Below, in pieces: positions 1-64,000 of a DNA stretch of 64,000 nucleotides. Origin of the DNA: Deltaproteobacteria bacterium (GTDB lineage Bacteria; Desulfobacterota_D; UBA1144; Nemesobacterales; UBA2774). The stretch spans positions 1 through 64,000 of the forward strand of contig JAVKFU010000014.1 of NCBI GenBank assembly GCA_040223695.1, given 5' to 3'. Within the stretch, counting starts at the first letter, position 1. The number at the start of each line of letters is the position of its first letter. The notes under the pieces are model-generated. The model ran no database searches. It was not told where the DNA came from and saw only the letters and a program-made list of their open reading frames with translations. A program made the position numbers and the translations under genes.

Positions 1-126
1 CTTCTCTATCAGTACGTTCCTCCCTCTTGGCCCCAACGTCGCCTTCACCGCGTTCGCAAGAGTGTTTACTCCCTTTAGTACGGCGTCCTGCGCCGCCCTG
101 CTGAATTTTATTTCCTTCGCTGCCAT
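1..126 (-). CDS. groEL: Chaperonin GroEL, N-terminal part (runs off the window)
   Basis: The first 42 codons of the 60 kDa chaperonin are present; the rest lies beyond the left edge. The reading starts [19 protein letters not shown] and continues with the [10 protein letters not shown] segment that is invariant in GroEL (nucleotide-binding P-loop-like part of the equatorial domain). GroEL forms the double-ring cytosolic folding chamber with its co-chaperonin GroES, whose gene lies 23 bases upstream on the same strand, the standard groES-groEL operon. Start ATG is at 126-124. Confidence 0.95.
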
Positions 127-149
127 GCTTCTGTTACCTCCAATAAGAT

Positions 150-440
150 TTAGGATTCAATAACTGCCAATACACCATTTGCATCTAGGATAACATAATC
201 CTCTCCCTCGATGCTTATTTCGGTGCCGCCGTACTGTTCGAAGAGCACCTTTTGCCCCGCTTTAACCTCGAGCGGTTTTACAGAACCATCCGGCATGAGC
301 ATACCGCTTCCGACAGCGACCACTTTCCCCTCCTTGGGCTTTTCCGCCGCTGTATCGGGAATGATAATTCCGCCCTTGGTTGTCTCTGCCGCATCAATCC
401 GTTTTATCAATATCTTGTCGCGAATTGGTCTTACACCCAT
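150..440 (-). CDS. groES: Co-chaperonin GroES
   Basis: A 96-residue protein of the usual GroES length. It opens with the family signature around [20 protein letters not shown], followed by the mobile-loop region ([12 protein letters not shown]), which contacts GroEL, and the beta-barrel core ending in GVLAVIES. GroES is the seven-membered lid of the GroEL chamber. A good Shine-Dalgarno (AGGAGG) precedes the ATG at 440. It is the first gene of a groES-groEL operon. I found no CIRCE inverted repeat (TTAGCACTC-N9-GAGTGCTAA) upstream, so HrcA control is not supported by the visible sequence. Confidence 0.97.
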
Positions 441-503
441 AGTAAAAACCTCCTGAGTTGAAAATTATAGTAGAATTACCCAAACCCTTCAGGTAAAAAA
501 CTG

Positions 504-536
504 ATTATAAGATATGCACGAATCTTTCGGTGTCAA
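504..536 (-). promoter_or_regulatory. Probable sigma-70 promoter of groES-groEL
   Basis: On the minus strand a perfect TTGACA (536-531) is followed by an AT-rich -10 region reading TATCTTATAAT. TATCTT lies at 16-base spacing, and the better-matching TATAAT (509-504) at 21. It lies 60-100 bases upstream of groES. The exact -10 is uncertain. Confidence 0.45.
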
Positions 537-654
537 GAGCGGAAAAATAAAAATTTTTTCACATATTCTCAGGTGATTATACCGGTTAAAACTCGGACTC
601 GGTACAAGCCCGCAACGGAGACCGGAAGCCCGCGCCAAGAGTCGGGAGGAAGGC

Positions 655-1020
655 TCAAACGCTTACCTCGAAGGCGTTCTTTATAATTCTCGTTTTATCG
701 TTTACGAGGTCAACCGACACGATATCAAACCGCATGTCTTTTGATTTTACCTTTTTCGATTCAATATAATTAAACGCAGCCGCAAGTAGATTCCTCTGCT
801 TCCTTGGTGTCACCGCTTCCTCCGGAAGGCCGAAGTTCTCAGAGGATTTGGCTTTAACCTCTACGAAGCAAAGAACCCCTTTTCTATCCTCGGCGATAAT
901 GTCAATCTCACCTTGCCTGCATGCAAAATTCTTCTCCAGTATTTTGTATTTATCCTTCTTCAGAAACTTGCATGCTATATCTTCCCCTCTTCTCCCTATA
1001 GACCTGTTATTTTTAGTCAT
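655..1020 (-). CDS. YraN/UPF0102 family endonuclease-like protein
   Basis: A 121-residue protein of the YraN (UPF0102) family, which has a restriction-endonuclease-like fold. Visible family marks are the opening GRRGEDIACKFL, the GEIDIIAEDR segment and FVEVKAK, which supply the E...D...ExK pattern of PD-(D/E)xK nucleases. The biological role of the family is poorly defined. The length is typical. The gene stands alone on the minus strand, 215 bases upstream of groES, so it could share a transcript with the chaperonin operon, but the promoter at 504-536 argues for independent expression of groES. Confidence 0.85.
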   Translation of the reverse strand: MTKNNRSIGRRGEDIACKFLKKDKYKILEKNFACRQGEIDIIAEDRKGVLCFVEVKAKSSENFGLPEEAVTPRKQRNLLAAAFNYIESKKVKSKDMRFDIVSVDLVNDKTRIIKNAFEVSV

Positions 1021-1186
1021 AAGAAAAAACTCGCTTACAATTCAATGCATCGTTTGAAGCCTATGCGCCGAAACTTCTCTGCCTAATATAGCAAATTTAC
1101 ATTATCCCCGCCTGTCCACTTCCCAAAACAGGCAATTTGATATAGATTTTAAATCAGTACCCTGTGGAGATACAAGGGGGGGTGTA

Positions 1187-2497
1187 TTGAAAGACTCGAA
1201 TGATTTGGAAATAACAACCAGCTCATCGGAGGTAATATCAGCGGCGGATAAATTCAGAGCGGAGCTGCTTTCCATGGGCGGTGGCGTAACCGAAATCTTG
1301 ACTCACGCGGAAAATTATCCGGAAAGCGCTTTAATTCAAGCATACGCAGCCTGTCTTTTTCTCTACGGACAAACAAAGGAATCTGACAGGGAAGCTCATA
1401 AATATCTCGTCCGGGCCAAATCGGCGGCTGAGGAGACAAATGACAGGGAAAGGCTCTTTCTCTCCTCACTTGAGAGCTGGCACGAAGGCAGGCTAGAGGA
1501 AGCGTCCCGCAAACTCGAGAATTTGATCAGGGAGTGGCCGAGGGACCTCGTTTCCGCAAAAGTTCTCGAATTTTTATACTACCTCCTCGGTCAGCAGTAC
1601 TCGGGGCCGAGGTTTTTAAAAACAATGGAGTCAATATATGAGCCTAATAAGAACTCTGGCTACTTTCTTTCAAGCTATTCCTTCGCCACAGAGCTCTGCG
1701 GTCGGTATGAACAGGCTCTTACCCTCGCCGAAAGGGCGGTGGAGCTTGAAGAAATAAATCCCTGGGCGCATCACACTTTGTCTCACGTCCTTCTAAAGAG
1801 GGGGAATATATCTTCCGGCACAAGGCTGCTTGAGAATTACCGGTATGTATGGGAAAGAAGCGGACAGGCGATTAAATCACACAATTACTGGCACCTGGCT
1901 TTAATGTATCTTGAGAACCTCGAGCATGATAAAGCGTTTTCTTTTATACATAGTGAAATTCTGAAAGATAAACCCTACCTGGTAATACAGCATTTAGACG
2001 CGATATCGCTCCTGTGGAGACTTGAGATGGCGGGTTTTGAGGTTCCGTATGAACTGTGGAAATCCATCGCCGATATAACCTTGGAGAACTCAGGCGACTT
2101 TTATGTCCCCTTTAACAGCGCCCATTACACATACGCCCTTGCAAGAGCGGGGAAAAAAGATGAGCTCGCCGCTTCGATGTCTGTCATAAAAAAACGCGCG
2201 TCGGAAAAAACCGGTCATGAAGGAGAAGTATGGAACAAGACTGGCATACCCCTTTTAGAGGCTTGCAGGGCGTACGCCCTAGGCAATTACACTCAGGCTG
2301 CGCTCTTCCTCGAACCCGTTATTGATGATGTTGTAAAGGTCGGGGGTAGCGACGCTCAGGACGACCTCTTCAGGCAGGCTTATTTACTAAGCCTTATAAA
2401 AAGCGGAAACAAACAAGAGAGCAAAACCTACTTAAACGACATTTCCACATCAGAGGTTATGACTCCTCTCCAGAATTATTGGAAGTCGCTCATTTAA
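1187..2497 (+). CDS. Tetratricopeptide-repeat protein, TTC38-like
   Basis: A 436-residue cytosolic protein built from TPR-like helix pairs, with no signal peptide. The central stretch (about residues 160-260) resembles the TTC38 family: an SSYSFATELCGRYEQALTLA repeat, then a W-x-HH-TLSHV segment and SHNYWHLALMYLENLEHDKA. TTC38-like proteins have no established reaction; TPRs usually mediate protein contacts. The start is TTG at 1187, the only start close behind the GGGGGG/AAGG Shine-Dalgarno-like run; upstream GTGs run into a stop. It is convergent with mutS and stands alone. Confidence 0.75.
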   Translation: MKDSNDLEITTSSSEVISAADKFRAELLSMGGGVTEILTHAENYPESALIQAYAACLFLYGQTKESDREAHKYLVRAKSAAEETNDRERLFLSSLESWHEGRLEEASRKLENLIREWPRDLVSAKVLEFLYYLLGQQYSGPRFLKTMESIYEPNKNSGYFLSSYSFATELCGRYEQALTLAERAVELEEINPWAHHTLSHVLLKRGNISSGTRLLENYRYVWERSGQAIKSHNYWHLALMYLENLEHDKAFSFIHSEILKDKPYLVIQHLDAISLLWRLEMAGFEVPYELWKSIADITLENSGDFYVPFNSAHYTYALARAGKKDELAASMSVIKKRASEKTGHEGEVWNKTGIPLLEACRAYALGNYTQAALFLEPVIDDVVKVGGSDAQDDLFRQAYLLSLIKSGNKQESKTYLNDISTSEVMTPLQNYWKSLI

Positions 2498-2568
2498 TAT
2501 AGAAACCGGTTGTGCATATTCCCGGAACGGTAACGTCCATATACGTATTAAACTCGTAAGGTATTGTA

Positions 2569-5163
2569 CTAATTATCCTCCAAAATCTTCTTTAATTCCG
2601 AAAGCCTGGTCAAAGCGTCGAGCGGGGTCATCGAGTTTGTATCAAGCGCCTTTATCTCCTCAATAACCGGGTGCTCTTCAATATCGGAATTTTTTTCCCT
2701 CTCGTCGAAAAGTGAAATCTGCCCCCCCATGATTGAGCTTCTGAGGCCCGCCTGAGACTTCTCCAGGTTTGACAGCACCCTTTTCGCGCTTTTGATTACC
2801 GTCTCGGGCACCCCCGCGAGCTTTGCGACCTGAATCCCGTAGCTGTGGCTCGCCGCCCCCGGTATGAGCTTCCTCAGAAATACGATCTTGTCCCCGTTGT
2901 CCTTGACGTAAATATTGTAATTCTTCGCCCTCCTCTTCGACATAGCGAGCTCGGCAAGCTCGTGATAGTGAGTCGCAAAGAGCGCCCGCGCGCCCCTGTC
3001 GTGAAGAAACTCAGCCACGGCCCAGGCAATGCTCATACCGTCGAAAGTGCTTGTCCCCCTCCCTATCTCGTCCAGTATAACGAGGCTCTTCTCGGTTGCG
3101 TGCCTCAGAATGTAAGCCGTCTCCACCATCTCCACCATAAAGGTCGAGTGTCCCTTCGCAAGATTGTCCGAAGCCCCGACCCTGGTAAATATCCTGTCGG
3201 TGATGCCTATCCTGGCATGTGACGCAGGGACGAAGCACCCCATCTGCGCCATTATTACGGTAAGCGCGACCTGCCGTATGAGCGTTGATTTCCCCGCCAT
3301 GTTTGGGCCCGTGATGATAAGGAACTGATTCTCGTCCGAATCGAGCTTTATGTCGTTTGGCACGAACCTCTCTCCAAGCTCCATTCTCTCAACGACAGGG
3401 TGACGGCTGTTTTTAAGCTCTATTATTTTCGAGTCCGTAACCCCTGGTCTCAAGTAATCGTATTTTTCAGCCACATCGGCAAGAGAGCAAAGAACATCCA
3501 CCTGCGCTATAAGCGAAGCGGTTTGCCTCACCCTCCCGGACTCGCCCGCCACCTTTTTTCTGAGCTCTTCGAAAAGCTCCCTCTCGATTTCGAGAATCCT
3601 CTCTTCCGCCCCGAGAATTTTTTCCTCATACTCCTTAAGCTCTTCTGTTATATAACGCTCTGCGTTCGAGAGCGTCTGCTTTCTCACGTAGCCTTCGGGC
3701 ACGGATTGGAGGTTCGTCTTCGAGACCTCAATGTAGTAGCCGAATACCCTGTTGTAACCCACTTTGAGGGAATTGATCCCGCTCGATTTCCTCTCCCTTG
3801 ACTCAAGCTCGGCAATCCATTTTTTCCCGTCCCTCCTGAGAGATTTGAGCTCATCCAGCTCACCGCTCACCCCCTCCCTAACGATCCCCCCGTCGCGTGC
3901 GCTTGCCGGTGGCTCCTCTACGAGAGCCCTGTCCAGCATCTCCTTCAAATCGCTCAGATCATCGAGATTTTCCCGGATTCTCGCTAGATATCGCGAGCCG
4001 GCTGAGCTAGATGCCTCTTTTATCATTGTAATGTATTGAGAGGAATCTCTAAGAGATCCCAGATCTCTAGGCCTGCCAGAATATGTCGATATCCTTCCGA
4101 TAAGTCTTTCAATATCGCTTATCTCCTTCAGGGCTTTCCTTATTTCCGCTCTCATCACCTGATTGTTTTTAAGCTCTTCCACAGCGTCGAGCCTGACCTC
4201 AATTTCCTCAAGATCCAACAGCGGGTAATTGAGCCAGTGCTTGAGCATCCTCCCTCCCATGGGGGTCACCGTCTCGTCAATCACATAAAGTAAAGAACCC
4301 GAGTCGCCGCCCGCCGCTGACTTTAATAGTTCGAGGTTCTTCTTGGACGAATCGTCTATCAGTAAGAATTCGGATTTCTCATAGAACTCCGGCTCTCCCA
4401 AGGGCGGCATATCATCTATCTGAGTATCTCTCAGGTACTGGATCATGGCCCCGCACGCCGTTACAGACTCGGGGCGGCCCTCCAGACCGAAAGGCTCAAG
4501 GGTCTTTACCGAAAGCTGCTCAAGCAGCATTTCACTCGCCCTGTCCAGGTCCCAGATCCAGGAATCAAGCTCCGTAATCAGGGGATTTCCCGCATTCTTA
4601 ATCGAAAGACGTATGTTTTTGTTCTCATCTGCCGAGCCCTCTATGAGTACTTCCTTGGGCTCAATCTGAAGTATTTCGTCCACGAGCTCATCCACTGAGT
4701 CAAAACTGGCGGTTCTGAATAGCCCCGTCGATATGTCAGTGTAGGCGAAGCCGTAAAGCCCGCCTCCCGCATATACGCTCGCCAGATAGTTGTTCGATTT
4801 CGAATCCAGGTTTTCCGTATCGAGAATCACCCCCGGTGTAAGAACCCTGACAACCTTCCTCTTTACAACCCCCTTGGCGGATTTCGGATCCTCGACCTGC
4901 TCGCAGATTGCGACTTTGTGTCCGCTTTTTAGCAGCTTGGCCAGATAAGGCTCCGCGCTGTGGTGAGGGACCCCGCAGAGGGGGACCGGATTTTTATCGG
5001 ATTTATTTCTTGAGGTGAGCGTAATACCGAGCACCTTGGACGCGATTCTGGCATCCTCGTAGAACATCTCATAGAAATCGCCCAGACGGAAAAACAGTAT
5101 TGCGTCGGGATATTCCTTTTTGATCGATATATACTGCTTGAGCATCGGGGTATGTGCGGACAT
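2569..5163 (-). CDS. mutS: DNA mismatch repair protein MutS
   Basis: An 864-residue MutS. The N-terminal mismatch-binding domain carries the Phe-x-Glu motif in RLGDFYEMFYEDA. The ABC-type ATPase domain has Walker A GPNMAGKST near residue 615 and Walker B VILDEIGRGTSTFDG, then the FATHYHEL switch. The C-terminus has the short helix-turn-helix tail. MutS binds mispairs and, with MutL, directs repair; mutL is not in this window. An open frame extends 38 codons further upstream, but the ATG at 5163 opens with MSAHTPMLKQY, the usual MutS N-terminus, and the upstream codons overlap a strong promoter (5174-5202), so 5163 is preferred. There is no Shine-Dalgarno. Confidence 0.97.
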   Translation of the reverse strand: MSAHTPMLKQYISIKKEYPDAILFFRLGDFYEMFYEDARIASKVLGITLTSRNKSDKNPVPLCGVPHHSAEPYLAKLLKSGHKVAICEQVEDPKSAKGVVKRKVVRVLTPGVILDTENLDSKSNNYLASVYAGGGLYGFAYTDISTGLFRTASFDSVDELVDEILQIEPKEVLIEGSADENKNIRLSIKNAGNPLITELDSWIWDLDRASEMLLEQLSVKTLEPFGLEGRPESVTACGAMIQYLRDTQIDDMPPLGEPEFYEKSEFLLIDDSSKKNLELLKSAAGGDSGSLLYVIDETVTPMGGRMLKHWLNYPLLDLEEIEVRLDAVEELKNNQVMRAEIRKALKEISDIERLIGRISTYSGRPRDLGSLRDSSQYITMIKEASSSAGSRYLARIRENLDDLSDLKEMLDRALVEEPPASARDGGIVREGVSGELDELKSLRRDGKKWIAELESRERKSSGINSLKVGYNRVFGYYIEVSKTNLQSVPEGYVRKQTLSNAERYITEELKEYEEKILGAEERILEIERELFEELRKKVAGESGRVRQTASLIAQVDVLCSLADVAEKYDYLRPGVTDSKIIELKNSRHPVVERMELGERFVPNDIKLDSDENQFLIITGPNMAGKSTLIRQVALTVIMAQMGCFVPASHARIGITDRIFTRVGASDNLAKGHSTFMVEMVETAYILRHATEKSLVILDEIGRGTSTFDGMSIAWAVAEFLHDRGARALFATHYHELAELAMSKRRAKNYNIYVKDNGDKIVFLRKLIPGAASHSYGIQVAKLAGVPETVIKSAKRVLSNLEKSQAGLRSSIMGGQISLFDEREKNSDIEEHPVIEEIKALDTNSMTPLDALTRLSELKKILEDN

Positions 5164-5173
5164 GGATGAAAAG

Positions 5174-5202
5174 ATTATATCAATTCGCCGTGCAACTCTC
5201 AA
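5174..5202 (-). promoter_or_regulatory. Sigma-70 promoter of mutS (near-leaderless)
   Basis: Minus strand: TTGAGA (5202-5197), a 17-base spacer, then perfect TATAAT (5179-5174). Transcription should begin around 5167, only about four bases before the mutS ATG. This fits the absence of a ribosome binding site. Confidence 0.55.
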
Positions 5203-5219
5203 TTTAAAACAGGAAATCC

Positions 5220-5248
5220 TTGAACCGTATGCGCGTACATAATACAAT
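5220..5248 (+). promoter_or_regulatory. Sigma-70 promoter of hspQ
   Basis: TTGAAC (5220-5225), exactly 17 bases, TACAAT (5243-5248), about 45 bases upstream of hspQ. It is back-to-back with the mutS promoter in the divergent intergenic region. No obvious heat-shock sigma motif was seen. Confidence 0.5.
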
Positions 5249-5292
5249 AAAGGGTGACTGCGAGAATCAGTATTCATGCAAACAGGGGATAA

Positions 5293-5613
5293 ATGACAAT
5301 GGAAAATTCCGTTAAATTTTCAATAGGACAGATCATTCATCATAAGATGTTCGATTACCGCGGGGTCATAGTCGATGTTGATCCCGTGTTCAGCAGTACC
5401 GATGAATGGTACGAAAAGGTCGCACGGTCGAGACCCCCGCGGGACAAGCCCTGGTATCACGTGCTCGTTGACGGCGCCACGCACACGACGTACGTTGCGG
5501 AAAGGAATCTGGAGCCCGACAAGACGCGAAAACCCGTCGATCATCCCCTGATCCCGGAGTTCTTTTCGGGGTTAAAAGACGGGATATACACAATACGAAA
5601 GGGAGTCAATTAA
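5293..5613 (+). CDS. hspQ: Heat shock protein HspQ (YccV family)
   Basis: A 106-residue protein of the HspQ/YccV hemimethylated-DNA-binding-like family. Typical segments are FSIGQIIHHKMFDYRGVIVDVDP, the KPWYHVLVDG core with an aromatic-rich barrel, and TYVAERNLEPD. In enterobacteria HspQ is an adaptor and specificity enhancer for Lon protease and affects DnaA turnover; the role here is inferred from the family. The start ATG at 5293 has AGGGGAT upstream; an internal ATG two codons later is also possible. It is divergent from mutS and has its own promoter. Confidence 0.9.
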   Translation: MTMENSVKFSIGQIIHHKMFDYRGVIVDVDPVFSSTDEWYEKVARSRPPRDKPWYHVLVDGATHTTYVAERNLEPDKTRKPVDHPLIPEFFSGLKDGIYTIRKGVN

Positions 5614-5736
5614 GAGCGCCGTATTGCCTGAGACGCGCCCCGGTGATAGATTATTCCTTTTCGGTCGAGCCTTTATTAAACGAGCAGAGTCGGTTATTGC
5701 CAAAAACTTACAGAAATCCACACCCGGGAAACAAAA

Positions 5737-6825
5737 TTGATAAAGCCTAACCCTTATGTGAGGGATTTAATCCCATACGTCCCCGGAAAACCGGTAGAAG
5801 AGCTTGAACGGGAGCTTGGAATCAAAGGCGCCGTCAAAATAGCGTCAAACGAAAACCCTCTTGGGCCTTCTCCCCTGGCGCTGCGAGCAATAGAAGCAGC
5901 CCTGAGGAATGTAAACCGCTACCCGGATGGAGACGCATTTTATCTCAAGCACAAGCTTGCCGGGAAACTGAACTTAAAACCCGAAATGCTTATCTTCGGA
6001 AACGGCTCTAACGATGTAATCGACATTGCGGCGAGAACATTTTTAAAACCGGGGGACGAAGCGGTGATGGGGGAGTACGCTTTTATCGTCTATCCGATAG
6101 TCACGCAGGCGGTGGGGGCAAAGGCCGTTATATCGCCCATGCCGGATTACAAACATAACTTGACGGATATGTGCTCCCGGATTACCCCGAAGACAAAAGC
6201 CGTTTTCATAGCTAATCCCAATAATCCCACGGGCACAATGGTAAGAAGGGACGAGCTCGAGTGGTTTCTGGACAGGGTGCCGGACGACATAATGGTTTTA
6301 ATAGACGAAGCCTACTTCGAGTACGTCGAAGACCCGCACTACCCGGATTCTCTTCATTACCACGATAACGGGAAATCCATTATTACGACGAGGACGTTCT
6401 CGAAAATATACGGCCTCGCGGGGCTCAGGCTCGGGTACGGAGCGGCGTCGGAGGAGATTATATCAAACATGCAGAGGGTAAGGCATCCCTTCAATACCAA
6501 CTCCCCCGCCCAGGCGGCCGCACTCGCGGCGCTCGACGACGATGAGCATGTGGCAAGATCAAAAGAGGTTAATAAAGAAGGTTTGACGTACCTGACCGGG
6601 GAGCTCCGGAAAATGGAGATACCATTCGCGCCCAGCTACACGAACTTCATACTGATCGATCTGGGTTCGGACCCGATCCCTGCATACGGCGCGCTTCTCA
6701 GAGAAGGCGTCATTGTGAGACCGGTCGGCGGCTACGGGCTCAAAACCCATCTCAGGGTCACTGTCGGACAAGAGGCGGAGAACAAAAGATTTGTAAAATC
6801 TCTTAAGAAGGTACTAAAAAAATAA
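5737..6825 (+). CDS. hisC: Histidinol-phosphate / aromatic aminotransferase (HisC family)
   Basis: A 362-residue class I/II PLP aminotransferase of the HisC subfamily. It shows IASNENPLGPSP near the N-terminus, the substrate-loop NPNNPTG, the DEAYFEY motif and the PLP lysine in TFSKIYGLAGLRLGYG, then the C-terminal Arg in HLRVTVG. HisC converts histidinol-phosphate and 2-oxoglutarate to imidazole-acetol phosphate and glutamate; many homologues also transaminate phenylpyruvate or hydroxyphenylpyruvate. It lies four bases upstream of tyrA, away from hisG, which suggests a role in tyrosine/phenylalanine synthesis as well as, or instead of, histidine. The start is TTG at 5737, giving the standard N-terminus; no ATG fits. 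Confidence 0.92.
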   Translation: MIKPNPYVRDLIPYVPGKPVEELERELGIKGAVKIASNENPLGPSPLALRAIEAALRNVNRYPDGDAFYLKHKLAGKLNLKPEMLIFGNGSNDVIDIAARTFLKPGDEAVMGEYAFIVYPIVTQAVGAKAVISPMPDYKHNLTDMCSRITPKTKAVFIANPNNPTGTMVRRDELEWFLDRVPDDIMVLIDEAYFEYVEDPHYPDSLHYHDNGKSIITTRTFSKIYGLAGLRLGYGAASEEIISNMQRVRHPFNTNSPAQAAALAALDDDEHVARSKEVNKEGLTYLTGELRKMEIPFAPSYTNFILIDLGSDPIPAYGALLREGVIVRPVGGYGLKTHLRVTVGQEAENKRFVKSLKKVLKK

Positions 6826-6829
6826 GAAT

Positions 6830-7687
6830 ATGCCATTTAAAAAAGTAACCGTAATAGGACTCGGGCTCATCGGGGGTTCGCTTGCGTGGGCGCTTAAAGA
6901 GTCAAAGCAGGTCGAAAATGTTTACGGCGTCGATACAGACAGAGAGTCCGTCGATTATGCGCTCGGAAACAATATGATCGATACGGGCTCGTCAGACCCG
7001 GAGGAGGGTGTATCGGATGCGGAGATAGTGGTAATCGCAGTCCGCGTGGGAGCAATCACAGAAGTCGCAAAATCAATTATTCCATCACTTACTCAGGGCA
7101 CGGTGCTTACGGATGTCGGAAGCGTCAAGGGAGATATTGTGAATGAAGTGGAGAACCTAGTCCCCTCCGGTATCCATTTCGTCGGAGGACATCCTATAGC
7201 CGGCACCGAGCGCTCCGGCGCCATGGCCGGAGAGCGGGGACTCTTTCGAGGTAGAAGAGTAATCCTCACGCCCACAGCAAAAACCGATCCAGGGGCCAGG
7301 GATAAAGTGGCCTCTCTGTGGAAAGCCGCGGGCAGCGAGGTCCACGAGCTCGACATGCTGGCGCATGACCGCATATTCGGTTTCATAAGCCATCTGCCGC
7401 ATGTAGTCGCTTACTCATTAATCGATTCGGTACTCAACGCCGATAATTCGGAGGCACTCTTCGACTTTGCGGGAGGGGGGCTCGGGGATTACACCAGGAT
7501 CGCGGCGAGCTCGCCCGATATGTGGGCCGATATATTTAACGCGAACAAAGGAAACGTGCTTCAAGCTATCGGAGAGTTTAAAGGATCTCTCGAAAAAATA
7601 GAGGCCGCTATCAAAAGCGGTGACAGGAGCTCACTCTTGGAAATTCTTTCACAAGCTAGCGAGGCAAAAAGAGAAACCGTAAAGTAG
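6830..7687 (+). CDS. tyrA: Prephenate dehydrogenase
   Basis: A 285-residue TyrA of the simple dehydrogenase type, with no fused chorismate mutase or ACT domain. The N-terminal Rossmann fold shows VTVIGLGLIGGSLAWAL; the catalytic region has VGGHPIAGTERSG and FISHLPHVVAYSL with the active-site histidines. It oxidatively decarboxylates prephenate to 4-hydroxyphenylpyruvate with NAD(P)+, the precursor of tyrosine. It follows hisC at four bases, so the two are co-transcribed and probably supply sequential steps. Confidence 0.95.
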   Translation: MPFKKVTVIGLGLIGGSLAWALKESKQVENVYGVDTDRESVDYALGNNMIDTGSSDPEEGVSDAEIVVIAVRVGAITEVAKSIIPSLTQGTVLTDVGSVKGDIVNEVENLVPSGIHFVGGHPIAGTERSGAMAGERGLFRGRRVILTPTAKTDPGARDKVASLWKAAGSEVHELDMLAHDRIFGFISHLPHVVAYSLIDSVLNADNSEALFDFAGGGLGDYTRIAASSPDMWADIFNANKGNVLQAIGEFKGSLEKIEAAIKSGDRSSLLEILSQASEAKRETVK

Positions 7688-7705
7688 CCCCAGGTTTTTA
7701 TCATC

Positions 7706-8185
7706 TCAACCCAGACCGAGCGCGCCTATAATATCATCGGCAATAGACTCGGCGTCGTTAGAAATATCCTCTGTCAGGGCGTCATCAGGCTCCTCGAGCG
7801 CATCGAACTGCCCATCGAGAATGCCCGCTCCTGCAAAATGTCCTTTCCTGTTTTGAAGCCTCTTGCGAATTAATTCTTTACTTCCCTTGAGATAAATAAA
7901 CCTCACCCCTTTATTACCCGATCTTAAATAGTCCCTGTACGACTGCTTGAGCGCGGAGCACGCTATTACAGCGGACCCCGTCTGCTCCCCGATAAGCCCC
8001 CGGAGCCTTTCGAGCCAGGGTTTTCTATCCTCGTCCGTCAAAGACACACCCCTTTTCATCTTCTCCACGTTCTCTTTGGGGTGGTAGTCGTCGGCATCAT
8101 AGAATTTCCAGCCGAGCTTCTCGGCCAAAAGCTTTCCGACGGTAGTCTTCCCGGCCCCGGCCACACCTATTATTATGAGGATCAT
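7706..8185 (-). CDS. gntK: Gluconokinase (shikimate-kinase-like fold)
   Basis: A 159-residue P-loop kinase of the thermoresistant gluconokinase family. The Walker A motif GVAGAGKTTVG is at residues 7-17, followed by the family signature FYDADDYHPKENVEKM and ACSALKQSYRDYLR. It phosphorylates D-gluconate to 6-phosphogluconate using ATP. No gluconate permease or dehydrogenase is adjacent, so the source of substrate is not visible. It is convergent with tyrA, 18 bases apart. Confidence 0.92.
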   Translation of the reverse strand: MILIIIGVAGAGKTTVGKLLAEKLGWKFYDADDYHPKENVEKMKRGVSLTDEDRKPWLERLRGLIGEQTGSAVIACSALKQSYRDYLRSGNKGVRFIYLKGSKELIRKRLQNRKGHFAGAGILDGQFDALEEPDDALTEDISNDAESIADDIIGALGLG

Positions 8186-8239
8186 ATGTACCGTGATTTA
8201 AACAGGCAGCTTGTCAATACTGGTTCTTGATTACCGCTT

Positions 8240-8317
8240 TTATCCTACATCGCACTGGCATGCGGTGAGCATAAGCGTCACGAGAACTATCGAAAATAAA
8301 GTCAGGTACAAGCGCAT
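8240..8317 (-). CDS. 25-residue lipoprotein precursor, copy 1
   Basis: A very short gene (ATG at 8317, TAA at 8242-8240) encoding MRLYLTLFSIVLVTLMLTAC followed by QCDVG. It is a positively charged start, a hydrophobic stretch and a perfect lipobox LTAC, so the predicted mature product is a lipidated hexapeptide C-QCDVG. A Shine-Dalgarno (AAGGAT) lies at good spacing, and TATAAT (8366-8361) lies 44 bases upstream of the start. A paralogue of identical length lies 232 bases further upstream on the same strand. It resembles entericidin-type mini-lipoproteins in size and lipobox, but I cannot assign it to that family. Function unknown. Confidence 0.6.
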   Translation of the reverse strand: MRLYLTLFSIVLVTLMLTACQCDVG

Positions 8318-8549
8318 TCTCTTTATCCTTCTTCAAGATTAATTTTTATGCTTAAAAAGGATTATACAATGAAAATTTAATTCTGAATATTTTTGTCGGC
8401 GGCACAAGCGTCGTGAAAGCACCGGTTCCCACGCCAGTCGGGATGAGCTTACGGGCAATCCCGAATACCCCTAACATTACCGGTTTTAATGAGGCTCGGA
8501 GCTTCAGCAGCTCTACAGTTCTTGAAATCCGGTTCGTCAGCGGTATCCT

Positions 8550-8627
8550 CTAACCGATTCCGCATCTGCAAGCCGTTACCAGAAACGCGATCACGAGTAT
8601 CGAGCTCAAAGCAATGTATGTACGCAT
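8550..8627 (-). CDS. 25-residue lipoprotein precursor, copy 2
   Basis: ATG at 8627, TAG at 8552-8550. It encodes MRTYIALSSILVIAFLVTAC followed by RCGIG. It has the same length, charge pattern, lipobox (VTAC) and Cys-x-Cys-x-x-Gly tail as the copy at 8240-8317, with only about half of the residues identical. That is the pattern expected if the peptide, not the DNA, is under selection. AGGGAT serves as ribosome binding site, and a TATAGT -10-like hexamer (8675-8670) lies 43 bases upstream of the start, the same spacing as in copy 1. The mature form would be a lipidated C-RCGIG. Function unknown. Confidence 0.6.
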   Translation of the reverse strand: MRTYIALSSILVIAFLVTACRCGIG

Positions 8628-8880
8628 ATTTATATCCCTGTTCAAAAAATTATCGAACTACTCGTAAAAACTATACAATTTTAATTCCATATTCAAGCGA
8701 AATAATCACGCGGAATGTCGATGATAAATCCCGTTTTAATCCGCAGAACATAAAACCCGATGAATCGCACCGGCTTCTAACTTTTATCTTGAGATAATAA
8801 TCGGCAGCACAGCTTTTGAAGCAATCTCGTATAAAAAAAGACAATGGCTGAAAGCGAAGCGCCATGTTACCGTGCCAGCA

Positions 8881-9912
8881 TTATTTGCTTTGGCTTTTAT
8901 TTAATTTGAAGCACCATGTCCGCAAGTCAAAGCATTCGAAGTCCGAGATAAGGTCGTCAAAATTCAATAGGTTTATATCCTCGTTCATCAGCATGTCTTC
9001 TATCTTGAAGGAAACATTCATGCTTCCGACATCACCGGGGTCAAAGCTACTATCCGTCAAACCCTTATGGCCGCAATTGTGTACAAATTCGTGGGCCATT
9101 ACATGAGGCGTCAACACGGCGGACACAAAGGCTTTGTCAGATATGAGAAGGGGCTTTTTCTTACCTAAATTCAATCCATTTACTATTCTTCCCTTTTTGT
9201 CCTTCAGCCCTTTAACGAAGACAAAGTTGACGCACTCGCTCGAGTCCGGGAGTCCCTCCTTTTCAAGCTCTTTCAGTAATTTATTACTATTCTTGCTATT
9301 CAGAGTGCCGTCGTCCTCGAAAACGTCATCGGATACCGGGGCGCTTTTCACCACTTCAATCTCAACAGAAATATTACATTGATCGAGTGTATCATTCAGT
9401 TGCTCCAGAAGATCTTCTTGAAAATCCTGATTTTCTATTTTACTTATATTTGAGGTCCCGCCTTTTCCCGTCACAGCCGTCAGACAGATTTTAATCTTGC
9501 ACTCATCGACAACCTGTGTAAAAAGCATCTTTGAGCACTCCCGTGTTCCCGGCCCCGTACAGGTTGCTTTAGCCTCGAGAATCTGGTTAATCTCCACGTC
9601 CTCCGTAGTAGTCACTGTCGCCTTAGCTCCCGCCGAGGAGAAGGAAAATCCCGGCGGTACTATTATACTTTCCCACGTACACACTGCTCCGCCTAATTCG
9701 TTCATTGCTCCGGTGAGGTCAAAACTCTTGGCAGTGTAGTCTTCTTCGTCACTCGGGCATATGAACGGATCTCCAAAAATCATCACCTTACATCCCCCGG
9801 GTCCCGGCGTAGGTTCCTGAGCATCCGTGGTGTAGGAAATACCGTACGTAAGCACTAATATTATGACTGCTCGGGTTAGAACGAGAACGGCCTTTCTATG
9901 TTTATACTTCAT
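8881..9912 (-). CDS. Secreted protein with HExxH zinc-protease-like motif
   Basis: 343 residues from the ATG at 9912, chosen over an upstream in-frame start because GGGGGAGATCA sits just before it. A signal peptide (MKYKHRKAVLVLTRAVIIL...) ends near residue 30. The middle has cysteines in pairs, suggesting disulfides. Near residue 280 the sequence reads MAHEFVHNCGHKG: an HExxH zinc motif followed by a Gly-His, like but not identical to the metzincin HExxHxxGxxH. The aspartate- and asparagine-containing stretch after it could complete a metal site. I do not recognise the family; a secreted metallopeptidase is the best guess. Confidence 0.55.
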   Translation of the reverse strand: MKYKHRKAVLVLTRAVIILVLTYGISYTTDAQEPTPGPGGCKVMIFGDPFICPSDEEDYTAKSFDLTGAMNELGGAVCTWESIIVPPGFSFSSAGAKATVTTTEDVEINQILEAKATCTGPGTRECSKMLFTQVVDECKIKICLTAVTGKGGTSNISKIENQDFQEDLLEQLNDTLDQCNISVEIEVVKSAPVSDDVFEDDGTLNSKNSNKLLKELEKEGLPDSSECVNFVFVKGLKDKKGRIVNGLNLGKKKPLLISDKAFVSAVLTPHVMAHEFVHNCGHKGLTDSSFDPGDVGSMNVSFKIEDMLMNEDINLLNFDDLISDFECFDLRTWCFKLNKSQSK

Positions 9913-9927
9913 TGATCTCCCCCCTTC

Positions 9928-9955
9928 TGACAATCTAATGGAACAATTAGTGTCA
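9928..9955. repeat. Imperfect inverted repeat before the secreted HExxH gene
   Basis: TGACA-at-CTAAT, six bases, then ATTAG-TGTCA: two arms of ten paired bases with a two-base bulge. It lies directly upstream of the ribosome binding site of the gene ending at 8881. It could be an operator or an mRNA leader hairpin. Confidence 0.4.
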
Positions 9956-10607
9956 GATAATTTATAAACTTCGCTCTTTCACCTTCATATCGTTAAAAAG
10001 TTTACAAAAAAGACCTCGCGCTCAATCATTGGGGTCTCCTGCTGCTTTCGTCGTGTGTGCTCGCAGACGATGTTAAGGAGTTAGGAATCCAAAAGAATAT
10101 TCGGTGGAATGTATGATAGAATAGTTAAAGCTGACTCTCTTGAGTACTTGTGGAAGTTTAAAAGCTAAAAAGCGATGTAAGAGAAACCTGGTTCTTAAAC
10201 CTGCTCCAGCAGAGCTAAAAGAACAATTATGTTTGAACTTAATATGCGCTACCCCATCCCTGTTTCTTCCTCCGCCGTTAATCTGACAAAAAATATAATA
10301 GCATTTTCGGAGGTGATCTTCAATAATCCGCCCGCCCCCGTAATAAGTCCATAAGTTAACTTGGATTTTTGACAGAGAATCCCGTTAAGGAGATCATAAG
10401 AATAGCCCGTAAGCGGTGCGTGTTTCATAAATCCGACTTACACCACGCACGACAAAAGGGCGCCGCCGCAAGTATTTCTTTAATATGTTTCAATACTAAA
10501 AGCGATTACAATGCAGAGCGAATATATCACAGGAAATTGCTATAAGTGCTTATTTTCATAGGATATATTTTAAAGATAAAGAAAAAACGGACAGAGGCTC
10601 AAAACGG
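9956..10607. other. Gene-free region upstream of the pst operon
   Basis: About 650 bases without a supportable gene on either strand: open frames are short, lack ribosome binding sites and show no recognisable peptide. A weak seven-base inverted pair (GTGCGTG / CACGCAC) lies near 10417-10452. Nothing else stands out before the Pho box at 10608. Confidence 0.5.
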
Positions 10608-10647
10608 TTAACTCGTGTTTAACCTTTTCTTAACATGTTCTTAACAA
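10608..10647 (+). promoter_or_regulatory. Tandem Pho box (four TTAAC repeats, 11-base period)
   Basis: TTAAC occurs at 10608, 10619, 10630 and 10641, each exactly 11 bases after the last. This is the spacing of the paired half-sites of PhoB-type binding sites, so there is room for two PhoB dimers. It ends about 50 bases before pstS. The matching -10 is not certain (TAGGGT or TTACTC just downstream). Confidence 0.8.
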
Positions 10648-10696
10648 TTTTAGGGTTTACTCCTAACGAGATTACATCCTAAAGGAGGCAGTAAAA

Positions 10697-11698
10697 ATGA
10701 GTAATAGTAAATTTCTAAATATAAGCATAGTAGCCGGCATGATTGTTTTCATGCTAACGCTGGTTTCAAATACAGGTATCGCGGATGAGCCCGCGAAGGT
10801 AGATTCCAGCATTCCTACGTATACCAAAACAAGCGGAGTATCGGGGAATATAAACAGCGTAGGTTCAGACACCATGAATAACCTCATGACTCTCTGGTGC
10901 GAGGGTTTTACAAAGTATTACCCGAATGTTAAATGCCAGATAGAAGGTAAGGGATCGAGCACGGCGCCGCCCGCGCTTATAGAGGGCACGGCACAGTTCG
11001 GACCGATGTCGCGTGCTATGAAGAGTAAGGAAGTGGATGAATTCGAGAAGGCTTTCGGATACAAGCCTACCCCGGTTGCGACGGCAATAGATACGCTTGC
11101 GGTGTTCGTGAACAAGGACAACCCTATCGATTGCCTGACTATAGAGCAGGTGGACGCAATATTTTCCAAAAACAGAACTTGCGGGGGCTCTGAAAACATC
11201 ACGACCTGGGGGCAGCTCGGACTCACGGGCAACTGGGCTGATATGCCGCTAAGCATGTACGGCAGAAACTCCGCCTCCGGAACCTACGGCTTTTTCAAGG
11301 AAAACGCTCTGTGCAAGGGCGACTACAAAGACTTCGTCAAAGAGCAGCCGGGCTCGGCATCGGTCGTTCAGGGTATTACCGAGGATAAATCCGCCATCGG
11401 TTACAGCGGAATCGGATACACAACTTCAGGCGTAAAAGCCGTGAAGCTCGCTGAAAAACCCGGAGAATGCGCCGCTCCGAATCTTGAAAATGTTGCCAGC
11501 GGGGCTTATCCTCTCGGAAGATACCTATGGCTCTACGTTAACAACAAGCCGAACGAGGCCCTTGATCCCCTTCGGAGGGAGTTCCTGAAATATGTACTCA
11601 GCAGGGAAGGCCAGGAAGTCGTGATCAAGGACGGCTACCTGCCGCTACCGGCTAAAGTTGATTCCGAGCAGATGATGATGATCGAAGCCAAAAAATGA
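10697..11698 (+). CDS. pstS: Phosphate ABC transporter, periplasmic binding protein PstS
   Basis: A 333-residue secreted binding protein. The signal peptide occupies about residues 1-29, ending in NTGIADEPA. The mature part has the phosphate-binding signatures SVGSDTMNNLM, EGKGSSTAPPAL and MSRAMKSKE, and later YGRNSASGTYGFF with ligand-contacting Ser/Thr/Arg. PstS delivers inorganic phosphate to PstCA. It has a strong AAAGGAGG ribosome binding site. It is the first gene of pstS-pstC-pstA-pstB-arsC-phoU and sits directly behind a tandem Pho box, so it should be induced by phosphate starvation. Confidence 0.95.
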   Translation: MSNSKFLNISIVAGMIVFMLTLVSNTGIADEPAKVDSSIPTYTKTSGVSGNINSVGSDTMNNLMTLWCEGFTKYYPNVKCQIEGKGSSTAPPALIEGTAQFGPMSRAMKSKEVDEFEKAFGYKPTPVATAIDTLAVFVNKDNPIDCLTIEQVDAIFSKNRTCGGSENITTWGQLGLTGNWADMPLSMYGRNSASGTYGFFKENALCKGDYKDFVKEQPGSASVVQGITEDKSAIGYSGIGYTTSGVKAVKLAEKPGECAAPNLENVASGAYPLGRYLWLYVNNKPNEALDPLRREFLKYVLSREGQEVVIKDGYLPLPAKVDSEQMMMIEAKK

Positions 11699-11739
11699 TT
11701 TGTAATATGAGTAAACAGTCTCATCCGGGTTATTAATTT

Positions 11740-14061
11740 ATGACGCCCAGAACCAAGCTGAAAGAACCCGGACAATCTTCCTCCGGCATCAAACGGAGGA
11801 AGATTGTCAACCGTATAGCGACATTTGTCGTCACAACCGGGGGAATCGGAATAATCCTGAGCATCATCGCCATTCTCGTATTCATAGGAATCGAGACTAT
11901 ACCACTGTGGCAGGGCGTGAAATCCGAGCTCACAAGCTCCTTCATTTTAAAGGAATCACCGGAGCTCGCCTCTTATTCCCTGGAGGACCCTGAAGCTAAA
12001 GAGTTTCCGTTCCTAGCGACGGGCGCCGAAGAATACAAGGAAATAGGTTTTGTGGTATCCGATGACGGAGTCGTTTACTTCCTTTCCCTCAAAGACGGAA
12101 GCGTAATAAAAAAGGTTCCGCTTACGGGGCTTGAAGGGAACAGGATTACTTCAAGCTTCGTATCCGTTAATAATGAGCTCTACAGCTTCGGAACCGATAA
12201 CGGATACATTTTACCCCTCGAAACGAAGTACAAAATAGATTTCGAGGATGGTAAAAGGACTATTACACCCTATATCACTCAGGATGAACTCCTGAAAGTG
12301 AGCGATTCCTCTATAGTAGAGTTGGCGTTTGAAAAGCATATAGACGAGGACAGCTTCGCCGGGGCGGTATATACGTCGGCGGGGGAGCTTTTATTCTTCG
12401 CTTCCGAAGAATCCGGTTCCTTGTTCGGAGGGCTGGGAAGTGACGATAAGGATGAAGGGGAGGAGAGTAAGCCGGATACTACCGACCTCACCCAAAGCCT
12501 TGAGGGAAGTAAAGCTACCGCTATAGAGCTTGACTATTACCTAGAGAATCTGTTTATAGGGACCGACAACGGGAAAATATTTCACTGGGATACAAGCGAC
12601 AAGAATAATCCGGAGTTGTTGAATGTTCTCAATGCCGACGGGGATATCAGAGCCCCTGTTACGGCCCTCGCATTCCTGATCGGAGACCGCTCCCTCGTAG
12701 TCGGAAACGAATCGGGAGATGTCTCCGTCTGGTTCGAGGTTTCAGACCCCGTCAGGGGCAGAGTGTTTAAGAAGATCCGCGAGCTTCCCCCTCTTGCTCT
12801 GCCGGTAACGAAGATTATAGCATCGACAAGGGACAGGGGATTTCTGGCTTCGGACACGGGTGGCAATATCAATCTCTACTATGCGACCACCGGCGAAAAG
12901 CTTGAAAAATTTAAAACGGACGGATCAGAGGTTAAGAATCTCGCCTTTACCCCAAAGGCAAACGGAATAATAGCTATTGACAAGGAGGGAAAGCTCTACA
13001 ACTGGAACGTAAAAAATTCCCACCCCGAGACAACCCTCAAAACCCTGTTCGGCAAGGTATGGTACGAGGGCTACAGCGAGCCCGAGTACGTATGGCAGTC
13101 AACCGGAGGCACCGATGACTTCGAGCCTAAATTAAGCTTAACTCCGCTCGCCTACGGAACGTTGAAGGGAGCGATTTATGCGCTTTTTTTTGCAATACCC
13201 CTATCGATTCTGGGCGCTATATGCGTCTCTCAATTCATGCATCCGTCTCTCAGAAACACAATAAAGCCCGTGATAGAGATAATGGCGGCACTTCCAAGTG
13301 TTGTGCTCGGGTTCTTCGCGGGCCTCTGGCTTGCCCCGGTCATAGAAAAAATAATACCGGCAGTCTTTACACTACCCATAGTCCTCACACTTTTTACCTT
13401 GCTTACCCTATTGATCTGGCAATATTTACCGAGAGCGATAAGGGGGAGGTTCAAGGTCGGATCCGAGCTCTTCTTACTTGTTCCCGCTATTGTATTGGGA
13501 GTTATTGTTACCTTATGGCTGAACACCCCGGTCGAGAACGCGATCTTCGGCGGCGACTATAAATCCTGGTTTTATAATGTATTGGGGCTTCAGTACGACC
13601 AGAGAAATTCCCTGATAGTGGGATTTGCCATGGGATTCGCGGTAATACCTATAATCTTCACTATTTCCGAAGACGCCCTGTCAAGCGTGCCGAAGCATTT
13701 ACAGGCAGGCTCGCTCGCTCTGGGAGCAAACCGCTGGCAAACCGCGATAAGGGTCATACTGCCGACGGCAAGCCCCGGCATATTCTCTGCGGTCATGATT
13801 GGTCTCGGAAGAGCTATAGGGGAGACGATGATCGTGCTTATGGCAACGGGAAACACTCCGATAATGGACTGGAGCATGTTTAACGGCTTCCGCGCGTTGT
13901 CGGCAAACATAGCGGTGGAGATACCCGAAGCACCGCACGGGGGAACTCTGTACAGGGTTTTATTCCTGGCCGCGTTACTTTTGTTTTTCTTTACATTTTT
14001 CATAAACACGGCCGCGGAGCTGGTCAGGCAAAGACTGAGAAAAAAATACGGACAGCTATAA
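11740..14061 (+). CDS. pstC: Phosphate ABC transporter permease PstC with large periplasmic domain
   Basis: 773 residues, much longer than the roughly 320 of E. coli PstC. One membrane span (about 27-50) is followed by some 400 residues of beta-rich, WD40/propeller-like sequence with repeated D-G-x-(V/I) strands facing the periplasm. Then comes the permease core (about 470-773), with five or six spans and the EAA loop around LGANRWQTAIRVILPTASPG that docks PstB. Extended PstC proteins of this shape are known in several proteobacteria. It pairs with PstA to form the phosphate channel. The ATG at 11740 has a poor ribosome binding site. Confidence 0.92.
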   Translation: MTPRTKLKEPGQSSSGIKRRKIVNRIATFVVTTGGIGIILSIIAILVFIGIETIPLWQGVKSELTSSFILKESPELASYSLEDPEAKEFPFLATGAEEYKEIGFVVSDDGVVYFLSLKDGSVIKKVPLTGLEGNRITSSFVSVNNELYSFGTDNGYILPLETKYKIDFEDGKRTITPYITQDELLKVSDSSIVELAFEKHIDEDSFAGAVYTSAGELLFFASEESGSLFGGLGSDDKDEGEESKPDTTDLTQSLEGSKATAIELDYYLENLFIGTDNGKIFHWDTSDKNNPELLNVLNADGDIRAPVTALAFLIGDRSLVVGNESGDVSVWFEVSDPVRGRVFKKIRELPPLALPVTKIIASTRDRGFLASDTGGNINLYYATTGEKLEKFKTDGSEVKNLAFTPKANGIIAIDKEGKLYNWNVKNSHPETTLKTLFGKVWYEGYSEPEYVWQSTGGTDDFEPKLSLTPLAYGTLKGAIYALFFAIPLSILGAICVSQFMHPSLRNTIKPVIEIMAALPSVVLGFFAGLWLAPVIEKIIPAVFTLPIVLTLFTLLTLLIWQYLPRAIRGRFKVGSELFLLVPAIVLGVIVTLWLNTPVENAIFGGDYKSWFYNVLGLQYDQRNSLIVGFAMGFAVIPIIFTISEDALSSVPKHLQAGSLALGANRWQTAIRVILPTASPGIFSAVMIGLGRAIGETMIVLMATGNTPIMDWSMFNGFRALSANIAVEIPEAPHGGTLYRVLFLAALLLFFFTFFINTAAELVRQRLRKKYGQL

Positions 14062-14109
14062 ATTACCGATGAATCTTGTAACTTGCGAAATGTACCGAGG
14101 TTGTAATTA

Positions 14110-15732
14110 ATGAAAAAATTCTGGAAGAGCGGCGATCCTTTTATATGGCTTACAGGTGTCGCACTTATGTTCAGCCTGCTTATGATAGCGGGGCTCATGT
14201 ATCTCATAGCCGCAAAAGGGCTCGGATTTTTCTGGCCGTCCGACGTAGCCCAGGTCCGGCTCAAAGACGGCAGAAAGCTTCTGGGCGAAATCACCGATCG
14301 TGAGAAAGTTAAGACGGATTACTCCGGCGAGAGTGATACTTTCACACAGAGGACTCAGCTCAAGATCGGCAACAGGGACCTTTACGGGCTCGACTTCAGA
14401 TGGGTCGACAATGACGAGATAGAGGACATAACCTACCCCGAATACTCCGTGGTTCTCGAGAGAAGGGAATGGGGAAATATGTACGGATTTATAAAAGAGA
14501 TAACCGGGAACGGCACCGTTAAGTGTGCGGGCAATCAGGATTGCTGGCCCGTGCTGGAATCCCTCCTTCCGCAGTATAACAAAATCTATAAAGAGATAAA
14601 AGCTATTGAAAAGGGTGAGATCGGCGGGATAAACAGGGAAATTGAGCACCTCAGGCTCGAAATCCGGGGTTTGGGGACGAAGGAGGGGGACAACAGGGAA
14701 AAAATCAACAAACTTGAGGCCCGGGTTGAAGAGCAGGAAGCAATTTATAGGGAGAAGGAAGAAAAGCTATCGGCGCTTTACAAAGAGTTCAATGAAGACA
14801 AGATAACAATGACTTCGGTCGACGGAAGGGATAAGGAGATGCCGGTGGGAAACATAGTAAGAGCGTTCAGACCCAACGCCATGAGCTGGCTTGAAAAGGC
14901 GTCCCTGTACCTATCAAAGATGTGGGAATTCGTATCCGAGGATCCGAGAGAAGCCAACACGGAAGGGGGCGTATTCCCCGCCATATTCGGAACCATCATG
15001 ATGGTGTTAATCATGAGCATCGTGGTTCTTCCCTTCGGCGTGCTGGCGGCTCTGTATCTGAGGGAATACGCAAAGCAGGGGACCCTTGTAAGACTCGTCA
15101 GAATATGCGTCAACAACCTGGCGGGCGTCCCCTCGATCGTATTCGGCGTTTTCGCCGTGGGCTTTTTCATCTACGGTCTCGGGAGCACCATAGACAGTCT
15201 CTTTTACAGCGAAGCCCTCCCCAATCCCACTTTCGGCACGGGCGGCATACTCTGGGCATCGCTTACGCTTGCGCTCCTCACAGTCCCCGTTGTAATAGTA
15301 GCGACCGAAGAGGGGCTTGCCGCCGTCCCGAGGGAAATCAGGGACGGCTCACTGGCGCTTGGAGCGACAAAATTCGAAACCACATGGAAAATAGTTATTC
15401 CGAGCGCGATGCCGGCAATACTTACAGGGCTTATACTGGCGATTGCCAGAGCGACCGGCGAGGTGGCTCCGCTAATGATAACAGGCGTCGTGAAATTGGC
15501 TCCGGAGCTTCCCATAGACGGCTATTTCCCATACGTGCACCTCGAGAGAAAGTTCATGCATCTGGGTTTTCACATATACGACGTCGGCTTCCAGTCCCCT
15601 AACGTGGAGGCTGCAAAACCGATGGTCTTTACAACCGCGCTGCTTTTGATATTGATCGTAATCGTGCTTAATCTAACGGCAATAATAATAAGAAATCAAC
15701 TAAGAAAGAAGTACACTACCTCGGCTGTTTAA
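14110..15732 (+). CDS. pstA: Phosphate ABC transporter permease PstA with periplasmic insert
   Basis: 540 residues. The first span is at about 11-33. It is followed by a long extracytoplasmic part containing a charged coiled coil (about 165-235, rich in Glu/Lys/Arg), then the permease core from about residue 293 with the EAA-type loop [20 protein letters not shown]. The insert is not present in E. coli PstA, and it matches the extension of the neighbouring PstC, so the two probably form a joint periplasmic structure around PstS. It lies 48 bases after pstC in the operon. Confidence 0.92.
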
Positions 15733-15784
15733 TAAATGTTATATTATTTTTTGTACGCCGGAAACGGTGAAGGAGATTAAAGAG

Positions 15785-16633
15785 GTGGCGATTGAAAAAG
15801 TGAAAGAGGCGTTCGAAGGCACTGTTTCAGACCGGGTCGGGGTTCACGTAGATCCCAAGGCGGACAAGTTCAAGGTACCGGATCCCATAGTCGAGGCAAA
15901 CGACGTCAACCTGTGGTACGGCGACAATCATGCTTTAAAAAATATCTATATGGATATTCCGAAGAATAAGACAACGGCGTTTATAGGACCTTCAGGCTGC
16001 GGAAAATCGACCCTGCTCCGCTGTTTTAACCGTCTTAACGACCTTGTAGACTCGGCAAGAGTAGAGGGCGAGATACTCATTGACGGAGAGGATATTTACG
16101 ATCCCGGCGTCGATATAACCGAGCTTAGAAAGAATGTCGGAATGGTCTTCCAGAAATCGAATCCCTTCCCGAAATCAATCTACGAGAACGTCGCCTACGG
16201 CGCCCGAATAGCGGGCGAAAATAAAAAATCGGTACTCGACGAAATTGTCGAAAAGAGTTTAAAAGGAGCCGCGCTCTGGGATGAAGTTCATGACAGGCTA
16301 AACGACAGCGCGCTCGGTTTGTCGGGCGGTCAGATGCAGAGGCTTTGTATCGCAAGGGCAATAGCGGTCGAGCCGGAAATGCTCCTGATGGATGAGCCCT
16401 GCTCGGCGCTCGACCCCATAGCAACCGGAAAGATAGAAGACCTTATCACAGAGCTTAAAGACAGTTACACAATAGTGATCGTAACTCATAATATGCAGCA
16501 AGCCTCACGTGTATCCGATTACACAGCTTTCATGTATCTGGGAGAATTAATAGAGTACGACAGCACAGAGACAATCTTCCTCAACCCGAAATTAAAGCAA
16601 ACGGAAGATTACGTTTCCGGAAAATTCGGATAA
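15785..16633 (+). CDS. pstB: Phosphate ABC transporter ATPase PstB
   Basis: An ABC ATPase with Walker [10 protein letters not shown], the PstB-specific [22 protein letters not shown]-loop [18 protein letters not shown], signature [14 protein letters not shown] and Walker [14 protein letters not shown]. It powers phosphate import through PstCA. I chose the GTG at 15785 because AAGGAG precedes it at nine bases; an in-frame GTG at 15767 would add six residues. Either start leaves a 25-30 residue N-terminal extension compared with E. coli PstB. Confidence 0.95.
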
Positions 16634-16705
16634 TAAAAGCCGTTGGAATACGGCATCGATCTTTTACATGTTTTATTACATCTCAAGTAATTTAAACGGG
16701 ACAAA

Positions 16706-17137
16706 ATGTCTGAAGTCGACAAAAAAAAGGTTATTTTCATCTGTACTCATAACTCAGCGAGGTCACAAATGGCCGAAGGGATATTAAGAGATTTATACGG
16801 TGACAGGTTCGAAGTGTTCAGCGCCGGTACGGCTCCTTCCAGAGTAAATCCCTACGCAATCAGGGTTATGGAAGAGATAGGCATCGACATATCCGGACAA
16901 AGCTCAAAAAATATGAACAGGTTCCTCGAAACAAATTTCGACTATGCAGTGACCGTATGCGATAACGCCAGGGAGTCCTGCCCGGTATTGAAAGGCGGGG
17001 ACAATTACCTGCATAAAGGATTCAGGGACCCTTCCAGATTCAGGGGGAAAGACGAGGAAATACTCGAGGGGTTCAGAGAAATCAGGGATGAAATAAAAAG
17101 CTGGATAGAGGAGGAGTTCGGAAATAACCAGCTTTAA
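16706..17137 (+). CDS. arsC: Thioredoxin-coupled arsenate reductase ArsC
   Basis: 143 residues with the low-molecular-weight phosphatase fold. The anion loop is C13-THNSA-R19 (CX5R). Cys85 and Cys92 follow in TVCDNARESCP, and Asp108 lies in FRDPS. The spacings 13/85/92/108 equal those of the pI258 ArsC residues Cys10, Cys82, Cys89 and Asp105, so this looks like a genuine arsenate reductase using a disulfide relay to thioredoxin, not merely a tyrosine phosphatase. It sits between pstB and phoU in the phosphate operon. Pst systems also import arsenate, so induction together makes sense. No arsenite efflux gene is in the window. Confidence 0.88.
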   Translation: MSEVDKKKVIFICTHNSARSQMAEGILRDLYGDRFEVFSAGTAPSRVNPYAIRVMEEIGIDISGQSSKNMNRFLETNFDYAVTVCDNARESCPVLKGGDNYLHKGFRDPSRFRGKDEEILEGFREIRDEIKSWIEEEFGNNQL

Positions 17138-17183
17138 TTGTGAGATTTAATTTATATAATCAGCAGGAAGCAAGAGATAAAAA

Positions 17184-17846
17184 ATGATCAGACTGGAAGA
17201 AGAAATCGGCAAATTAAAAAAAATGCTCTTCGAGATGGCAACCTCCGTTGAAGAGATGATTGCCAAGAGCATCAAGGCGCTTAAAGACCGTAATATGATA
17301 ATGGCGGAGGAGGTAATTAAAAGCGACGCCAAAATCAATGAGATGGAGATCGATATAGATAACCAGTCCATTAAGATTTTAGCTTTGTTCCACCCCGAGG
17401 CAGAAGACCTGAGAACCGTCTCAATGATAATGAAAATAAACAACGACCTTGAGAGAATAGGCGATCATGCGGTGAACATAGCCGAAAAAACCATTTATCT
17501 TTCCGACAAACCGGCCGTTAAGCCCCTAATCGATATCCCCAAGATGGCCGATAAGGCAATTCAGATGCTGCAGGAAAGCCTCGATGCATTTGTCAACAAG
17601 GATGCCCAGCTCGCGATAGCCGTGTGCAAGAAAGATGACGAAGTCGATTCGCTCGAACCGCAGATAGTAAGGGAGCTGATTACTTATATGATATCGGACC
17701 CGCAAACAATCGACCGGGCTCTATCACTGATTCTCATAGCCAGGGAGCTTGAAAGAGTGGCGGATCTGGCGACAAACATAGCGGAAGACACCTATTACAT
17801 AGCGAGCGGGAAAACCCTGAAGCATAACGTCCTGAAAAAGGACTGA
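17184..17846 (+). CDS. phoU: Phosphate signalling regulator PhoU
   Basis: 220 residues, all helical, with the duplicated PhoU three-helix repeat. The first repeat has AEDLRTVSMIMKINNDLERIGDHAVNIAE and the second has DRALSLILIARELERVADLATNIAED; the E/D-x-x-R-x-x-D clusters bind metal. PhoU links the Pst transporter to the PhoR kinase and represses the Pho response in phosphate excess. It is the last gene of the pst operon; no phoR or phoB is in the window. Confidence 0.95.
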   Translation: MIRLEEEIGKLKKMLFEMATSVEEMIAKSIKALKDRNMIMAEEVIKSDAKINEMEIDIDNQSIKILALFHPEAEDLRTVSMIMKINNDLERIGDHAVNIAEKTIYLSDKPAVKPLIDIPKMADKAIQMLQESLDAFVNKDAQLAIAVCKKDDEVDSLEPQIVRELITYMISDPQTIDRALSLILIARELERVADLATNIAEDTYYIASGKTLKHNVLKKD

Positions 17847-18026
17847 ATACGAGCCTTGTGCGCCGGTCCGTACTGCCACGATTCCGGTTTTTAATTGCGC
17901 ACCTTCCAAATCCCCGCAAAATCAAGCCGCTGCCCGGAACGCCGTTTTTTCGGGGCGCGGGACGAGCTTGAAAAGATTCGGCATACGTATAAACTCTTTG
18001 TTTCTTAAATTCAAGGTATTAATAAT

Positions 18027-18878
18027 ATGCACCTGAGAGAGCTCTACCAGTATGGAAAAGAGAACATGAGCCTGCATTCGATAGAGAATCCCGGGCTCGA
18101 AACATCCCTGCTTCTTACCAGGACCGGAGCTATTAATAGTATTTCCGAGATATACACATCCCCCGAAAAGGAAGTCGAGCGATACAAGGTCGTAAATTTT
18201 CACGGCCTTCTCGACAGAAGAATCAGGCGTGAGCCAATGGCTTATCTAATCGGTGAAAAAGAGTTTTATTCAAGACCCTTTTCGGTAAACCGCAGCGTGC
18301 TCATCCCGAGACCCGAAACGGAGCTTCTGGTAGAACAGGCGGTTCGAGCGGCAGACGGTACACGGGACCCGGTCATTCTCGATATCGGCACGGGCAGCGG
18401 GTGCATATCGGTCACGATTGCGTGTGAGGTCAAGGATTCCGGGGTTTATGCGACCGACGTATCAAGGGAAGCTCTTTCCCTCGCTCACCGGAACGCTATA
18501 AGGCACGGAGCGCGCGATAGAATACACTTTATCAACTGCAACCTGTCGGATCCGCTGAAAGAAGAGTCTTTTGATGTCATCGTATCAAACCCTCCCTATA
18601 TTCCGGAGTCTGAGTTCCCGTTTTTAGAGCGGGACGTAAAGGACCATGAACCGGGCATATCGCTCATCGGGGGAGAAGACGGGTTACTTTACATAAGAAA
18701 AATAATCTCCACTGCCGGCTCTTTACTTAAAGACGGCGGATGGTGCCTGCTTGAAGTAGGGGCGGGCCAGGCTTCGAGAGCAAAGGAGCTATTCGAGGAA
18801 CACGGTTTTCACGAAACCTCGTCGGTAAAAGACCTCGCTAATATTGAAAGGGTAATAAAAGCCAGATGGAAAAAATAA
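18027..18878 (+). CDS. prmC: Release factor glutamine methyltransferase PrmC (HemK)
   Basis: 283 residues: an N-terminal helical domain (1-85) and a Rossmann methyltransferase domain with VILDIGTGSGCISVTIA (SAM site) and the catalytic SNPPYIPESEF (NPPY). It methylates the GGQ glutamine of release factors 1 and 2. It is usually next to prfA, but none is found upstream here. The last 13 bases overlap murA, so prmC, murA and hisG form one operon, an order seen in deltaproteobacteria. Confidence 0.95.
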   Translation: MHLRELYQYGKENMSLHSIENPGLETSLLLTRTGAINSISEIYTSPEKEVERYKVVNFHGLLDRRIRREPMAYLIGEKEFYSRPFSVNRSVLIPRPETELLVEQAVRAADGTRDPVILDIGTGSGCISVTIACEVKDSGVYATDVSREALSLAHRNAIRHGARDRIHFINCNLSDPLKEESFDVIVSNPPYIPESEFPFLERDVKDHEPGISLIGGEDGLLYIRKIISTAGSLLKDGGWCLLEVGAGQASRAKELFEEHGFHETSSVKDLANIERVIKARWKK

Positions 18879-20122
18879 TAATAGAAGGCGGGAAAAGGCT
18901 TGAGGGAGAGGTTACTGTAACAGGGGCCAAAAACGCAGTCCTGCCACTTATGGCCGCCTGCATACTTTCAGAAGGCGTGAACACCCTCGAAAACGTCCCC
19001 GATCTGGCGGACGTGAGAACGATGGCGAAACTGCTCGAGATTCTGGGAGCGGCAGTCGAGTTTGATAGAGGCAATTTCACAATAGATACGACAAATTTGA
19101 ACAAATGGGTTGCGCCCTACGACCTCGTTAAAACCATGCGCGCCTCTGTTCTTGTATTGGGACCGCTTACGGCCAGATTCGGCAGAGCGAGGGTTTCACT
19201 TCCGGGCGGATGCGCAATAGGGGAGAGACCGATAGACCAGCACCTCAAGGGATTGAGCATATTGGGCTCCAATATAGAGATAGATGAAGGGTATGTAGAA
19301 ACAGAAGCCAAAAAGCTCACTGGCGGGATCATACCGTTTGACGTTTCGACTGTAACCGGAACGGAAAACCTGATGCTCTCTTCAGTGCTTGCGGATGGGG
19401 AGACTATATTACTGAACGCCGCGTGCGAGCCCGAGGTCACGGACCTGGCAAATGCGCTTAACCGTATGGGCGCGGATATAAAGGGGGCGGGTACTGATAT
19501 AATTACCGTTACCGGAGTGAGCGGCCTTTCCCCTCTTAAAGACTACGCGGTCATGCCCGACAGAATAGAGGCCGGGACATATATGATCGCTTCCGTGCTT
19601 ACAGAGGGAGACCTGCTGGTGAAGAATTGCCGTTTTGAGAATATGGGAGCCCTGATAGGAAAGTTAATCGAAACAGGCGCTCAGATTTCCCGTGAAGACG
19701 GCGGCATAAGAATTAAATCAAACGGAATAATCAAAAGCACCGATATAACCACGCTTCCCTATCCGGGATTCCCGACCGATATGCAGGCGCAGATGATGAC
19801 GCTTATGAGCACTGCAAACGGCCTGAGCGTCCTGACAGAGACAATATTTCCCCAGAGGTTTCTTCATGCGGGCGAACTCAGGAGAATGGGCGCGGATATA
19901 AAGCTCGTCGGAAACAGCGCGGTCGTGAGAGGGGTCGGCAGCCTGAGCGGGGCGCCAACGATGGCGAGCGACCTGAGGGCGAGCGCTTCTCTGGTACTCG
20001 CGGGACTCGCCGCTTCGGGAAAAACCGAGATATCAAGGGTCTACCATCTCGACAGGGGCTATGAAAGGCTGGACAACAAACTGGAAACGCTCGGCGCAAG
20101 AATCTGGAGGGAGAAGGAATGA
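18866..20122 (+). CDS. murA: UDP-N-acetylglucosamine 1-carboxyvinyltransferase MurA
   Basis: 418 residues, full length. It has KNAVLPLMAACILSEG at the N-terminus, the catalytic loop LPGGCAIGERPIDQH with the active-site cysteine targeted by fosfomycin, and FPTDMQAQMMTLMS near residue 305. It transfers enolpyruvate from PEP to UDP-GlcNAc, the first committed step of peptidoglycan synthesis in the cytosol. It overlaps prmC by 13 bases and hisG by four (ATGA). Confidence 0.97.
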   Translation: MEKIIIEGGKRLEGEVTVTGAKNAVLPLMAACILSEGVNTLENVPDLADVRTMAKLLEILGAAVEFDRGNFTIDTTNLNKWVAPYDLVKTMRASVLVLGPLTARFGRARVSLPGGCAIGERPIDQHLKGLSILGSNIEIDEGYVETEAKKLTGGIIPFDVSTVTGTENLMLSSVLADGETILLNAACEPEVTDLANALNRMGADIKGAGTDIITVTGVSGLSPLKDYAVMPDRIEAGTYMIASVLTEGDLLVKNCRFENMGALIGKLIETGAQISREDGGIRIKSNGIIKSTDITTLPYPGFPTDMQAQMMTLMSTANGLSVLTETIFPQRFLHAGELRRMGADIKLVGNSAVVRGVGSLSGAPTMASDLRASASLVLAGLAASGKTEISRVYHLDRGYERLDNKLETLGARIWREKE

Positions 20123-20742
20123 TAACCGTTGCGATAGCAAGGGGGAGACTGCTCGACGAGGAAGTCTCGCTACTGGAAAAAGCCGGGTACCCGGTTGGTA
20201 ATATTTTAAAGGATTCGAGGAAGCTTATATTCGAATATCCCGGGCTTGAAATGAAGATACTGATCATCAGGCCTACCGATATTCCCTCCTACGTTGAATA
20301 CGGGGCTGCCGATATGGGAATAGTCGGCATGGACACACTTATGGAAGAGAAACACAATTTGTACGAACCGCTTAATCTCGGCATAGGGCAATGCAAGCTC
20401 GTGGTCGCGGCGCCCAAGGGATTTGAGTACAATTCATCCGGGTCACTGAGAGTGGCCACCAAATATCCGAGAATTGCACATGAGCATTTTTCAGGGAAGG
20501 GGGTCGGTGCGGAAATAGTCAAGCTATACGGCTCGGTCGAGCTCGCTCCAATTGTAGGGCTATCCGACGTGATAGTGGATCTGTCCGCGACCGGGGAGAC
20601 CCTCAGGAAAAATAATCTTGTGGAGTTTGAATCGATTGCCGATATTTCCGCGAGGCTTGTGGTAAACAGAGTGAGCATGAAGGTGAAATCAGAGGAAATA
20701 AAGGAGATAATAAACAAGCTAAAACAGGTAAGGGAAAATTAA
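20119..20742 (+). CDS. hisG: ATP phosphoribosyltransferase HisG, short form
   Basis: 207 residues: catalytic domain only, without the C-terminal ACT-like regulatory domain of long HisG. It shows VAIARGRLLDEEVSLLEKAGYP, the DIPSYVEYGAADMGIVGMD motif and the PRPP loop VDLSATGETLRKNNL. It performs the first step of histidine synthesis, joining ATP and PRPP. Short HisG normally needs the HisRS-like partner HisZ; no hisZ lies in this window. The gene starts inside the murA stop (ATGA overlap). Confidence 0.94.
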   Translation: MITVAIARGRLLDEEVSLLEKAGYPVGNILKDSRKLIFEYPGLEMKILIIRPTDIPSYVEYGAADMGIVGMDTLMEEKHNLYEPLNLGIGQCKLVVAAPKGFEYNSSGSLRVATKYPRIAHEHFSGKGVGAEIVKLYGSVELAPIVGLSDVIVDLSATGETLRKNNLVEFESIADISARLVVNRVSMKVKSEEIKEIINKLKQVREN

Positions 20743-20860
20743 CTCACTCCGTTTTTACTCAACACTCTCTATCAGCGCCTGATAAACGCGATTATCCACA
20801 ACTTTCCATACCCGGATCACCTCCGATTTACTGAGAGATGCTGCTGAAAGAACAAACGCT

Positions 20861-20888
20861 TTGAAAACAGCCGAGTATTTGCTACACT
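20861..20888 (+). promoter_or_regulatory. Probable sigma-70 promoter of the egtB-egtD cluster
   Basis: TTGAAA (20861-20866), 16 bases, TACACT (20883-20888), about 90 bases before egtB. The leader between contains a GC-rich GGGGGAG/CTCCTCCC pair (20948-20965) just before the ribosome binding site that could fold. Confidence 0.4.
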
Positions 20889-20977
20889 TAAACCAATCAA
20901 ACCCTGCGAATTAGCGCTTAAGATAATCAGTTTTTTTCTTGTTTACAGGGGGAGCTACTCCTCCCGGGAGAATCAAA

Positions 20978-22312
20978 ATGGCAAAAAAAACCGTGTCGCG
21001 CGCGGAAACGAAAGAAGAAATAACCGGCTCGAATAATAATCATTCTAAAGAGCGGTTAATCGAAAGTTATAAATCCGTAAGGGAGCTTTCGGGCGCCCTG
21101 GCCGAACCGCTTGAGATAGAGGACTGTGTAATACAGTCCATGCCCGATGTGAGCCCTACAAAGTGGCATCTCGCTCATACGAGCTGGTTTTTCGAAACCT
21201 TCGTCCTTTCAGAGGCGATAAAAGATTACAAATCCCCTAGCCCTCAATACGCGTACCTCTTTAATTCCTATTACGTGCAGGCGGGGGAGAGGCATTTCCG
21301 TCCCAAGCGCGGACTAATATCGAGACCCACTGTCGAGGAAACCTATAACTACCGGAACTTTGTAGATGAGCACATGATTCGGTTCATGGAAGATGCGGAT
21401 GATAAAGAATGGAAAGAGTACGCGCCCGTAATCGAAATCGGGACACATCACGAGCAGCAGCACCAGGAACTGATAGTAACAGATATTAAGCACGTGTTTT
21501 CCGAAAATCCCCTCCACCCGCGATATATTAGCGAAAAACCGGTAAACGGCTCGGATAAAGCACACACCCCACCACCCGCCGAATGGATTGCATTCGAGGA
21601 AGGAATCTACTCCATCGGACACGAGGGCAAGGGGTTCGGATACGACAACGAATTCCCGCTTCACAAGGTCTTTCTCAATCCGTTTTTACTCCAGTCCCGC
21701 CTTATAACGAACCGTGAATATATGGAATTCATGAAAGACGGGGGATACGAGACCCCGGAGCTCTGGTTGTCCGAGGGCTGGGCTACGGTCGAGACAAATA
21801 ACTGGAACGCGCCCTTTTACTGGGAATTAAGAGACGGTGAATGGACTCAGTTTACGCTCTCCGGTATGCGCAAAGTCTCTCCTCACGAGCCCGTATGCCA
21901 TCTTTCCTATTTTGAAGCGGACGCCTATGCCCGCTGGGCGGGGGCGAGGCTTCCTACAGAAGCCGAGTGGGAAATTGCCGCGGGAGACCTGCCGATAGAG
22001 GGTAATTTCGTCGGCGACAGAAACTTTCATCCCGCACCCTTAAACGAAAAGGGTGGTAAGGATTCTCTTCAGCAAATGTACGGGGACGTATGGGAATGGA
22101 CTCAGAGCGCCTACTCCTCTTATCCGGGCTTCAAAACGCTTCCCGGTGCTCTCGGGGAATACAACGGCAAGTTCATGTGCAATCAGTTTGTATTGAGAGG
22201 AGGGTCATGCGCAACCTCGAAATCGCATATAAGAAAAACATACAGGAATTTCTTCCCCCCGGATGCCAGATGGCAATTCACGGGTCTCAGACTGGCTAAA
22301 GATTCCTCTTAA
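20978..22312 (+). CDS. egtB: Ergothioneine biosynthesis protein EgtB (sulfoxide synthase)
   Basis: 444 residues from the ATG at 20978, selected because GGGAG precedes it; a TTG 13 codons earlier is less likely. The N-terminal DinB-like domain supplies iron ligands in PTKWHLAHTSWFFETF and GTHHEQQHQELIVTD. The C-terminal formylglycine-enzyme-like (FGE) domain has YARWAGARLPTEAEWEIAAG and GDVWEWTQSAYSSYPGF, ending in RGGSCATSKSHIRKTYRNFF. EgtB couples trimethylhistidine (hercynine) with cysteine or gamma-glutamylcysteine and oxygen, forming the C-S bond of ergothioneine. It is followed by egtD. Egt A, C and E are not in the window. Confidence 0.93.
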   Translation: MAKKTVSRAETKEEITGSNNNHSKERLIESYKSVRELSGALAEPLEIEDCVIQSMPDVSPTKWHLAHTSWFFETFVLSEAIKDYKSPSPQYAYLFNSYYVQAGERHFRPKRGLISRPTVEETYNYRNFVDEHMIRFMEDADDKEWKEYAPVIEIGTHHEQQHQELIVTDIKHVFSENPLHPRYISEKPVNGSDKAHTPPPAEWIAFEEGIYSIGHEGKGFGYDNEFPLHKVFLNPFLLQSRLITNREYMEFMKDGGYETPELWLSEGWATVETNNWNAPFYWELRDGEWTQFTLSGMRKVSPHEPVCHLSYFEADAYARWAGARLPTEAEWEIAAGDLPIEGNFVGDRNFHPAPLNEKGGKDSLQQMYGDVWEWTQSAYSSYPGFKTLPGALGEYNGKFMCNQFVLRGGSCATSKSHIRKTYRNFFPPDARWQFTGLRLAKDSS

Positions 22313-22364
22313 AGAAAATTTTTTAAATCCAAACGGCGTTTAGCGCCATCTAAAATATGACCCG

Positions 22365-23327
22365 ATGAATAAGAACCTGCTTAAAGTAAAAAAATTCGAA
22401 CCCGAGATAGAAGATATTCTATCCGAGGTTATCGACGGCTTCGAAAGACCGCAGAAACAGCTGCCATCCAAGCTTTTTTACGACAAAAGGGGCTCACAGC
22501 TGTTCGATCAGATCACCGAGCTTGAGGAATATTACCCCACTCGTACGGAGATTGCGATAATGGAGCAAAACATTGACAGCATTTGCTCCGTTCTGGGAGA
22601 GAACTGCCTTCTGATTGAGCTCGGCAGCGGAAGCAGTATAAAGATAAGGTTGCTGATTGAGAATCTCCTGAATCCGGCGGGCTACGTCCCCATAGATATA
22701 TCGGAAGAACATCTTACGGATTCGGCGGAAATTCTCTCGCGGGACTACCCCGAGTTAAGAATCATGCCCGTATACGCGGATTATACGCAGCCTTTCAGCC
22801 TGCCGAATTTCGACTTTCCGTACTCACGCAAGGTTGTTTATTACCCGGGCTCAACCATAGGGAATTTCCCGCCCGTCTCTGCAAAACGTTTCATAGACAG
22901 CGTAGCCGAATGGGCCGGGAAGGGAAGCGGTCTCCTTATCGGGGTTGATCTTGTAAAGGACGTAAAGACTCTCGAAGACGCGTACAACGACCGTAAAGGC
23001 GTAACAGCCGAATTCAATCTGAATATTCTCAGGAGATTAAACCGCGAGATAGGCTCCGACTTCAATATCGGCATGTGGAGGCACGACGCGTTCTACAATG
23101 AAAAGGAGAGTCGTATCGAAATGCATCTTGTAAGCCTTGCCGATCAGGAAGTGCGCGTTAACGGTACACGTTACCGCTTCAGGAAGGACGAATCCATATT
23201 GACCGAATACTCATACAAATACTCGCTGGAAGGATTCAAGAAACTGGTTTCGGGGTCATTCAGAGTTGACGAGGTATGGACAGATAAAGAGAACAAGTTC
23301 AGCATACAGTATCTGACGGCGTTTTAA
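22365..23327 (+). CDS. egtD: L-histidine N-alpha-methyltransferase EgtD
   Basis: 320 residues. Family marks are the opening PKQLPSKLFYDKRGSQLFDQIT, the SAM motif LIELGSGSSIKIR, PIDISEEHL and YYPGSTIGNFPP. EgtD trimethylates histidine to hercynine using three SAM molecules, the first step of ergothioneine synthesis. It is directly downstream of egtB (52 bases), so the pair covers methylation and sulfur insertion; the final C-S lyase must be encoded elsewhere or supplied by a general PLP enzyme. Confidence 0.95.
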   Translation: MNKNLLKVKKFEPEIEDILSEVIDGFERPQKQLPSKLFYDKRGSQLFDQITELEEYYPTRTEIAIMEQNIDSICSVLGENCLLIELGSGSSIKIRLLIENLLNPAGYVPIDISEEHLTDSAEILSRDYPELRIMPVYADYTQPFSLPNFDFPYSRKVVYYPGSTIGNFPPVSAKRFIDSVAEWAGKGSGLLIGVDLVKDVKTLEDAYNDRKGVTAEFNLNILRRLNREIGSDFNIGMWRHDAFYNEKESRIEMHLVSLADQEVRVNGTRYRFRKDESILTEYSYKYSLEGFKKLVSGSFRVDEVWTDKENKFSIQYLTAF

Positions 23328-23364
23328 TCTATTTCTATATTTGTGAAGGTTTCAACAAACTACT

Positions 23365-23859
23365 ATGAAACATAAACGAATAGAACCCGGACCGGGTCAG
23401 GAATCCGTGTGGGACTATCCGAGACCCCCGGCAGTCGAGGATACGGACAAACACGTCGAAGTCTTTTTCAACAACATACTGATAGCGGATTCCACAGATG
23501 CTAAAAGGGTGCTTGAAACGAGCAGTCCTCCGGTATTCTATATCCCGCCGCAGGACATCGAAATGAAATACCTTATAAAGAGCGGGAGAACCACCTATTG
23601 CGAATGGAAGGGCATTGCCTCATATTACACCCTGGAAGTACACGATAAGCGCGCCGAGGACGCGGCCTGGTATTATCCCGACCCTACAGCCGGATATGAG
23701 TCCATTCAAGATTACGTCGCCTTCTACCCCGGGCGCATGGACGCCTGCTACGTTGACGGCGAGCTTGTAAAAGCCCAGCCGGGCGAATTTTACGGTGGCT
23801 GGATTACAAGCGACATCACCGGTCCCTTCAAGGGCGAGCGCGGAACAGAGGGCTGGTAA
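23365..23859 (+). CDS. DUF427 domain protein
   Basis: 164 residues, a single DUF427 beta-barrel. Recognisable parts are VEVFFNNILIADSTDAKRVLE, PPVFYIPPQDI, TTYCEWKGIASYYTL and the conserved AWYYPDPTAGYESIQDYVAFYPG. The function of the family is unknown. It lies 37 bases after egtD and is probably in the same transcript, which would tie it to ergothioneine or its transport; that is inference from position only. Confidence 0.88.
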   Translation: MKHKRIEPGPGQESVWDYPRPPAVEDTDKHVEVFFNNILIADSTDAKRVLETSSPPVFYIPPQDIEMKYLIKSGRTTYCEWKGIASYYTLEVHDKRAEDAAWYYPDPTAGYESIQDYVAFYPGRMDACYVDGELVKAQPGEFYGGWITSDITGPFKGERGTEGW

Positions 23860-24029
23860 TCCCGCCGACTTTGATAACATTGCAATACATCCGAGGGTAT
23901 TCCTCTATCAAGTTTTAGAGTTAAAATCCTGCGCGTTCCGACCGAAGTGGCCAATCACCGAGCTCCTGCCAAATTCCTGCTCAACGAATATGATATATTA
24001 AGAAAATTGAATTTGATTAAGGATGTAAT

Positions 24030-24782
24030 TTGATCGAGCTTAGAAATATATCGAAATCTTACGGGAAAACAGTAGCGGCAGACAACATCGATCTGTCTCT
24101 AGAAGCCGGTAGAACAACCGTTATTATCGGGCCCAGCGGATGCGGCAAATCCACCCTTCTGAGGGTCATCACGGGCCTCGTGACGCCGGACAGCGGTGAA
24201 GTGCTCATAGAGGGGACGAGCCTGAGCCCGTCAAGCTTAATATCTCTCAGGAGGAAGATGGGTTACGTAATACAGGAGGGCGGCCTGTTCCCGAATCTGA
24301 CGGCAGAGGGGAACGTATCCCTCATGGCGCGGTATCTGGGACGCGGCAACGAAGATATCAAGGCCCGAATTGATGAGCTCTGCGAATTGACAAAATTCCC
24401 ACCGGATGCCCTAAATCGATACCCGCTTCAGATCTCGGGAGGTCAGAGGCAGCGGGTGAGCTTAATGCGCGCCCTGATGCTCGATCCCGATATACTGCTG
24501 CTTGACGAGCCGCTCGGATCGCTCGATCCCCTCATAAGGAGCGAGCTTCAAAACGATCTTAAAGAGATATTTCGCAACCTCGGCAAAACGGTGGTCATGG
24601 TTACGCACGATATAGGCGAGGCCGGTTTCCTGGGCGACAACATCGTATTTATGCGAGAAGGAAGAATCTTGCAGAAAGGAAGCATTGAAGACCTGGTCAG
24701 GCGGCCCTCCGACAGATTCGTCACTAAATTCATAAACGCGCAGCGGAGTCCGGTCAATTTCACGGGAGATGCGGCCGATTGA
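24030..24782 (+). CDS. Osmoprotectant-type ABC transporter ATPase (OpuCA/EgtV-like)
   Basis: 250 residues. Walker [13 protein letters not shown]-loop VIQEGGLFPNLTAEGNV, signature ISGGQRQRVSLMRA and Walker B ILLLDEPLGSLDP are all present. It lacks the C-terminal CBS pair found in many glycine-betaine ATPases. The start is TTG at 24030 with AAGGAT upstream. The stop overlaps the next gene, which encodes its fused binding-protein/permease. Its place directly after egtB-egtD-DUF427 makes a betaine of histidine (hercynine or ergothioneine) a plausible cargo; choline or glycine betaine are the alternatives. Confidence 0.85.
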   Translation: MIELRNISKSYGKTVAADNIDLSLEAGRTTVIIGPSGCGKSTLLRVITGLVTPDSGEVLIEGTSLSPSSLISLRRKMGYVIQEGGLFPNLTAEGNVSLMARYLGRGNEDIKARIDELCELTKFPPDALNRYPLQISGGQRQRVSLMRALMLDPDILLLDEPLGSLDPLIRSELQNDLKEIFRNLGKTVVMVTHDIGEAGFLGDNIVFMREGRILQKGSIEDLVRRPSDRFVTKFINAQRSPVNFTGDAAD

Positions 24783-26278
24783 AAATTCCCTGTTTACTCC
24801 TTATCCCCTTATTTCTCATCCTGCACGGCTGTTCCGCTCAGGACACGTCCGAAGATAAATTAAAAATCGGCTCCAAAACATTTACCGAGTCCGTAATACT
24901 GGGCGAGCTCATCTCCCAGCTCGCAAGAAGCGAAGGGGCAAGCGTCGAATACAGAAAGGAACTGGGAGGTACGAGAGTCCTGTGGAACGCGCTTCTAGAA
25001 GGAAACATAGATGTCTATCCCGAGTACACGGGCACCATTACGGAGGAGATACTATCGGGAAAAAATATTTCAGATACGAGAGGGTTAAAAGCCGAGCTGG
25101 CTCTCCATAATATCGAGATGAGCCGGCCGCTCGGTTTCAATAACACATACGCGCTGGGTATGAAAAAAGCGCTTGCGGATAAGCTTGGAATAACGAAGAT
25201 TTCCGACCTCAGAGGATTTCCCGGTCTCAGGTTCGGATTCTCAAATGAGTTTATGGACCGTGGAGACGGCTGGCCGAGCCTCCAAAGGAGCTACAGCCTT
25301 CCTCACGAAAACGTAACGGGACTCGATCACGATCTCGCCTACAGGGGGCTTGAGAACGGGGGCATCGACGTAATCGATTTATACGCAACGGATGCCGAGA
25401 TAAAATATTACGGCATCCTGGTTCTGGAGGACGACCTCAAGCACTTCACCGATTATAACGCGGTTATTCTCTACCGGAAAGAAATTGAGGACACTCATCC
25501 GGAGGCGCTTAAAGCGATATTGAGCCTTGAGAATCTCATACCGGAAGCGGCGATGTCGGGGATGAACGCTTCTGTCAAAATAGAAGGAATTCCCGAAAGC
25601 CGGGCTGCCTCAGACTTTCTCAATGAAACGATATCCCTTAAAACCGACCCGGCTCAAGACAGTTTTCTGGCCAGGCTCTACCGAAACACAGTGGAGCATC
25701 TGTTCCTTGTGGCCGTTTCTCTGGGCGCAGCCATTATTCTTTCGATTCCCCTCGGAATCCTGGCCTTTAAAAATCAAAGAGTCGGGCACGCCGTCCTGGG
25801 ACTGGTGGGTATTATACAAACCCTCCCGTCGCTCGCGCTTCTCGTGTTTATGATCCCCTTCTTCGGAATAGGAACCGTGCCTGCAATCGTCGCTCTTTTC
25901 CTCTACAGCCTGCTACCCATCGTCAGAAACACCTATTCGGGCCTTCAGGATATTCCGTCCGATGTAAGGGAATCGGCGGAGGCGCTCGGACTGCCCCCTT
26001 TGGCGCGCCTGAGACTGATCGAAATGCCGCTTGCCTCAAGGTCGATTCTCTCGGGAATCAAGACATCGGCTGTTATCAACGTGGGAACCGCCACCCTCGG
26101 AGCGCTTATAGGCGCGGGCGGATACGGTCAGCCTATCCTGACGGGCATAAGGCTCGACAATATGGGGCTGATTCTGGAGGGCGCAATACCTGCCGCTGTC
26201 CTTGCGCTTTTAGTGCAGGGTCTATTCGATCTGTCGGAATTCTTTTTCGTTCCGAAGGGTCTGAGACTCAAAAACTAG
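24779..26278 (+). CDS. Fused lipoprotein binding protein and permease of an osmoprotectant/ergothioneine-type importer
   Basis: 499 residues. A lipoprotein signal ends in LILHGC (Cys18). It is followed by an OpuAC/ProX-type binding domain (about 28-280) with KIGSKTFTESVILGELI and VYPEYTGTITEEIL. Then comes an OpuCB-type permease domain (about 300-499) with six predicted spans and the EAA loop ALGLPPLARLRLIEMPLASR. In the characterised EgtU-type fusion the permease comes first and the binding domain last; here the order is reversed and the N-terminus is lipidated. The start is TTG at 24779, overlapping the ATPase stop by four bases. Confidence 0.85.
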   Translation: MKIPCLLLIPLFLILHGCSAQDTSEDKLKIGSKTFTESVILGELISQLARSEGASVEYRKELGGTRVLWNALLEGNIDVYPEYTGTITEEILSGKNISDTRGLKAELALHNIEMSRPLGFNNTYALGMKKALADKLGITKISDLRGFPGLRFGFSNEFMDRGDGWPSLQRSYSLPHENVTGLDHDLAYRGLENGGIDVIDLYATDAEIKYYGILVLEDDLKHFTDYNAVILYRKEIEDTHPEALKAILSLENLIPEAAMSGMNASVKIEGIPESRAASDFLNETISLKTDPAQDSFLARLYRNTVEHLFLVAVSLGAAIILSIPLGILAFKNQRVGHAVLGLVGIIQTLPSLALLVFMIPFFGIGTVPAIVALFLYSLLPIVRNTYSGLQDIPSDVRESAEALGLPPLARLRLIEMPLASRSILSGIKTSAVINVGTATLGALIGAGGYGQPILTGIRLDNMGLILEGAIPAAVLALLVQGLFDLSEFFFVPKGLRLKN

Positions 26279-26322
26279 CGCCACTCCCGGGAAGTAATCT
26301 GTAACAGCTTGAAGAGATATTT

Positions 26323-27045
26323 CTAGTTCCGGCTGAAATCGAGCGACATGCTCAAGCCCCTTATTGTGCCCGTTGCCTTTTGAAGGGCTTTATCGTCTTT
26401 GCTGAAAACAAACTCCGTTTTGAACTCGAAGTCGTTACTCCCTGAGACGGGCACGTCGCTCTTAAGATAATACAGGTATGTAAATTTCGTGGACTTGTCG
26501 GACTGCTCGGTGTCGTACGGCTGACCGAGCGTTTCTACGATATTCTCCATTTTTGGAATCTCGTCCGGATTATCTCCCTTGAACTCAGAGCTGGCGCTCT
26601 TTTTGAGCTTGCTTATATCCGCGTCTCCCATAGATGAAAACATTCTCTTTAAAAGCGGGATCGACAGGTTTTTCAGAAAGCGCTCCGGGAAGGTTATCTC
26701 CGCCACCATATCCTCCCGCATCACCATTAAAACAGGGATATCATATTCGCCGTTTTCATCATTTGAGAGCAGATACTGCTTCTCGAACACATAGGTCCAT
26801 AACTCCTCCCGCTCCTTCTCTTTTACAGAGTAAGGGCCGTTCTTCATGAGCCAGACCATATCGTCCGATTTGAGCACAGGATTGAGAAATACTAGAGTGA
26901 GCCCGCCTTCATCGTTAAGCTCGAAGTTTTCCTCAAATGATTTGAGCTGGTTCTGTACCTTGTGCAGTCTCAAAAACACGCAGCTCATTATGGGCAGAAT
27001 AATCGCGACCAATAAAACGGATGCTAATATGCGTCTGGGATTCAT
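26323..27045 (-). CDS. Hypothetical lipoprotein
   Basis: 240 residues from the ATG at 27045; AGGA precedes it, and an open frame upstream lacks a good start. The N-terminus MNPRRILASVLLVAIILPIMSC is a signal with a possible lipobox (IMSC). The rest is acidic and lysine-rich with no recognised domain; the C-terminal half has alternating strands (FKTEFVFSKDDKALQ), compatible with a periplasmic beta domain. It is convergent with the upstream importer. A candidate small RNA or leader with its own terminator lies 120 bases upstream on the same strand and could control it. Confidence 0.6.
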   Translation of the reverse strand: MNPRRILASVLLVAIILPIMSCVFLRLHKVQNQLKSFEENFELNDEGGLTLVFLNPVLKSDDMVWLMKNGPYSVKEKEREELWTYVFEKQYLLSNDENGEYDIPVLMVMREDMVAEITFPERFLKNLSIPLLKRMFSSMGDADISKLKKSASSEFKGDNPDEIPKMENIVETLGQPYDTEQSDKSTKFTYLYYLKSDVPVSGSNDFEFKTEFVFSKDDKALQKATGTIRGLSMSLDFSRN

Positions 27046-27167
27046 ATAAATAATCCTGTCAAATAAACTAGGTTTTGTTTGTAGAGAAAAACAATTTAAA
27101 GAATACCTTACTTGAAAATTTCGTGCGGCTTTCAAATATTCTCTGACTCTAAATGACAGGCCTCAAA

Positions 27168-27258
27168 TGCAAAAACGGGAGTAATTCTCAGTTTAAGAAT
27201 TACTCCCGTTCTCTTAAAGGAGGATGGAGGATGATTTTAAGTGCGATGTTTAATTTTA
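27168..27258 (-). ncRNA. Candidate small RNA or attenuated leader with anti-Shine-Dalgarno motif
   Basis: On the minus strand a consensus promoter (27293-27265) predicts a start near 27258. The transcript would run through a C/U-rich unpaired stretch with two CCTCC blocks (27235-27211) and end in a perfect 15-base-pair hairpin followed by a short U run. Length is about 90 bases. No open reading frame with a ribosome binding site lies in it on this strand. It may act in trans on ribosome binding sites or be a prematurely terminated leader of the lipoprotein gene at 27045. On the plus strand the same bases read like ribosome binding sites before tiny frames (9-11 codons). Confidence 0.4.
27174..27210 (-). 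terminator. Perfect 15-bp hairpin, intrinsic terminator (minus strand)
   Basis: Arms 27174-27188 and 27196-27210 are exact complements around a seven-base loop. On the minus strand the stem is followed by T residues (27175-27171, the first two in the stem). There is no T run on the plus side, so it acts leftward. Confidence 0.6.
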
Positions 27259-27264
27259 TAATAT

Positions 27265-27293
27265 AAATTAAAGTACGATACTTTAAATGTCAA
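27265..27293 (-). promoter_or_regulatory. Sigma-70 promoter with palindromic operator in the spacer
   Basis: Minus strand: perfect TTGACA (27293-27288), 17-base spacer, TAATTT (27270-27265). The spacer is filled by a perfect palindrome TTAAAGTA-cga-TACTTTAA (plus strand 27268-27286), an ideal place for a dimeric repressor. Confidence 0.5.
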
Positions 27294-27516
27294 GTCCTTA
27301 TTTCCGGCAGTCCGTACATTTTCGCCATAATTTTTATTACGCCCGCATAACCACCTGTATCTATTCAATAGTTTTGCAGTTTCAACCATGCAGAATTTAT
27401 ATTGCAAATCTCATAAAATTAATAAAACTCCCCCTTTTATTTTAACTGGAAAGAAAATGCAAACTTCTGATCTCAAGGTAAAAATCAACATCCGGACTAA
27501 TGTTAAATTATTTCGA

Positions 27517-27544
27517 TTGAAAATCCCGCAATATCCATTAAATT
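27517..27544 (+). promoter_or_regulatory. Probable sigma-70 promoter of ispE
   Basis: TTGAAA (27517-27522), 16 bases, TAAATT (27539-27544). Predicted start near 27551, only about 13 bases before the ispE ATG, consistent with a very short leader and the lack of a clear ribosome binding site. Confidence 0.4.
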
Positions 27545-27563
27545 GTAGCTCGGTAAACTCACC

Positions 27564-28448
27564 ATGCGCTCCATAACACTGCTTTCGCCGGCAAAAATAA
27601 ATTTAACCCTCGAGGTGCTCGGACAGAGGCCCGACGGATACCATGAGATAAGATCGTTAATGCAGCCTGTAGACCTGTTCGACGAGGTTCGCGTAGAGAC
27701 GATCGATACCCCCGGAATCGAGTTCACGTCGAGCGGCATCGAAATCCCTTCAGGAGCCTATAATCTCGCCTCAAGAGCCGCGGAAATTTACCTGAAGAAA
27801 GCCGGTCTCAAATCAGGCGTAAAGATTCATATAAAGAAAAAGATTCCTACGGGAGCAGGCCTCGGAGGAGGCAGCGGCAACGCTGCCGCGGTGCTCACGG
27901 GAATGAACAGGATATTTAACGCGCTCACGGAGGAGGACTTATTCCTTCTCTCTCCCGGACTAGGGGCTGACGTAGCCTTTTTCATCCGCTCCGCAACCGC
28001 TCTAGTCCACGGTATCGGAGAAAGAATTACAGTGCTCAGGGACTTTCCTCTCTTCTGCTATGTGGTCCTCTGCCCGAACCTTGAGATAGCCACCGCGGAT
28101 ATCTACAGAAAATGGGACGAATTGAACAAAGATACCGTTATGGAAACGGGGGACGGGAGAGATATAGCTGAGGACATTGAGCGGTTCAAAAGCGGGGACG
28201 GCGATTTCCCTCTGATGAACGATCTGGAGCTCCCGGCATCTGCGCTCCATCCTGAGATAAAGGCCTACAAAGAGATACTCTTCTCCCTGGGAGCGAAGAA
28301 CGTACTAATGACGGGAAGCGGCTCCGCTGTTTTCGCCGTGTTCGGAGACGAAGATGAGGCGCTTCAAATATACGATTACTTAAAAACGACCCCCACGTTC
28401 CGGGTTTATTTCACGAGGGGAATCAAAGGATGGCACAGAATAATTTAA
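27564..28448 (+). CDS. ispE: 4-diphosphocytidyl-2-C-methyl-D-erythritol kinase IspE
   Basis: 294 residues of the GHMP kinase family. The opening is TLLSPAKINLTLEVLGQRPDGYHEI, the ATP-binding glycine-rich loop is IPTGAGLGGGSGNAAAVL, and a C-terminal motif is VLMTGSGSAVFAVF. It phosphorylates CDP-methylerythritol in the MEP isoprenoid pathway. IspD and IspF for the flanking steps are encoded at 54.5-55.7 kb. It stands alone with its own promoter. Confidence 0.96.
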   Translation: MRSITLLSPAKINLTLEVLGQRPDGYHEIRSLMQPVDLFDEVRVETIDTPGIEFTSSGIEIPSGAYNLASRAAEIYLKKAGLKSGVKIHIKKKIPTGAGLGGGSGNAAAVLTGMNRIFNALTEEDLFLLSPGLGADVAFFIRSATALVHGIGERITVLRDFPLFCYVVLCPNLEIATADIYRKWDELNKDTVMETGDGRDIAEDIERFKSGDGDFPLMNDLELPASALHPEIKAYKEILFSLGAKNVLMTGSGSAVFAVFGDEDEALQIYDYLKTTPTFRVYFTRGIKGWHRII

Positions 28449-28532
28449 TAATAGGTAACCCCTATCCTGGGTAAAATTAACTTATCCCAATCGAATATCT
28501 TCGATTATGTGCTATCACACAGGAGGATCAAA

Positions 28533-29057
28533 TTGATATACTCACTCGGAGAGCGAAAAGTCGAAATAATAGGCGGGGACTATTTCATCGCGGATAATGC
28601 CGTAGTCATAGGCTCCGTTATCATCCATAATAACGTAAGCATCTGGTTCAACGCGGTCCTGAGGGGAGACCACGACCCCATCACTATACTGGAGGACACG
28701 AATATTCAGGACGGTGTTGTCATACACGCCGACGAAGGCGTTCCCGCGACTGTTGGAAGGGGGGTCACGGTGGGGCACCAGGCCATGCTTCACGGATGCA
28801 CTATCGGGGATAACAGCCTTGTCGGAATAAACGCCGTGATTTTGAATAACGCCAAGATCGGAAAAAACTGCATAATCGGCGCCAACTGCCTTATCACACA
28901 GGGTAAGGAAATCCCGGACAATTCGATGGTGCTCGGCTCTCCGGGCAAGGTGGCAAGGGAGGTCACGGAGAAGGAGATAGAAGAGCTTAAGTTATCAGCA
29001 GAGCACTATGTAAAGAACTTCAAACGGTTTAAAAAGGACTTACGCACAGAAGGTTAA
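28533..29057 (+). CDS. Gamma-class carbonic anhydrase family protein
   Basis: 174 residues of left-handed beta-helix hexapeptide repeats. The three zinc histidines are in VVIHADEG and [10 protein letters not shown]. It has [10 protein letters not shown] with the conserved Arg-Gly-Asp and ends [13 protein letters not shown]. Family members hydrate carbon dioxide or act as thioesterase-like or structural proteins, so catalysis is not certain. The start is the TTG at 28533, seven bases after a perfect AGGAGG; an earlier in-frame GTG at 28509 lies upstream of that site and is less likely. Confidence 0.88.
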
Positions 29058-29089
29058 CCGACATTCATGCATGGAGCATAACGGTTAAA

Positions 29090-30703
29090 TCACCCGTAAA
29101 GCTCCTCCACGTACTCCCCTGATTTCCCCTCTTCAAGCGCTGAGGAAATTTCCCTGTAGAATTCTTCGCCGTACTCTCTAGTCTTAACTACTACAGGCAT
29201 CGGGACCGAATGCCCCAGAATAAGAGCCTGCTGCTTCGTGTCCAGGCTCGCGAGAACGGACCTCAGCCCCGACGTATTGCTAACCCCCGTGAGCACCGAT
29301 TGTATGTCCTTCTCGTCGTTAAGCAGAGCCGTAATCCTAGTTCCCACCTGCGATATGACCTCGTCGTCTATACCCGACGGGCGCTGATCCACTATGAGCA
29401 TAGTCACGGAGTACTTTCTAAGCTCCCTCGCTATCGTGCCGAATATAGTCTGCTTCGCCGCGTGTGAGTTAAGGAACTTGTGAGCCTCCTCTATCGTAAT
29501 CATAAGCTGCCTCGGCTTGTCCGACTGATCCTTGGTAGCGTGGTACCTTTCCGTTCTGTCTATATAAAAATCATGTATGCGTCTCGACAGGATATTAGCG
29601 GCGAGCAGATAGGCAAGCGTGCTGTTGCTTCTGCCGAACTCAAGCACTATGTTAATACCGCGCCCCAGATAATCTATTATTTTCTTTATCGTCCCTTCAC
29701 TCTGAGCGTTATCCTCGACTATAAAGGGAAGCGCCCTGATCCGGTTGAGCTTCCTTCTCATCGCGGAGAGGGACTGCATGTGAATTCCGAGCTCTTTTGA
29801 GATATTTCCAAGCTCCTCTTCGTCCCAAGAGAGAAGCTCGCTCAGCCACTTGCCGCCGTACCTCCTGTAGATTGCGAAGGCGGACTCGATAGCCGTGGTG
29901 TTCAGCTGAAGCTCGTCCTGAAGTAGAGCTATGTCTTCTATATCGATCTGGTCGAGTGAAATGAACGCTTCTACATCAGGCTTCCTCCCCCTCTTTCTTG
30001 TCGAATCGGGGTCGAGCGAAAAAATGGCGACCTTGTCCGGGAATAGCTGTTTCAACCCTTTCACAAAACCCTTCGAGTCCTCGCTTTCCGTCTCCCATCC
30101 GTACTCGTTATGCATGTCGAATATAAGGTTCACTGCCTTGCCGTACCTGATTACCCCGGCGAGCATCACCCTTGTAAGAAAGGTCTTTCCGGTCCCGCTC
30201 TTGCCGAATATCCCGTTACTCCGCTCGACGAACCTGTCCAGATTGACGCAGACGGGTATTTCCATGTCGAGAGGCGTCCCGATGTTGAAGAACCTGCCCT
30301 TCCCGTCTTCCGTGCCGAAAACCGTGCTCACGTCTTTCCGTGTCGCCTCCGAAACTTCTGCAAAATGTGGCGGTATTGTCTTCACGGGTCTCAGCTCCTC
30401 GTCCCTGTGGGAGAGCATGAGCATCGGCCTAAGCTCGACAGTCGCGTATGTGTTCGTGCCCGAAAGCACCTGCCGCAGAAGCTCGTCCTCCTGTGACGGG
30501 GGGTTTATCAGTATATTCGGGGAAGAGGCGTCAAGCCTTACGTCCGTAATAAGGGAGAAGAACTGGTGATACATGCCCGAGACGACTACGAATTTGCCGG
30601 CCTTGACTTCCTCGATGCTCCTCTCGGGGCTCAGTTTCATTTGAAGCCCTTCAATGAGCGAGCCGCTCGTAATAAGGCCCAGTTCCTTGGTATGATCCGT
30701 CAT
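29090..30703 (-). CDS. HerA-like DNA translocase/ATPase (DUF87)
   Basis: 537 residues from the ATG at 30703 (a TTG at 30745 is possible). An N-terminal HAS-barrel-like domain (1-150) precedes a FtsK/HerA ATPase domain with Walker A GIFGKSGTGKTFLTR and Walker B RQLMITIEEAHKF, then IARELRKYSVTMLIVDQRPSGI. HerA hexamers pump DNA and in archaea work with the nuclease NurA in end resection; bacterial homologues are also found in defence systems. No nuclease or defence partner is adjacent, so it is reported as an orphan ATPase. Confidence 0.82.
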   Translation of the reverse strand: MTDHTKELGLITSGSLIEGLQMKLSPERSIEEVKAGKFVVVSGMYHQFFSLITDVRLDASSPNILINPPSQEDELLRQVLSGTNTYATVELRPMLMLSHRDEELRPVKTIPPHFAEVSEATRKDVSTVFGTEDGKGRFFNIGTPLDMEIPVCVNLDRFVERSNGIFGKSGTGKTFLTRVMLAGVIRYGKAVNLIFDMHNEYGWETESEDSKGFVKGLKQLFPDKVAIFSLDPDSTRKRGRKPDVEAFISLDQIDIEDIALLQDELQLNTTAIESAFAIYRRYGGKWLSELLSWDEEELGNISKELGIHMQSLSAMRRKLNRIRALPFIVEDNAQSEGTIKKIIDYLGRGINIVLEFGRSNSTLAYLLAANILSRRIHDFYIDRTERYHATKDQSDKPRQLMITIEEAHKFLNSHAAKQTIFGTIARELRKYSVTMLIVDQRPSGIDDEVISQVGTRITALLNDEKDIQSVLTGVSNTSGLRSVLASLDTKQQALILGHSVPMPVVVKTREYGEEFYREISSALEEGKSGEYVEELYG

Positions 30704-30766
30704 ATGCCTGGCATTCAGAATATCAAAACGGGCGCGCTTTAGCAAGGAAAGCGCTTTTATACAGGG

Positions 30767-31387
30767 TCAGTCGTTCTCGGTCGCGAGGTCAAGAGTCCAG
30801 TACATAGCGCCACTGCCCTGAAATATCCCCCCGGCCGCTCCGACGCCCGCTTCCTCAAAAACAGGGTTCATTATTATGGCGCAGTGGGCCGGCGAATTGA
30901 GCCAGTTATCTATTACATTGGCCCCGTTATCGAGTCCGACAAGTATGTTCTCGCCGAACGTAAACCAGTCATAGCCCTCCATAAGCAGCCTGTCGCCCGG
31001 GTCGCTGCCGTCCGAGCCTATGTGAGTTAGCTCTCTCATTTGGGCCATGTCGATTGAGTGATTAAGCGCGGCGCTCTCGATCCTCGTGTCCCAGCCGACG
31101 GGCGGGGCGGCCGGAAAAAAGTTGCCGCCGCAATTCCTCGACTGAGCCCTCGCCTCGTTTATCAGGTCCAGCATGGCGGCTTGAAAGTCATTAAGCGGCC
31201 CGCCTGCATCGGGATCAGGTGGAGAGGGATTTGAAGGAGGATTCAAAGCGGGACCGCTCAGGGGCTCGTCCAGTACCGCCCCTGTTCCGCCTGTGGAGCC
31301 GTCTCCGCTCTCAGAGCCGCCGTCACACGCGGCAAATATAAAAAGTAGTAAAAGCAGTATCCCGTTTATCGTAAGTAACTTTTTGAT
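30767..31387 (-). CDS. CAP-domain (SCP/PR1-like) lipoprotein with non-standard start
   Basis: 206 residues if started at ATC (31387-31385). The CAP domain (about 60-200) has LDLINEARAQSRNCGG, LNHSIDMAQMRELTHIG, GENILVG and NSPAHCAIIMNPVFEEAGVG. In frame upstream lies a full lipoprotein signal: KKLLTINGILLLLLFIFAAC, then a Gly/Ser-rich linker. No ATG, GTG or TTG exists between the upstream stop and the lipobox. AGGAG lies seven bases before the ATC, so ATC is the best-placed start; a TTG at 31246 would lose the signal peptide. CAP proteins are secreted, of varied function. Confidence 0.7.
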   Translation of the reverse strand: MKKLLTINGILLLLLFIFAACDGGSESGDGSTGGTGAVLDEPLSGPALNPPSNPSPPDPDAGGPLNDFQAAMLDLINEARAQSRNCGGNFFPAAPPVGWDTRIESAALNHSIDMAQMRELTHIGSDGSDPGDRLLMEGYDWFTFGENILVGLDNGANVIDNWLNSPAHCAIIMNPVFEEAGVGAAGGIFQGSGAMYWTLDLATEND

Positions 31388-31529
31388 TCGCTTGCTCCTC
31401 CCATTCAGTTTTGAACCTATAATCTTTCGTTACAAAATGTCTTTACATATTGTTTTGTTTCTTGATTTTTCATTCCCTCTTTTTATAAAGGCACGGGGTA
31501 TCAATTAGATCATTTAAATAGCCCCGTCA

Positions 31530-31800
31530 CCATGAGCCTGTCGAAACATGTAATTTCGATCAACCACAGGAACCCTTTCCTTGTCATTGCGAGCGCGGCA
31601 ATCTAGCTTTTTTTAGTCTTCACCCTGAATCATGTCCCGAACTCATTTCAGGCTCTATTCGGAATCTCTAACCCGTTCATCCTGAGCGCACACATCGTGT
31701 GCAGTCAAAGGATTTATATGTTTGTCATTCTGAACTCGTTTCAGAATCTCGCCTTTTAAACCGTTCATCCTGAGCCCGTCGAAGGATGTCATCCTTTTGT
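31530..31800. repeat. Cluster of extragenic repeat units
   Basis: Several related short units occur close together. GTTCATCCTGAGC units start at about 31674 and 31763, each ending in AAGGAT (one in GTCGAAGGAT). A GTCATTCTGAACTCG unit starts at 31724. A GTCATTGCGAGCGCGGCAATC unit starts at 31582. Degenerate relatives lie near 31531 and 31621. Each contains a small inverted repeat. Such units are scattered in many bacterial genomes and metagenome assemblies as extragenic palindromic elements; no transposase is nearby. Confidence 0.65.
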
Positions 31801-32155
31801 CATTCGACTTACCCCGACATTACAGAAATTGCGTCAAGAAAATGAATTACGAAGTCGTAAAAATATTTTAGGGCTGCGGATAGAATTAAAATATTTTAGA
31901 CATAGTAATTTATTTTTAGCCATTTCTGTTTGTCGGTGATTTTTGCTTCTTTTTATCAAGAAAAAGAAGAAATATTTGCCTTTTCTTCATCCTTCCAACG
32001 ACCTCGATCATGTATGAGGCCGGAAGGCCGGATTAGATGTAGTCAAATAACAACCTTATTGAACAACTACCTAAAAACCTCCAGCGCAATTAATTATACA
32101 GCCGTTAAGCTTTTTCTGTCGATACAATAAAGCCGGCGCGCAAAAACTAAATTTT
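31801..32155. other. AT-rich gene-free region before tRNA-Glu
   Basis: No supportable gene. AAAATATTTTAG occurs twice (about 31860 and 31888). A perfect hairpin CTTCTTTTT/AAAAAGAAG with a six-base loop lies at 31946-31969, without a T run that would make it a clear terminator. A weak promoter-like pair (TTGATT 32156-32161, TAAATT 32178-32183) precedes the tRNA. Confidence 0.4.
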
Positions 32156-32206
32156 TTGATTTTATTCATTCTTGTGATAAATTCTATTTTCTCTGAAACT
32201 TCATAC

Positions 32207-32284
32207 GGCCCCTTCGTCTAGCCTGGCCTAGGACGTAGCCCTCTCAAGGCTAAAACACGGGTTCAAATCCCGTAGGGGCTACCA
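32207..32284 (+). tRNA. tRNA-Glu (anticodon CTC)
   Basis: The cloverleaf can be folded by eye. The acceptor stem is GGCCCCT with AGGGGCT (first pair G-T). The D arm is GTCT...AGGAC. The anticodon stem TAGCC/GGCTA surrounds loop CTCTCAA with anticodon CTC. A four-base variable loop follows, then a T arm ACGGG-TTCAAAT-CCCGT. Discriminator A and CCA are encoded. It reads GAG codons. Confidence 0.93.
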
Positions 32285-32550
32285 CATTCCTCCAATCTTC
32301 ATAATAAAAGTAAGAAAGATAAATACATAATCCCTTTCTAAGTAATTATAAATTAATAACAATTTTTGTCATATCAATTACCAGCTTTGTAAAAAACGCC
32401 ATCCAGGTTCGATTTACAATTAAGGGAAAACCAAGAAATCTCGTGTTTTTTCAACATCTTATATCCTTAAACTAACCCATCCCTACTTTCTGGTATGTAT
32501 ATTGCAATAATAATTAATAAAAATAAATGAAGGATAAGAAAGGAGAGAAA

Positions 32551-33024
32551 ATGTCTATTGCTCAAAAAAAGGGAAGAAAAACAAGATTTTTAAGTACGCT
32601 GATAGCGTTCCTAGCAGTTTCTATGGCCGCCGCTATATTCCCTCAAAGCGAAGCTAAAGCCGAATTAAACGAATCTCCCGGAATCAAGATCACAGACTGG
32701 TCCTTTTACGCAGCGTGGGGTATGTCCACTATGCACAACGTAACGATCGAGAACACAAGTGACGTAGCCTATAAAGAGATAAAAGTAAGAGTAAGTTATT
32801 ACCTGTCTTACTACCCGACACAACCGAGCACGGCGGTGTTAGTTTTACCTGTAAATTTACCTCCCCGGAGCAAGGACACCTATCTGGAAGGCGGACTTGC
32901 AAGTTTAATAGTAAACCCCGGCGGGATGTTTGGTATGCATCTATCATCGGGGGAAATAGAAGTGCTGGAAGCCGTTCCCGAAACGGCGGAAACTAATGCA
33001 CGGATTTCAAGAAAAGATATTTAG
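32551..33024 (+). CDS. Hypothetical secreted protein
   Basis: 157 residues from the ATG at 32551, chosen because AAGGAGAG precedes it; an ATG eight codons upstream is less likely. A signal peptide ends about at QSEAKAE (residue 38). The mature part holds one small beta domain: KITDWSFYAAWGMSTMHNVTIENTSDVAYKEIKVRVSYY resembles the FxxLx/DUF3426-type immunoglobulin-like fold in which a protein compares unmodified and modified tails, but I cannot name the family. No partner is evident; H-NOX follows 84 bases downstream. Confidence 0.7.
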   Translation: MSIAQKKGRKTRFLSTLIAFLAVSMAAAIFPQSEAKAELNESPGIKITDWSFYAAWGMSTMHNVTIENTSDVAYKEIKVRVSYYLSYYPTQPSTAVLVLPVNLPPRSKDTYLEGGLASLIVNPGGMFGMHLSSGEIEVLEAVPETAETNARISRKDI

Positions 33025-33108
33025 AAAATTTGTGTATACCACTTTTAGTTAGAAATTAGACATATTTCACAAGACTGAACGAGGCATTCGAAGGAGTGAA
33101 GGGGCAAT

Positions 33109-33651
33109 ATGAAGGGAATTGTTTTTAATCTGCTTGAGGAAACAGTCCGGCGTGAGTACGGTGAGGATACGTGGGATTCCCTCCTTGAGGAAGCCCGATT
33201 GGACGGCGTTTACACATCATTGGGAAACTATCCTGACGAGGACCTGATTAAGCTCATCAGAGCGGCGTCTTCGGCTCTCGACATGCCCAGGGACGCTATC
33301 GTCCGCTGGTTCGGCCGCAATGCCTTCCCTCTTTTTACCCAGAGATACCCGAAGTTCATGGAGGGGCATAAATCCACACGGCCGTTTTTGCTCACTCTGA
33401 ATAACATCATTCATCCGGAAGTTCGAAAGATTTACCCCGGTGCCGATGTACCCGAATTTGATTACGATGTATCATCGGAGGAGGTACTCGTAATGGGGTA
33501 CAGCTCCGCACGAAGACTTTGTGCGTTTGCCGAGGGTTTGATCGAGGGCGCAGCGGCTCACTATGGAGAAGACGTGATAATAGAACAGCCGAAATGCATG
33601 AACCGGGGAGACGAAAAGTGTATTCTCAGGATTTCATTCAGGAAAAGGTAA
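33109..33651 (+). CDS. H-NOX heme nitric-oxide sensor protein
   Basis: 180 residues. All H-NOX key positions match the canonical numbering: heme ligand His102 (NNIIHPEV), Pro115, and the heme-propionate motif Tyr131-x-Ser133-x-Arg135 (YSSARR). Position 140, a tyrosine in oxygen-binding H-NOX of Thermoanaerobacter, is Phe here, so the protein is predicted to bind NO and exclude oxygen. The C-terminus has the conserved CMNRGDEKCILRI. In many bacteria H-NOX regulates an adjacent histidine kinase; here one follows after two bases, making an NO-responsive pair. Confidence 0.93.
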   Translation: MKGIVFNLLEETVRREYGEDTWDSLLEEARLDGVYTSLGNYPDEDLIKLIRAASSALDMPRDAIVRWFGRNAFPLFTQRYPKFMEGHKSTRPFLLTLNNIIHPEVRKIYPGADVPEFDYDVSSEEVLVMGYSSARRLCAFAEGLIEGAAAHYGEDVIIEQPKCMNRGDEKCILRISFRKR

Positions 33652-33653
33652 GC

Positions 33654-35810
33654 ATGAGCGTAACCAGCGAGCTGACTCGCCTCAAGAAGCGGCTCGAGAG
33701 GGAACGTAAAGCCAGGCTCGAGGCCGAGGCGATTACCGAGAAAAGTATTCGCGAGCTTTACGAGAGGCAAGAGGAGCTCGAACTGCTTCAGCTAATAGCG
33801 GTCGCCGCTAATGAGTCCTCCACTACCGAGGAAGCGATTCGTGTCGCGGTCAATAAGGTTTGCGTTCATACCGGATGGCCCGTCGGACACGCTTACATGC
33901 TCGGTAGGGACTCTGATGAACTGATTCCCACATCTATCTGGAATTCTGAGAGCGCTCAGCAATTCGAGACGTTTCGCAAAATCACTGAAATTACTCATTT
34001 CACTCCGGGAGTCGGTTTGCCGGGACGGATATTCGTCAGCGGCAAACCGGAGTGGATTGTGGACGTGACAAAGGACTCCAATTTTCCGAGAGCGAAACAG
34101 GCGCAGGACATTGGAGTGAGGGCCGGTTTTGGTCTCCCCGTGTTAGTGGGGAGTGAGGTCGTAGCGGTACTTGAGTTTTTCTCTACCGACGCTCTGGAGC
34201 CTGATGAGCGATTATTGGAAGTCATGTCTCACGTAGGCACTCAGCTTGGGCGAGTTGTCGAGCGCAAACGGGCTGAGGAGACATTACGAGAAAGCGAAGA
34301 GCGTTTTAGAACCATATTTGAAAACTCCCAGTTAGGAATCTATCGTACAACTCCTGACGGTCGCATTCTCATGGCTAATCCCAGGTTGGTTCAAATACTG
34401 GGATATTCTTCCTTCGATGAGTTAACCTCACGCAACCTGGAAGAGGAGGGATTTGAAACTACCTCCAAGCGGAGTCAATTTAAAAAACTCATCAAACGAG
34501 AAGGCGAAATTAAGGGTTTGGAATCCACATGGAAAAGACAGGACGGCGCCGTGATTTTTGTCAGAGAAAACGCAAGAGCCGCTCTGGGAGATGACGGCGC
34601 TGTTTTATACTACGAAGGAACAGTTGAAGATATTACAGAGAACAAGAAACTCGAATCACAGCTGCTGCGGGCACAACGTATGGAAAGCGTCGGCACACTT
34701 GCCGGAGGAATCGCGCACGATCTTAACAACCTGTTTACACCTATAATGATGGCGCTCCAGATATTGCGGCAAAGGCTCCCGGATGAGAAGAGCCGGAATT
34801 TGATAGACACGGTCGAAACAAGCGCCAAACGCGGGAGTAGCTTGGTAAACCAGGTTCTCTCCTTTGCGCGGGGGATCAAAGGTGAGCGCACGGTTCTTCA
34901 AGTGAGACATCTTGTGTCCGAAGTTGTAAAGATCGCAAAAGAAACATTCCCAAAATCAGTTGAGATTCAAACTGACGTGCCGGAAGACCTCTGGGCTATA
35001 AACGGAGATCCTACGCACCTCCACCAGATTCTAATGAATCTATGCGTAAACGCTCGTGATGCTATGTCAAACGGCGGTATTTTAAGTATCACCGCTGAAA
35101 ACCTGTCAATTGATGAAAGCTATGCGCAGACGAGTATAGACGCTAAAGTTGGTCCGTACATTGTTATTACCGTCTCCGATAATGGTACCGGTATCCCTCC
35201 TGCGATTCTGGACAGAATTTTCGAGCCTTTTTTTACGACAAAAAAAGCGGATGAAGGTACGGGTCTTGGTCTTTCGACAGCGTTTGGAATTGTAAAAAGC
35301 CACGGCGGATTTATTAATGTGTATAGTGAATTAGGAAGAGGAACGAAATTTAAGGTTCATTTGCCGGCTGTTGAAACGCCCGACAAGCGGAAAACGGAAG
35401 ATAAGCAAGTTGAATTACCTATGGGACATGAAGAATTGGTGCTGGTTGTTGACGATGAGGTTTCAATTCGCAAGATTGCCAAAGCAATACTGGAAACATG
35501 CTGCTATAGAGCAATCACAGCAAATGATGGAGTTGAAGCCGTGGCTTTATACAAACAAAACAAGGAAGAAATCAGAGTTGTTGTGGTAGATATGATGATG
35601 CCCGTTATGGATGGTCGGTCGGTCATTCGAGAGCTGAATAGAATTAACCCGGGGGTTAAAATTATCGCTGCCAGTGGATTAAAAGAGCAATACAATCTTG
35701 CTGAAGAGACCGGCGCCGAAATATCCGCTTTTTTATCAAAGCCTTACACGGCGGAAACACTTTTACAAACTCTACATGAAACCCTCAATGCAAACACAGA
35801 TACAGTTTAG
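33654..35810 (+). CDS. Hybrid sensor histidine kinase (GAF-PAS-HisKA-HATPase-REC), H-NOX partner
   Basis: 718 residues from the ATG at 33654, which follows AGGAAAAGG. An N-terminal coiled coil (1-45) is followed by a GAF domain (about 45-205), a PAS domain (about 215-330, FRTIFENSQLGIYRTTPDGR), HisKA with the phospho-accepting His near 352 (AGGIAHDLNN), HATPase with the N box NLCVNARDAM and G boxes DNGTGIPP and GTGLGLST. A C-terminal receiver has acidic residues VVDDE and the phospho-Asp near 645 in VVDMMMPVMDG. It has no membrane span, so it is cytosolic, as expected for a kinase that binds H-NOX. The output partner (Hpt or second receiver) is not in the window. Confidence 0.9.
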   Translation: MSVTSELTRLKKRLERERKARLEAEAITEKSIRELYERQEELELLQLIAVAANESSTTEEAIRVAVNKVCVHTGWPVGHAYMLGRDSDELIPTSIWNSESAQQFETFRKITEITHFTPGVGLPGRIFVSGKPEWIVDVTKDSNFPRAKQAQDIGVRAGFGLPVLVGSEVVAVLEFFSTDALEPDERLLEVMSHVGTQLGRVVERKRAEETLRESEERFRTIFENSQLGIYRTTPDGRILMANPRLVQILGYSSFDELTSRNLEEEGFETTSKRSQFKKLIKREGEIKGLESTWKRQDGAVIFVRENARAALGDDGAVLYYEGTVEDITENKKLESQLLRAQRMESVGTLAGGIAHDLNNLFTPIMMALQILRQRLPDEKSRNLIDTVETSAKRGSSLVNQVLSFARGIKGERTVLQVRHLVSEVVKIAKETFPKSVEIQTDVPEDLWAINGDPTHLHQILMNLCVNARDAMSNGGILSITAENLSIDESYAQTSIDAKVGPYIVITVSDNGTGIPPAILDRIFEPFFTTKKADEGTGLGLSTAFGIVKSHGGFINVYSELGRGTKFKVHLPAVETPDKRKTEDKQVELPMGHEELVLVVDDEVSIRKIAKAILETCCYRAITANDGVEAVALYKQNKEEIRVVVVDMMMPVMDGRSVIRELNRINPGVKIIAASGLKEQYNLAEETGAEISAFLSKPYTAETLLQTLHETLNANTDTV

Positions 35811-35953
35811 CCCGGATTTATTACCTGCCTCCAAAAGCCCTTCCTGTATCACCAATATTTCAGTGCCCTCCGGCACGTTAACACTATTGCTGATCCGGGG
35901 CTCATAAAAACATAGGGTATAGTTATAATATTACTATAAAGCGAGGATTAACG

Positions 35954-36559
35954 ATGAAATATAACCATGTGTTCTTGATTGCACTTCTTACGCTTTTTAT
36001 AACCCCGCAAACCCCTGTTACCGCCGATCCCGAAAATAAAACAAACGAAGAAGCGGAGGTAAGCAAAGACGATGTCGTAATCGGCAAGGAGGGAGATGAC
36101 AGGATAAATACGGGCGATGGCAACGACAACATTGCCGGAAAAGGGGGAGACGATTTTATAGAAGCGGGTGAGGGAGATGACCTGATTTCGGGCGGCGAGG
36201 GGGACGATAAAATTCTGGGCGGTCCCGGTGATGATTATATCATTGGCGGGGACGGCAACGATACTGTTGACGACGGGGCCGGTAACGATTTCATTAACCT
36301 CGGAGATGGTAACGACACCTTTGTGTACAATGTCAAAAACAATCTCGAATTTACGGATTACGCAGTCGGCGGGGAAGGGGATGATACGCTTGTAATCGTG
36401 AAGGAAGATATTGATGAGCTCATGAAAAACGAAATCATCAAGTACTATGAGAAGCAAAAAATGGTAGGCGCCGACATTGTCCATATGGGCAAATTCGACA
36501 TTTCTTTGGGAGTAAGTCAGTTTGAACATGTGGTAGTTGCGACCAGTTTTTCATTTTAG
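35954..36559 (+). CDS. Small secreted RTX (calcium-binding repeat) protein
   Basis: 201 residues. A signal peptide ends about at TPVTADPE (residue 25). Residues 45-125 are about nine hemolysin-type nonapeptide repeats of the form G-G-x-G-x-D-x-(I/L), such as GDGNDNIAGKGGDD and GGEGDDKILGGPGDD, which bind calcium and form a beta-roll. The C-terminal 70 residues carry no repeats. RTX proteins are usually exported by type I secretion with no N-terminal signal; this one has a Sec signal and no type I genes nearby. It lies 140 bases after the kinase. Confidence 0.82.
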   Translation: MKYNHVFLIALLTLFITPQTPVTADPENKTNEEAEVSKDDVVIGKEGDDRINTGDGNDNIAGKGGDDFIEAGEGDDLISGGEGDDKILGGPGDDYIIGGDGNDTVDDGAGNDFINLGDGNDTFVYNVKNNLEFTDYAVGGEGDDTLVIVKEDIDELMKNEIIKYYEKQKMVGADIVHMGKFDISLGVSQFEHVVVATSFSF

Positions 36560-36726
36560 CAGCGCCGCTTGAAAGAGGACTCTTTAATAAATAGGAACCA
36601 ATCCTCTCTCATCTTTTTAACCCGTAGATCCGAATGCCTGTTTACAGTGTGCTGGCGCCCTCTCAATCCTGAACCCCATATTTAAACCCCACACAATAGC
36701 TATCACAGTCATCCGCTTTATATAAA

Positions 36727-37467
36727 TCAACGATGCTTGCAAGAATTTCTAAGCGCCTTCCTCAATTTCAAATTTTGTGATAGCGAGAGAAAGCAGACTT
36801 TAAGCAGTTTCCACTTTTTAATCGACACCTCACCAGTCAGCCGGGGAAGATGGGTTACAGCTACCTCTTTGACACGATAACCTTTCCACCTCGCCGTGAC
36901 AGCCAGCATAATGGAAGGTGCGAATGCATCGGGATCGATCGCATTAAAACACTCATCCAGACAGTCTTTTCGCACGATCCTGAAAGGACTATTAGCATCT
37001 CTAATATTGAAACCGAATAAGAACATGTTGGATAGCCTCAAGATATTGGTAATGAGCAGACGAGGGATTGGGTCGTGGCGTACTGCTCTATAGCCGATTA
37101 CAAGATCGTTACCCTCTGATTCTCTATAGAGCTTCCAAAAATCTTTTGGATCAAATTGATAATCGCTGTCCGTATGAAAAATTAAGTCGCGCTTGGCGTT
37201 TTCATACGCAAGACGAAGCGCTTTACCATGGCCGGAGTTCTTCTCAGTTTGTAGAATCTTCACTCCTTCCAACTCACGAGCCAGATTTCTCAAAATTACC
37301 GGAGTGCTATCTGTTGAGCAGTCATTTACCACAACCATTTCAGAGCCGGGAAGCTGTCTAACAATTTCCGCATGGTAGTCGCGGACAACCTTCTCTATTA
37401 CCCCTTCTTCATTAAAAACCGGCATCACAATCGAAACCGGGATTCTTTTTTGAGTCAGGTTACACAA
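36727..37467 (-). CDS. Glycosyltransferase family 2
   Basis: 246 residues with a GT-A fold: SIVMPVFNEEGVIEKV, the VVVNDCSTDSTPV nucleotide-binding part, KNSGHGKALRLAYENA and the metal-binding DSDYQFDP. It resembles dolichyl/undecaprenyl-phosphate mannosyl- or glucosyltransferases, but there is no C-terminal membrane hairpin, so it is probably peripheral. The start is TTG at 37467, the only start before the family N-terminus; no good ribosome binding site is seen. It is likely part of the surface-polysaccharide block with the two genes that follow upstream. Confidence 0.85.
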   Translation of the reverse strand: MCNLTQKRIPVSIVMPVFNEEGVIEKVVRDYHAEIVRQLPGSEMVVVNDCSTDSTPVILRNLARELEGVKILQTEKNSGHGKALRLAYENAKRDLIFHTDSDYQFDPKDFWKLYRESEGNDLVIGYRAVRHDPIPRLLITNILRLSNMFLFGFNIRDANSPFRIVRKDCLDECFNAIDPDAFAPSIMLAVTARWKGYRVKEVAVTHLPRLTGEVSIKKWKLLKVCFLSLSQNLKLRKALRNSCKHR

Positions 37468-37610
37468 TTTAAATTTCTCATGAAGCGAGGGTTTATTATT
37501 ATGTTTTTTTATAACACCTCTGAGAATTACAATTTCTGAAATCGGGGAAAAATATGCTTATACAGCCCAACCAGGTCATACTGTGTGAACAAACTTCGAG
37601 ATACAGCAAA

Positions 37611-38588
37611 CTAATTTGCTTCGTCAAATGCAAAATCTTCCTTTTTATGTGTAGCTAGACCTATCTGTTCAGTACCGCCGCGCCGGCCATTATACCAGAG
37701 ATACCAAAGGTTATCGCTCTTAATTGCAAAGGGTTTATAGACCGCATCGCTATCCCAAGCCCTATAACCACCCTGTTTGATAATAGGGTTTGCCGGGTGT
37801 CTTTCCCAATTATCTATTCCATCAGGCGAACGCGCAAGACCTATCATAGCGTGGTCAATGTCTTTAAAGCCGATGTAAAACATTATATACCATCCATCGA
37901 GCTGGAGTATCTGTCCTCCGGTAACTTTGTAACTATCCCATCCGAAGCCCTCGGATGGCAGAAATATAGGTTCCGGGTACTTTATCCATGTATATTCATC
38001 GGTGCCTGTAGCATATCCTATCGCATCCGGTTCATACTGCTCACCACCTGAGTACCACATTTTGAATATCTGCTCTTTTTCATCCCAGAGGACATGTGGA
38101 CCCATAACGGCGACCTTTTCCCATGGCCGGTCTGGAGAGAGTACGGGTTTATCACTACCCCTCGTCCATTTTATACCGTCCGGACTAACTGCATACCCAA
38201 TGTATGAGTTATTATCAGTTTGCCCCGTATACCACATATGGTACTTATCGGAATGTTTCAAAATTACTGGTCGATTCACCTTATTCTCCCATCCTGAAGT
38301 CTTATTCGGTCTGAGCACAATTACCGGTTCACTCCAGTGTACGCCGTCTTTACTCTCGGTCAGAGCTATACTGTCCTTCGGGCGCCATGAAAACCACATA
38401 CGGTATAGATTTCCCTCCTTCAAAACAGAAACGTCAAACACTGTGCCCAGTTTTCCTCCGAGCACAGGGTTTCTCTTAAACTTTATCCAGCCGCCATTTG
38501 TTTCCTGCATATATACACCAAGGATAAACAAACAAATTATCAATATTACCAATACAAGAGAAGTAACTATGTATTTAATCGTGCTCAT
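37611..38588 (-). CDS. Membrane-anchored five-bladed beta-propeller glycosidase-like protein (GH43/GH130-type)
   Basis: 325 residues: one N-terminal membrane span (about 7-27), then a beta-propeller with repeated (Y/F)xMW(Y/F) blades (YRMWFSW, YHMWYTG, FKMWYSGG, YIMFYIGF, LWYLWYNGR) and S-x-DGIxW motifs. This is the pattern of arabinanase/levansucrase-like and GH130 proteins. Catalytic acids could not be assigned with confidence, so a sugar-binding or glycosidase role is inferred. It faces the periplasm or surface. Neighbours are glycosyltransferases. Confidence 0.7.
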   Translation of the reverse strand: MSTIKYIVTSLVLVILIICLFILGVYMQETNGGWIKFKRNPVLGGKLGTVFDVSVLKEGNLYRMWFSWRPKDSIALTESKDGVHWSEPVIVLRPNKTSGWENKVNRPVILKHSDKYHMWYTGQTDNNSYIGYAVSPDGIKWTRGSDKPVLSPDRPWEKVAVMGPHVLWDEKEQIFKMWYSGGEQYEPDAIGYATGTDEYTWIKYPEPIFLPSEGFGWDSYKVTGGQILQLDGWYIMFYIGFKDIDHAMIGLARSPDGIDNWERHPANPIIKQGGYRAWDSDAVYKPFAIKSDNLWYLWYNGRRGGTEQIGLATHKKEDFAFDEAN

Positions 38589-38781
38589 CTCATGGAAGTA
38601 CCTTGCATATATTGCGGATTTGTGAATTATTAACCCGGCATTATCAGACCGAAGTTTTTATAGAAAACGAATGAAATTGAATTATTTACACTATTACCTC
38701 ATAATTCAGATTCCAAACAATGAAGGTCCCAATGAATTACACAAATTATAAATTGAAAATCTATAAGAAATTATTGTGCAA

Positions 38782-40401
38782 ATGAAAAAATTTGCAAGAG
38801 ACCAATCAATCTATATTTTCCTGCTATTTGTAATTTTAGTCCTGATAGTAGGAACTTTCTTTTTCCCAACTAATGAAAATCTGCCCAATCGAGACTCGGG
38901 TGTATTTCTATATGTAGGACAACAGATTCTTGACGGCAGCATCCCCTATCGCGACATCTGGGATCATAAAGGACCCGTAATTTATTACGTTAATGCACTT
39001 GGATTATTTATAGGCCAGGGGTCTCAATGGGGGGTGCTGTTGGTAGAGCTATTTTCGCTCTTTATTGCTGTTTCTTTGGGATATATAGTTATGAGCAAAT
39101 CATTTGGAAGAATACCGGCGGTTTTTGCTTCTATAACGTGGCTCCTGGCTATAGTTTACTTAATTTATGACGACGGTATTAGAGAAAAAAGCGGTGGAAA
39201 CTTAACAGAAGAATATAGCCTTCCTCTCAGTTTTGCTACTTTATACTTTTTTTGGCGATCAAGAAATTCAAGCTCGAATCTATTTTATATTTTCCTCATA
39301 GGATCGATATTCTCGATTTCGTTTTTGTTGAGACCAAATAACACGGGAATGCAAATTTCCGCTGCATTGTTTATTTTTTTTGCGGGAGTTTTAAGCCATC
39401 GAAAATATGACCTTATTAAGCAAATTCTGGCTTTTATACTCGGTTCAACTGTTATTCTGATACCCGTTTTATTCTACTTCGAATGGAATAATGCTCTCAA
39501 TGATTTTTTTGACTTATTTCTGAGATATAACCTTATTCATTCCACATCCAGTTTAAGAGATAAAATAGTCTCGATATATTACGGACTCTTATTGCTTTCT
39601 CCATCCGGTCTTCCGCTAATAGCATTGGTTACTTGGATTGTCGGAATTTTTAGTATAGGAGGCGGGCTGAAGCTACAAAAAAGCCAAAGGGACTTAATTT
39701 GCCTCGGTCTAATAGGTATGCCCGTTGAATTTATTTTGGCCGCTCTTTCGGGTAGACAATATAATCACTACTACATATGCTGGCTGCCAATATTCGCAAT
39801 TTTGACGAGTTTTTTTATTTTCAGCATTATCACACAATTCTCCTCTATAAAAATCAACATATTTAAACGCGCGGTCAGCTTAAACTACCTGTGGACGTTT
39901 GCTTTTCTAATTGCTATGTCAGGCTTAACATGTGTAAAGATCTATTCTAATTTTGAGGATCTCATATTATCAAATAAACAGAAACTCAATCCAGGAATCG
40001 AAAAAATCAGAAAATACACGAAAGATGAAAACTATTTATTGATGTGGGGGGCTGAGTCATCCGTAAATTATGTTACTGAAATCAAGGCTCCTACTCGCTA
40101 TGTTTATCAGTATCCTTTGTATACTTGCGGTTATTACACGGAGGAAATGATAAACGAATTCCTTGATGACATTGCACAAAAAAAACCTTTAATCGTTGAC
40201 ACTTCCATGACAAACGAATTAATTCCTCCTATTGACGATAATGAGAGAAAACAATGGATAAATGCAGGGGGAAATACCAGAGATTGTCTGCTATCTCCAA
40301 AAATGGATGATGTATTTAAGTTTATAAACTCCAGATACGAACCCGTAGATGTAATAAGTAAAAACGGATGGACACTCTATAAATACAGGGACAATAAATA
40401 G
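38782..40401 (+). CDS. Polytopic membrane glycosyltransferase, GT39/ArnT-like
   Basis: 539 residues from the ATG at 38782; a GTG two codons earlier is possible. It has ten or more hydrophobic spans. After the first span comes NRDSGVFLYVGQQILDGSIPYRDIWDHKGP, the acidic-loop pattern of dolichyl-phosphate-mannose-like transferases (GT39/GT83), which take sugar from a polyprenyl-phosphate donor on the outer face. The C-terminal 130 residues form a soluble domain. It is noticeably AT-rich compared with the housekeeping genes, which hints at a different origin. Confidence 0.78.
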   Translation: MKKFARDQSIYIFLLFVILVLIVGTFFFPTNENLPNRDSGVFLYVGQQILDGSIPYRDIWDHKGPVIYYVNALGLFIGQGSQWGVLLVELFSLFIAVSLGYIVMSKSFGRIPAVFASITWLLAIVYLIYDDGIREKSGGNLTEEYSLPLSFATLYFFWRSRNSSSNLFYIFLIGSIFSISFLLRPNNTGMQISAALFIFFAGVLSHRKYDLIKQILAFILGSTVILIPVLFYFEWNNALNDFFDLFLRYNLIHSTSSLRDKIVSIYYGLLLLSPSGLPLIALVTWIVGIFSIGGGLKLQKSQRDLICLGLIGMPVEFILAALSGRQYNHYYICWLPIFAILTSFFIFSIITQFSSIKINIFKRAVSLNYLWTFAFLIAMSGLTCVKIYSNFEDLILSNKQKLNPGIEKIRKYTKDENYLLMWGAESSVNYVTEIKAPTRYVYQYPLYTCGYYTEEMINEFLDDIAQKKPLIVDTSMTNELIPPIDDNERKQWINAGGNTRDCLLSPKMDDVFKFINSRYEPVDVISKNGWTLYKYRDNK

Positions 40402-40881
40402 CTGGAGCACTTAATGGCCTATTTATTCAATCCTTTTAAAGGGGAAGGTGGCTCTCAGAGGCCGCAGTGGGATCAATCCCAGCGAAGAAACAAAACCAAC
40501 AAGCTCTTTTCATAAATCGAGGCCGCTGAGATAAACAGGGCCCGTCCGGGGGGCAACACAAGAATAATTTCCTTCGTTATGAGTGAGGAAAGGTTCAATC
40601 AGCTCTTTAATAACGGCAATATCGCCGATGCCGATCGCGGGATTTTATCACGCCGGCTCTGCTAAAAACAAAACGCACTCCGGGATTTTATTCCGGCGTT
40701 ATTAAAATAGACAGTGGTGCACAAAGTGCCTGGAAAGCACCTTATACACAGTGGAACAAGAAATAGCACAGCTAATGCGAACTGTGTCCGAAACCCTTAT
40801 AAAGTGCCAGTACGTGATCTGTACCGGACAAAGCCCTTATACTTCGGTTTCTGATTCTCTAAAGCCGTAATCTCATTACCG
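40402..40881. other. Gene-free region between GT39-like gene and CEMIP-like gene
   Basis: No gene or RNA I can support. Short echoed strings such as CCTTATA/CCCTTATA with nearby AAAGTGCC occur near 40740, 40795 and 40838, and TTTTAT...CCGG words near 40640 and 40690. They may be decayed repeats but no clear unit can be drawn. Confidence 0.35.
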
Positions 40882-43800
40882 CTAAGTTCTAATTCTCAAC
40901 CGTCTCCGTATAAACACACCCGCGGGTATCAGAGCGTAAACGAGCAATCCGGCCAATCCGCCTTTAACGCCTCTATCTCCTGATATGGCGCACGAGCTGT
41001 CGCTTCCGGCGTCAGCGCTGTCACCGACACCGCTGTCATTTACATTATCCAGAAAATCGGGCACTCCGTCACCGTCCGTATCCGGCAGCGGAAGTAAAAT
41101 TCCTCCCTGATCAGGATCATACGCGTCGTTAAGCCCGTCTCCGTCCGCGTCCGAGAAATTATCCGCTATGCCGTCTCCATTGGCGTCATCAGTCCCCCCG
41201 GCCTCGAAGTGGTCCGTAAGTCCGTCTCCGTCCGAGTCAAGATCGAGCTCATTAGGTATGCCGTCCCCGTCGGGGTCCGCCGGTATTTCCAGGCGTGTCG
41301 ATGTCAAAGAGCTGATTCCGTTCGTGGCGGTTTCCGTACCGTCCGGAATCCCGTCATTATCGGAATCGGCGTCAATAGCATCAGGCACGCCGTCCCCGTC
41401 CTGGTCCACGGTATCCACAGGAGGCTCGGGCGTATTGACGGGGGGCTCGGGCGGACCAGGTACCCCGCCACCCGGAGATCCTTTTACTTTGCAGAACATA
41501 GCGTCAGGGGTCGGAAGGTCAAAGCACTCCTGCCCTGCCAGGTCCGCCGGGACTTTAAGCCACGGCACATTCCAGTCGCCGTCGTTAGGGAAACACACGG
41601 GCTGTGGACGGCGGTCGACGTCGTCTGCGACAAAGCTGTCAGGCATAGTTATTCCAAATCCCAGACACCGGGGAACCATCTGACCGCCAACATCAAACAC
41701 AGGACAGTCCGGATCGTTGCCCGACCATCTGCAGATATCTATCCTCTGGCACTCGGCGTATAGATCAGGGTCGTCAATTTTTAACTGATCAGAGCACTGG
41801 CAGCTGTTACTTTTAAACTCACAGAAGCTTATCGGCTTACAGCTCTCTTCCTTTGCTTTATCGAAGTTTTGTTTAAATTCATTCATATCCACAGTAATGC
41901 TCAATATTCCCGTGCTACTGTTGTACTCTCGTTCCCATGAGGAAGGCCATCCACCGGGAATATTGTCGAATTGGACAGCCAGGTTTGCAATGTTTGTCCG
42001 AACTGCATTTACAATTTGGGGGTTGTCCTCATCAATACTGTCATCCTGTCCCACATAGAATTGATATGTCTGTCTAATCTCCGGCTTTGCAAAAATTAAA
42101 AATGTGTAATATGTTTCGTTAGCTTTAAATTTATTTCTCAGTGGGAAACTGTCCTGTACTTGATTTCTGGTTGTGTCTATATAGTAATTAGCATTATTAG
42201 CCGTAAGGTTGATTCTTCCCGATATAGCAGGCCCCATCATACGTATCTCGGTATCAGGATTAGCTTCCATTTCTTCGGGACCCGTCAGAAACTGACGTAT
42301 GAGAGGCACACCGTAGCAGCCTGCAGTGCAGTTAGTAGTCCAATCGGCTCCGCAACCCTGTCCGCAGCCCGGGTATATAACAGTCGATACATACTCATAG
42401 GGGCTGGTTTTAGCTGTAGCATCGGAACGACACTGGAACTGTTCAATAGGAGCGCCAAAAAACGGGTCTTCATTGACCGAGATAGTTTTCTTTACGCCGG
42501 TAAGTGAGCCGTCGTCATCGTTCAAAATCGTCTGGCGGTCTATCGCAGTCCAGCCTTGAAAGCTTGCGGAGTTATAAACACAGTAATTCTCTTTTACAGC
42601 CGGGAAATCAGTATTGAATGTGCCGGGCTCAAATAGAGGTTCTAGAACAAAATGCCTGATATCTACATTCTTAAAGTACAAGTTGTCGGAATGAAAAGCG
42701 GGAGGATAATAGAAACCGTTTGGCTGCTTCCACGCTATAGCGGCGTTGGGCAGTATGCAATTATCTTTAACCACGCGTTTTACATCGTTTCCGTTTATAA
42801 CTTCTTCAACGTCTCTCGGTACACCGAGCACTCTTCCGTACATCCAGTCACTGTCACTACATGTACCGTTTTTCTCCGGTGTGCAATCAGTGACGTCAGT
42901 CTTTGTAATATCCAGATAAGCGTTTGAGCTCTGGTTAGCGGGTCCGTCATAGATATTGAAAAGGCGCTGATTCATAGCGAAGTTACTGAGCGGCATACTG
43001 ATACCTTCGTTGACGGAAAGACAGTAATTATTATCAGATATAGGATTCTCACAACTGAGTCCGCCTTGGCTGAAAGGTCCGGCATTGGATGAGAATGGAT
43101 TTCCATCCTCAGTGTTGCCTATGAACACATTCTTAGCCGCCAGCATAAAGCTTCCTGGCAGTAGTGAGGACTGGGTATAATCGCCCCCTGTAACAAAGGT
43201 TAGACCAGCGCCTAGGACATTCGTTATAGCGCTGTTTATTACAGTGAAAAAGGCCCGCCTCAGCCAGATAGCTGAAAAGTTAGTCTCAGTCCAGTTAAAT
43301 GCGGATGTATAGCGGTCAAGCACAGTAACTGCACAGTTATCAACATTATCACCTGAGCACTCAGGGACAGTACTGCAATCCGTGCCACTGCATATTGTAG
43401 CGTTTGGATTAGCCGAATATCTTGGGTAGTAGAATTCATTTGCACTATCAATATCGCCAACCAAGCTAAGGGGTGGAGCAGGAGCAAGAAGATTTGGAAC
43501 GGGTTCAATTTTAACCGATCCCCCAATACCGACTCCCTCACAAGGAGTTGTGCTCACAGTTGCGTTATAAGAATTCATAGCTGTTGAACAGTAATTACCT
43601 TTAAACTTTTTTATTGGAGCTGTTGCGGAACGACCAGGGTTGGGTTTAATCGAAGCATAAGACTCCCACTTTTGTCTCCTGGAAGGTCCGCTTACCGCTA
43701 CGTTTACAGCCCAGTAGCATGCTCCGCATGCGGTTGCGCCAGCAGCCATGTTGTACTCAAGATCATTCCATCCGTTTGTAAACCAAAATACTGTTGGCTG

Positions 43801-46137
43801 CATATAGTCAGAGTATGAAGTAATCAAGTTTCCGTTAGTTAGTAACGGTCTTGATGGTGCTGCAGCTAGAATCCCGGGAACTTCACGGGGATTTTGCGTA
43901 TTTTTGACTGCGGCTCGCGCAAGAATTCCGAGATTGGAATAGAGCTTGTTGTTAATCTCAGTACCATCCTCAAGATAATAACCATGTCCGATTGACATGA
44001 AGCCCACGTTTCTGGCGAGCGTGACTTCCTGTGTCCCGTGAAGGGTTACCCAGCGGGTCATGGAGTCGTGTATGGAGCTATCTTTTACAAACGCGCCGGG
44101 AGACTTCCTGAGAAGATGTAAATGCGCAGGATAACGCCCTTTGCGCCCTCCCTGACCGAGCTGATAAAACTCGACGCCCTGGATCTCAAGCGACTTGACA
44201 CCCTGTCTGGCCATCATGTGTCCGCCGAAGTAATTGCCCGGCGTAGGGGGACCGAAATCTTCCCCAATGTTGTCGCCCCCGGAAACTATACGAATGCTTC
44301 GGCTAAGCAATGCAACTGCAGCCCTGGTCTCTACAGCAGGTTCTCCGTCAACATTTATATCAAGATTTAAACGGCCAGGGACTCCTTCCAGCGAATACGT
44401 TTTGCCATTATGCGGATACTGCAATCCCCCGGGTATTTCCGCGTTAGTGTGCGGGTCGAGCACCTTAAAATCGAATTGCCTGTTGCCTGTTTTACCGGTA
44501 ATTTCGAGCTTCTCGGAGTGACCGGGTAAATAGTCGGTTGTTGTTATCACGATATGATCGCCAACATCCCAGTCTACATCTCTATCAAGAGTTAAGCTTG
44601 TAGCCCCTTTAGGTAATATCCCGTCTACATTTAACCTCGCCCAGCTTGTGCCGGAATGGGATGACGGAAGGTCGCTAAAAGTAGCCCCTTTCTTGCCGTA
44701 CATCTGGAGAGTTCCGCCGAAGGAAACAGCGAGTACTTTTGAGCCGAAAAACCCGGTCTCACCGCTTACAGGGTCAGGCGCCATATACTCATAGAAGCAG
44801 TCTGTTGTTCCGTCGGGTAAAACGCTTGTCTGACAGGATGACGGGTTTACCGTATTCATAGGATTGACAGTAACGTCAATCCCGCACATTGCATCGGTTT
44901 TACACTCTATGCCCGCTTTATCGTCTTTGCTGCCGTAGAGATGAATAGTTAAAGTGCCGTTATTGCCGATAGGGTTAGCAGGGCTGCCGGCAATGAGGCT
45001 GCTGTCCTTTTCTATAAGGATTGACTTGGCCCAGAAATCTATATCTGCGTCCATGAACTCAAGCGTGCCGCCGTTATAAATATTAACGTTCCTGTAATGA
45101 TAGGTGCCCGCACCCACCATGCAGTTGCCGGTTACCTCAAGGTCATCAGGATCCCCGGCGTTCCCCGGAGGAAGATTGCCGCTGCATGTGAAGACAGCTC
45201 TCGTGCTTACTATATCCTTAGCCTGATTTTCTCCGCCCGAAGTTGTTTTGGTTCCTGCGGCAAGCGTCCCGGTCAACTGGGCTCCTGAAAATTCAGCGCC
45301 TGTCGTGTCCGCGTTCTCCAGATTAGCCTGAAGGAGGTTAGCGTCTGTCAAATCCGCATTAATTAAAATTGCGCCTGATAAATTAGCGCCTGATAAATCC
45401 GCACCCTTTAAGTTGGCCCGGCTGAGATCGGCGTCTCTAAGCTCCGCCCCGCTCAGGTCGGCCTCGCTCAGGTCTGAGTCAACCAGAATCGCATCGTTAA
45501 GTATGGCCTCGCTGAGGTCAACTCCGCTCAGATCGGCCTTATTCAGATTAACCCCGCGCAGGTTACACCCTGCGCATTTATTGGTGTCCAGAAACGTGGC
45601 TACATCGTCCGCCGCCTCATCGGTCGTCGTATTGAGTATCGACTTGTCGCCTTCGGGAATTATAAAAACCGTTATTCTCTTATCAGATTTCCCGTCGTGA
45701 TAGAGGCTCATCCTGTAATCTCCGGGCTCTATCAGCTCTGTCACGCATTCCCCGTTCGCGGTTACAGTCAGTATTTCGTCTCCCTCACTGTCGGAAAGGG
45801 TCGTGTGATGCTCCGCATCCCCATTATCGTCCCGCCAGCAGAACACACGCTCTGTCGCCTCGGCATACCTGTAAGGTATGACATCAAATCCTGCGCCGCC
45901 CGTGTCGCCGTCTTCCGCCTTCGACCCCGGAGGCTCCAGAAACACAACCACGATGTCGCTCTCGGGAGCGGCTGATAAATCCCCGTCTTCCGCAAACTCC
46001 GCTTCCGTACGAGTTCCCTCGGAGTCATCCGGCTTACCGCTTACAGTCTTGTTAAAATTGAAAGGTCCAAATAGAAAGAAAATAATTAAAGAAGGAACAA
46101 TTATAAAAAACGGGACGTAATTTTTAATCCTCTGCAT
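40882..46137 (-). CDS. Giant surface protein: pentapeptide repeats, CEMIP/TMEM2-like G8 and beta-helix, TSP3 repeats, C-terminal sorting tail
   Basis: 1751 residues. A membrane-spanning signal (about 8-28) is followed by an acidic linker, pentapeptide repeats (about 192-282, A(D/N)LSGA type), a G8 domain from about 349 and a right-handed beta-helix. The helix contains [20 protein letters not shown] near 673, then [12 protein letters not shown] and [14 protein letters not shown], closely like CEMIP and TMEM2. A Cys-rich C-terminal third leads to thrombospondin type 3 repeats (about 1577-1700, DGDGVPD units). The tail has SSCAIS near 1714, a hydrophobic span and RRRLR. I chose the ATG at 46137: AAGGAGG touches the ATG three codons earlier, leaving no spacing. 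Confidence 0.82.
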
Positions 46138-46201
46138 ATGTATCATCCTCCTTTAAAGCTTCTGGCACAGAGTTACGGGCTTATGATAGCTGACGACCTA
46201 A

Positions 46202-46230
46202 TTTTAAGTTTCATTGCCTCTCTCTGTCAA
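46202..46230 (-). promoter_or_regulatory. Probable promoter of the giant surface protein gene
   Basis: Minus strand: perfect TTGACA (46230-46225), 17 bases, TTAAAA (46207-46202), 65 bases upstream of the start. A second TTGACA lies about 45 bases further upstream. Confidence 0.4.
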
Positions 46231-46407
46231 CGGCCGTATATAAATAACTATAACCAAGTTTTTCGTGTCAATACGGACGTAGTAATTCAGCACTGTGGAA
46301 AATTATTTTAAAGCACACTTAATATAAAATGCGGCTAAACTCAAAATGGGGTTGCCGGTGCTGGCGGGAGTATTATTATCTAACAAAATGCCAGCCCTCA
46401 GCCCCGG

Positions 46408-46782
46408 TTAATCAGGAGTTCTTTCAGAGTCGAGCCTGCTTTTAGCCCTCCTTTTTCTCCTCTTCTTCTGCTTTCTGATCTTTTCAATCTTCTGCCGCTG
46501 AGGAGAGGCTTTTCCGTAGAGCTTTTCCTCAATCTTTCGCACGAGCTCACGGCGGGCCAGAAAACGGTTTACTCCCTGAGAGCGCTCTTTTTGAACTTTG
46601 ACGGTGATGTCTGTCGGCAAATGCTTTAATTGTACGCACGTCGCAACCTTGTTCACGTTCTGTCCCCCGGGTCCTCCCGACCGTATAAACGTCTCCTCCA
46701 AATCACTTTCCCTGATTTCAAGCTCCTCCATTTTATCCCTGAGCGCCTGCTCCTTCCCGATGCTTACTCCGAATTTGCTCAT
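46408..46782 (-). CDS. Release-factor-like GGQ protein (ArfB/MTRFR type)
   Basis: 124 residues: only the catalytic domain of class I release factors, with FIRSGGPGGQNVNKVATCV (GGQ at 39-41), then a highly basic tail (KIRKQKKRRKRRAKSR) that would enter the ribosomal mRNA channel. There is no stop-codon recognition domain. Such proteins hydrolyse peptidyl-tRNA on stalled ribosomes (ArfB/YaeJ, mitochondrial MTRFR). The N-terminal ESDLEETFIRSGGPGGQ matches the group annotated as 'peptide chain release factor-like'. It is ten bases downstream of the CBS gene. Confidence 0.85.
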   Translation of the reverse strand: MSKFGVSIGKEQALRDKMEELEIRESDLEETFIRSGGPGGQNVNKVATCVQLKHLPTDITVKVQKERSQGVNRFLARRELVRKIEEKLYGKASPQRQKIEKIRKQKKRRKRRAKSRLDSERTPD

Positions 46783-46791
46783 TTCCAGGAT

Positions 46792-47247
46792 TTATTCCTC
46801 AATCCTGTTCACAATCAGCTTTAGCAGGTCATGTCTCGATATCATTCCGATCGGACTGCCGTCCCTCACAACGGGCACTCTGTGCACGTGATGATCGAGC
46901 ATTTTATTTATCGCTTCCGCCAACAAATCGTCTTCTTCCACAGTCACCACAGCAGTCGTCATGATTTGTTTGACCTTAATTCTCCGGGCAGCCTCGTAAG
47001 CCTTCTCCACCCCCTCTTTTGACATCCATTTCCCGAAAAGCCGGGGCGCATATATTCTGGAGAAGGGAATAGCGTGTTCCTTTGCGGCGAAATCGGACTC
47101 GGTTATAATCCCCACAAGTGTGCCGTCGCCGTCTACAACCGGAAGCCCGCCTATATTTTTATCGAGCATCAATCCTGCCGCCTCTTCCAGTGTCTCGTCC
47201 TCGTTTATCACAATTACAGGCTCCGTCATGATTTCTCTGACTTTCAT
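46792..47247 (-). CDS. CBS-domain pair protein
   Basis: 151 residues consisting of two CBS motifs: VREIMTEPVIVINEDETLEEA...GGLPVVDGDGTLVGIITESD and VKQIMTTAVVTVEEDDLLAEA...HRVPVVRDGSPIGMISRHDLLK. Free CBS pairs bind adenine nucleotides and act as energy or ligand sensors; the partner is unknown. The start is the ATG at 47247, eight bases after GGAGG; an upstream TTG is less likely. It is in tandem with the release-factor-like gene. Confidence 0.88.
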   Translation of the reverse strand: MKVREIMTEPVIVINEDETLEEAAGLMLDKNIGGLPVVDGDGTLVGIITESDFAAKEHAIPFSRIYAPRLFGKWMSKEGVEKAYEAARRIKVKQIMTTAVVTVEEDDLLAEAINKMLDHHVHRVPVVRDGSPIGMISRHDLLKLIVNRIEE

Positions 47248-47335
47248 AACCGTTCCTCCGGATTTATTCACAAAATTTTCGAAGTCTATTATTCTATGTG
47301 GGTATAAATTAAAAACAAAGGCTATTGTCAGGAAT

Positions 47336-47548
47336 TTAATATTCCTTTTCTAGGAGGGTTTCTTCCTGCTTTTTGATAAGCTCCTTTCTTTCCTCGCCCA
47401 TATTTCTGACTTTCCCGGCTGCATTTACCGTCTCCCTAAGGTAAGAGGACGACGGATCATTTTTCTCCCTCAATACCCCGAACAATTGAGACAAACCCAG
47501 TACAAGAAGCAATATAACCGTAAGCCATACCGCAGTTTTTAGACTCAT
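47336..47548 (-). CDS. Small membrane protein, hypothetical
   Basis: 70 residues: one N-terminal span (about 5-25, VWLTVILLLVLGLSQLFGVL) and a charged helical tail rich in Glu and Lys that could form a coiled coil. No family recognised and no clear ribosome binding site. Kept because the frame fills the space between divergent genes and has a plausible membrane-protein composition. Confidence 0.4.
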   Translation of the reverse strand: MSLKTAVWLTVILLLVLGLSQLFGVLREKNDPSSSYLRETVNAAGKVRNMGEERKELIKKQEETLLEKEY

Positions 47549-47608
47549 AGACCAAATTATATTATTCTGTCCGGCTTTTTACAACAGTTGTATTTACTTT
47601 TCCTTTTC

Positions 47609-47636
47609 TTGAAAGGGACACAAAAACATTTATAAT
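47609..47636 (+). promoter_or_regulatory. Sigma-70 promoter of bolA, leaderless
   Basis: TTGAAA (47609-47614), 16 bases, perfect TATAAT (47631-47636). The bolA ATG begins at 47644, eight bases after the -10, exactly where transcription should start. No ribosome binding site exists in between. Confidence 0.6.
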
Positions 47637-47643
47637 AATTTTG

Positions 47644-47880
47644 ATGGATCCTAAAGAAATACAGGAAATGATCGAGGCGGGCTTGCCCAGCTTGTCCGTT
47701 CATGTGGATGGTGACGGCACACATTTCGAAGCTGTTATAGTTTCATATGGCTTCGAGGGAAAATCTCTTCTGGAACGCCATCAGATGGTTTACGGAGCGC
47801 TCGGAGACGCGATGAAAGAGAGGATTCACGCTTTATCCCTCAAAACCTACACCCCCGAGCAATGGGAAAAGATAAAATAA
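47644..47880 (+). CDS. bolA: BolA family protein
   Basis: 78 residues from the ATG at 47644. It has GDGTHFEAVIVSYGFEGKSLLERHQMVYGALGDAMKERIHALSL, the BolA fold with a conserved histidine in the RH(Q/R)MVY helix. BolA proteins form [2Fe-2S]-bridged heterodimers with monothiol glutaredoxins, and one such gene follows 69 bases downstream. This pairing makes an IbaG/BolA-type role in iron-sulfur cluster trafficking likely. A TTG one codon earlier also opens the frame. Confidence 0.9.
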   Translation: MDPKEIQEMIEAGLPSLSVHVDGDGTHFEAVIVSYGFEGKSLLERHQMVYGALGDAMKERIHALSLKTYTPEQWEKIK

Positions 47881-47949
47881 AAACTTTTTCTCTAATTTAT
47901 CCCTTGTAAAGTTTTTTAATTCCCTATCAGGTATCAGGAGGCAGACATA

Positions 47950-48264
47950 ATGGAAGACGTAATGAAAAAAATAGAATCACAGGTTAACGGTAATAAAGTA
48001 GTTTTATACATGAAAGGAACCAGGGATATGCCCCAATGCGGCTTTTCGGCCAGGGTAGTGCAAATACTCAATTCCTACGGAGTCGGTTACGAAACGGTCG
48101 ATGTTCTTGCCGATCCCGAAATCAGACAGGGAATTAAAGAGTTTTCAAACTGGCCCACAATCCCTCAACTCTACGTAGGCGGAAAATTCGTAGGAGGGTG
48201 CGATATCTGTGTTGAAATGGATCAGAGCGGCGAGCTTGAGCCGATAATAAAAGACGTCTCCTGA
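47950..48264 (+). CDS. grxD: Monothiol glutaredoxin (Grx4/GrxD type)
   Basis: 104 residues with the CGFS active site (Cys30-Gly-Phe-Ser), the glutathione-binding [21 protein letters not shown] with the cis-proline, and a typical start [16 protein letters not shown] glutaredoxins carry [2Fe-2S] clusters with glutathione and deliver them with BolA partners; bolA is immediately upstream. AGGAGG precedes the ATG. Confidence 0.95.
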
Positions 48265-48267
48265 CCC

Positions 48268-48960
48268 TCAACCCTCAGCCCTGTCAAAATAGTAATCCGA
48301 CAGCTTGTCCCTCAAGAACAGCCTTGCCCTCAATACCCTGGATTTTACCGCAGGGAGCGTAAGTCCGAGTATCTTCGAGATCTCCTTGCTTGTAAGCCCC
48401 TCTACGTCCTTTAAGTGGAAGACTATTCTGTAATCCTCGGGCAGCTCCGAGATAGCCTTTTCAATTATTTCAGTCCCTTCCCTGTTAAGGAGGGCCGAAT
48501 CGGGGCTGTCGCTCCAATCCTTCTCCGCCACTCCCTCAAGCGCACCGTAATCGTTATAGGGTTTGTAGTCATCAAGGCTCAGCTCTTTGTCGTTTATCTT
48601 TCTGCCGTTCCTCAGATACATGAAGCTCGCGTTCGATGCCACCCTGTAAAGCCATGTTGAAAATCTGGCTTCTTCTCGGAAGGTCCCGAGTTTTTCCATC
48701 AGGATTATAAAGACCTCCTGGAGCACTTCCTCAGCGTCATCCGCATTGCCCGTTATTCTATAAGACAGTCTGTACACCTTGTCCCAGTACCTGTTTACTA
48801 ATTCGTTAAACGCGCCCTCGTTCTGCTTGCTCACGTAAAGCCTTACAAGCTCCTCATCCCGGAGCTCGGCAGGATCGAAGTCCTGATCGTCAAAAGCCCT
48901 GCTAATCTTGCTGTTCAGCACGCCTACTGCCCTATCCCTGCTTGAAGTTACGTTATTCAT
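48268..48960 (-). CDS. ECF-type RNA polymerase sigma factor
   Basis: 230 residues from the ATG at 48960, preceded by AGGAGGAG; an upstream start is possible but would overlap the operator. Region 2 is FNELVNRYWDKVYRLSYRITGNADDAEEVLQEVFIILMEKLGTFREEARFSTWLYRVASNASF. Region 4 is LPEDYRIVFHLKDVEGLTSKEISKILGLTLPAVKSRVLRARLFLRDKL. A 40-residue N-terminal extension precedes region 2. There is no anti-sigma gene beside it; instead a TetR gene lies directly upstream on the same strand, and its probable operator overlaps the sigma promoter. Its stop is three bases from the grxD stop, tail to tail. Confidence 0.9.
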   Translation of the reverse strand: MNNVTSSRDRAVGVLNSKISRAFDDQDFDPAELRDEELVRLYVSKQNEGAFNELVNRYWDKVYRLSYRITGNADDAEEVLQEVFIILMEKLGTFREEARFSTWLYRVASNASFMYLRNGRKINDKELSLDDYKPYNDYGALEGVAEKDWSDSPDSALLNREGTEIIEKAISELPEDYRIVFHLKDVEGLTSKEISKILGLTLPAVKSRVLRARLFLRDKLSDYYFDRAEG

Positions 48961-48983
48961 ATCGATTCTCCTCCTGCGTCTAG

Positions 48984-49014
48984 TTAGTTGACCGGTCAGT
49001 CCATACTTTGTCAA
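48984..49014 (-). promoter_or_regulatory. Promoter of the ECF sigma gene overlapped by a TetR-type operator
   Basis: Minus strand TTGACA (49014-49009), 17 bases, TCAACT (48991-48986). A perfect palindrome TGACCGGTCA (48989-48998) covers the spacer and -10. The flank TTAGTTGACC(G/A)GT is shared with the site before the tetR gene. Confidence 0.55.
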
Positions 49015-49038
49015 AAAAAATATATTCAACGAATCATT

Positions 49039-49656
49039 CTAACCGGCGTCATTTTCTTTCTTTTTTATACATAAATTGAAAATCCCTTCTCCCAACCGGT
49101 TAATCATTCCTGGGTCGTTAAAAGTTTTACTCATTAACGATACCCCTTCTATATAGGCGAGGATTGCCTGTGAAGTAGCCAGCGGATCGGTTTCTGCAGG
49201 CAGATCTCCGAGACTTACGGCTTCTCTGATTATATCCTCGAAATACTTTGCCCACTCTCCGAAAATCTCCTCTATTTTCTGCCTGATCGCTTCATCCTGC
49301 GTACTCAATTCAAGCGCAAGATTGCCTATGCTGCATCCGGTCACACAGCCGAAACAATCCTTGGCCGACACCTGATATTCGTATGAGCTTCTGAGTATTG
49401 CGTTGAATTTTTCAATTGTCGACGCTTCGGAATCTAAAACCGGATCGAGCATTTCCTCCCTGAATCTCTTCCACATAACGTCGAGTGCTTCGAGAGTAAG
49501 ATCCCTTTTCGACGGGAAGAAATGATAGAAGCTTCCCTTTTTAACCCCGGAATGCTCACAAAGCTCCTGAACCCCGACTGCGTTGTAGCTTCGCATGCCG
49601 ATAAGCTCTATTGCGCTCTGAATAAGATTTTCTTTTGCGTCGCTAGTGCGTCCCAT
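49039..49656 (-). CDS. TetR family transcriptional regulator
   Basis: 205 residues. The N-terminal helix-turn-helix is GVQELCEHSGVKKGSFYHFFPSKRDLTLEALD. The ligand domain has the subfamily mark GCSIGNLALELS, with two extra cysteines just before it (DCFGCVTGC), which might sense redox or electrophiles; that is a guess. Operator-like sequence sits at its own promoter and at that of the downstream sigma gene (TTAGTTGACC shared), so it probably represses both. Confidence 0.92.
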   Translation of the reverse strand: MGRTSDAKENLIQSAIELIGMRSYNAVGVQELCEHSGVKKGSFYHFFPSKRDLTLEALDVMWKRFREEMLDPVLDSEASTIEKFNAILRSSYEYQVSAKDCFGCVTGCSIGNLALELSTQDEAIRQKIEEIFGEWAKYFEDIIREAVSLGDLPAETDPLATSQAILAYIEGVSLMSKTFNDPGMINRLGEGIFNLCIKKKENDAG

Positions 49657-49665
49657 AAACCACCT

Positions 49666-49714
49666 TTAGTTGACCAGTTGGTAAAATAATAGCCCCTTCG
49701 TTCCATTATGTCAA
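49666..49714 (-). promoter_or_regulatory. Promoter of tetR with operator just downstream of the -10
   Basis: Minus strand perfect TTGACA (49714-49709), exactly 17 bases, TATTAT (49691-49686). The 17 bases at 49666-49682 (plus strand TTAGTTGACCAGTTGGT) repeat the site before the ECF sigma gene and contain an ACCA-TGGT palindrome. This points to autoregulation. Confidence 0.6.
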
Positions 49715-49877
49715 GAGATTTTTTTTCGGAATGAAAATTTAACGCGGAAATCCCGGTTTGTATATCTTCCCTAAGTTCGCATTTCTTATTCGGGGAAAAA
49801 TCTAACTCCCTGAAATAATGCAAGAAATATAGTAATAGGTGCTCAAATATAAAATCAGGGAGACATCTCTCCCTGAA

Positions 49878-51092
49878 TCAGTTCTGCTCGATCAGGCTCT
49901 TTAGAGCGGGAGCGAAATTTGAATCCCTTATTTTAGAAAGGGCCTTCTTTTCTATCTGCCTGATCCGCTCCCTCGTCAAATCGAACTTCTTTCCTATCTG
50001 ATCGAGCGTGAAGCTACTGCCGTACCCTATGCCGAACCTCATTTTAATGATTTCCCTGTCCCTCGTATCCAGCTGACTGAGGGCGCGCTCAACACTCTTC
50101 GGTATCGACACCTCCGCTATTAGAGAGTCCACAGGGGCAGTATCCGAATCGGCGATGCAGTCCATAAACGTCATATCGTCCCCGTTCCAAACCGGCGAGT
50201 CTAGCCTTACCATATTGATTCCCTTACGCGAATCGAGAATCTGTTTCACGTTTTTGGCGCTCATGCCGACGCTGCCCGCGATCTCAGTCGAAAACGGCTC
50301 CCTGCCGTTCTCCTCGATAAACCTGGCGCGCTCGGCCCATACCTTCCCTGCCTTTTCAAGTACATAGGCCGGTATCTTGACAGTCCTCGTCTGATTGAAT
50401 ATCCCTCTTATCATGGATTGATTTATCCACCAGCAGGCATAGGTGGAGAATCTGTAACCCCTTTTGTGATCGAACCTGTCAACGGCTTTAATCAAGCCGA
50501 GGTTCCCTTCCTGTATAAGATCGAGAAACGGTATACCCCTGCCGGTGTATTTCTTCGCCATACTTGCGACAAGTCTCAAATTGGCTTTCACAAAACGGTT
50601 TTTCAGCTTGGCAGCCGTTCCGAGATAGGCTTTGAGGAGAGGCGCCAGCTTTCTCAAACGCTTATCAGCCCCTTTATTCATTCCGGGGTGAAAATAGCGA
50701 TCCCCTGATAACTCTCCGAGTGTTTCGATCAGGCTGTCCGCATCCCCGTCAAGCTCTTCCCCCAGAATTCGCCCGATCTCTTCCCTCAGCCGCCCTGCGC
50801 GGGCTTCACATTCCCTCATCTTCGCCGCGACCTGAATCTCCTCCCTCGGCGTCATCAGGGACTCCGTTCCCACCTCCTTAAAATAATCGTTGACCAGCCT
50901 TAACTCCGGATTTACATCCCGCCCGGATTTATCGGGATTTCCTGCGGGCTCGAAATCAGGCGGCTCAAATTCCTGGTCGAAGTCGCCGCCGTATTGAAGA
51001 AGCTTGTTTTCATGAACGCCCTCTTCATATGAATTAGAGGAATCGGTGTCATATCCGTCCGGCACCGTCTCGTAGGAAGCGGATTTCAGCAT
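49878..51092 (-). CDS. RpoD/RpoS-family sigma-70 factor
   Basis: 404 residues from the ATG at 51092, which follows AGGAGG. An acidic N-terminus (1-75) replaces region 1.1. Region 1.2 is NDYFKEVGTESLMTPREE. After a spacer of about 80 residues, region 2 is ANLRLVASMAKKYTGRGIPFLDLIQEGN...RFSTYACWWINQSMIRGI. Region 3 follows, then region 4 ERALSQLDTRDREIIKMRFG...FTLDQIGKKFDLTRERIRQIEKKAL. The conserved promoter-contacting residues are present, so it should read housekeeping-like promoters. The size and lack of region 1.1 suggest a group 2 (RpoS-like) factor over the main RpoD, but this is not certain. Confidence 0.88.
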   Translation of the reverse strand: MLKSASYETVPDGYDTDSSNSYEEGVHENKLLQYGGDFDQEFEPPDFEPAGNPDKSGRDVNPELRLVNDYFKEVGTESLMTPREEIQVAAKMRECEARAGRLREEIGRILGEELDGDADSLIETLGELSGDRYFHPGMNKGADKRLRKLAPLLKAYLGTAAKLKNRFVKANLRLVASMAKKYTGRGIPFLDLIQEGNLGLIKAVDRFDHKRGYRFSTYACWWINQSMIRGIFNQTRTVKIPAYVLEKAGKVWAERARFIEENGREPFSTEIAGSVGMSAKNVKQILDSRKGINMVRLDSPVWNGDDMTFMDCIADSDTAPVDSLIAEVSIPKSVERALSQLDTRDREIIKMRFGIGYGSSFTLDQIGKKFDLTRERIRQIEKKALSKIRDSNFAPALKSLIEQN

Positions 51093-51147
51093 GATAAATC
51101 CTCCTGACTTATCAATATTAGACCCCCTCAAACTAATACGAGTGGTT

Positions 51148-52473
51148 CTAATAAGAAACTACGTCAGCACCGAGCAGAACGGATTTACCTGTGAAGAAAA
51201 CCCCGGCAATACAAGCGGTCATAAGACATGCGAGTGTGGCCGCAATAAGCGCCCTGAAACCAACGGATGCTATATCCTTTTTCCTCCCGGGAGCGAGCGC
51301 CGCGAATCCCCCGACAAATATTGCCATGGAGGCCAGATGAGCAAAGCCGCAGAGAGCATAGGCGGTAACCACAGGGGAGCGGGGATTTTGAATGAGCCCT
51401 TCTTTCAGGGCAAGCGCAAGGTCCTGGTACGACACAACTTCCGTTACAACAGTGCGCTCGCCGATAATCTTGGAAATCGTGTAGGCATCGGACAAGGGAA
51501 TGCCGATTATGAGAGTAAACGGATAGAACAAATACCCCAGGAGCCCCTTTAAAGACCAGTCTATATTTATACCGATCAGGTCGTTGACATAGCTCCCCGC
51601 GCCAACCGAGAAAAGATCGAGGAGCGCGACCAGTCCCAGCACAGCTATCAGGAGCGCGACGACGCCGATTATAAGCTTCACGCCGTTCTCCGCGCCGTTA
51701 ATTATCGCCTCGAACAAGCTGCTCTCTCTTTCATAATACGGATCGGCATTTACACCCAGCGTCTTCGGAGCCGAGTCTTCGGGCATCACGAGCTTGGACA
51801 TCGCAAGCGCGGCCGGCGCTGAGAGAATCGAGGCCGATATGAGATGAGCCGCGATTGTCGGGAATTCATTCTGAAGACTAAAAATATAAAGGGCCAGTAT
51901 ATTGGAGGATACGGTCGCCATTCCGGCAGTGAGAACAGTGCAGAGCTCGGAGCGCGTCATTTCATCAAGATAAGGTTTTATGGTCAACGCGGACTCGATG
52001 CCGACGAAAATATTGCTCGCCGCGCTTAGTGACTCCGCTCCGGAAATCCTCATCAGTCTCGTAAACGCATAAGAGAATCCCTTTATTACCCTCGGCATGA
52101 TGTTGTAGAAGTAGAGTATGGACATCAATGCGGAGAAGAAGATAATCGTCGGTAGTCCCTGGAAGGCCAGAAAAAACCCGAGCGAGCTCTCTCCGTACTC
52201 GTTCTGTGCTCCGGGCGGGAGCGCGAGCCTGCCGAAGAGAAACTCGGCCCCCGCCGAAGCGGAGTTAAGCACCTTCACCACCACATCATTGAGAAACAAA
52301 AACACCTTGGCTCCGGCAGGCAGCAGAAAAACGAACGCGCCGAAGACGAGCTGAAGCAAAATAGCCCAGATTATAACTCTGTAGTTCACATTCCTTCTGT
52401 TTGTAGATATAAGCCACGCGAATCCGAGAAATATGAATATTCCGAAGAAGCTGACTAGATTATAGACGCTCAT
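51148..52473 (-). CDS. Concentrative nucleoside transporter (NupC/CNT family)
   Basis: 441 residues with 10 or more hydrophobic spans. Family signatures are FLAFQGLPTIIFFSALMSILYFYNIM, ESALTIKPYLDEMTRSELCTVLTAGMATVSSNILALY, and near the C-terminus TAYALCGFAHLASMAIFVGG. CNTs import nucleosides with Na+ or H+ across the inner membrane. The ribosome binding site GAGGAGA precedes the ATG at 52473. It is upstream of the sigma gene on the same strand, 55 bases apart, but they have no obvious functional link. Confidence 0.93.
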   Translation of the reverse strand: MSVYNLVSFFGIFIFLGFAWLISTNRRNVNYRVIIWAILLQLVFGAFVFLLPAGAKVFLFLNDVVVKVLNSASAGAEFLFGRLALPPGAQNEYGESSLGFFLAFQGLPTIIFFSALMSILYFYNIMPRVIKGFSYAFTRLMRISGAESLSAASNIFVGIESALTIKPYLDEMTRSELCTVLTAGMATVSSNILALYIFSLQNEFPTIAAHLISASILSAPAALAMSKLVMPEDSAPKTLGVNADPYYERESSLFEAIINGAENGVKLIIGVVALLIAVLGLVALLDLFSVGAGSYVNDLIGINIDWSLKGLLGYLFYPFTLIIGIPLSDAYTISKIIGERTVVTEVVSYQDLALALKEGLIQNPRSPVVTAYALCGFAHLASMAIFVGGFAALAPGRKKDIASVGFRALIAATLACLMTACIAGVFFTGKSVLLGADVVSY

Positions 52474-52737
52474 AGAAAAATCTCCTCAGGCAATCTTTTA
52501 TCATTTTTTCCCGAATTAAACCAGACAGCGCCCTGACGAAAACGAAATTATACGGCATTTTATATTTATTCAGAAAAAAAACAGGGTAAAAGAAAATGGA
52601 ATAAACCGGGCTTTGATGCTTTATTTTCAGGCCCTGTCTGGGTAGTACAGCCTCTTCGATTATAACTACCTGAGCGCTGCTCTTTAACAAATCCTAAATT
52701 GGTATAAAATATAACGGTCGAAAATCGGAGGAACGTA

Positions 52738-53277
52738 ATGGTAAATAAATACGTACATATATGTGTAATCCTATTTTTCCTCTTATTATTCGGGTGCGCA
52801 GGCCCGACTAATGTCAATGTTTATAAAAAGCCCGAGGCTGCATATTTAAATTACGAAGTCATTCTAATACCCGATTTCAGGAAAACGGATTTGGAATGGG
52901 TGCCTTATGATTCCGGTACGGTAATTGCCGACATGGTGGCCGAAGACCTGAGAAAGGAGGACAGGGTCAAGGTTATAAGCCGCTCGGATTCCGCACTGGA
53001 ATTTAATAACCAGAGGGTGCTCGTAGTTGACGGAGTAGTCAGCGGTTATACGCGCGGTTGTAAATACTGCGAATATGTATTTCAGGGAATAGACGACAAG
53101 GGAAAAATGTCCGTACAGGTCAGGGTTACGCTGGTCGACGAGACCACCGGGAAAATCCTCGCCGATGTGGGAATAGACGGCAGAGCGAAACCGCCCGGGC
53201 ATGGAAGAAGCAAATATATAAGAGTGGTTGATGAAATTGTTAAAGTTATAGAGACCGTTAATAACGGCGCCTCTTAA
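52738..53277 (+). CDS. Hypothetical lipoprotein, DUF4410-like
   Basis: 179 residues. A lipoprotein signal ends in FLLLFGC (Cys20). The mature domain (VILIPDFRKT...VIADMVAEDLRKEDRVKVISRS...VLVVDGVVSGYTRG...VRVTLVDETTGKILADVGIDGRA) alternates strands and helices like DUF4410/CsgG-related outer-membrane-associated proteins. A C-x-x-C pair (KYCEY preceded by GC) may form a disulfide. GGAGG precedes the ATG. It stands alone, function unknown. Confidence 0.7.
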   Translation: MVNKYVHICVILFFLLLFGCAGPTNVNVYKKPEAAYLNYEVILIPDFRKTDLEWVPYDSGTVIADMVAEDLRKEDRVKVISRSDSALEFNNQRVLVVDGVVSGYTRGCKYCEYVFQGIDDKGKMSVQVRVTLVDETTGKILADVGIDGRAKPPGHGRSKYIRVVDEIVKVIETVNNGAS

Positions 53278-53463
53278 CTAAAAATATAAAATAACAATCT
53301 CTTCCGCTCTCGCTGATTCAAACAGAGGTAATCGATAAAAGCCCGGAGTATAGATGGAAATTTTAATTTCATAATCTTTTATAATCTTGTGAAATTTTAA
53401 GCGATTACTTATACTTAGTCATATCCGAATCCAGAGAGAGGCAGGGATTGAGGTGAGGGAGAA

Positions 53464-54477
53464 ATGAAGCTCAAAATACTATTTTTTATACTCGGCACAC
53501 TAACCGGATTTTTCATTGCAAATTCACAGTTTGATCTCGTTATAAGCTCCGCCGCCGCCGTTGTGTTCGGCGCGGCGACAACAGGCATAGTTTGGGGATT
53601 CGAGCAGTTCATGAAAAGATATACGCCCAAGGCTTACCTCGGGGCGGCTATCGGCATGGCTGCAGCATCGTTTACATTTTTTGCGCTTAAAGACGTACTC
53701 GCGGGCCTTTCCATACCTTCGGACATACTCCCGTTTGTAACAGCGGCGTTTTTCCTGATGCTGTTCCATTTCGGTATAAGAGTAGGATTCAGAAAGGGCA
53801 AGGAAGCCGAATACATAGGGAGAAAGCGCATAAGAAAACCCGCGGGGGAGACAAAGATACTCGATACGAGCGTCATTATCGACGGAAGGATTGCCGATGT
53901 GGCCGAAGCCGGCTTTATAAGCGGCACTATGATTATTCCGAAGTTCATAATCAAGGAGCTTCAGCACATAGCCGACTCCTCAGAACCCATAAAGCGAGTG
54001 AGGGGCAGAAGGGGGCTCGATGTCCTTAAAAGGATGCAAAAGGAAATCCCCAACGTCACGGTTAAAATCACCAACCATGACTTTCCGAACATAAAAGAGG
54101 CCGATTTGAAGCTCGTGGAGCTGGCCAGTAAATTAAACGGCATAATCATCACTAATGATTTTAATCTGAATAAAGTTGCCGGCCTTCAGAACGTTAAGGT
54201 CATGAATCTGAACGAGCTTTCAAACGCTTTGAAACCCGTCGTGCTTCCCGGAGAGACAATGACCATTCATGTCGTAAAAGAAGGGAAGGAGGAAAATCAG
54301 GGTGTCGGCTACCTTGAGGACGGCACGATGGTAGTAGTGGATGAAGCCAAGAGGCACCTCGGCGACGAGATTCAGGTCTCCGTGACGAGCGTCCTTCAGA
54401 CACCGACCGGGAGAATGATTTTCTCCAGGGTAAAAGATGAAGGCGGCAAGAATATGGTTTCCGATCTTCATGGCTGA
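53464..54477 (+). CDS. PIN/TRAM domain membrane protein (YacL family)
   Basis: 337 residues. Four membrane spans (about 1-110) are followed by a PIN nuclease domain with acidic residues in ILDTSVIIDGRIADV, FIIKELQHIAD, RRGLDVL and TNDFNLNKVA, and a C-terminal TRAM RNA-binding domain (LPGETMTIHVVKEGKEENQGVGYLEDGTMVVV...). YacL-type proteins are conserved next to ispD in many bacteria; their RNA target is not established. It overlaps ispD by eight bases, so it forms an operon with ispD-ispF. Confidence 0.9.
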   Translation: MKLKILFFILGTLTGFFIANSQFDLVISSAAAVVFGAATTGIVWGFEQFMKRYTPKAYLGAAIGMAAASFTFFALKDVLAGLSIPSDILPFVTAAFFLMLFHFGIRVGFRKGKEAEYIGRKRIRKPAGETKILDTSVIIDGRIADVAEAGFISGTMIIPKFIIKELQHIADSSEPIKRVRGRRGLDVLKRMQKEIPNVTVKITNHDFPNIKEADLKLVELASKLNGIIITNDFNLNKVAGLQNVKVMNLNELSNALKPVVLPGETMTIHVVKEGKEENQGVGYLEDGTMVVVDEAKRHLGDEIQVSVTSVLQTPTGRMIFSRVKDEGGKNMVSDLHG

Positions 54478-55183
54478 ACCGAGCGCTTCCGCGATTATCA
54501 CCGCCGCCGGACTGGGAAAGAGATTCGGCGAAGGTTTACCCAAGCAGTTTATGCCACTTAGCGGTAAACCCGTGCTCATCCATTCCATCGAGGCCTTTTC
54601 AAAATCCCCTTTAGTAGAGGATATTACCCTCGTTGTCCCTGAAAGATGGGTGGAATACACTCGCAGGGAAATAGTAGGGCGTCTTGAAACAGATAAAGTC
54701 GGGAATGTAATAGCCGGGGGGGCCGAAAGGCAGGATTCGGTCGCAAACGGTTTTCAGTCCTTAAACGGGACTCCCGATATAGTGGTCGTTCATGACGGGG
54801 TGCGCCCGTTTGTATCGGTCGAAATAATCGAGGAAGTCATAAACGCGGCTTCAGAGTGCGGCGCAGCGATCGCCGCTCTCCCTTCCCATGATACGGTAAA
54901 GAAATCATCACCCGCTCAATATATCGAAAGCACCCTGCCGAGGGACTCGCTCTGGTTCGCGCAGACTCCCCAGGCCTTCAGGCATGAGATACTGAGGCGG
55001 GCATTCATTAAGGCCTCTGAGGACGGGTTTACGGGTACGGACGAGTCGCTTCTCGTAGAAAGGACGGGGGTTGATGTTAAACTTGTAACAGGCTCTCCAT
55101 ATAATATAAAAATCACCACGGAAGAGGATCTCCTTCTCGGAGAGCTGATTGTGAAAGAGGGGATACACAAAAAACAGGAATAG
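54470..55183 (+). CDS. ispD: 2-C-methyl-D-erythritol 4-phosphate cytidylyltransferase IspD
   Basis: 237 residues from the ATG at 54470, which gives the usual N-terminus AIITAAGLGKRFGEGLPKQF; an upstream start at 54437 lies within the YacL gene. Other marks are IVVHDGVRPFVS and GSPYNIKITTEEDL. It forms CDP-methylerythritol from MEP and CTP. It is followed 60 bases on by ispF, with YacL in front, a common MEP-pathway cluster. Confidence 0.95.
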   Translation: MAEPSASAIITAAGLGKRFGEGLPKQFMPLSGKPVLIHSIEAFSKSPLVEDITLVVPERWVEYTRREIVGRLETDKVGNVIAGGAERQDSVANGFQSLNGTPDIVVVHDGVRPFVSVEIIEEVINAASECGAAIAALPSHDTVKKSSPAQYIESTLPRDSLWFAQTPQAFRHEILRRAFIKASEDGFTGTDESLLVERTGVDVKLVTGSPYNIKITTEEDLLLGELIVKEGIHKKQE

Positions 55184-55243
55184 CGGCGTAACGCCGCGTA
55201 TTATTCTCCCGAGTCAAATAGAGGCTTAAGGTATAGAGGAACC

Positions 55244-55723
55244 ATGTTTAAAATCGGACTCGGCTTCGACGCCCATAAATTCTCCACGGACCGGAAGCTC
55301 GTACTCGGAGGCGTGGAGATACCCTTTGAGTACGGCCTGACGGGACACTCGGACGCGGATGTGCTTTCACACGCTATATGCGACGCCCTTTTGGGGGCGC
55401 TCGGCGAGGGAGACATAGGGAGCCATTTCCCCGATTCCGATCCGAAGTACAAAGGCGTGTCCAGTCTCGTCTTTATCGAAGAAGCGATGAAGCTCCTCCG
55501 CGCGAGCGGTTACGAGGCTCAGAACATAGACAGCGTAATCGTCTGCGAGAAACCCAAAATCGCCCCTCACATTCCGGAGATAAAAGCCAGACTTTCACAG
55601 GCGACAGGGCTTCCGGCGGGTGCCCTCGGAGTCAAAGCCACGACGACCGACACGATGGGGTTTACGGGAAGGGGGGAGGGAATTGCCGCTTACGCAGTAG
55701 CTATGGTAAAATCGCAACCCTAA
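55244..55723 (+). CDS. ispF: 2-C-methyl-D-erythritol 2,4-cyclodiphosphate synthase IspF
   Basis: 159 residues. The zinc site is GLGFDAHKF, then GHSDADVLSHAICDALLGALGEGDIGSHFPD, and the C-terminal KATTTDTMGFTGRGEGIAAYAV. It cyclises CDP-methylerythritol 2-phosphate, product of IspE (encoded at 27.6 kb), to MEcPP. It forms trimers in the cytosol. It is the last gene of the yacL-ispD-ispF group. Confidence 0.97.
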   Translation: MFKIGLGFDAHKFSTDRKLVLGGVEIPFEYGLTGHSDADVLSHAICDALLGALGEGDIGSHFPDSDPKYKGVSSLVFIEEAMKLLRASGYEAQNIDSVIVCEKPKIAPHIPEIKARLSQATGLPAGALGVKATTTDTMGFTGRGEGIAAYAVAMVKSQP

Positions 55724-55973
55724 GCCCCCATACTATCGCTTGTCTTCCATGTAGAACACTTCAGTATGTGATCCATACGCAAAATCGAGGAATTGCACTT
55801 TACAATAGATTCAAAGAGACCGATCCCTCGGCTGGTTAAAAATTATTTGAAATAAACTATTTCAATCCTTAACATAACTTACGTCAACTCAAAATTGAGG
55901 CTATAATATGTCAAAAAAGATATGTAGGACGCAGTTGCGGGTAATTGAGATCTTGGATTGATGGGTAAATAGT

Positions 55974-57854
55974 TTGTCCATTCCATATCAAAAACCGAAA
56001 ACCGTGCGATTTTACAAGCATCTCCTGGCTTACCGTCGATTCTACTCCCTGTCGATAGCCATTTTATTTTATCTCTTCTGCGTATTATCCAATTATCCAT
56101 TAGAACATTTAAAACGATATTCATATGTGGGTTTTCTTTTATACGGCGTGCTTTTCATAATCTCGTTACCCATTCGGCTCGTGCCGGTTCTTTTAATTTC
56201 CAGCGCGGCACTGACTTTGGGATTGACTGTAATAAATGACAGGAAAATACTCTTAACACAATCACCGATCACCTTTCTCGACTTTAAGATTACCGCCCTG
56301 AATCCCCAGGGCCTCATCAATGCCGTGAAGGCGCCTCCCTGGACTATATATCTTCTCTATGCCTTGGCAATACTGGCTGTAGTCATTGTATTCTGGGTCC
56401 TGTTTCACAGCTCACGAGTCTTGTCCGACGCAAGAAGAAAAGGTACGCTGGGACGATTGGCGCTTAATTTTATAGCATTAATTCTATTAGTTGTTACCGG
56501 AATTTTTTTCCTTAAACAGTTTTCGCATACGGTTCAGGAATTTGTGATTGAATCGGACGTAGCCTGGGAGAGCAAAGACTTCTCCGACCTATCCAAGAAA
56601 CTTAGTATCTGGGGATTCCTGTACTATTCCTATTATCTTGAGAAAAATGAATCCGGTGATTATTTTAATTCGAGGCACAGCGCGACACCTCCCTCAAAAA
56701 AAGAGATCGAAGAAGCGGTTAAAGAATTTGTGAATCTTGAGAGGGCAAGACCGCATAAGAAACCGAATATAGTAGTTGTTCTTGCTGAGTCGACATTTAA
56801 TCCTTCAGACGCTTTCCGGCTGACCAAACCAATAAAAAACCGCCTATTCGAGCCCAATAAATATACGCAGGCAATCGGACCTATGTACGTTAACGCAGTT
56901 GGAGGCGGCACATGGATCACCGAATTCGAGTCAATCATCGGCGTCGACTCACGCTTGTTCGGTTATTCCGGATATTACACTCATGCTTCTCTTTCGCCCT
57001 ATGTCAGCAGGTCTTTTGCAACTTATCTGAAAGACCACGGATACAGTACAGAGACATATCAGGCACTCGAAGGAGATTTTTACAACGCCGCCAATGCATA
57101 CAGAAACTACGGATTCGACAGGTTCTATGAAAATATCGGCGGTGCAGGCTGGGATACCACCGATGAGCAATTCATCGATGCTGTGATAAGCATGTCTCAC
57201 GAGGAGGATAAACCCTTCTTCAAATATCTTGTGACTATACAGAATCACTCCCCGCATCGGTGTAAAAATTTTAAAGATAAGACTCAGTTCGTCACAATGC
57301 TCAAGGGTCTTGATGAATTTAACGAGTTAAACTGCGCCCTGAATGAGTACGTACTCAACGCGAAGTCGACATCACGTGCTTTCATAAAGCTGATAAAATA
57401 TCTGGAGGAGCAGGAAAAATTGACCGGACGGCCTTTCGTGCTTCTGATTTTCGGAGATCATCAGCCACATACTTTCTCCAAATCTGCAAGTGTTATAGAT
57501 TATTATAATAGCGAGCAATACCAGAAATTTCGGAAAAACTTCAGCGAACGCGAGACATTTTTTCATATCGTCTCGTCGATACCGGGCGTGCTCAAGTGCT
57601 GCGGCGGAACAGCCCCTCATGTAACCATGATGCCTACGCTTCTCAGTGCTTACGTGGCCTCTGACTTGGATGATATGTATCTTGACGTAAATCTCTACAG
57701 CCTTAAGAATTGTGGGCCTGACTTTTTAAACAACGAGGTTTCGCACGGTGGATATCTATTTAACGCCCCGGAAACACCGCAAACAGGGAAATGTCCCGTA
57801 TATGAAAATTTGTTGAATGCGTACCGTAACGCAGAGATCTTTAAAGATTTCTGA
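55974..57854 (+). CDS. LtaS/MdoB-like phosphoglycerol transferase (sulfatase superfamily)
   Basis: 626 residues. Five or so N-terminal membrane spans (about 20-190) anchor an extracytoplasmic sulfatase-fold domain. The metal site begins VVVLAESTFNPSD, the nucleophile threonine is likely that of GGGTWITEFESIIG, and GDHQPH supplies the distal metal ligands. LtaS polymerises glycerol phosphate from phosphatidylglycerol; in Gram-negatives MdoB/OpgB adds phosphoglycerol to membrane-derived glucans, and EptA-type enzymes add phosphoethanolamine. In a diderm the glucan or lipid-A-like target is more likely than teichoic acid. The start is TTG at 55974, with no alternative and a weak ribosome binding site. 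Confidence 0.82.
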   Translation: MSIPYQKPKTVRFYKHLLAYRRFYSLSIAILFYLFCVLSNYPLEHLKRYSYVGFLLYGVLFIISLPIRLVPVLLISSAALTLGLTVINDRKILLTQSPITFLDFKITALNPQGLINAVKAPPWTIYLLYALAILAVVIVFWVLFHSSRVLSDARRKGTLGRLALNFIALILLVVTGIFFLKQFSHTVQEFVIESDVAWESKDFSDLSKKLSIWGFLYYSYYLEKNESGDYFNSRHSATPPSKKEIEEAVKEFVNLERARPHKKPNIVVVLAESTFNPSDAFRLTKPIKNRLFEPNKYTQAIGPMYVNAVGGGTWITEFESIIGVDSRLFGYSGYYTHASLSPYVSRSFATYLKDHGYSTETYQALEGDFYNAANAYRNYGFDRFYENIGGAGWDTTDEQFIDAVISMSHEEDKPFFKYLVTIQNHSPHRCKNFKDKTQFVTMLKGLDEFNELNCALNEYVLNAKSTSRAFIKLIKYLEEQEKLTGRPFVLLIFGDHQPHTFSKSASVIDYYNSEQYQKFRKNFSERETFFHIVSSIPGVLKCCGGTAPHVTMMPTLLSAYVASDLDDMYLDVNLYSLKNCGPDFLNNEVSHGGYLFNAPETPQTGKCPVYENLLNAYRNAEIFKDF

Positions 57855-58017
57855 CTCCTACATTATCTTTGGAAAGCCTGGTTGAATACAGCTGCCATCC
57901 ACCAACAGGGGTTCGTCTCCGAGTTAATTTTAAATAATATTTGAGAACCGGGCGCGATTCGTCTTATAATTGATACCTCAGAACAATCACAGAGTAATAT
58001 AATTTTTACAATCGATA

Positions 58018-60390
58018 ATGCGAAATCCGACGCGCCTGTTTCAAGAATTTTCCGTAAAGTATAAAATAGTGCTCCCGCTGATCGGATTCGCCTCCGGCAT
58101 CCTGCTATCGGAACATATTGGAAACGTATGGATGGTAATCGCCGTACTCGCCCCCCTAACGGGGCTCCCTTCACTTTTCTTACCCGGTTTCAGGTTCCTT
58201 TTATTCATACCGCTGGGCCTCTTATTCTCCATGGCCCCGCTGTTATCCACAGGCAGTAGCGTAACTGATTTCAGCGGGAGGAGAATCGACGTCGAGGGCA
58301 CGCTTTACAGAGCGCCTGAGTCAAGAGAGCGCGGCTCCAGGCTCTTCCTCAAGGCGGACTACGTTTTAGAGAAAGGCGAATTCAGTCCTGTATCCGGCAA
58401 GGCGATAATCTTCACCTCGGAGCGCGTAGAGGGTCTTGCGTACGGCGACAGAATTCGTGTAATCGGCATCAAGCTCGCGCCTTTCAGAACCTACAGGAAT
58501 CCGGGAGCGTTCGACCTCAAAAAGTACTACGGGAGGCAGGGCGTCTATCTATCCGGTTTTACAGAGGGAGAGAGCCGGATAATTTCATTCGGAAGAGACA
58601 AATCGTACAGCCGGGTGCTTTATTACCTGGACAGGGTCCGGCAGAGATTCGGAAATTTCGTCAGAGATAATTTTCCCTCCCCGGAGAGCGAGATCTTAAA
58701 CGCCGTAACGATAGGGGAGAATGGGGGAATACCGAGGGACCTGAGGACGGAGTTCTCAAGAGCGGGCGTTGCGCACGTTCTCGCGATATCGGGCCTCCAT
58801 GTGGGGGCTGTGGCAATCGTCTTCTTTCTACTGATTAAATGGATATTGAAGCGCTCTGAATATTTTCTTCTCCGGTTCAAAGTGCCCAGCCTTGCGGCCG
58901 CTCTCACAATACTCCCCGTCTTTCTCTACACAGCCGTTGCGGGATTTTCAACATCCGCAGTAAGGGCGTTCATAATGATCTCACTCTTTTTACTGTCAAT
59001 AATTTTAGGACGGGACGAAAAGAAGATTAATACGCTCGCCGCCGCGGCGTTTATCATTCTCGTATGGCACCCGTGGTCGATATTCGAGCTTTCTTTTCAG
59101 CTCTCTTTCGCCGCGGTGTTCGGCATCCTCCTCGTCCACATATTCTATCCGTTTAAATTCGGGACTTTGAAAGACGATTTTGTGTCGCTGCTGAAAACAA
59201 CCTGCGCCGCTACATTCGCGACACTTCCCTTTATAGTCAATTCCTTCGGCATCCTGCCCGCTGTCTCCATACCGGCAAACCTTGTTTTCGTACCCTTTGT
59301 CGAGCTGCTGATAGTCCCCCTGGGGCTCGTTTCTTTCCTTGTGTTCCTTGTTTCCCCTCTACTTGCCGGGCCCCTTCTCTCCCTGAGCATCTTTTTCGTT
59401 AAAATGCTTGTATTCGGCATCGGTAAACTCTCCCTTACCCCCTATTTCTCACTCAACATCCCGCCGCTCGATACCATAAGCTGGGTGCTTTTCGCCTTGA
59501 CCGGTATTGCACTGCTTGTGATGGGAAAACTCGCCAGACTCAAACTCCTCTTCCCGCTAATCCTGTTTGCGTTTGTGTTAAGCCTTATCCACCCGCTCAT
59601 TATTAAGCCGGGCCGCGGGGATTTAAACGCGTACTTCCTCGATGCGGGGGAAAATAAAAGTATCGCGTTCTTTGAATTGCCGGACGGTGAAAAGATCCTT
59701 ATAGACGGCGGGTTTTCGAAGTACGGAAGCAGCGGCTATATCGAAAGAACGGTAGCCGGAAGGTTTCTCATCACATCCGGTGTAAGGAGAATCGACTACC
59801 TGATTCTGACATCGACCGGCAGGAACCACATAAGCGGAGCCAAATATCTCCTCGACACATTCGAGGTAAAAAATTTTTGGACGAACGGCGGGAAGCTCGA
59901 CGGCGAGCTCTGGGAAATCATCCACAACAAAAAAATAGAATGGAAAAATCTTCAGTCTCTCGAAGAACAAAACTTGCCGGAAAACTCGACTATCAAAATA
60001 TTAAAACCGGGCGACGGATTCTTTATTGAGGATTCGTCCTTTCCTCAGCCTGTTGCCCTAATGCTTAATTTCAAGAATGAAAAATTCCTCCTGGGCGAGT
60101 CACTCAATAATGAACGAGTACAGAATGAGCTTTCACGTATCTACGGCGGGGGAATTAAAAGCAGTGTCCTCTACATACGGAACATCAGGATTGACGAATC
60201 TTTTCTCCGGTTCCTGCGGACGGTATCCCCCCGGGTTCTGGTTACCGACCGCATCACTCAGCGCACGGATTTCGGGAGCCCCGTGTCAGTTTTTCAAACC
60301 GGGAGCGACGGCGCGGTAAAAATCACGACAAACGGGTCAGGGCTTGGGGTAAAAACCTATAACGGTGAATCTTTGGTAAACCTGCAGTAA
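58018..60390 (+). CDS. comEC: ComEC/Rec2 DNA-uptake channel with degenerate MBL domain
   Basis: 790 residues. N-terminal spans and a DUF4131 OB-like domain (about 85-190, FRTYRNPGAFDLKKYYGRQGVYL) precede the competence domain (about 220-500) with VAHVLAISGLHVGAVA and the AGFSTSAVRAFIMI channel motif. The C-terminal metallo-beta-lactamase domain (about 540-790) keeps NAYFLDAG and EKILIDGG, but the metal-binding HxHxDH region reads LILTSTGRNHISGA, with most ligands lost. Full-length ComEC moves single-stranded DNA across the inner membrane during transformation; nuclease activity is not expected here. No comEA or pilus genes are in the window. Confidence 0.9.
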   Translation: MRNPTRLFQEFSVKYKIVLPLIGFASGILLSEHIGNVWMVIAVLAPLTGLPSLFLPGFRFLLFIPLGLLFSMAPLLSTGSSVTDFSGRRIDVEGTLYRAPESRERGSRLFLKADYVLEKGEFSPVSGKAIIFTSERVEGLAYGDRIRVIGIKLAPFRTYRNPGAFDLKKYYGRQGVYLSGFTEGESRIISFGRDKSYSRVLYYLDRVRQRFGNFVRDNFPSPESEILNAVTIGENGGIPRDLRTEFSRAGVAHVLAISGLHVGAVAIVFFLLIKWILKRSEYFLLRFKVPSLAAALTILPVFLYTAVAGFSTSAVRAFIMISLFLLSIILGRDEKKINTLAAAAFIILVWHPWSIFELSFQLSFAAVFGILLVHIFYPFKFGTLKDDFVSLLKTTCAATFATLPFIVNSFGILPAVSIPANLVFVPFVELLIVPLGLVSFLVFLVSPLLAGPLLSLSIFFVKMLVFGIGKLSLTPYFSLNIPPLDTISWVLFALTGIALLVMGKLARLKLLFPLILFAFVLSLIHPLIIKPGRGDLNAYFLDAGENKSIAFFELPDGEKILIDGGFSKYGSSGYIERTVAGRFLITSGVRRIDYLILTSTGRNHISGAKYLLDTFEVKNFWTNGGKLDGELWEIIHNKKIEWKNLQSLEEQNLPENSTIKILKPGDGFFIEDSSFPQPVALMLNFKNEKFLLGESLNNERVQNELSRIYGGGIKSSVLYIRNIRIDESFLRFLRTVSPRVLVTDRITQRTDFGSPVSVFQTGSDGAVKITTNGSGLGVKTYNGESLVNLQ

Positions 60391-60399
60391 ACTTTCGGT

Positions 60400-60876
60400 A
60401 TGGCGAGATATGTAATTCCCCTCATTATCATTGTCGCGCTGCTGGTCTATTTCTACTTTCCGGGCGGGGACGATACGAGTGAGATCGAAGCGGTATTTAA
60501 CAGTATTATAGAGTCGGCCGGGGAGAAAAATTTGGAGGGCGTAACGGAGCATTTCTCATTACACTACAAGGACGGGCACGGCGTTACTTATCCGGTTTTA
60601 AAAAATCTCACCCAAAACGCGTTCGAGAAGTACGACGGCTTTCAAGCCTCGTATTCAGGCCTTTCGGCCACAATCGGCGAAAACGAAAACGGCGAAAAGG
60701 AAGCGGCCGCAAATCTCGACATAATTGTAAAAGGGATTAAATCCGGGAAAAAACAGAATCTGATCGGGAGTGACGTATCGCCGGAGAACATAACGGTTAT
60801 GCTTAAAAAGTCCTCCTTCCGCGGATGGAAAATAATTGAAGTCGAGGGAATCGAGAAAAGTGATTATTCCCAATAA
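60400..60876 (+). CDS. Hypothetical membrane-anchored NTF2-like protein
   Basis: 158 residues. An N-terminal span (about 4-20) is followed by a soluble alpha+beta domain: EIEAVFNSIIESAGEKNLEGVTEHFSLHYKDGHG is typical of SnoaL/NTF2-like folds (DUF4440-type), with the remaining strands ending in RGWKIIEVEGIEK. Function unknown. It begins ten bases after comEC and is probably co-transcribed. Confidence 0.65.
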   Translation: MARYVIPLIIIVALLVYFYFPGGDDTSEIEAVFNSIIESAGEKNLEGVTEHFSLHYKDGHGVTYPVLKNLTQNAFEKYDGFQASYSGLSATIGENENGEKEAAANLDIIVKGIKSGKKQNLIGSDVSPENITVMLKKSSFRGWKIIEVEGIEKSDYSQ

Positions 60877-60906
60877 TGCAGCGCGGTAGCACACTGCCGG
60901 TATTCC

Positions 60907-61662
60907 CTAGGCATCCGCCCCCTCCATTCTTCCGTGAATGAAGTCGCTTAAAATCTCTATATCCGTGCTCTCCGCTTCATCTACGGTTCCCGTGAATATA
61001 ATCTTCCCGTGATAGAGAAACGCCACTCTGTCGGATATTTCGAAAGCGCTCTGGACGTCGTGCGTAATGATCACGCCGGTTATTCCGAACTGAGCCTGCA
61101 TATCCCTGATAAGCTGGTTTATTCTGCTGATATTCGGGGGATCGAGCCCTGTGGTCGGTTCGTCATAAAGCAGTATTTTTGGATTCATGGCCATTGCTCT
61201 CGCAAGCCCGACCCTTTTTTTCATACCTCCGCTGAGATCGGACGGCATTTTATCTTCAATTCCGGGAAGCCCCACGAGTTCGAGGTTTTTAGCGACGACT
61301 TCTCTTATCTCACCCTCAGGGAAGTCGGTATTTTCCCTGAGTGGGTAAGCTATGTTTTCCTCCACGGTAAGTGAATCGAATAGCGCCGCGCCCTGAAACA
61401 GCATCCCCATTTTTTTCCTCACGCCCACAAGATCATTTTCGTCAAGCGGCACTATATTCTCGCCTTCGACGATAACGTCGCCGGAATCCGGCTTCAGAAG
61501 ACCGGTTATCTCCTTGAGCAGGACGCTTTTCCCGGACCCGCTTCCCCCCAGGACCGTAATATTCTCTCCCTTTCGAATAGATAGAGTGAGCCCGGAGTGA
61601 ACCTCCTTCGGACCGAAGGATTTATATACGTCCTTAATATCTATAATTATCTCATCTTGCAT
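60907..61662 (-). CDS. MlaF-like ABC transporter ATPase (orphan)
   Basis: 251 residues. Walker A GGSGSGKSVLLKEI, Q-loop MGMLFQGAALFDSLTVEENI, signature LSGGMKKRVGLARA, Walker B ILLYDEPTTGLDP and IITHDVQSAFEI are typical of the Mla/Mkl/Ttg2A group that moves phospholipids or other hydrophobic compounds between membranes. The partner permease (MlaE) and MCE protein (MlaD) are not beside it: on the downstream side is the NTF2-like gene in the opposite orientation and upstream is a divergent methyltransferase. It has its own promoter. Confidence 0.88.
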   Translation of the reverse strand: MQDEIIIDIKDVYKSFGPKEVHSGLTLSIRKGENITVLGGSGSGKSVLLKEITGLLKPDSGDVIVEGENIVPLDENDLVGVRKKMGMLFQGAALFDSLTVEENIAYPLRENTDFPEGEIREVVAKNLELVGLPGIEDKMPSDLSGGMKKRVGLARAMAMNPKILLYDEPTTGLDPPNISRINQLIRDMQAQFGITGVIITHDVQSAFEISDRVAFLYHGKIIFTGTVDEAESTDIEILSDFIHGRMEGADA

Positions 61663-61732
61663 TAAATATGTACCGGGGAACCCAGGTTGAATTATGATTA
61701 ATCGGAATTATATTCTCCGGGAATTCAAAGGG

Positions 61733-61761
61733 ATTCTAATTACACAATCTCAATTTGTCAA
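61733..61761 (-). promoter_or_regulatory. Sigma-70 promoter of the mlaF-like gene
   Basis: Minus strand perfect TTGACA (61761-61756), 17 bases, TAGAAT (61738-61733), about 70 bases before the start codon at 61662. Confidence 0.5.
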
Positions 61762-61808
61762 AACGCCGGCCTGAGTCCGCCGTAAAAAGAATAAAGCTTT
61801 GAAAAAAA

Positions 61809-61837
61809 TTGACTTTTTATAATCAGCGATGTATAAA
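61809..61837 (+). promoter_or_regulatory. Sigma-70 promoter of the PmtA-like methyltransferase gene
   Basis: TTGACT (61809-61814), exactly 17 bases, TATAAA (61832-61837), 82 bases upstream of the ATG at 61920; divergent from the mlaF promoter. Confidence 0.5.
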
Positions 61838-61919
61838 GAAAGGCTTATAACAAACTAAAGTTGCATAACGGTAACGACCTACTCGATTACGATCTTGCAG
61901 CGGCGAGGGCAGAAACGAT

Positions 61920-62540
61920 ATGAGAAGAACAGATATGGGTGCTGAAACGGAGCTGGAATATAACCTGAAATTCTTAACTCAGTTCATAATTCATCCTACA
62001 AAAACAGGCGCCATTCTCCCTTCGAACAATAAACTATGCGGCCTTATTACTGACATAGCCGACCTTCAGAATATTTCTACCGTTGTCGAACTAGGCTCCG
62101 GAACAGGCGTCATAACGGAGAAAATTCTTCAGAAGAAAGCGGAAGAAACCACCTTCTTCGCCCTTGAAATCAATCCCGCGTTCGTAGAGTCCACCAAAAC
62201 AAGGTGCCCCGAAGCGGTTGTATATCAATCCTCTGCGGAAAACATAATGAAGCACCTTGAGCTTCACGGAGAGAGCGGATGCGACAGAATAATCAGCAGC
62301 CTCCCCTGGTCGACCTTTAACAGGGAAATGCAGAAGACATTACTAGATTCGATTTACGATGTTTTAAAACCCGGAGGAATATTCCTTACATATGCTTATG
62401 TGCTGGGAATAGTCGCGCCCTCGGCGTGGAAATTCAGAAAAAAGATCTACGCTAAATTCGACCATGTCACCACGAGCAGAACCGTATGGAGCAATATACC
62501 GCCCGCTTTTATATATATATGCAAAAAGGCTTCTGAATAG
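61920..62540 (+). CDS. PmtA-like SAM-dependent methyltransferase
   Basis: 206 residues, a class I methyltransferase. The SAM motif is VVELGSGTGVITEKIL, the acidic strand is FALEINPAF, and the DRIISSLPWSTFN segment is characteristic of the bacterial phospholipid N-methyltransferase (PmtA) and rRNA dimethylase-like group. The N-terminal FLTQFIIHPTKTGAILPSN also fits PmtA. Methylation of phosphatidylethanolamine is the likely role, at the inner membrane surface; other small substrates are possible. It shares a divergent promoter region with the mlaF-like lipid-transport ATPase. An in-frame ATG five codons in is an alternative start. Confidence 0.8.
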   Translation: MRRTDMGAETELEYNLKFLTQFIIHPTKTGAILPSNNKLCGLITDIADLQNISTVVELGSGTGVITEKILQKKAEETTFFALEINPAFVESTKTRCPEAVVYQSSAENIMKHLELHGESGCDRIISSLPWSTFNREMQKTLLDSIYDVLKPGGIFLTYAYVLGIVAPSAWKFRKKIYAKFDHVTTSRTVWSNIPPAFIYICKKASE

Positions 62541-62904
62541 AGTTAACCGAATCTTTATAACCGCTTTGAATCCCGCAAGTAACGGTATATGGGCTTATTA
62601 ACCCTCCATTCTTGACATCTTCCTAAAATTTGATGAGAATAAATTGCGTAGCTGATTGACCTTTCTTCGGTTCAATAAAGGGGGATTTGGAGGATGGTCA
62701 AAAAAATTCCCTCTGTGGATTCTTCGGGCTATTAATTTAGAGCAGCTTCCCAGGCTTGGGCCTCTTTACAGGTGGCCCCCTTTTTGGTTCTACAAAGTTC
62801 ACAGGCTCCGTTCGGGCAAAAAACCACTTGAATTAAACCGTTCGTTCGTATTAATATAATTAGGGGTTACTTTTTAGTTCCGACAAAACAAAAGGAGACA
62901 ATAT
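62541..62904. other. Gene-free region with a repeat-like fragment
   Basis: No convincing gene. An open frame at 62656-62859 lacks a ribosome binding site and looks non-coding. AATAAAGGGGGATTTGGAGG (62680-62700 region) resembles a common AT-rich/G-run extragenic repeat end. Nothing else is seen before the ribosome binding site AAAGGAGA of the last gene. Confidence 0.4.
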
Positions 62905-63729
62905 ATGAGCAGAATAACAAAAGGACTTTTTATTGCTTTATTTTTTATATCGATGTCTGTTATCCCGTCAGGGGACATCTTCAAAGCCGCCGCGGAAGAA
63001 GGTTCCGACCTGCCGTCTCCCCAGCTTGTAACGGGCGCGTGGATGTTTATCGCAGCCTATAAAGCTGATCCCGAGACACTCAAAGCCTTGCTGCCCCCCG
63101 GACTGGAGCCAAACCCCGAAGGTCATATAGTAATCAACATGTACACTGTGCCCGAAGCGACACAGACCTCCGGCCTGGGAGCTTATACGCTTACGTATCT
63201 TACGGTAGAGCTTAAGGACCAGGACTCCTATATAATGGGTTCAGATACAACGATACCGGGCAGGTATTTCGTTCAATATTTCAACAGCTCCCCTGTGATG
63301 CGCGAATTTACGAAGAAGATAGGTATCCCGGTGGATGAGAACACCAACGTACTGACTACGACAGATGTGAAGGACGGTAAGTTAACGGCTACATTAACGG
63401 TCGACGGAAAACCCTTCATCGTATCCACGGCGGACGTAGGAAGCGAGCTGGGCAATTTCGGAGGCGGCCACCTTAACTACTTCGGATTGATCAAAACCGG
63501 GAAAGACGGAAATACAGTAAATCAGGTCGTGAAATATCCTATCCCCTGGAACGGCGGTACGGTTGAAATGAAAAACCCGAAGATAATTTTCAATGCGCCC
63601 GAAGGTCATCCGCTGAATAAAATAAAACCGCTAGCTCCCGAACCCGACTGGGCTATATGGACAAAGGGTAGCTTCGTTTACCCTCGGTATCAGGTAGTCA
63701 ACGAGTGGACCGAAGACAACGAGGAATAA
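62905..63729 (+). CDS. Secreted acetoacetate-decarboxylase-like protein
   Basis: 274 residues. A signal peptide ends about at FKAAAEE (residue 32). The rest resembles the ADC (acetoacetate decarboxylase-like) beta-cone domain: AAYKADPETLKALLPPGLEPNPEGHIVINMYTV near the start, then TYLTVELKDQD and the C-terminal WAIWTKGSFVYP. The catalytic Schiff-base lysine of true acetoacetate decarboxylase (in EPKK-like context) is not evident, so decarboxylation is doubtful. Secretion is unusual for the family. AAAGGAGA precedes the ATG and a clear terminator follows. Confidence 0.75.
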   Translation: MSRITKGLFIALFFISMSVIPSGDIFKAAAEEGSDLPSPQLVTGAWMFIAAYKADPETLKALLPPGLEPNPEGHIVINMYTVPEATQTSGLGAYTLTYLTVELKDQDSYIMGSDTTIPGRYFVQYFNSSPVMREFTKKIGIPVDENTNVLTTTDVKDGKLTATLTVDGKPFIVSTADVGSELGNFGGGHLNYFGLIKTGKDGNTVNQVVKYPIPWNGGTVEMKNPKIIFNAPEGHPLNKIKPLAPEPDWAIWTKGSFVYPRYQVVNEWTEDNEE

Positions 63730-63741
63730 TTTAAATCCTGT

Positions 63742-63778
63742 CCCCGCGGCCGCCTCACCAGCTGCGGGGAGTTTTTTT
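63742..63778 (+). terminator. Intrinsic terminator
   Basis: CCCCGC (63742-63747) pairs with GCGGGG (63764-63769), and the stem can be extended inward with GGC/GCT-type pairs. It is followed by seven T residues from 63772, 13 bases after the stop of the ADC-like gene. Confidence 0.85.
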
Positions 63779-64000
63779 CAATCCTCAATAATCACCATAT
63801 TGCCCTATTTAAAAAAGTCATTACCAGCTCCCCGGTCTGATAGGCTATATACTGTATGGTTCCGCCCTTTACGCCCCCTTGGGTTCAAATATATACCCAT
63901 TCCGCGGCCCTTCGACGTCTCTGCCGAATTTCCTTCAGGATCATCTCATTCTCGAATACAAGCCTGATTCATTTTTATACAAACCTAACGGGAGGAATGT

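Follow-up and report, generated by a model that had tools for sequence, protein, structure and literature searches.

A predicted multi-copy family of anti-Shine-Dalgarno small RNAs in Candidatus Dadabacteria with an operator common to type II secretion operons

In this work we describe a conserved, multi-copy family of predicted small RNAs (sRNAs) in the uncultured phylum Candidatus Dadabacteria, one member of which lies in the 64,000-nucleotide stretch of DNA that was analysed (hereafter the window), part of a genome of 3.03 Mb (G000). From comparison of its copies we hold with high confidence that the predicted family is real, and we are equally confident, as far as the DNA facts go, that its operator is common to type II secretion operons. 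The whole is best explained, in our opinion probably correctly, by an operator-controlled anti-Shine-Dalgarno (anti-SD) sRNA that would be co-regulated with secretion and would damp the synthesis of proteins whose mRNAs carry a strong Shine-Dalgarno (SD) sequence. The family is apparently undescribed so far: a literature search turned up neither a paper on Dadabacteria sRNAs, although this does not prove that none exists, nor a report of an sRNA family with an operator almost exclusively common to type II secretion operons.

All parts of the window element lie on the minus strand. The promoter of the original prediction, TTGACA-17-TAATTT, is present at 27293-27265, with the -35 box at 27288-27293 and, after a spacer of 17 nt, the -10 box at 27265-27270. 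In the alignment set of 64 distinct copies, the window copy included, TTG of the -35 box is invariant and A4 and C5 are kept in at least 90%; the -10 box of sister copies reads TATATT or TATTTT. The palindrome said to fill the spacer was found at 27268-27286 (operator 1, 19 nt, TTAAAGTA-TCG-TACTTTAA, the predicted 'cga' being the plus-strand reading of TCG), and its last 3 nt overlap the -10 box. Its family consensus, TTAAGT-N5-ACTTWA, is conserved in the 64 copies as well as in the gspC and gspL promoters. The same palindrome recurs at about +5 to +21 (operator 2, TTAAACATCGCACTTAA, 27237-27253), with a 5' half that is weak in the window copy and with the perfect form, TTAAGTNNNNNACTTAA, in many sister copies. 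The 17-bp palindrome TTAAGT-N5-ACTTAA is present twice at the sRNA promoter, the two centres being 32 bp, or three helical turns, apart. Operator 2, the multi-copy family and the operator common to type II secretion operons had all escaped the original prediction.

Operator 2 was also considered as an RNA hairpin and rejected, as 77% of cells are paired, which is not above shuffles, with no covariation. Since operator 2 shows no such covariation and operator 1 falls outside the predicted transcript, the two are best interpreted as DNA targets of a single dimeric protein. Their position suggests repression, with activation as the alternative. Of the repressor control proposed originally, the operator part stood, with two sites instead of one; the word 'repressor' rests on operator position, and the search for a regulator described below found none.

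The predicted sRNA of about 90 nt (94 nt, 27165-27258) is taken to start 7 nt past the -10 box. Its core, TCATCCTCCATCCTCCTTTAAGA (27212-27234), is a near-invariant, unpaired double anti-SD block with CCTCC at 27230-27226 and 27223-27219; it contains CCUCCUUU, which we take to be the anti-SD of 16S rRNA, and the second CCUCC precedes this motif. The core is followed by a Rho-independent terminator (27171-27210), consisting of the perfect 15-bp hairpin that had been predicted (27210-27174) together with a run of five T (27175-27171), of which the first two close the hairpin. The predicted RNA fold reaches -27.2 kcal/mol against -9.7 ± 2.8 for shuffles (z -6.2). A lipoprotein-like gene (26323-27045, minus strand) has its ATG about 125 nt past the terminator; it is a neighbour of the sRNA and only a candidate member of the same unit.

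Several lines of comparison argue that the element is beyond chance. A 221-bp blastn query found similar DNA in 28 of 41 genomes, mostly in several places per genome, and each match spans the block from -35 box to terminator, whole or in part. The covariance model built from the 64 copies and run on 58 Dadabacteria genomes gave 66 matches of at least 62 bits in 28 of them, with 1-5 sibling copies per genome; the window sRNA scored 92.4 bits (E 1.9e-21), its own copy being among the 64 training sequences. In genus g10 each of 14 genomes (1.3-1.9 Mb) has a single weaker match, scoring 35-49 bits, and the g10 copies that were read have another terminator and keep TTGACA (one TTGTCA), operator 1 and CATCCTTCATCCTCC. 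Family f5 is represented by a single weak, divergent copy (G023, L197), and in family f8 the model found no copies or doubtful ones.

Conservation is confined to the element. At 15 orthologous loci, the sequence immediately flanking the element has an identity of only 0.2-0.6 with the window copy; the value rises abruptly to 0.99 at the -35 box, remains at 0.99-1.0 over the core and falls again past the terminator. Between variable flanks the core TCATCCTCCATCCTCCTTTAA is near-invariant in the 64-copy alignment, and the CCTCCATCCTCC block within it has a mean unpaired probability of 0.92 over all copies. The terminator is the one consensus hairpin of the family, and 8 of its 9 consensus pairs show compensatory changes (133 double-change cells, compared with 38 ± 11 after shuffling and 9-37 with the partner strand slid). 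An ACUUAA/UUUAAG stem holding the core in its loop, 91% paired with 0 compensatory changes, is possible and unproven. A search of Rfam 15 at gathering score gave only a tRNA in the window, and at E up to 5 all further matches were sub-threshold. Family, core and terminator covariation are read from the sequence, and the covariation suggests minus-strand transcription. The CCTCC blocks and the hairpin kept in relatives are what the original prediction of a trans-acting anti-SD sRNA of about 90 nt had called for, and they support it; the element has its own promoter, a Rho-independent terminator, a conserved single-stranded CCUCC-type seed and no conserved ORF.

Some copies combine an intact core with different promoters and terminators. 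In L019, L020 (f7) and L042 (G029) the operators are decayed or degenerate and the core is intact, so the link to secretion does not extend to every copy. Elements that have a terminator and a CCTCC core, or a sequence related to that core, and lack the double operator were noticed at L192, L193 (G029), L194, L196 and L201, the last three of which are near an acyl-CoA dehydrogenase-like gene; L192-L194, L196 and L201 possibly form a second, differently controlled class of anti-SD sRNA.

The surroundings of the copies bear on whether the element is a free-standing gene or, as had been proposed alternatively, the attenuated leader of the lipoprotein gene. An attenuator, or a regulated leader whose terminator is read through under some condition, would agree with the nearest downstream ORF being co-oriented in 45 of 64 copies and with its conservation at each of three orthologous loci of family f1, where the sRNA stands before the lipoprotein gene (the window copy, with the lipoprotein orthologue in most of the family), an SCO1-like gene and a rhodanese-like gene, the latter two names being our assumption from sequence. 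However, these downstream genes are unrelated, the ORF is convergent in the other 19 copies, and two genomes carry tandem copies (L023, L035), so that a common attenuation target can be excluded as the general function. Alternative pairings that were tried show no covariation, and the model leaves the anti-SD core without a role. The lipoprotein leader is disfavoured for the same reasons, and we consider attenuation quite improbable. It is scarcely credible that the conserved block is instead a short plus-strand coding or ribosome binding element (AAAGGAGG-7-ATG). Its reverse complement does read as a perfect SD with an ATG at ideal spacing, but the frames past this ATG are short and differ among copies, and the sigma70-like promoter, the covarying terminator and the U run all indicate the minus strand.

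To follow the operator, the 58 genomes were scanned with a degenerate pattern comprising the promoter and both sites. It matched in 28 genomes, with 0 matches for the reversed-pattern control, and the matches inspected were almost exclusively sRNA, gspC and gspL sites. Apart from those at the sRNAs, a single additional double-operator site, different in type, is present in about 20 genomes; the ones that were retrieved lie directly before a protein of about 310 aa, the ATG falling 0-5 nt past operator 2. In G000 this protein is T2SSC (GspC) by Pfam, the next gene encodes the secretin (GspD), and genes reading as gspE to gspK follow. A further site precedes gspL-gspM-gspN-like genes in G000, and G004 and G008 likewise have a further double-operator site before gspL. 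The domains found directly behind the operator are those of gspC, gspD, gspL and gspM: PF11356, PF00263 and PF12693 are above cut-off, and PF04612, at 26.4 against 27.8 bits, is just below it. With a one-operator promoter pattern at 0-1 mismatch, exactly five places are found in G000, namely three sRNAs, gspC and gspL; at 2 mismatches the pattern gives noise. Genus g10 has weak GspC matches, and two of its gspC promoters that were inspected show no clear operator, though the g10 sRNA keeps operator 1. A double-operator-like promoter of slightly different form was seen at L068:845-931 (G032:C37), before a GTG-started ORF of 144 aa.

No recurring regulator gene was found beside the sRNA loci, nor an obvious one beside the gsp operons of G000. 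A MarR-model search led to a DtxR-family repressor with a FeoA domain in most sRNA-bearing genomes and to nothing in the class-sister family f8, where the sRNA is also missing; examples are L303:586-1263 (G000:C18:364785-365462), L302 and L306. In two cases read, the region upstream of this gene carries a TTTAGACTAGACTAAA-like palindrome and not TTAAGTN5ACTTAA. Because its own promoter bears a different palindrome, the DtxR-family protein is only a weak lead; autoregulation is usual, not obligatory, and DtxR/MntR is weakened as the regulator rather than excluded.

As for possible targets, the reverse complement of the core, TTAAAGGAGGATGGAGGATG, looks like an ideally formed ribosome binding site (RBS) complete with ATG. 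The strongest predicted target in the window is a gene at 40882-46146 (minus strand), whose RBS, TTTAAAGGAGGATGATACATATG, is a near-perfect complement of the core. Its duplex energy, -20.7 kcal/mol, is the best of 38 window ORFs (median -7.7). The product, of up to 1754 aa, has CEMIP beta-helix, G8 and pentapeptide repeat domains and an N-terminal hydrophobic, signal-like stretch; its C-terminus was seen to be hydrophobic and basic. In 16 genomes of family f1, RBSs resembling the complement of the core belong mostly to signal-peptide proteins, and the returns of this search include IPTL-CTERM-like proteins (one above model cut-off) and PstS-like proteins. The textbook SD AAAGGAGG at 7-nt spacing, taken as one pattern, is rare in the same genomes (about 1-7 per genome) and stands mostly before exported proteins. 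Signal-like products were encoded by 22 of 30 strong-SD genes, compared with 67 of 170 in the background (p 5.5e-4), as judged by a hydrophobicity heuristic with a generous criterion and with orthologous genes that are not independent, so the target set is statistically weak. All 8 genes with AAAGGAGGATG were signal-like, compared with 14 of 22 with an equally strong SD and no ATG extension, and the gain is not significant (p 0.055); target specificity beyond a plain strong SD is suggestive. About a third of the strong-SD control genes are cytosolic. In other bacteria GlyGly-CTERM-type C-terminal sorting tags mark cargo of the type II secretion system, according to two reports (PMC6219818, PMC13393428). 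As such tags belong to type II cargo elsewhere, export of IPTL-CTERM-like or otherwise C-terminally tagged proteins by the Dadabacteria system is by analogy plausible.

Neither gspC nor gspL has an SD sequence, as their starts read, and their duplexes with the core reach only -3.4 and -5.6 kcal/mol. From these observations we infer a scheme extending from transcription of the sRNA, through its repression by a regulator, to silencing of targets and a physiological role. A free-standing gene would give rise to a trans-acting sRNA of about 90 nt, one of 1-5 siblings per genome. A putative dimeric protein would bind both TTAAGT-N5-ACTTAA sites, the one in the -35/-10 spacer and the one shortly past +1, which lie on the same side of the helix, and would most likely repress transcription. 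With the same double site governing the gspC and gspL(M,N) operons, sRNAs and secretion machinery may rise and fall together; in G000 such a circuit would join up to three sibling sRNAs with two type II secretion operons. The sRNA would expose, before the terminator hairpin, AUCCUCCAUCCUCCUUUAAG, an unpaired and doubled mimic of the 16S anti-SD tail, which could pair with an SD where this is strong (AAAGGAGG, with AAAGGAGGAUG as the best case) and block translation initiation. The gspC and gspL mRNAs contain no SD and would start no more than about 25 nt from the end predicted for the transcript, and the first genes of these operons would for this reason be immune to the co-induced sRNAs. The gspC operon is not immune throughout, as gspG inside it is preceded by a clear SD in the majority of the genomes that were read.

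Of these steps, action by anti-SD pairing is likely. That the sRNA serves secretion homeostasis is plausible, and we advance it tentatively. In such a regulon, confined to the phylum and made up of about five promoters per genome, SD-less machine genes would be immune and strong-SD cargo, IPTL-CTERM-type surface proteins included, would be silenced, with differential SD use as the addressing code; the net effect would be secretion machine up, and synthesis of cargo or other exported proteins down. This fuller circuit, too, is a minority expectation on our part. The same sRNA could also be a broad translation damper for growth or stress arrest, pairing with all strong SDs and letting the SD-less gspC and gspL escape. 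The core indeed matches any AAAGGAGG, and both the insignificant contribution of the AUG match and the cytosolic share of the control genes speak for it. Nevertheless, strong SDs are so rare and so enriched among exported proteins that mainly these would be affected, and the operator is common to secretion genes only, for which reasons broad damping seems unlikely. Very improbable in our estimation is an RNA that acts as a decoy, titrating 30S subunits or a protein instead of pairing with mRNA. A near-invariant block of 20 nt is more than a single 7-8-nt seed needs, and the motif does mimic the 16S 3' tail; yet pairing sRNAs are typically built with a C/U-rich block left exposed next to the terminator, and no protein-binding motif was identified.

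The operator-controlled anti-SD sRNA offers a compact regulon open to testing in a phylum whose regulation is uncharacterised, and it suggests that the strength of the SD can set apart the mRNAs that a set of sRNAs reaches. A single copy persists even in the smallest-genome genus having the sRNA, which implies strong selection. The bacterium probably tunes the making and the exporting of secreted proteins together.

Several known systems resemble parts of this arrangement. RsaE/RoxS (RF01820) is also a C-rich anti-SD sRNA with a weak Rfam resemblance; at 15.6 bits, compared with a gathering score of 79 (E 2.3), the Dadabacteria sRNA is not a member. At E. coli marO the MarR dimer has two sites, in the -35/-10 spacer and past +1, and the Dadabacteria sRNA promoter has the same two-site arrangement with a different sequence. 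MicA and RybB are SigmaE-dependent envelope sRNAs. They share the proposed logic, in which sRNAs controlled together with an envelope function lower the synthesis of exported proteins, and differ in promoter control, seed and cargo, the Dadabacteria promoter being sigma70-like. 'Cuckoo' and CcsR RNAs are concepts related to anti-SD sRNAs. Closest are alpha-r14/NfeR1 and the AbcR sibling sRNAs of alphaproteobacteria, likewise small trans-acting RNAs with an ultraconserved unpaired CCUCC and variable stems. NfeR1 (alpha-r14) silences ntrB by means of CCUCCUCCC anti-SD motifs, covering its RBS, as well as mRNAs of periplasmic transport proteins (PMC10746234). Membership in the alpha-r14/cuckoo RNAs was considered and rejected, as these are defined by three hairpins, each with CCUCCUCCC (PMC10746234), whereas the Dadabacteria sRNA has a single hairpin, the terminator, and its double motif is unpaired. 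It also comes from a phylum unrelated to that of the rhizobia and has a different promoter. By analogy, alpha-r14/NfeR1 are the nearest described RNAs, and the Dadabacteria sRNA probably works in a similar way without being one of them.
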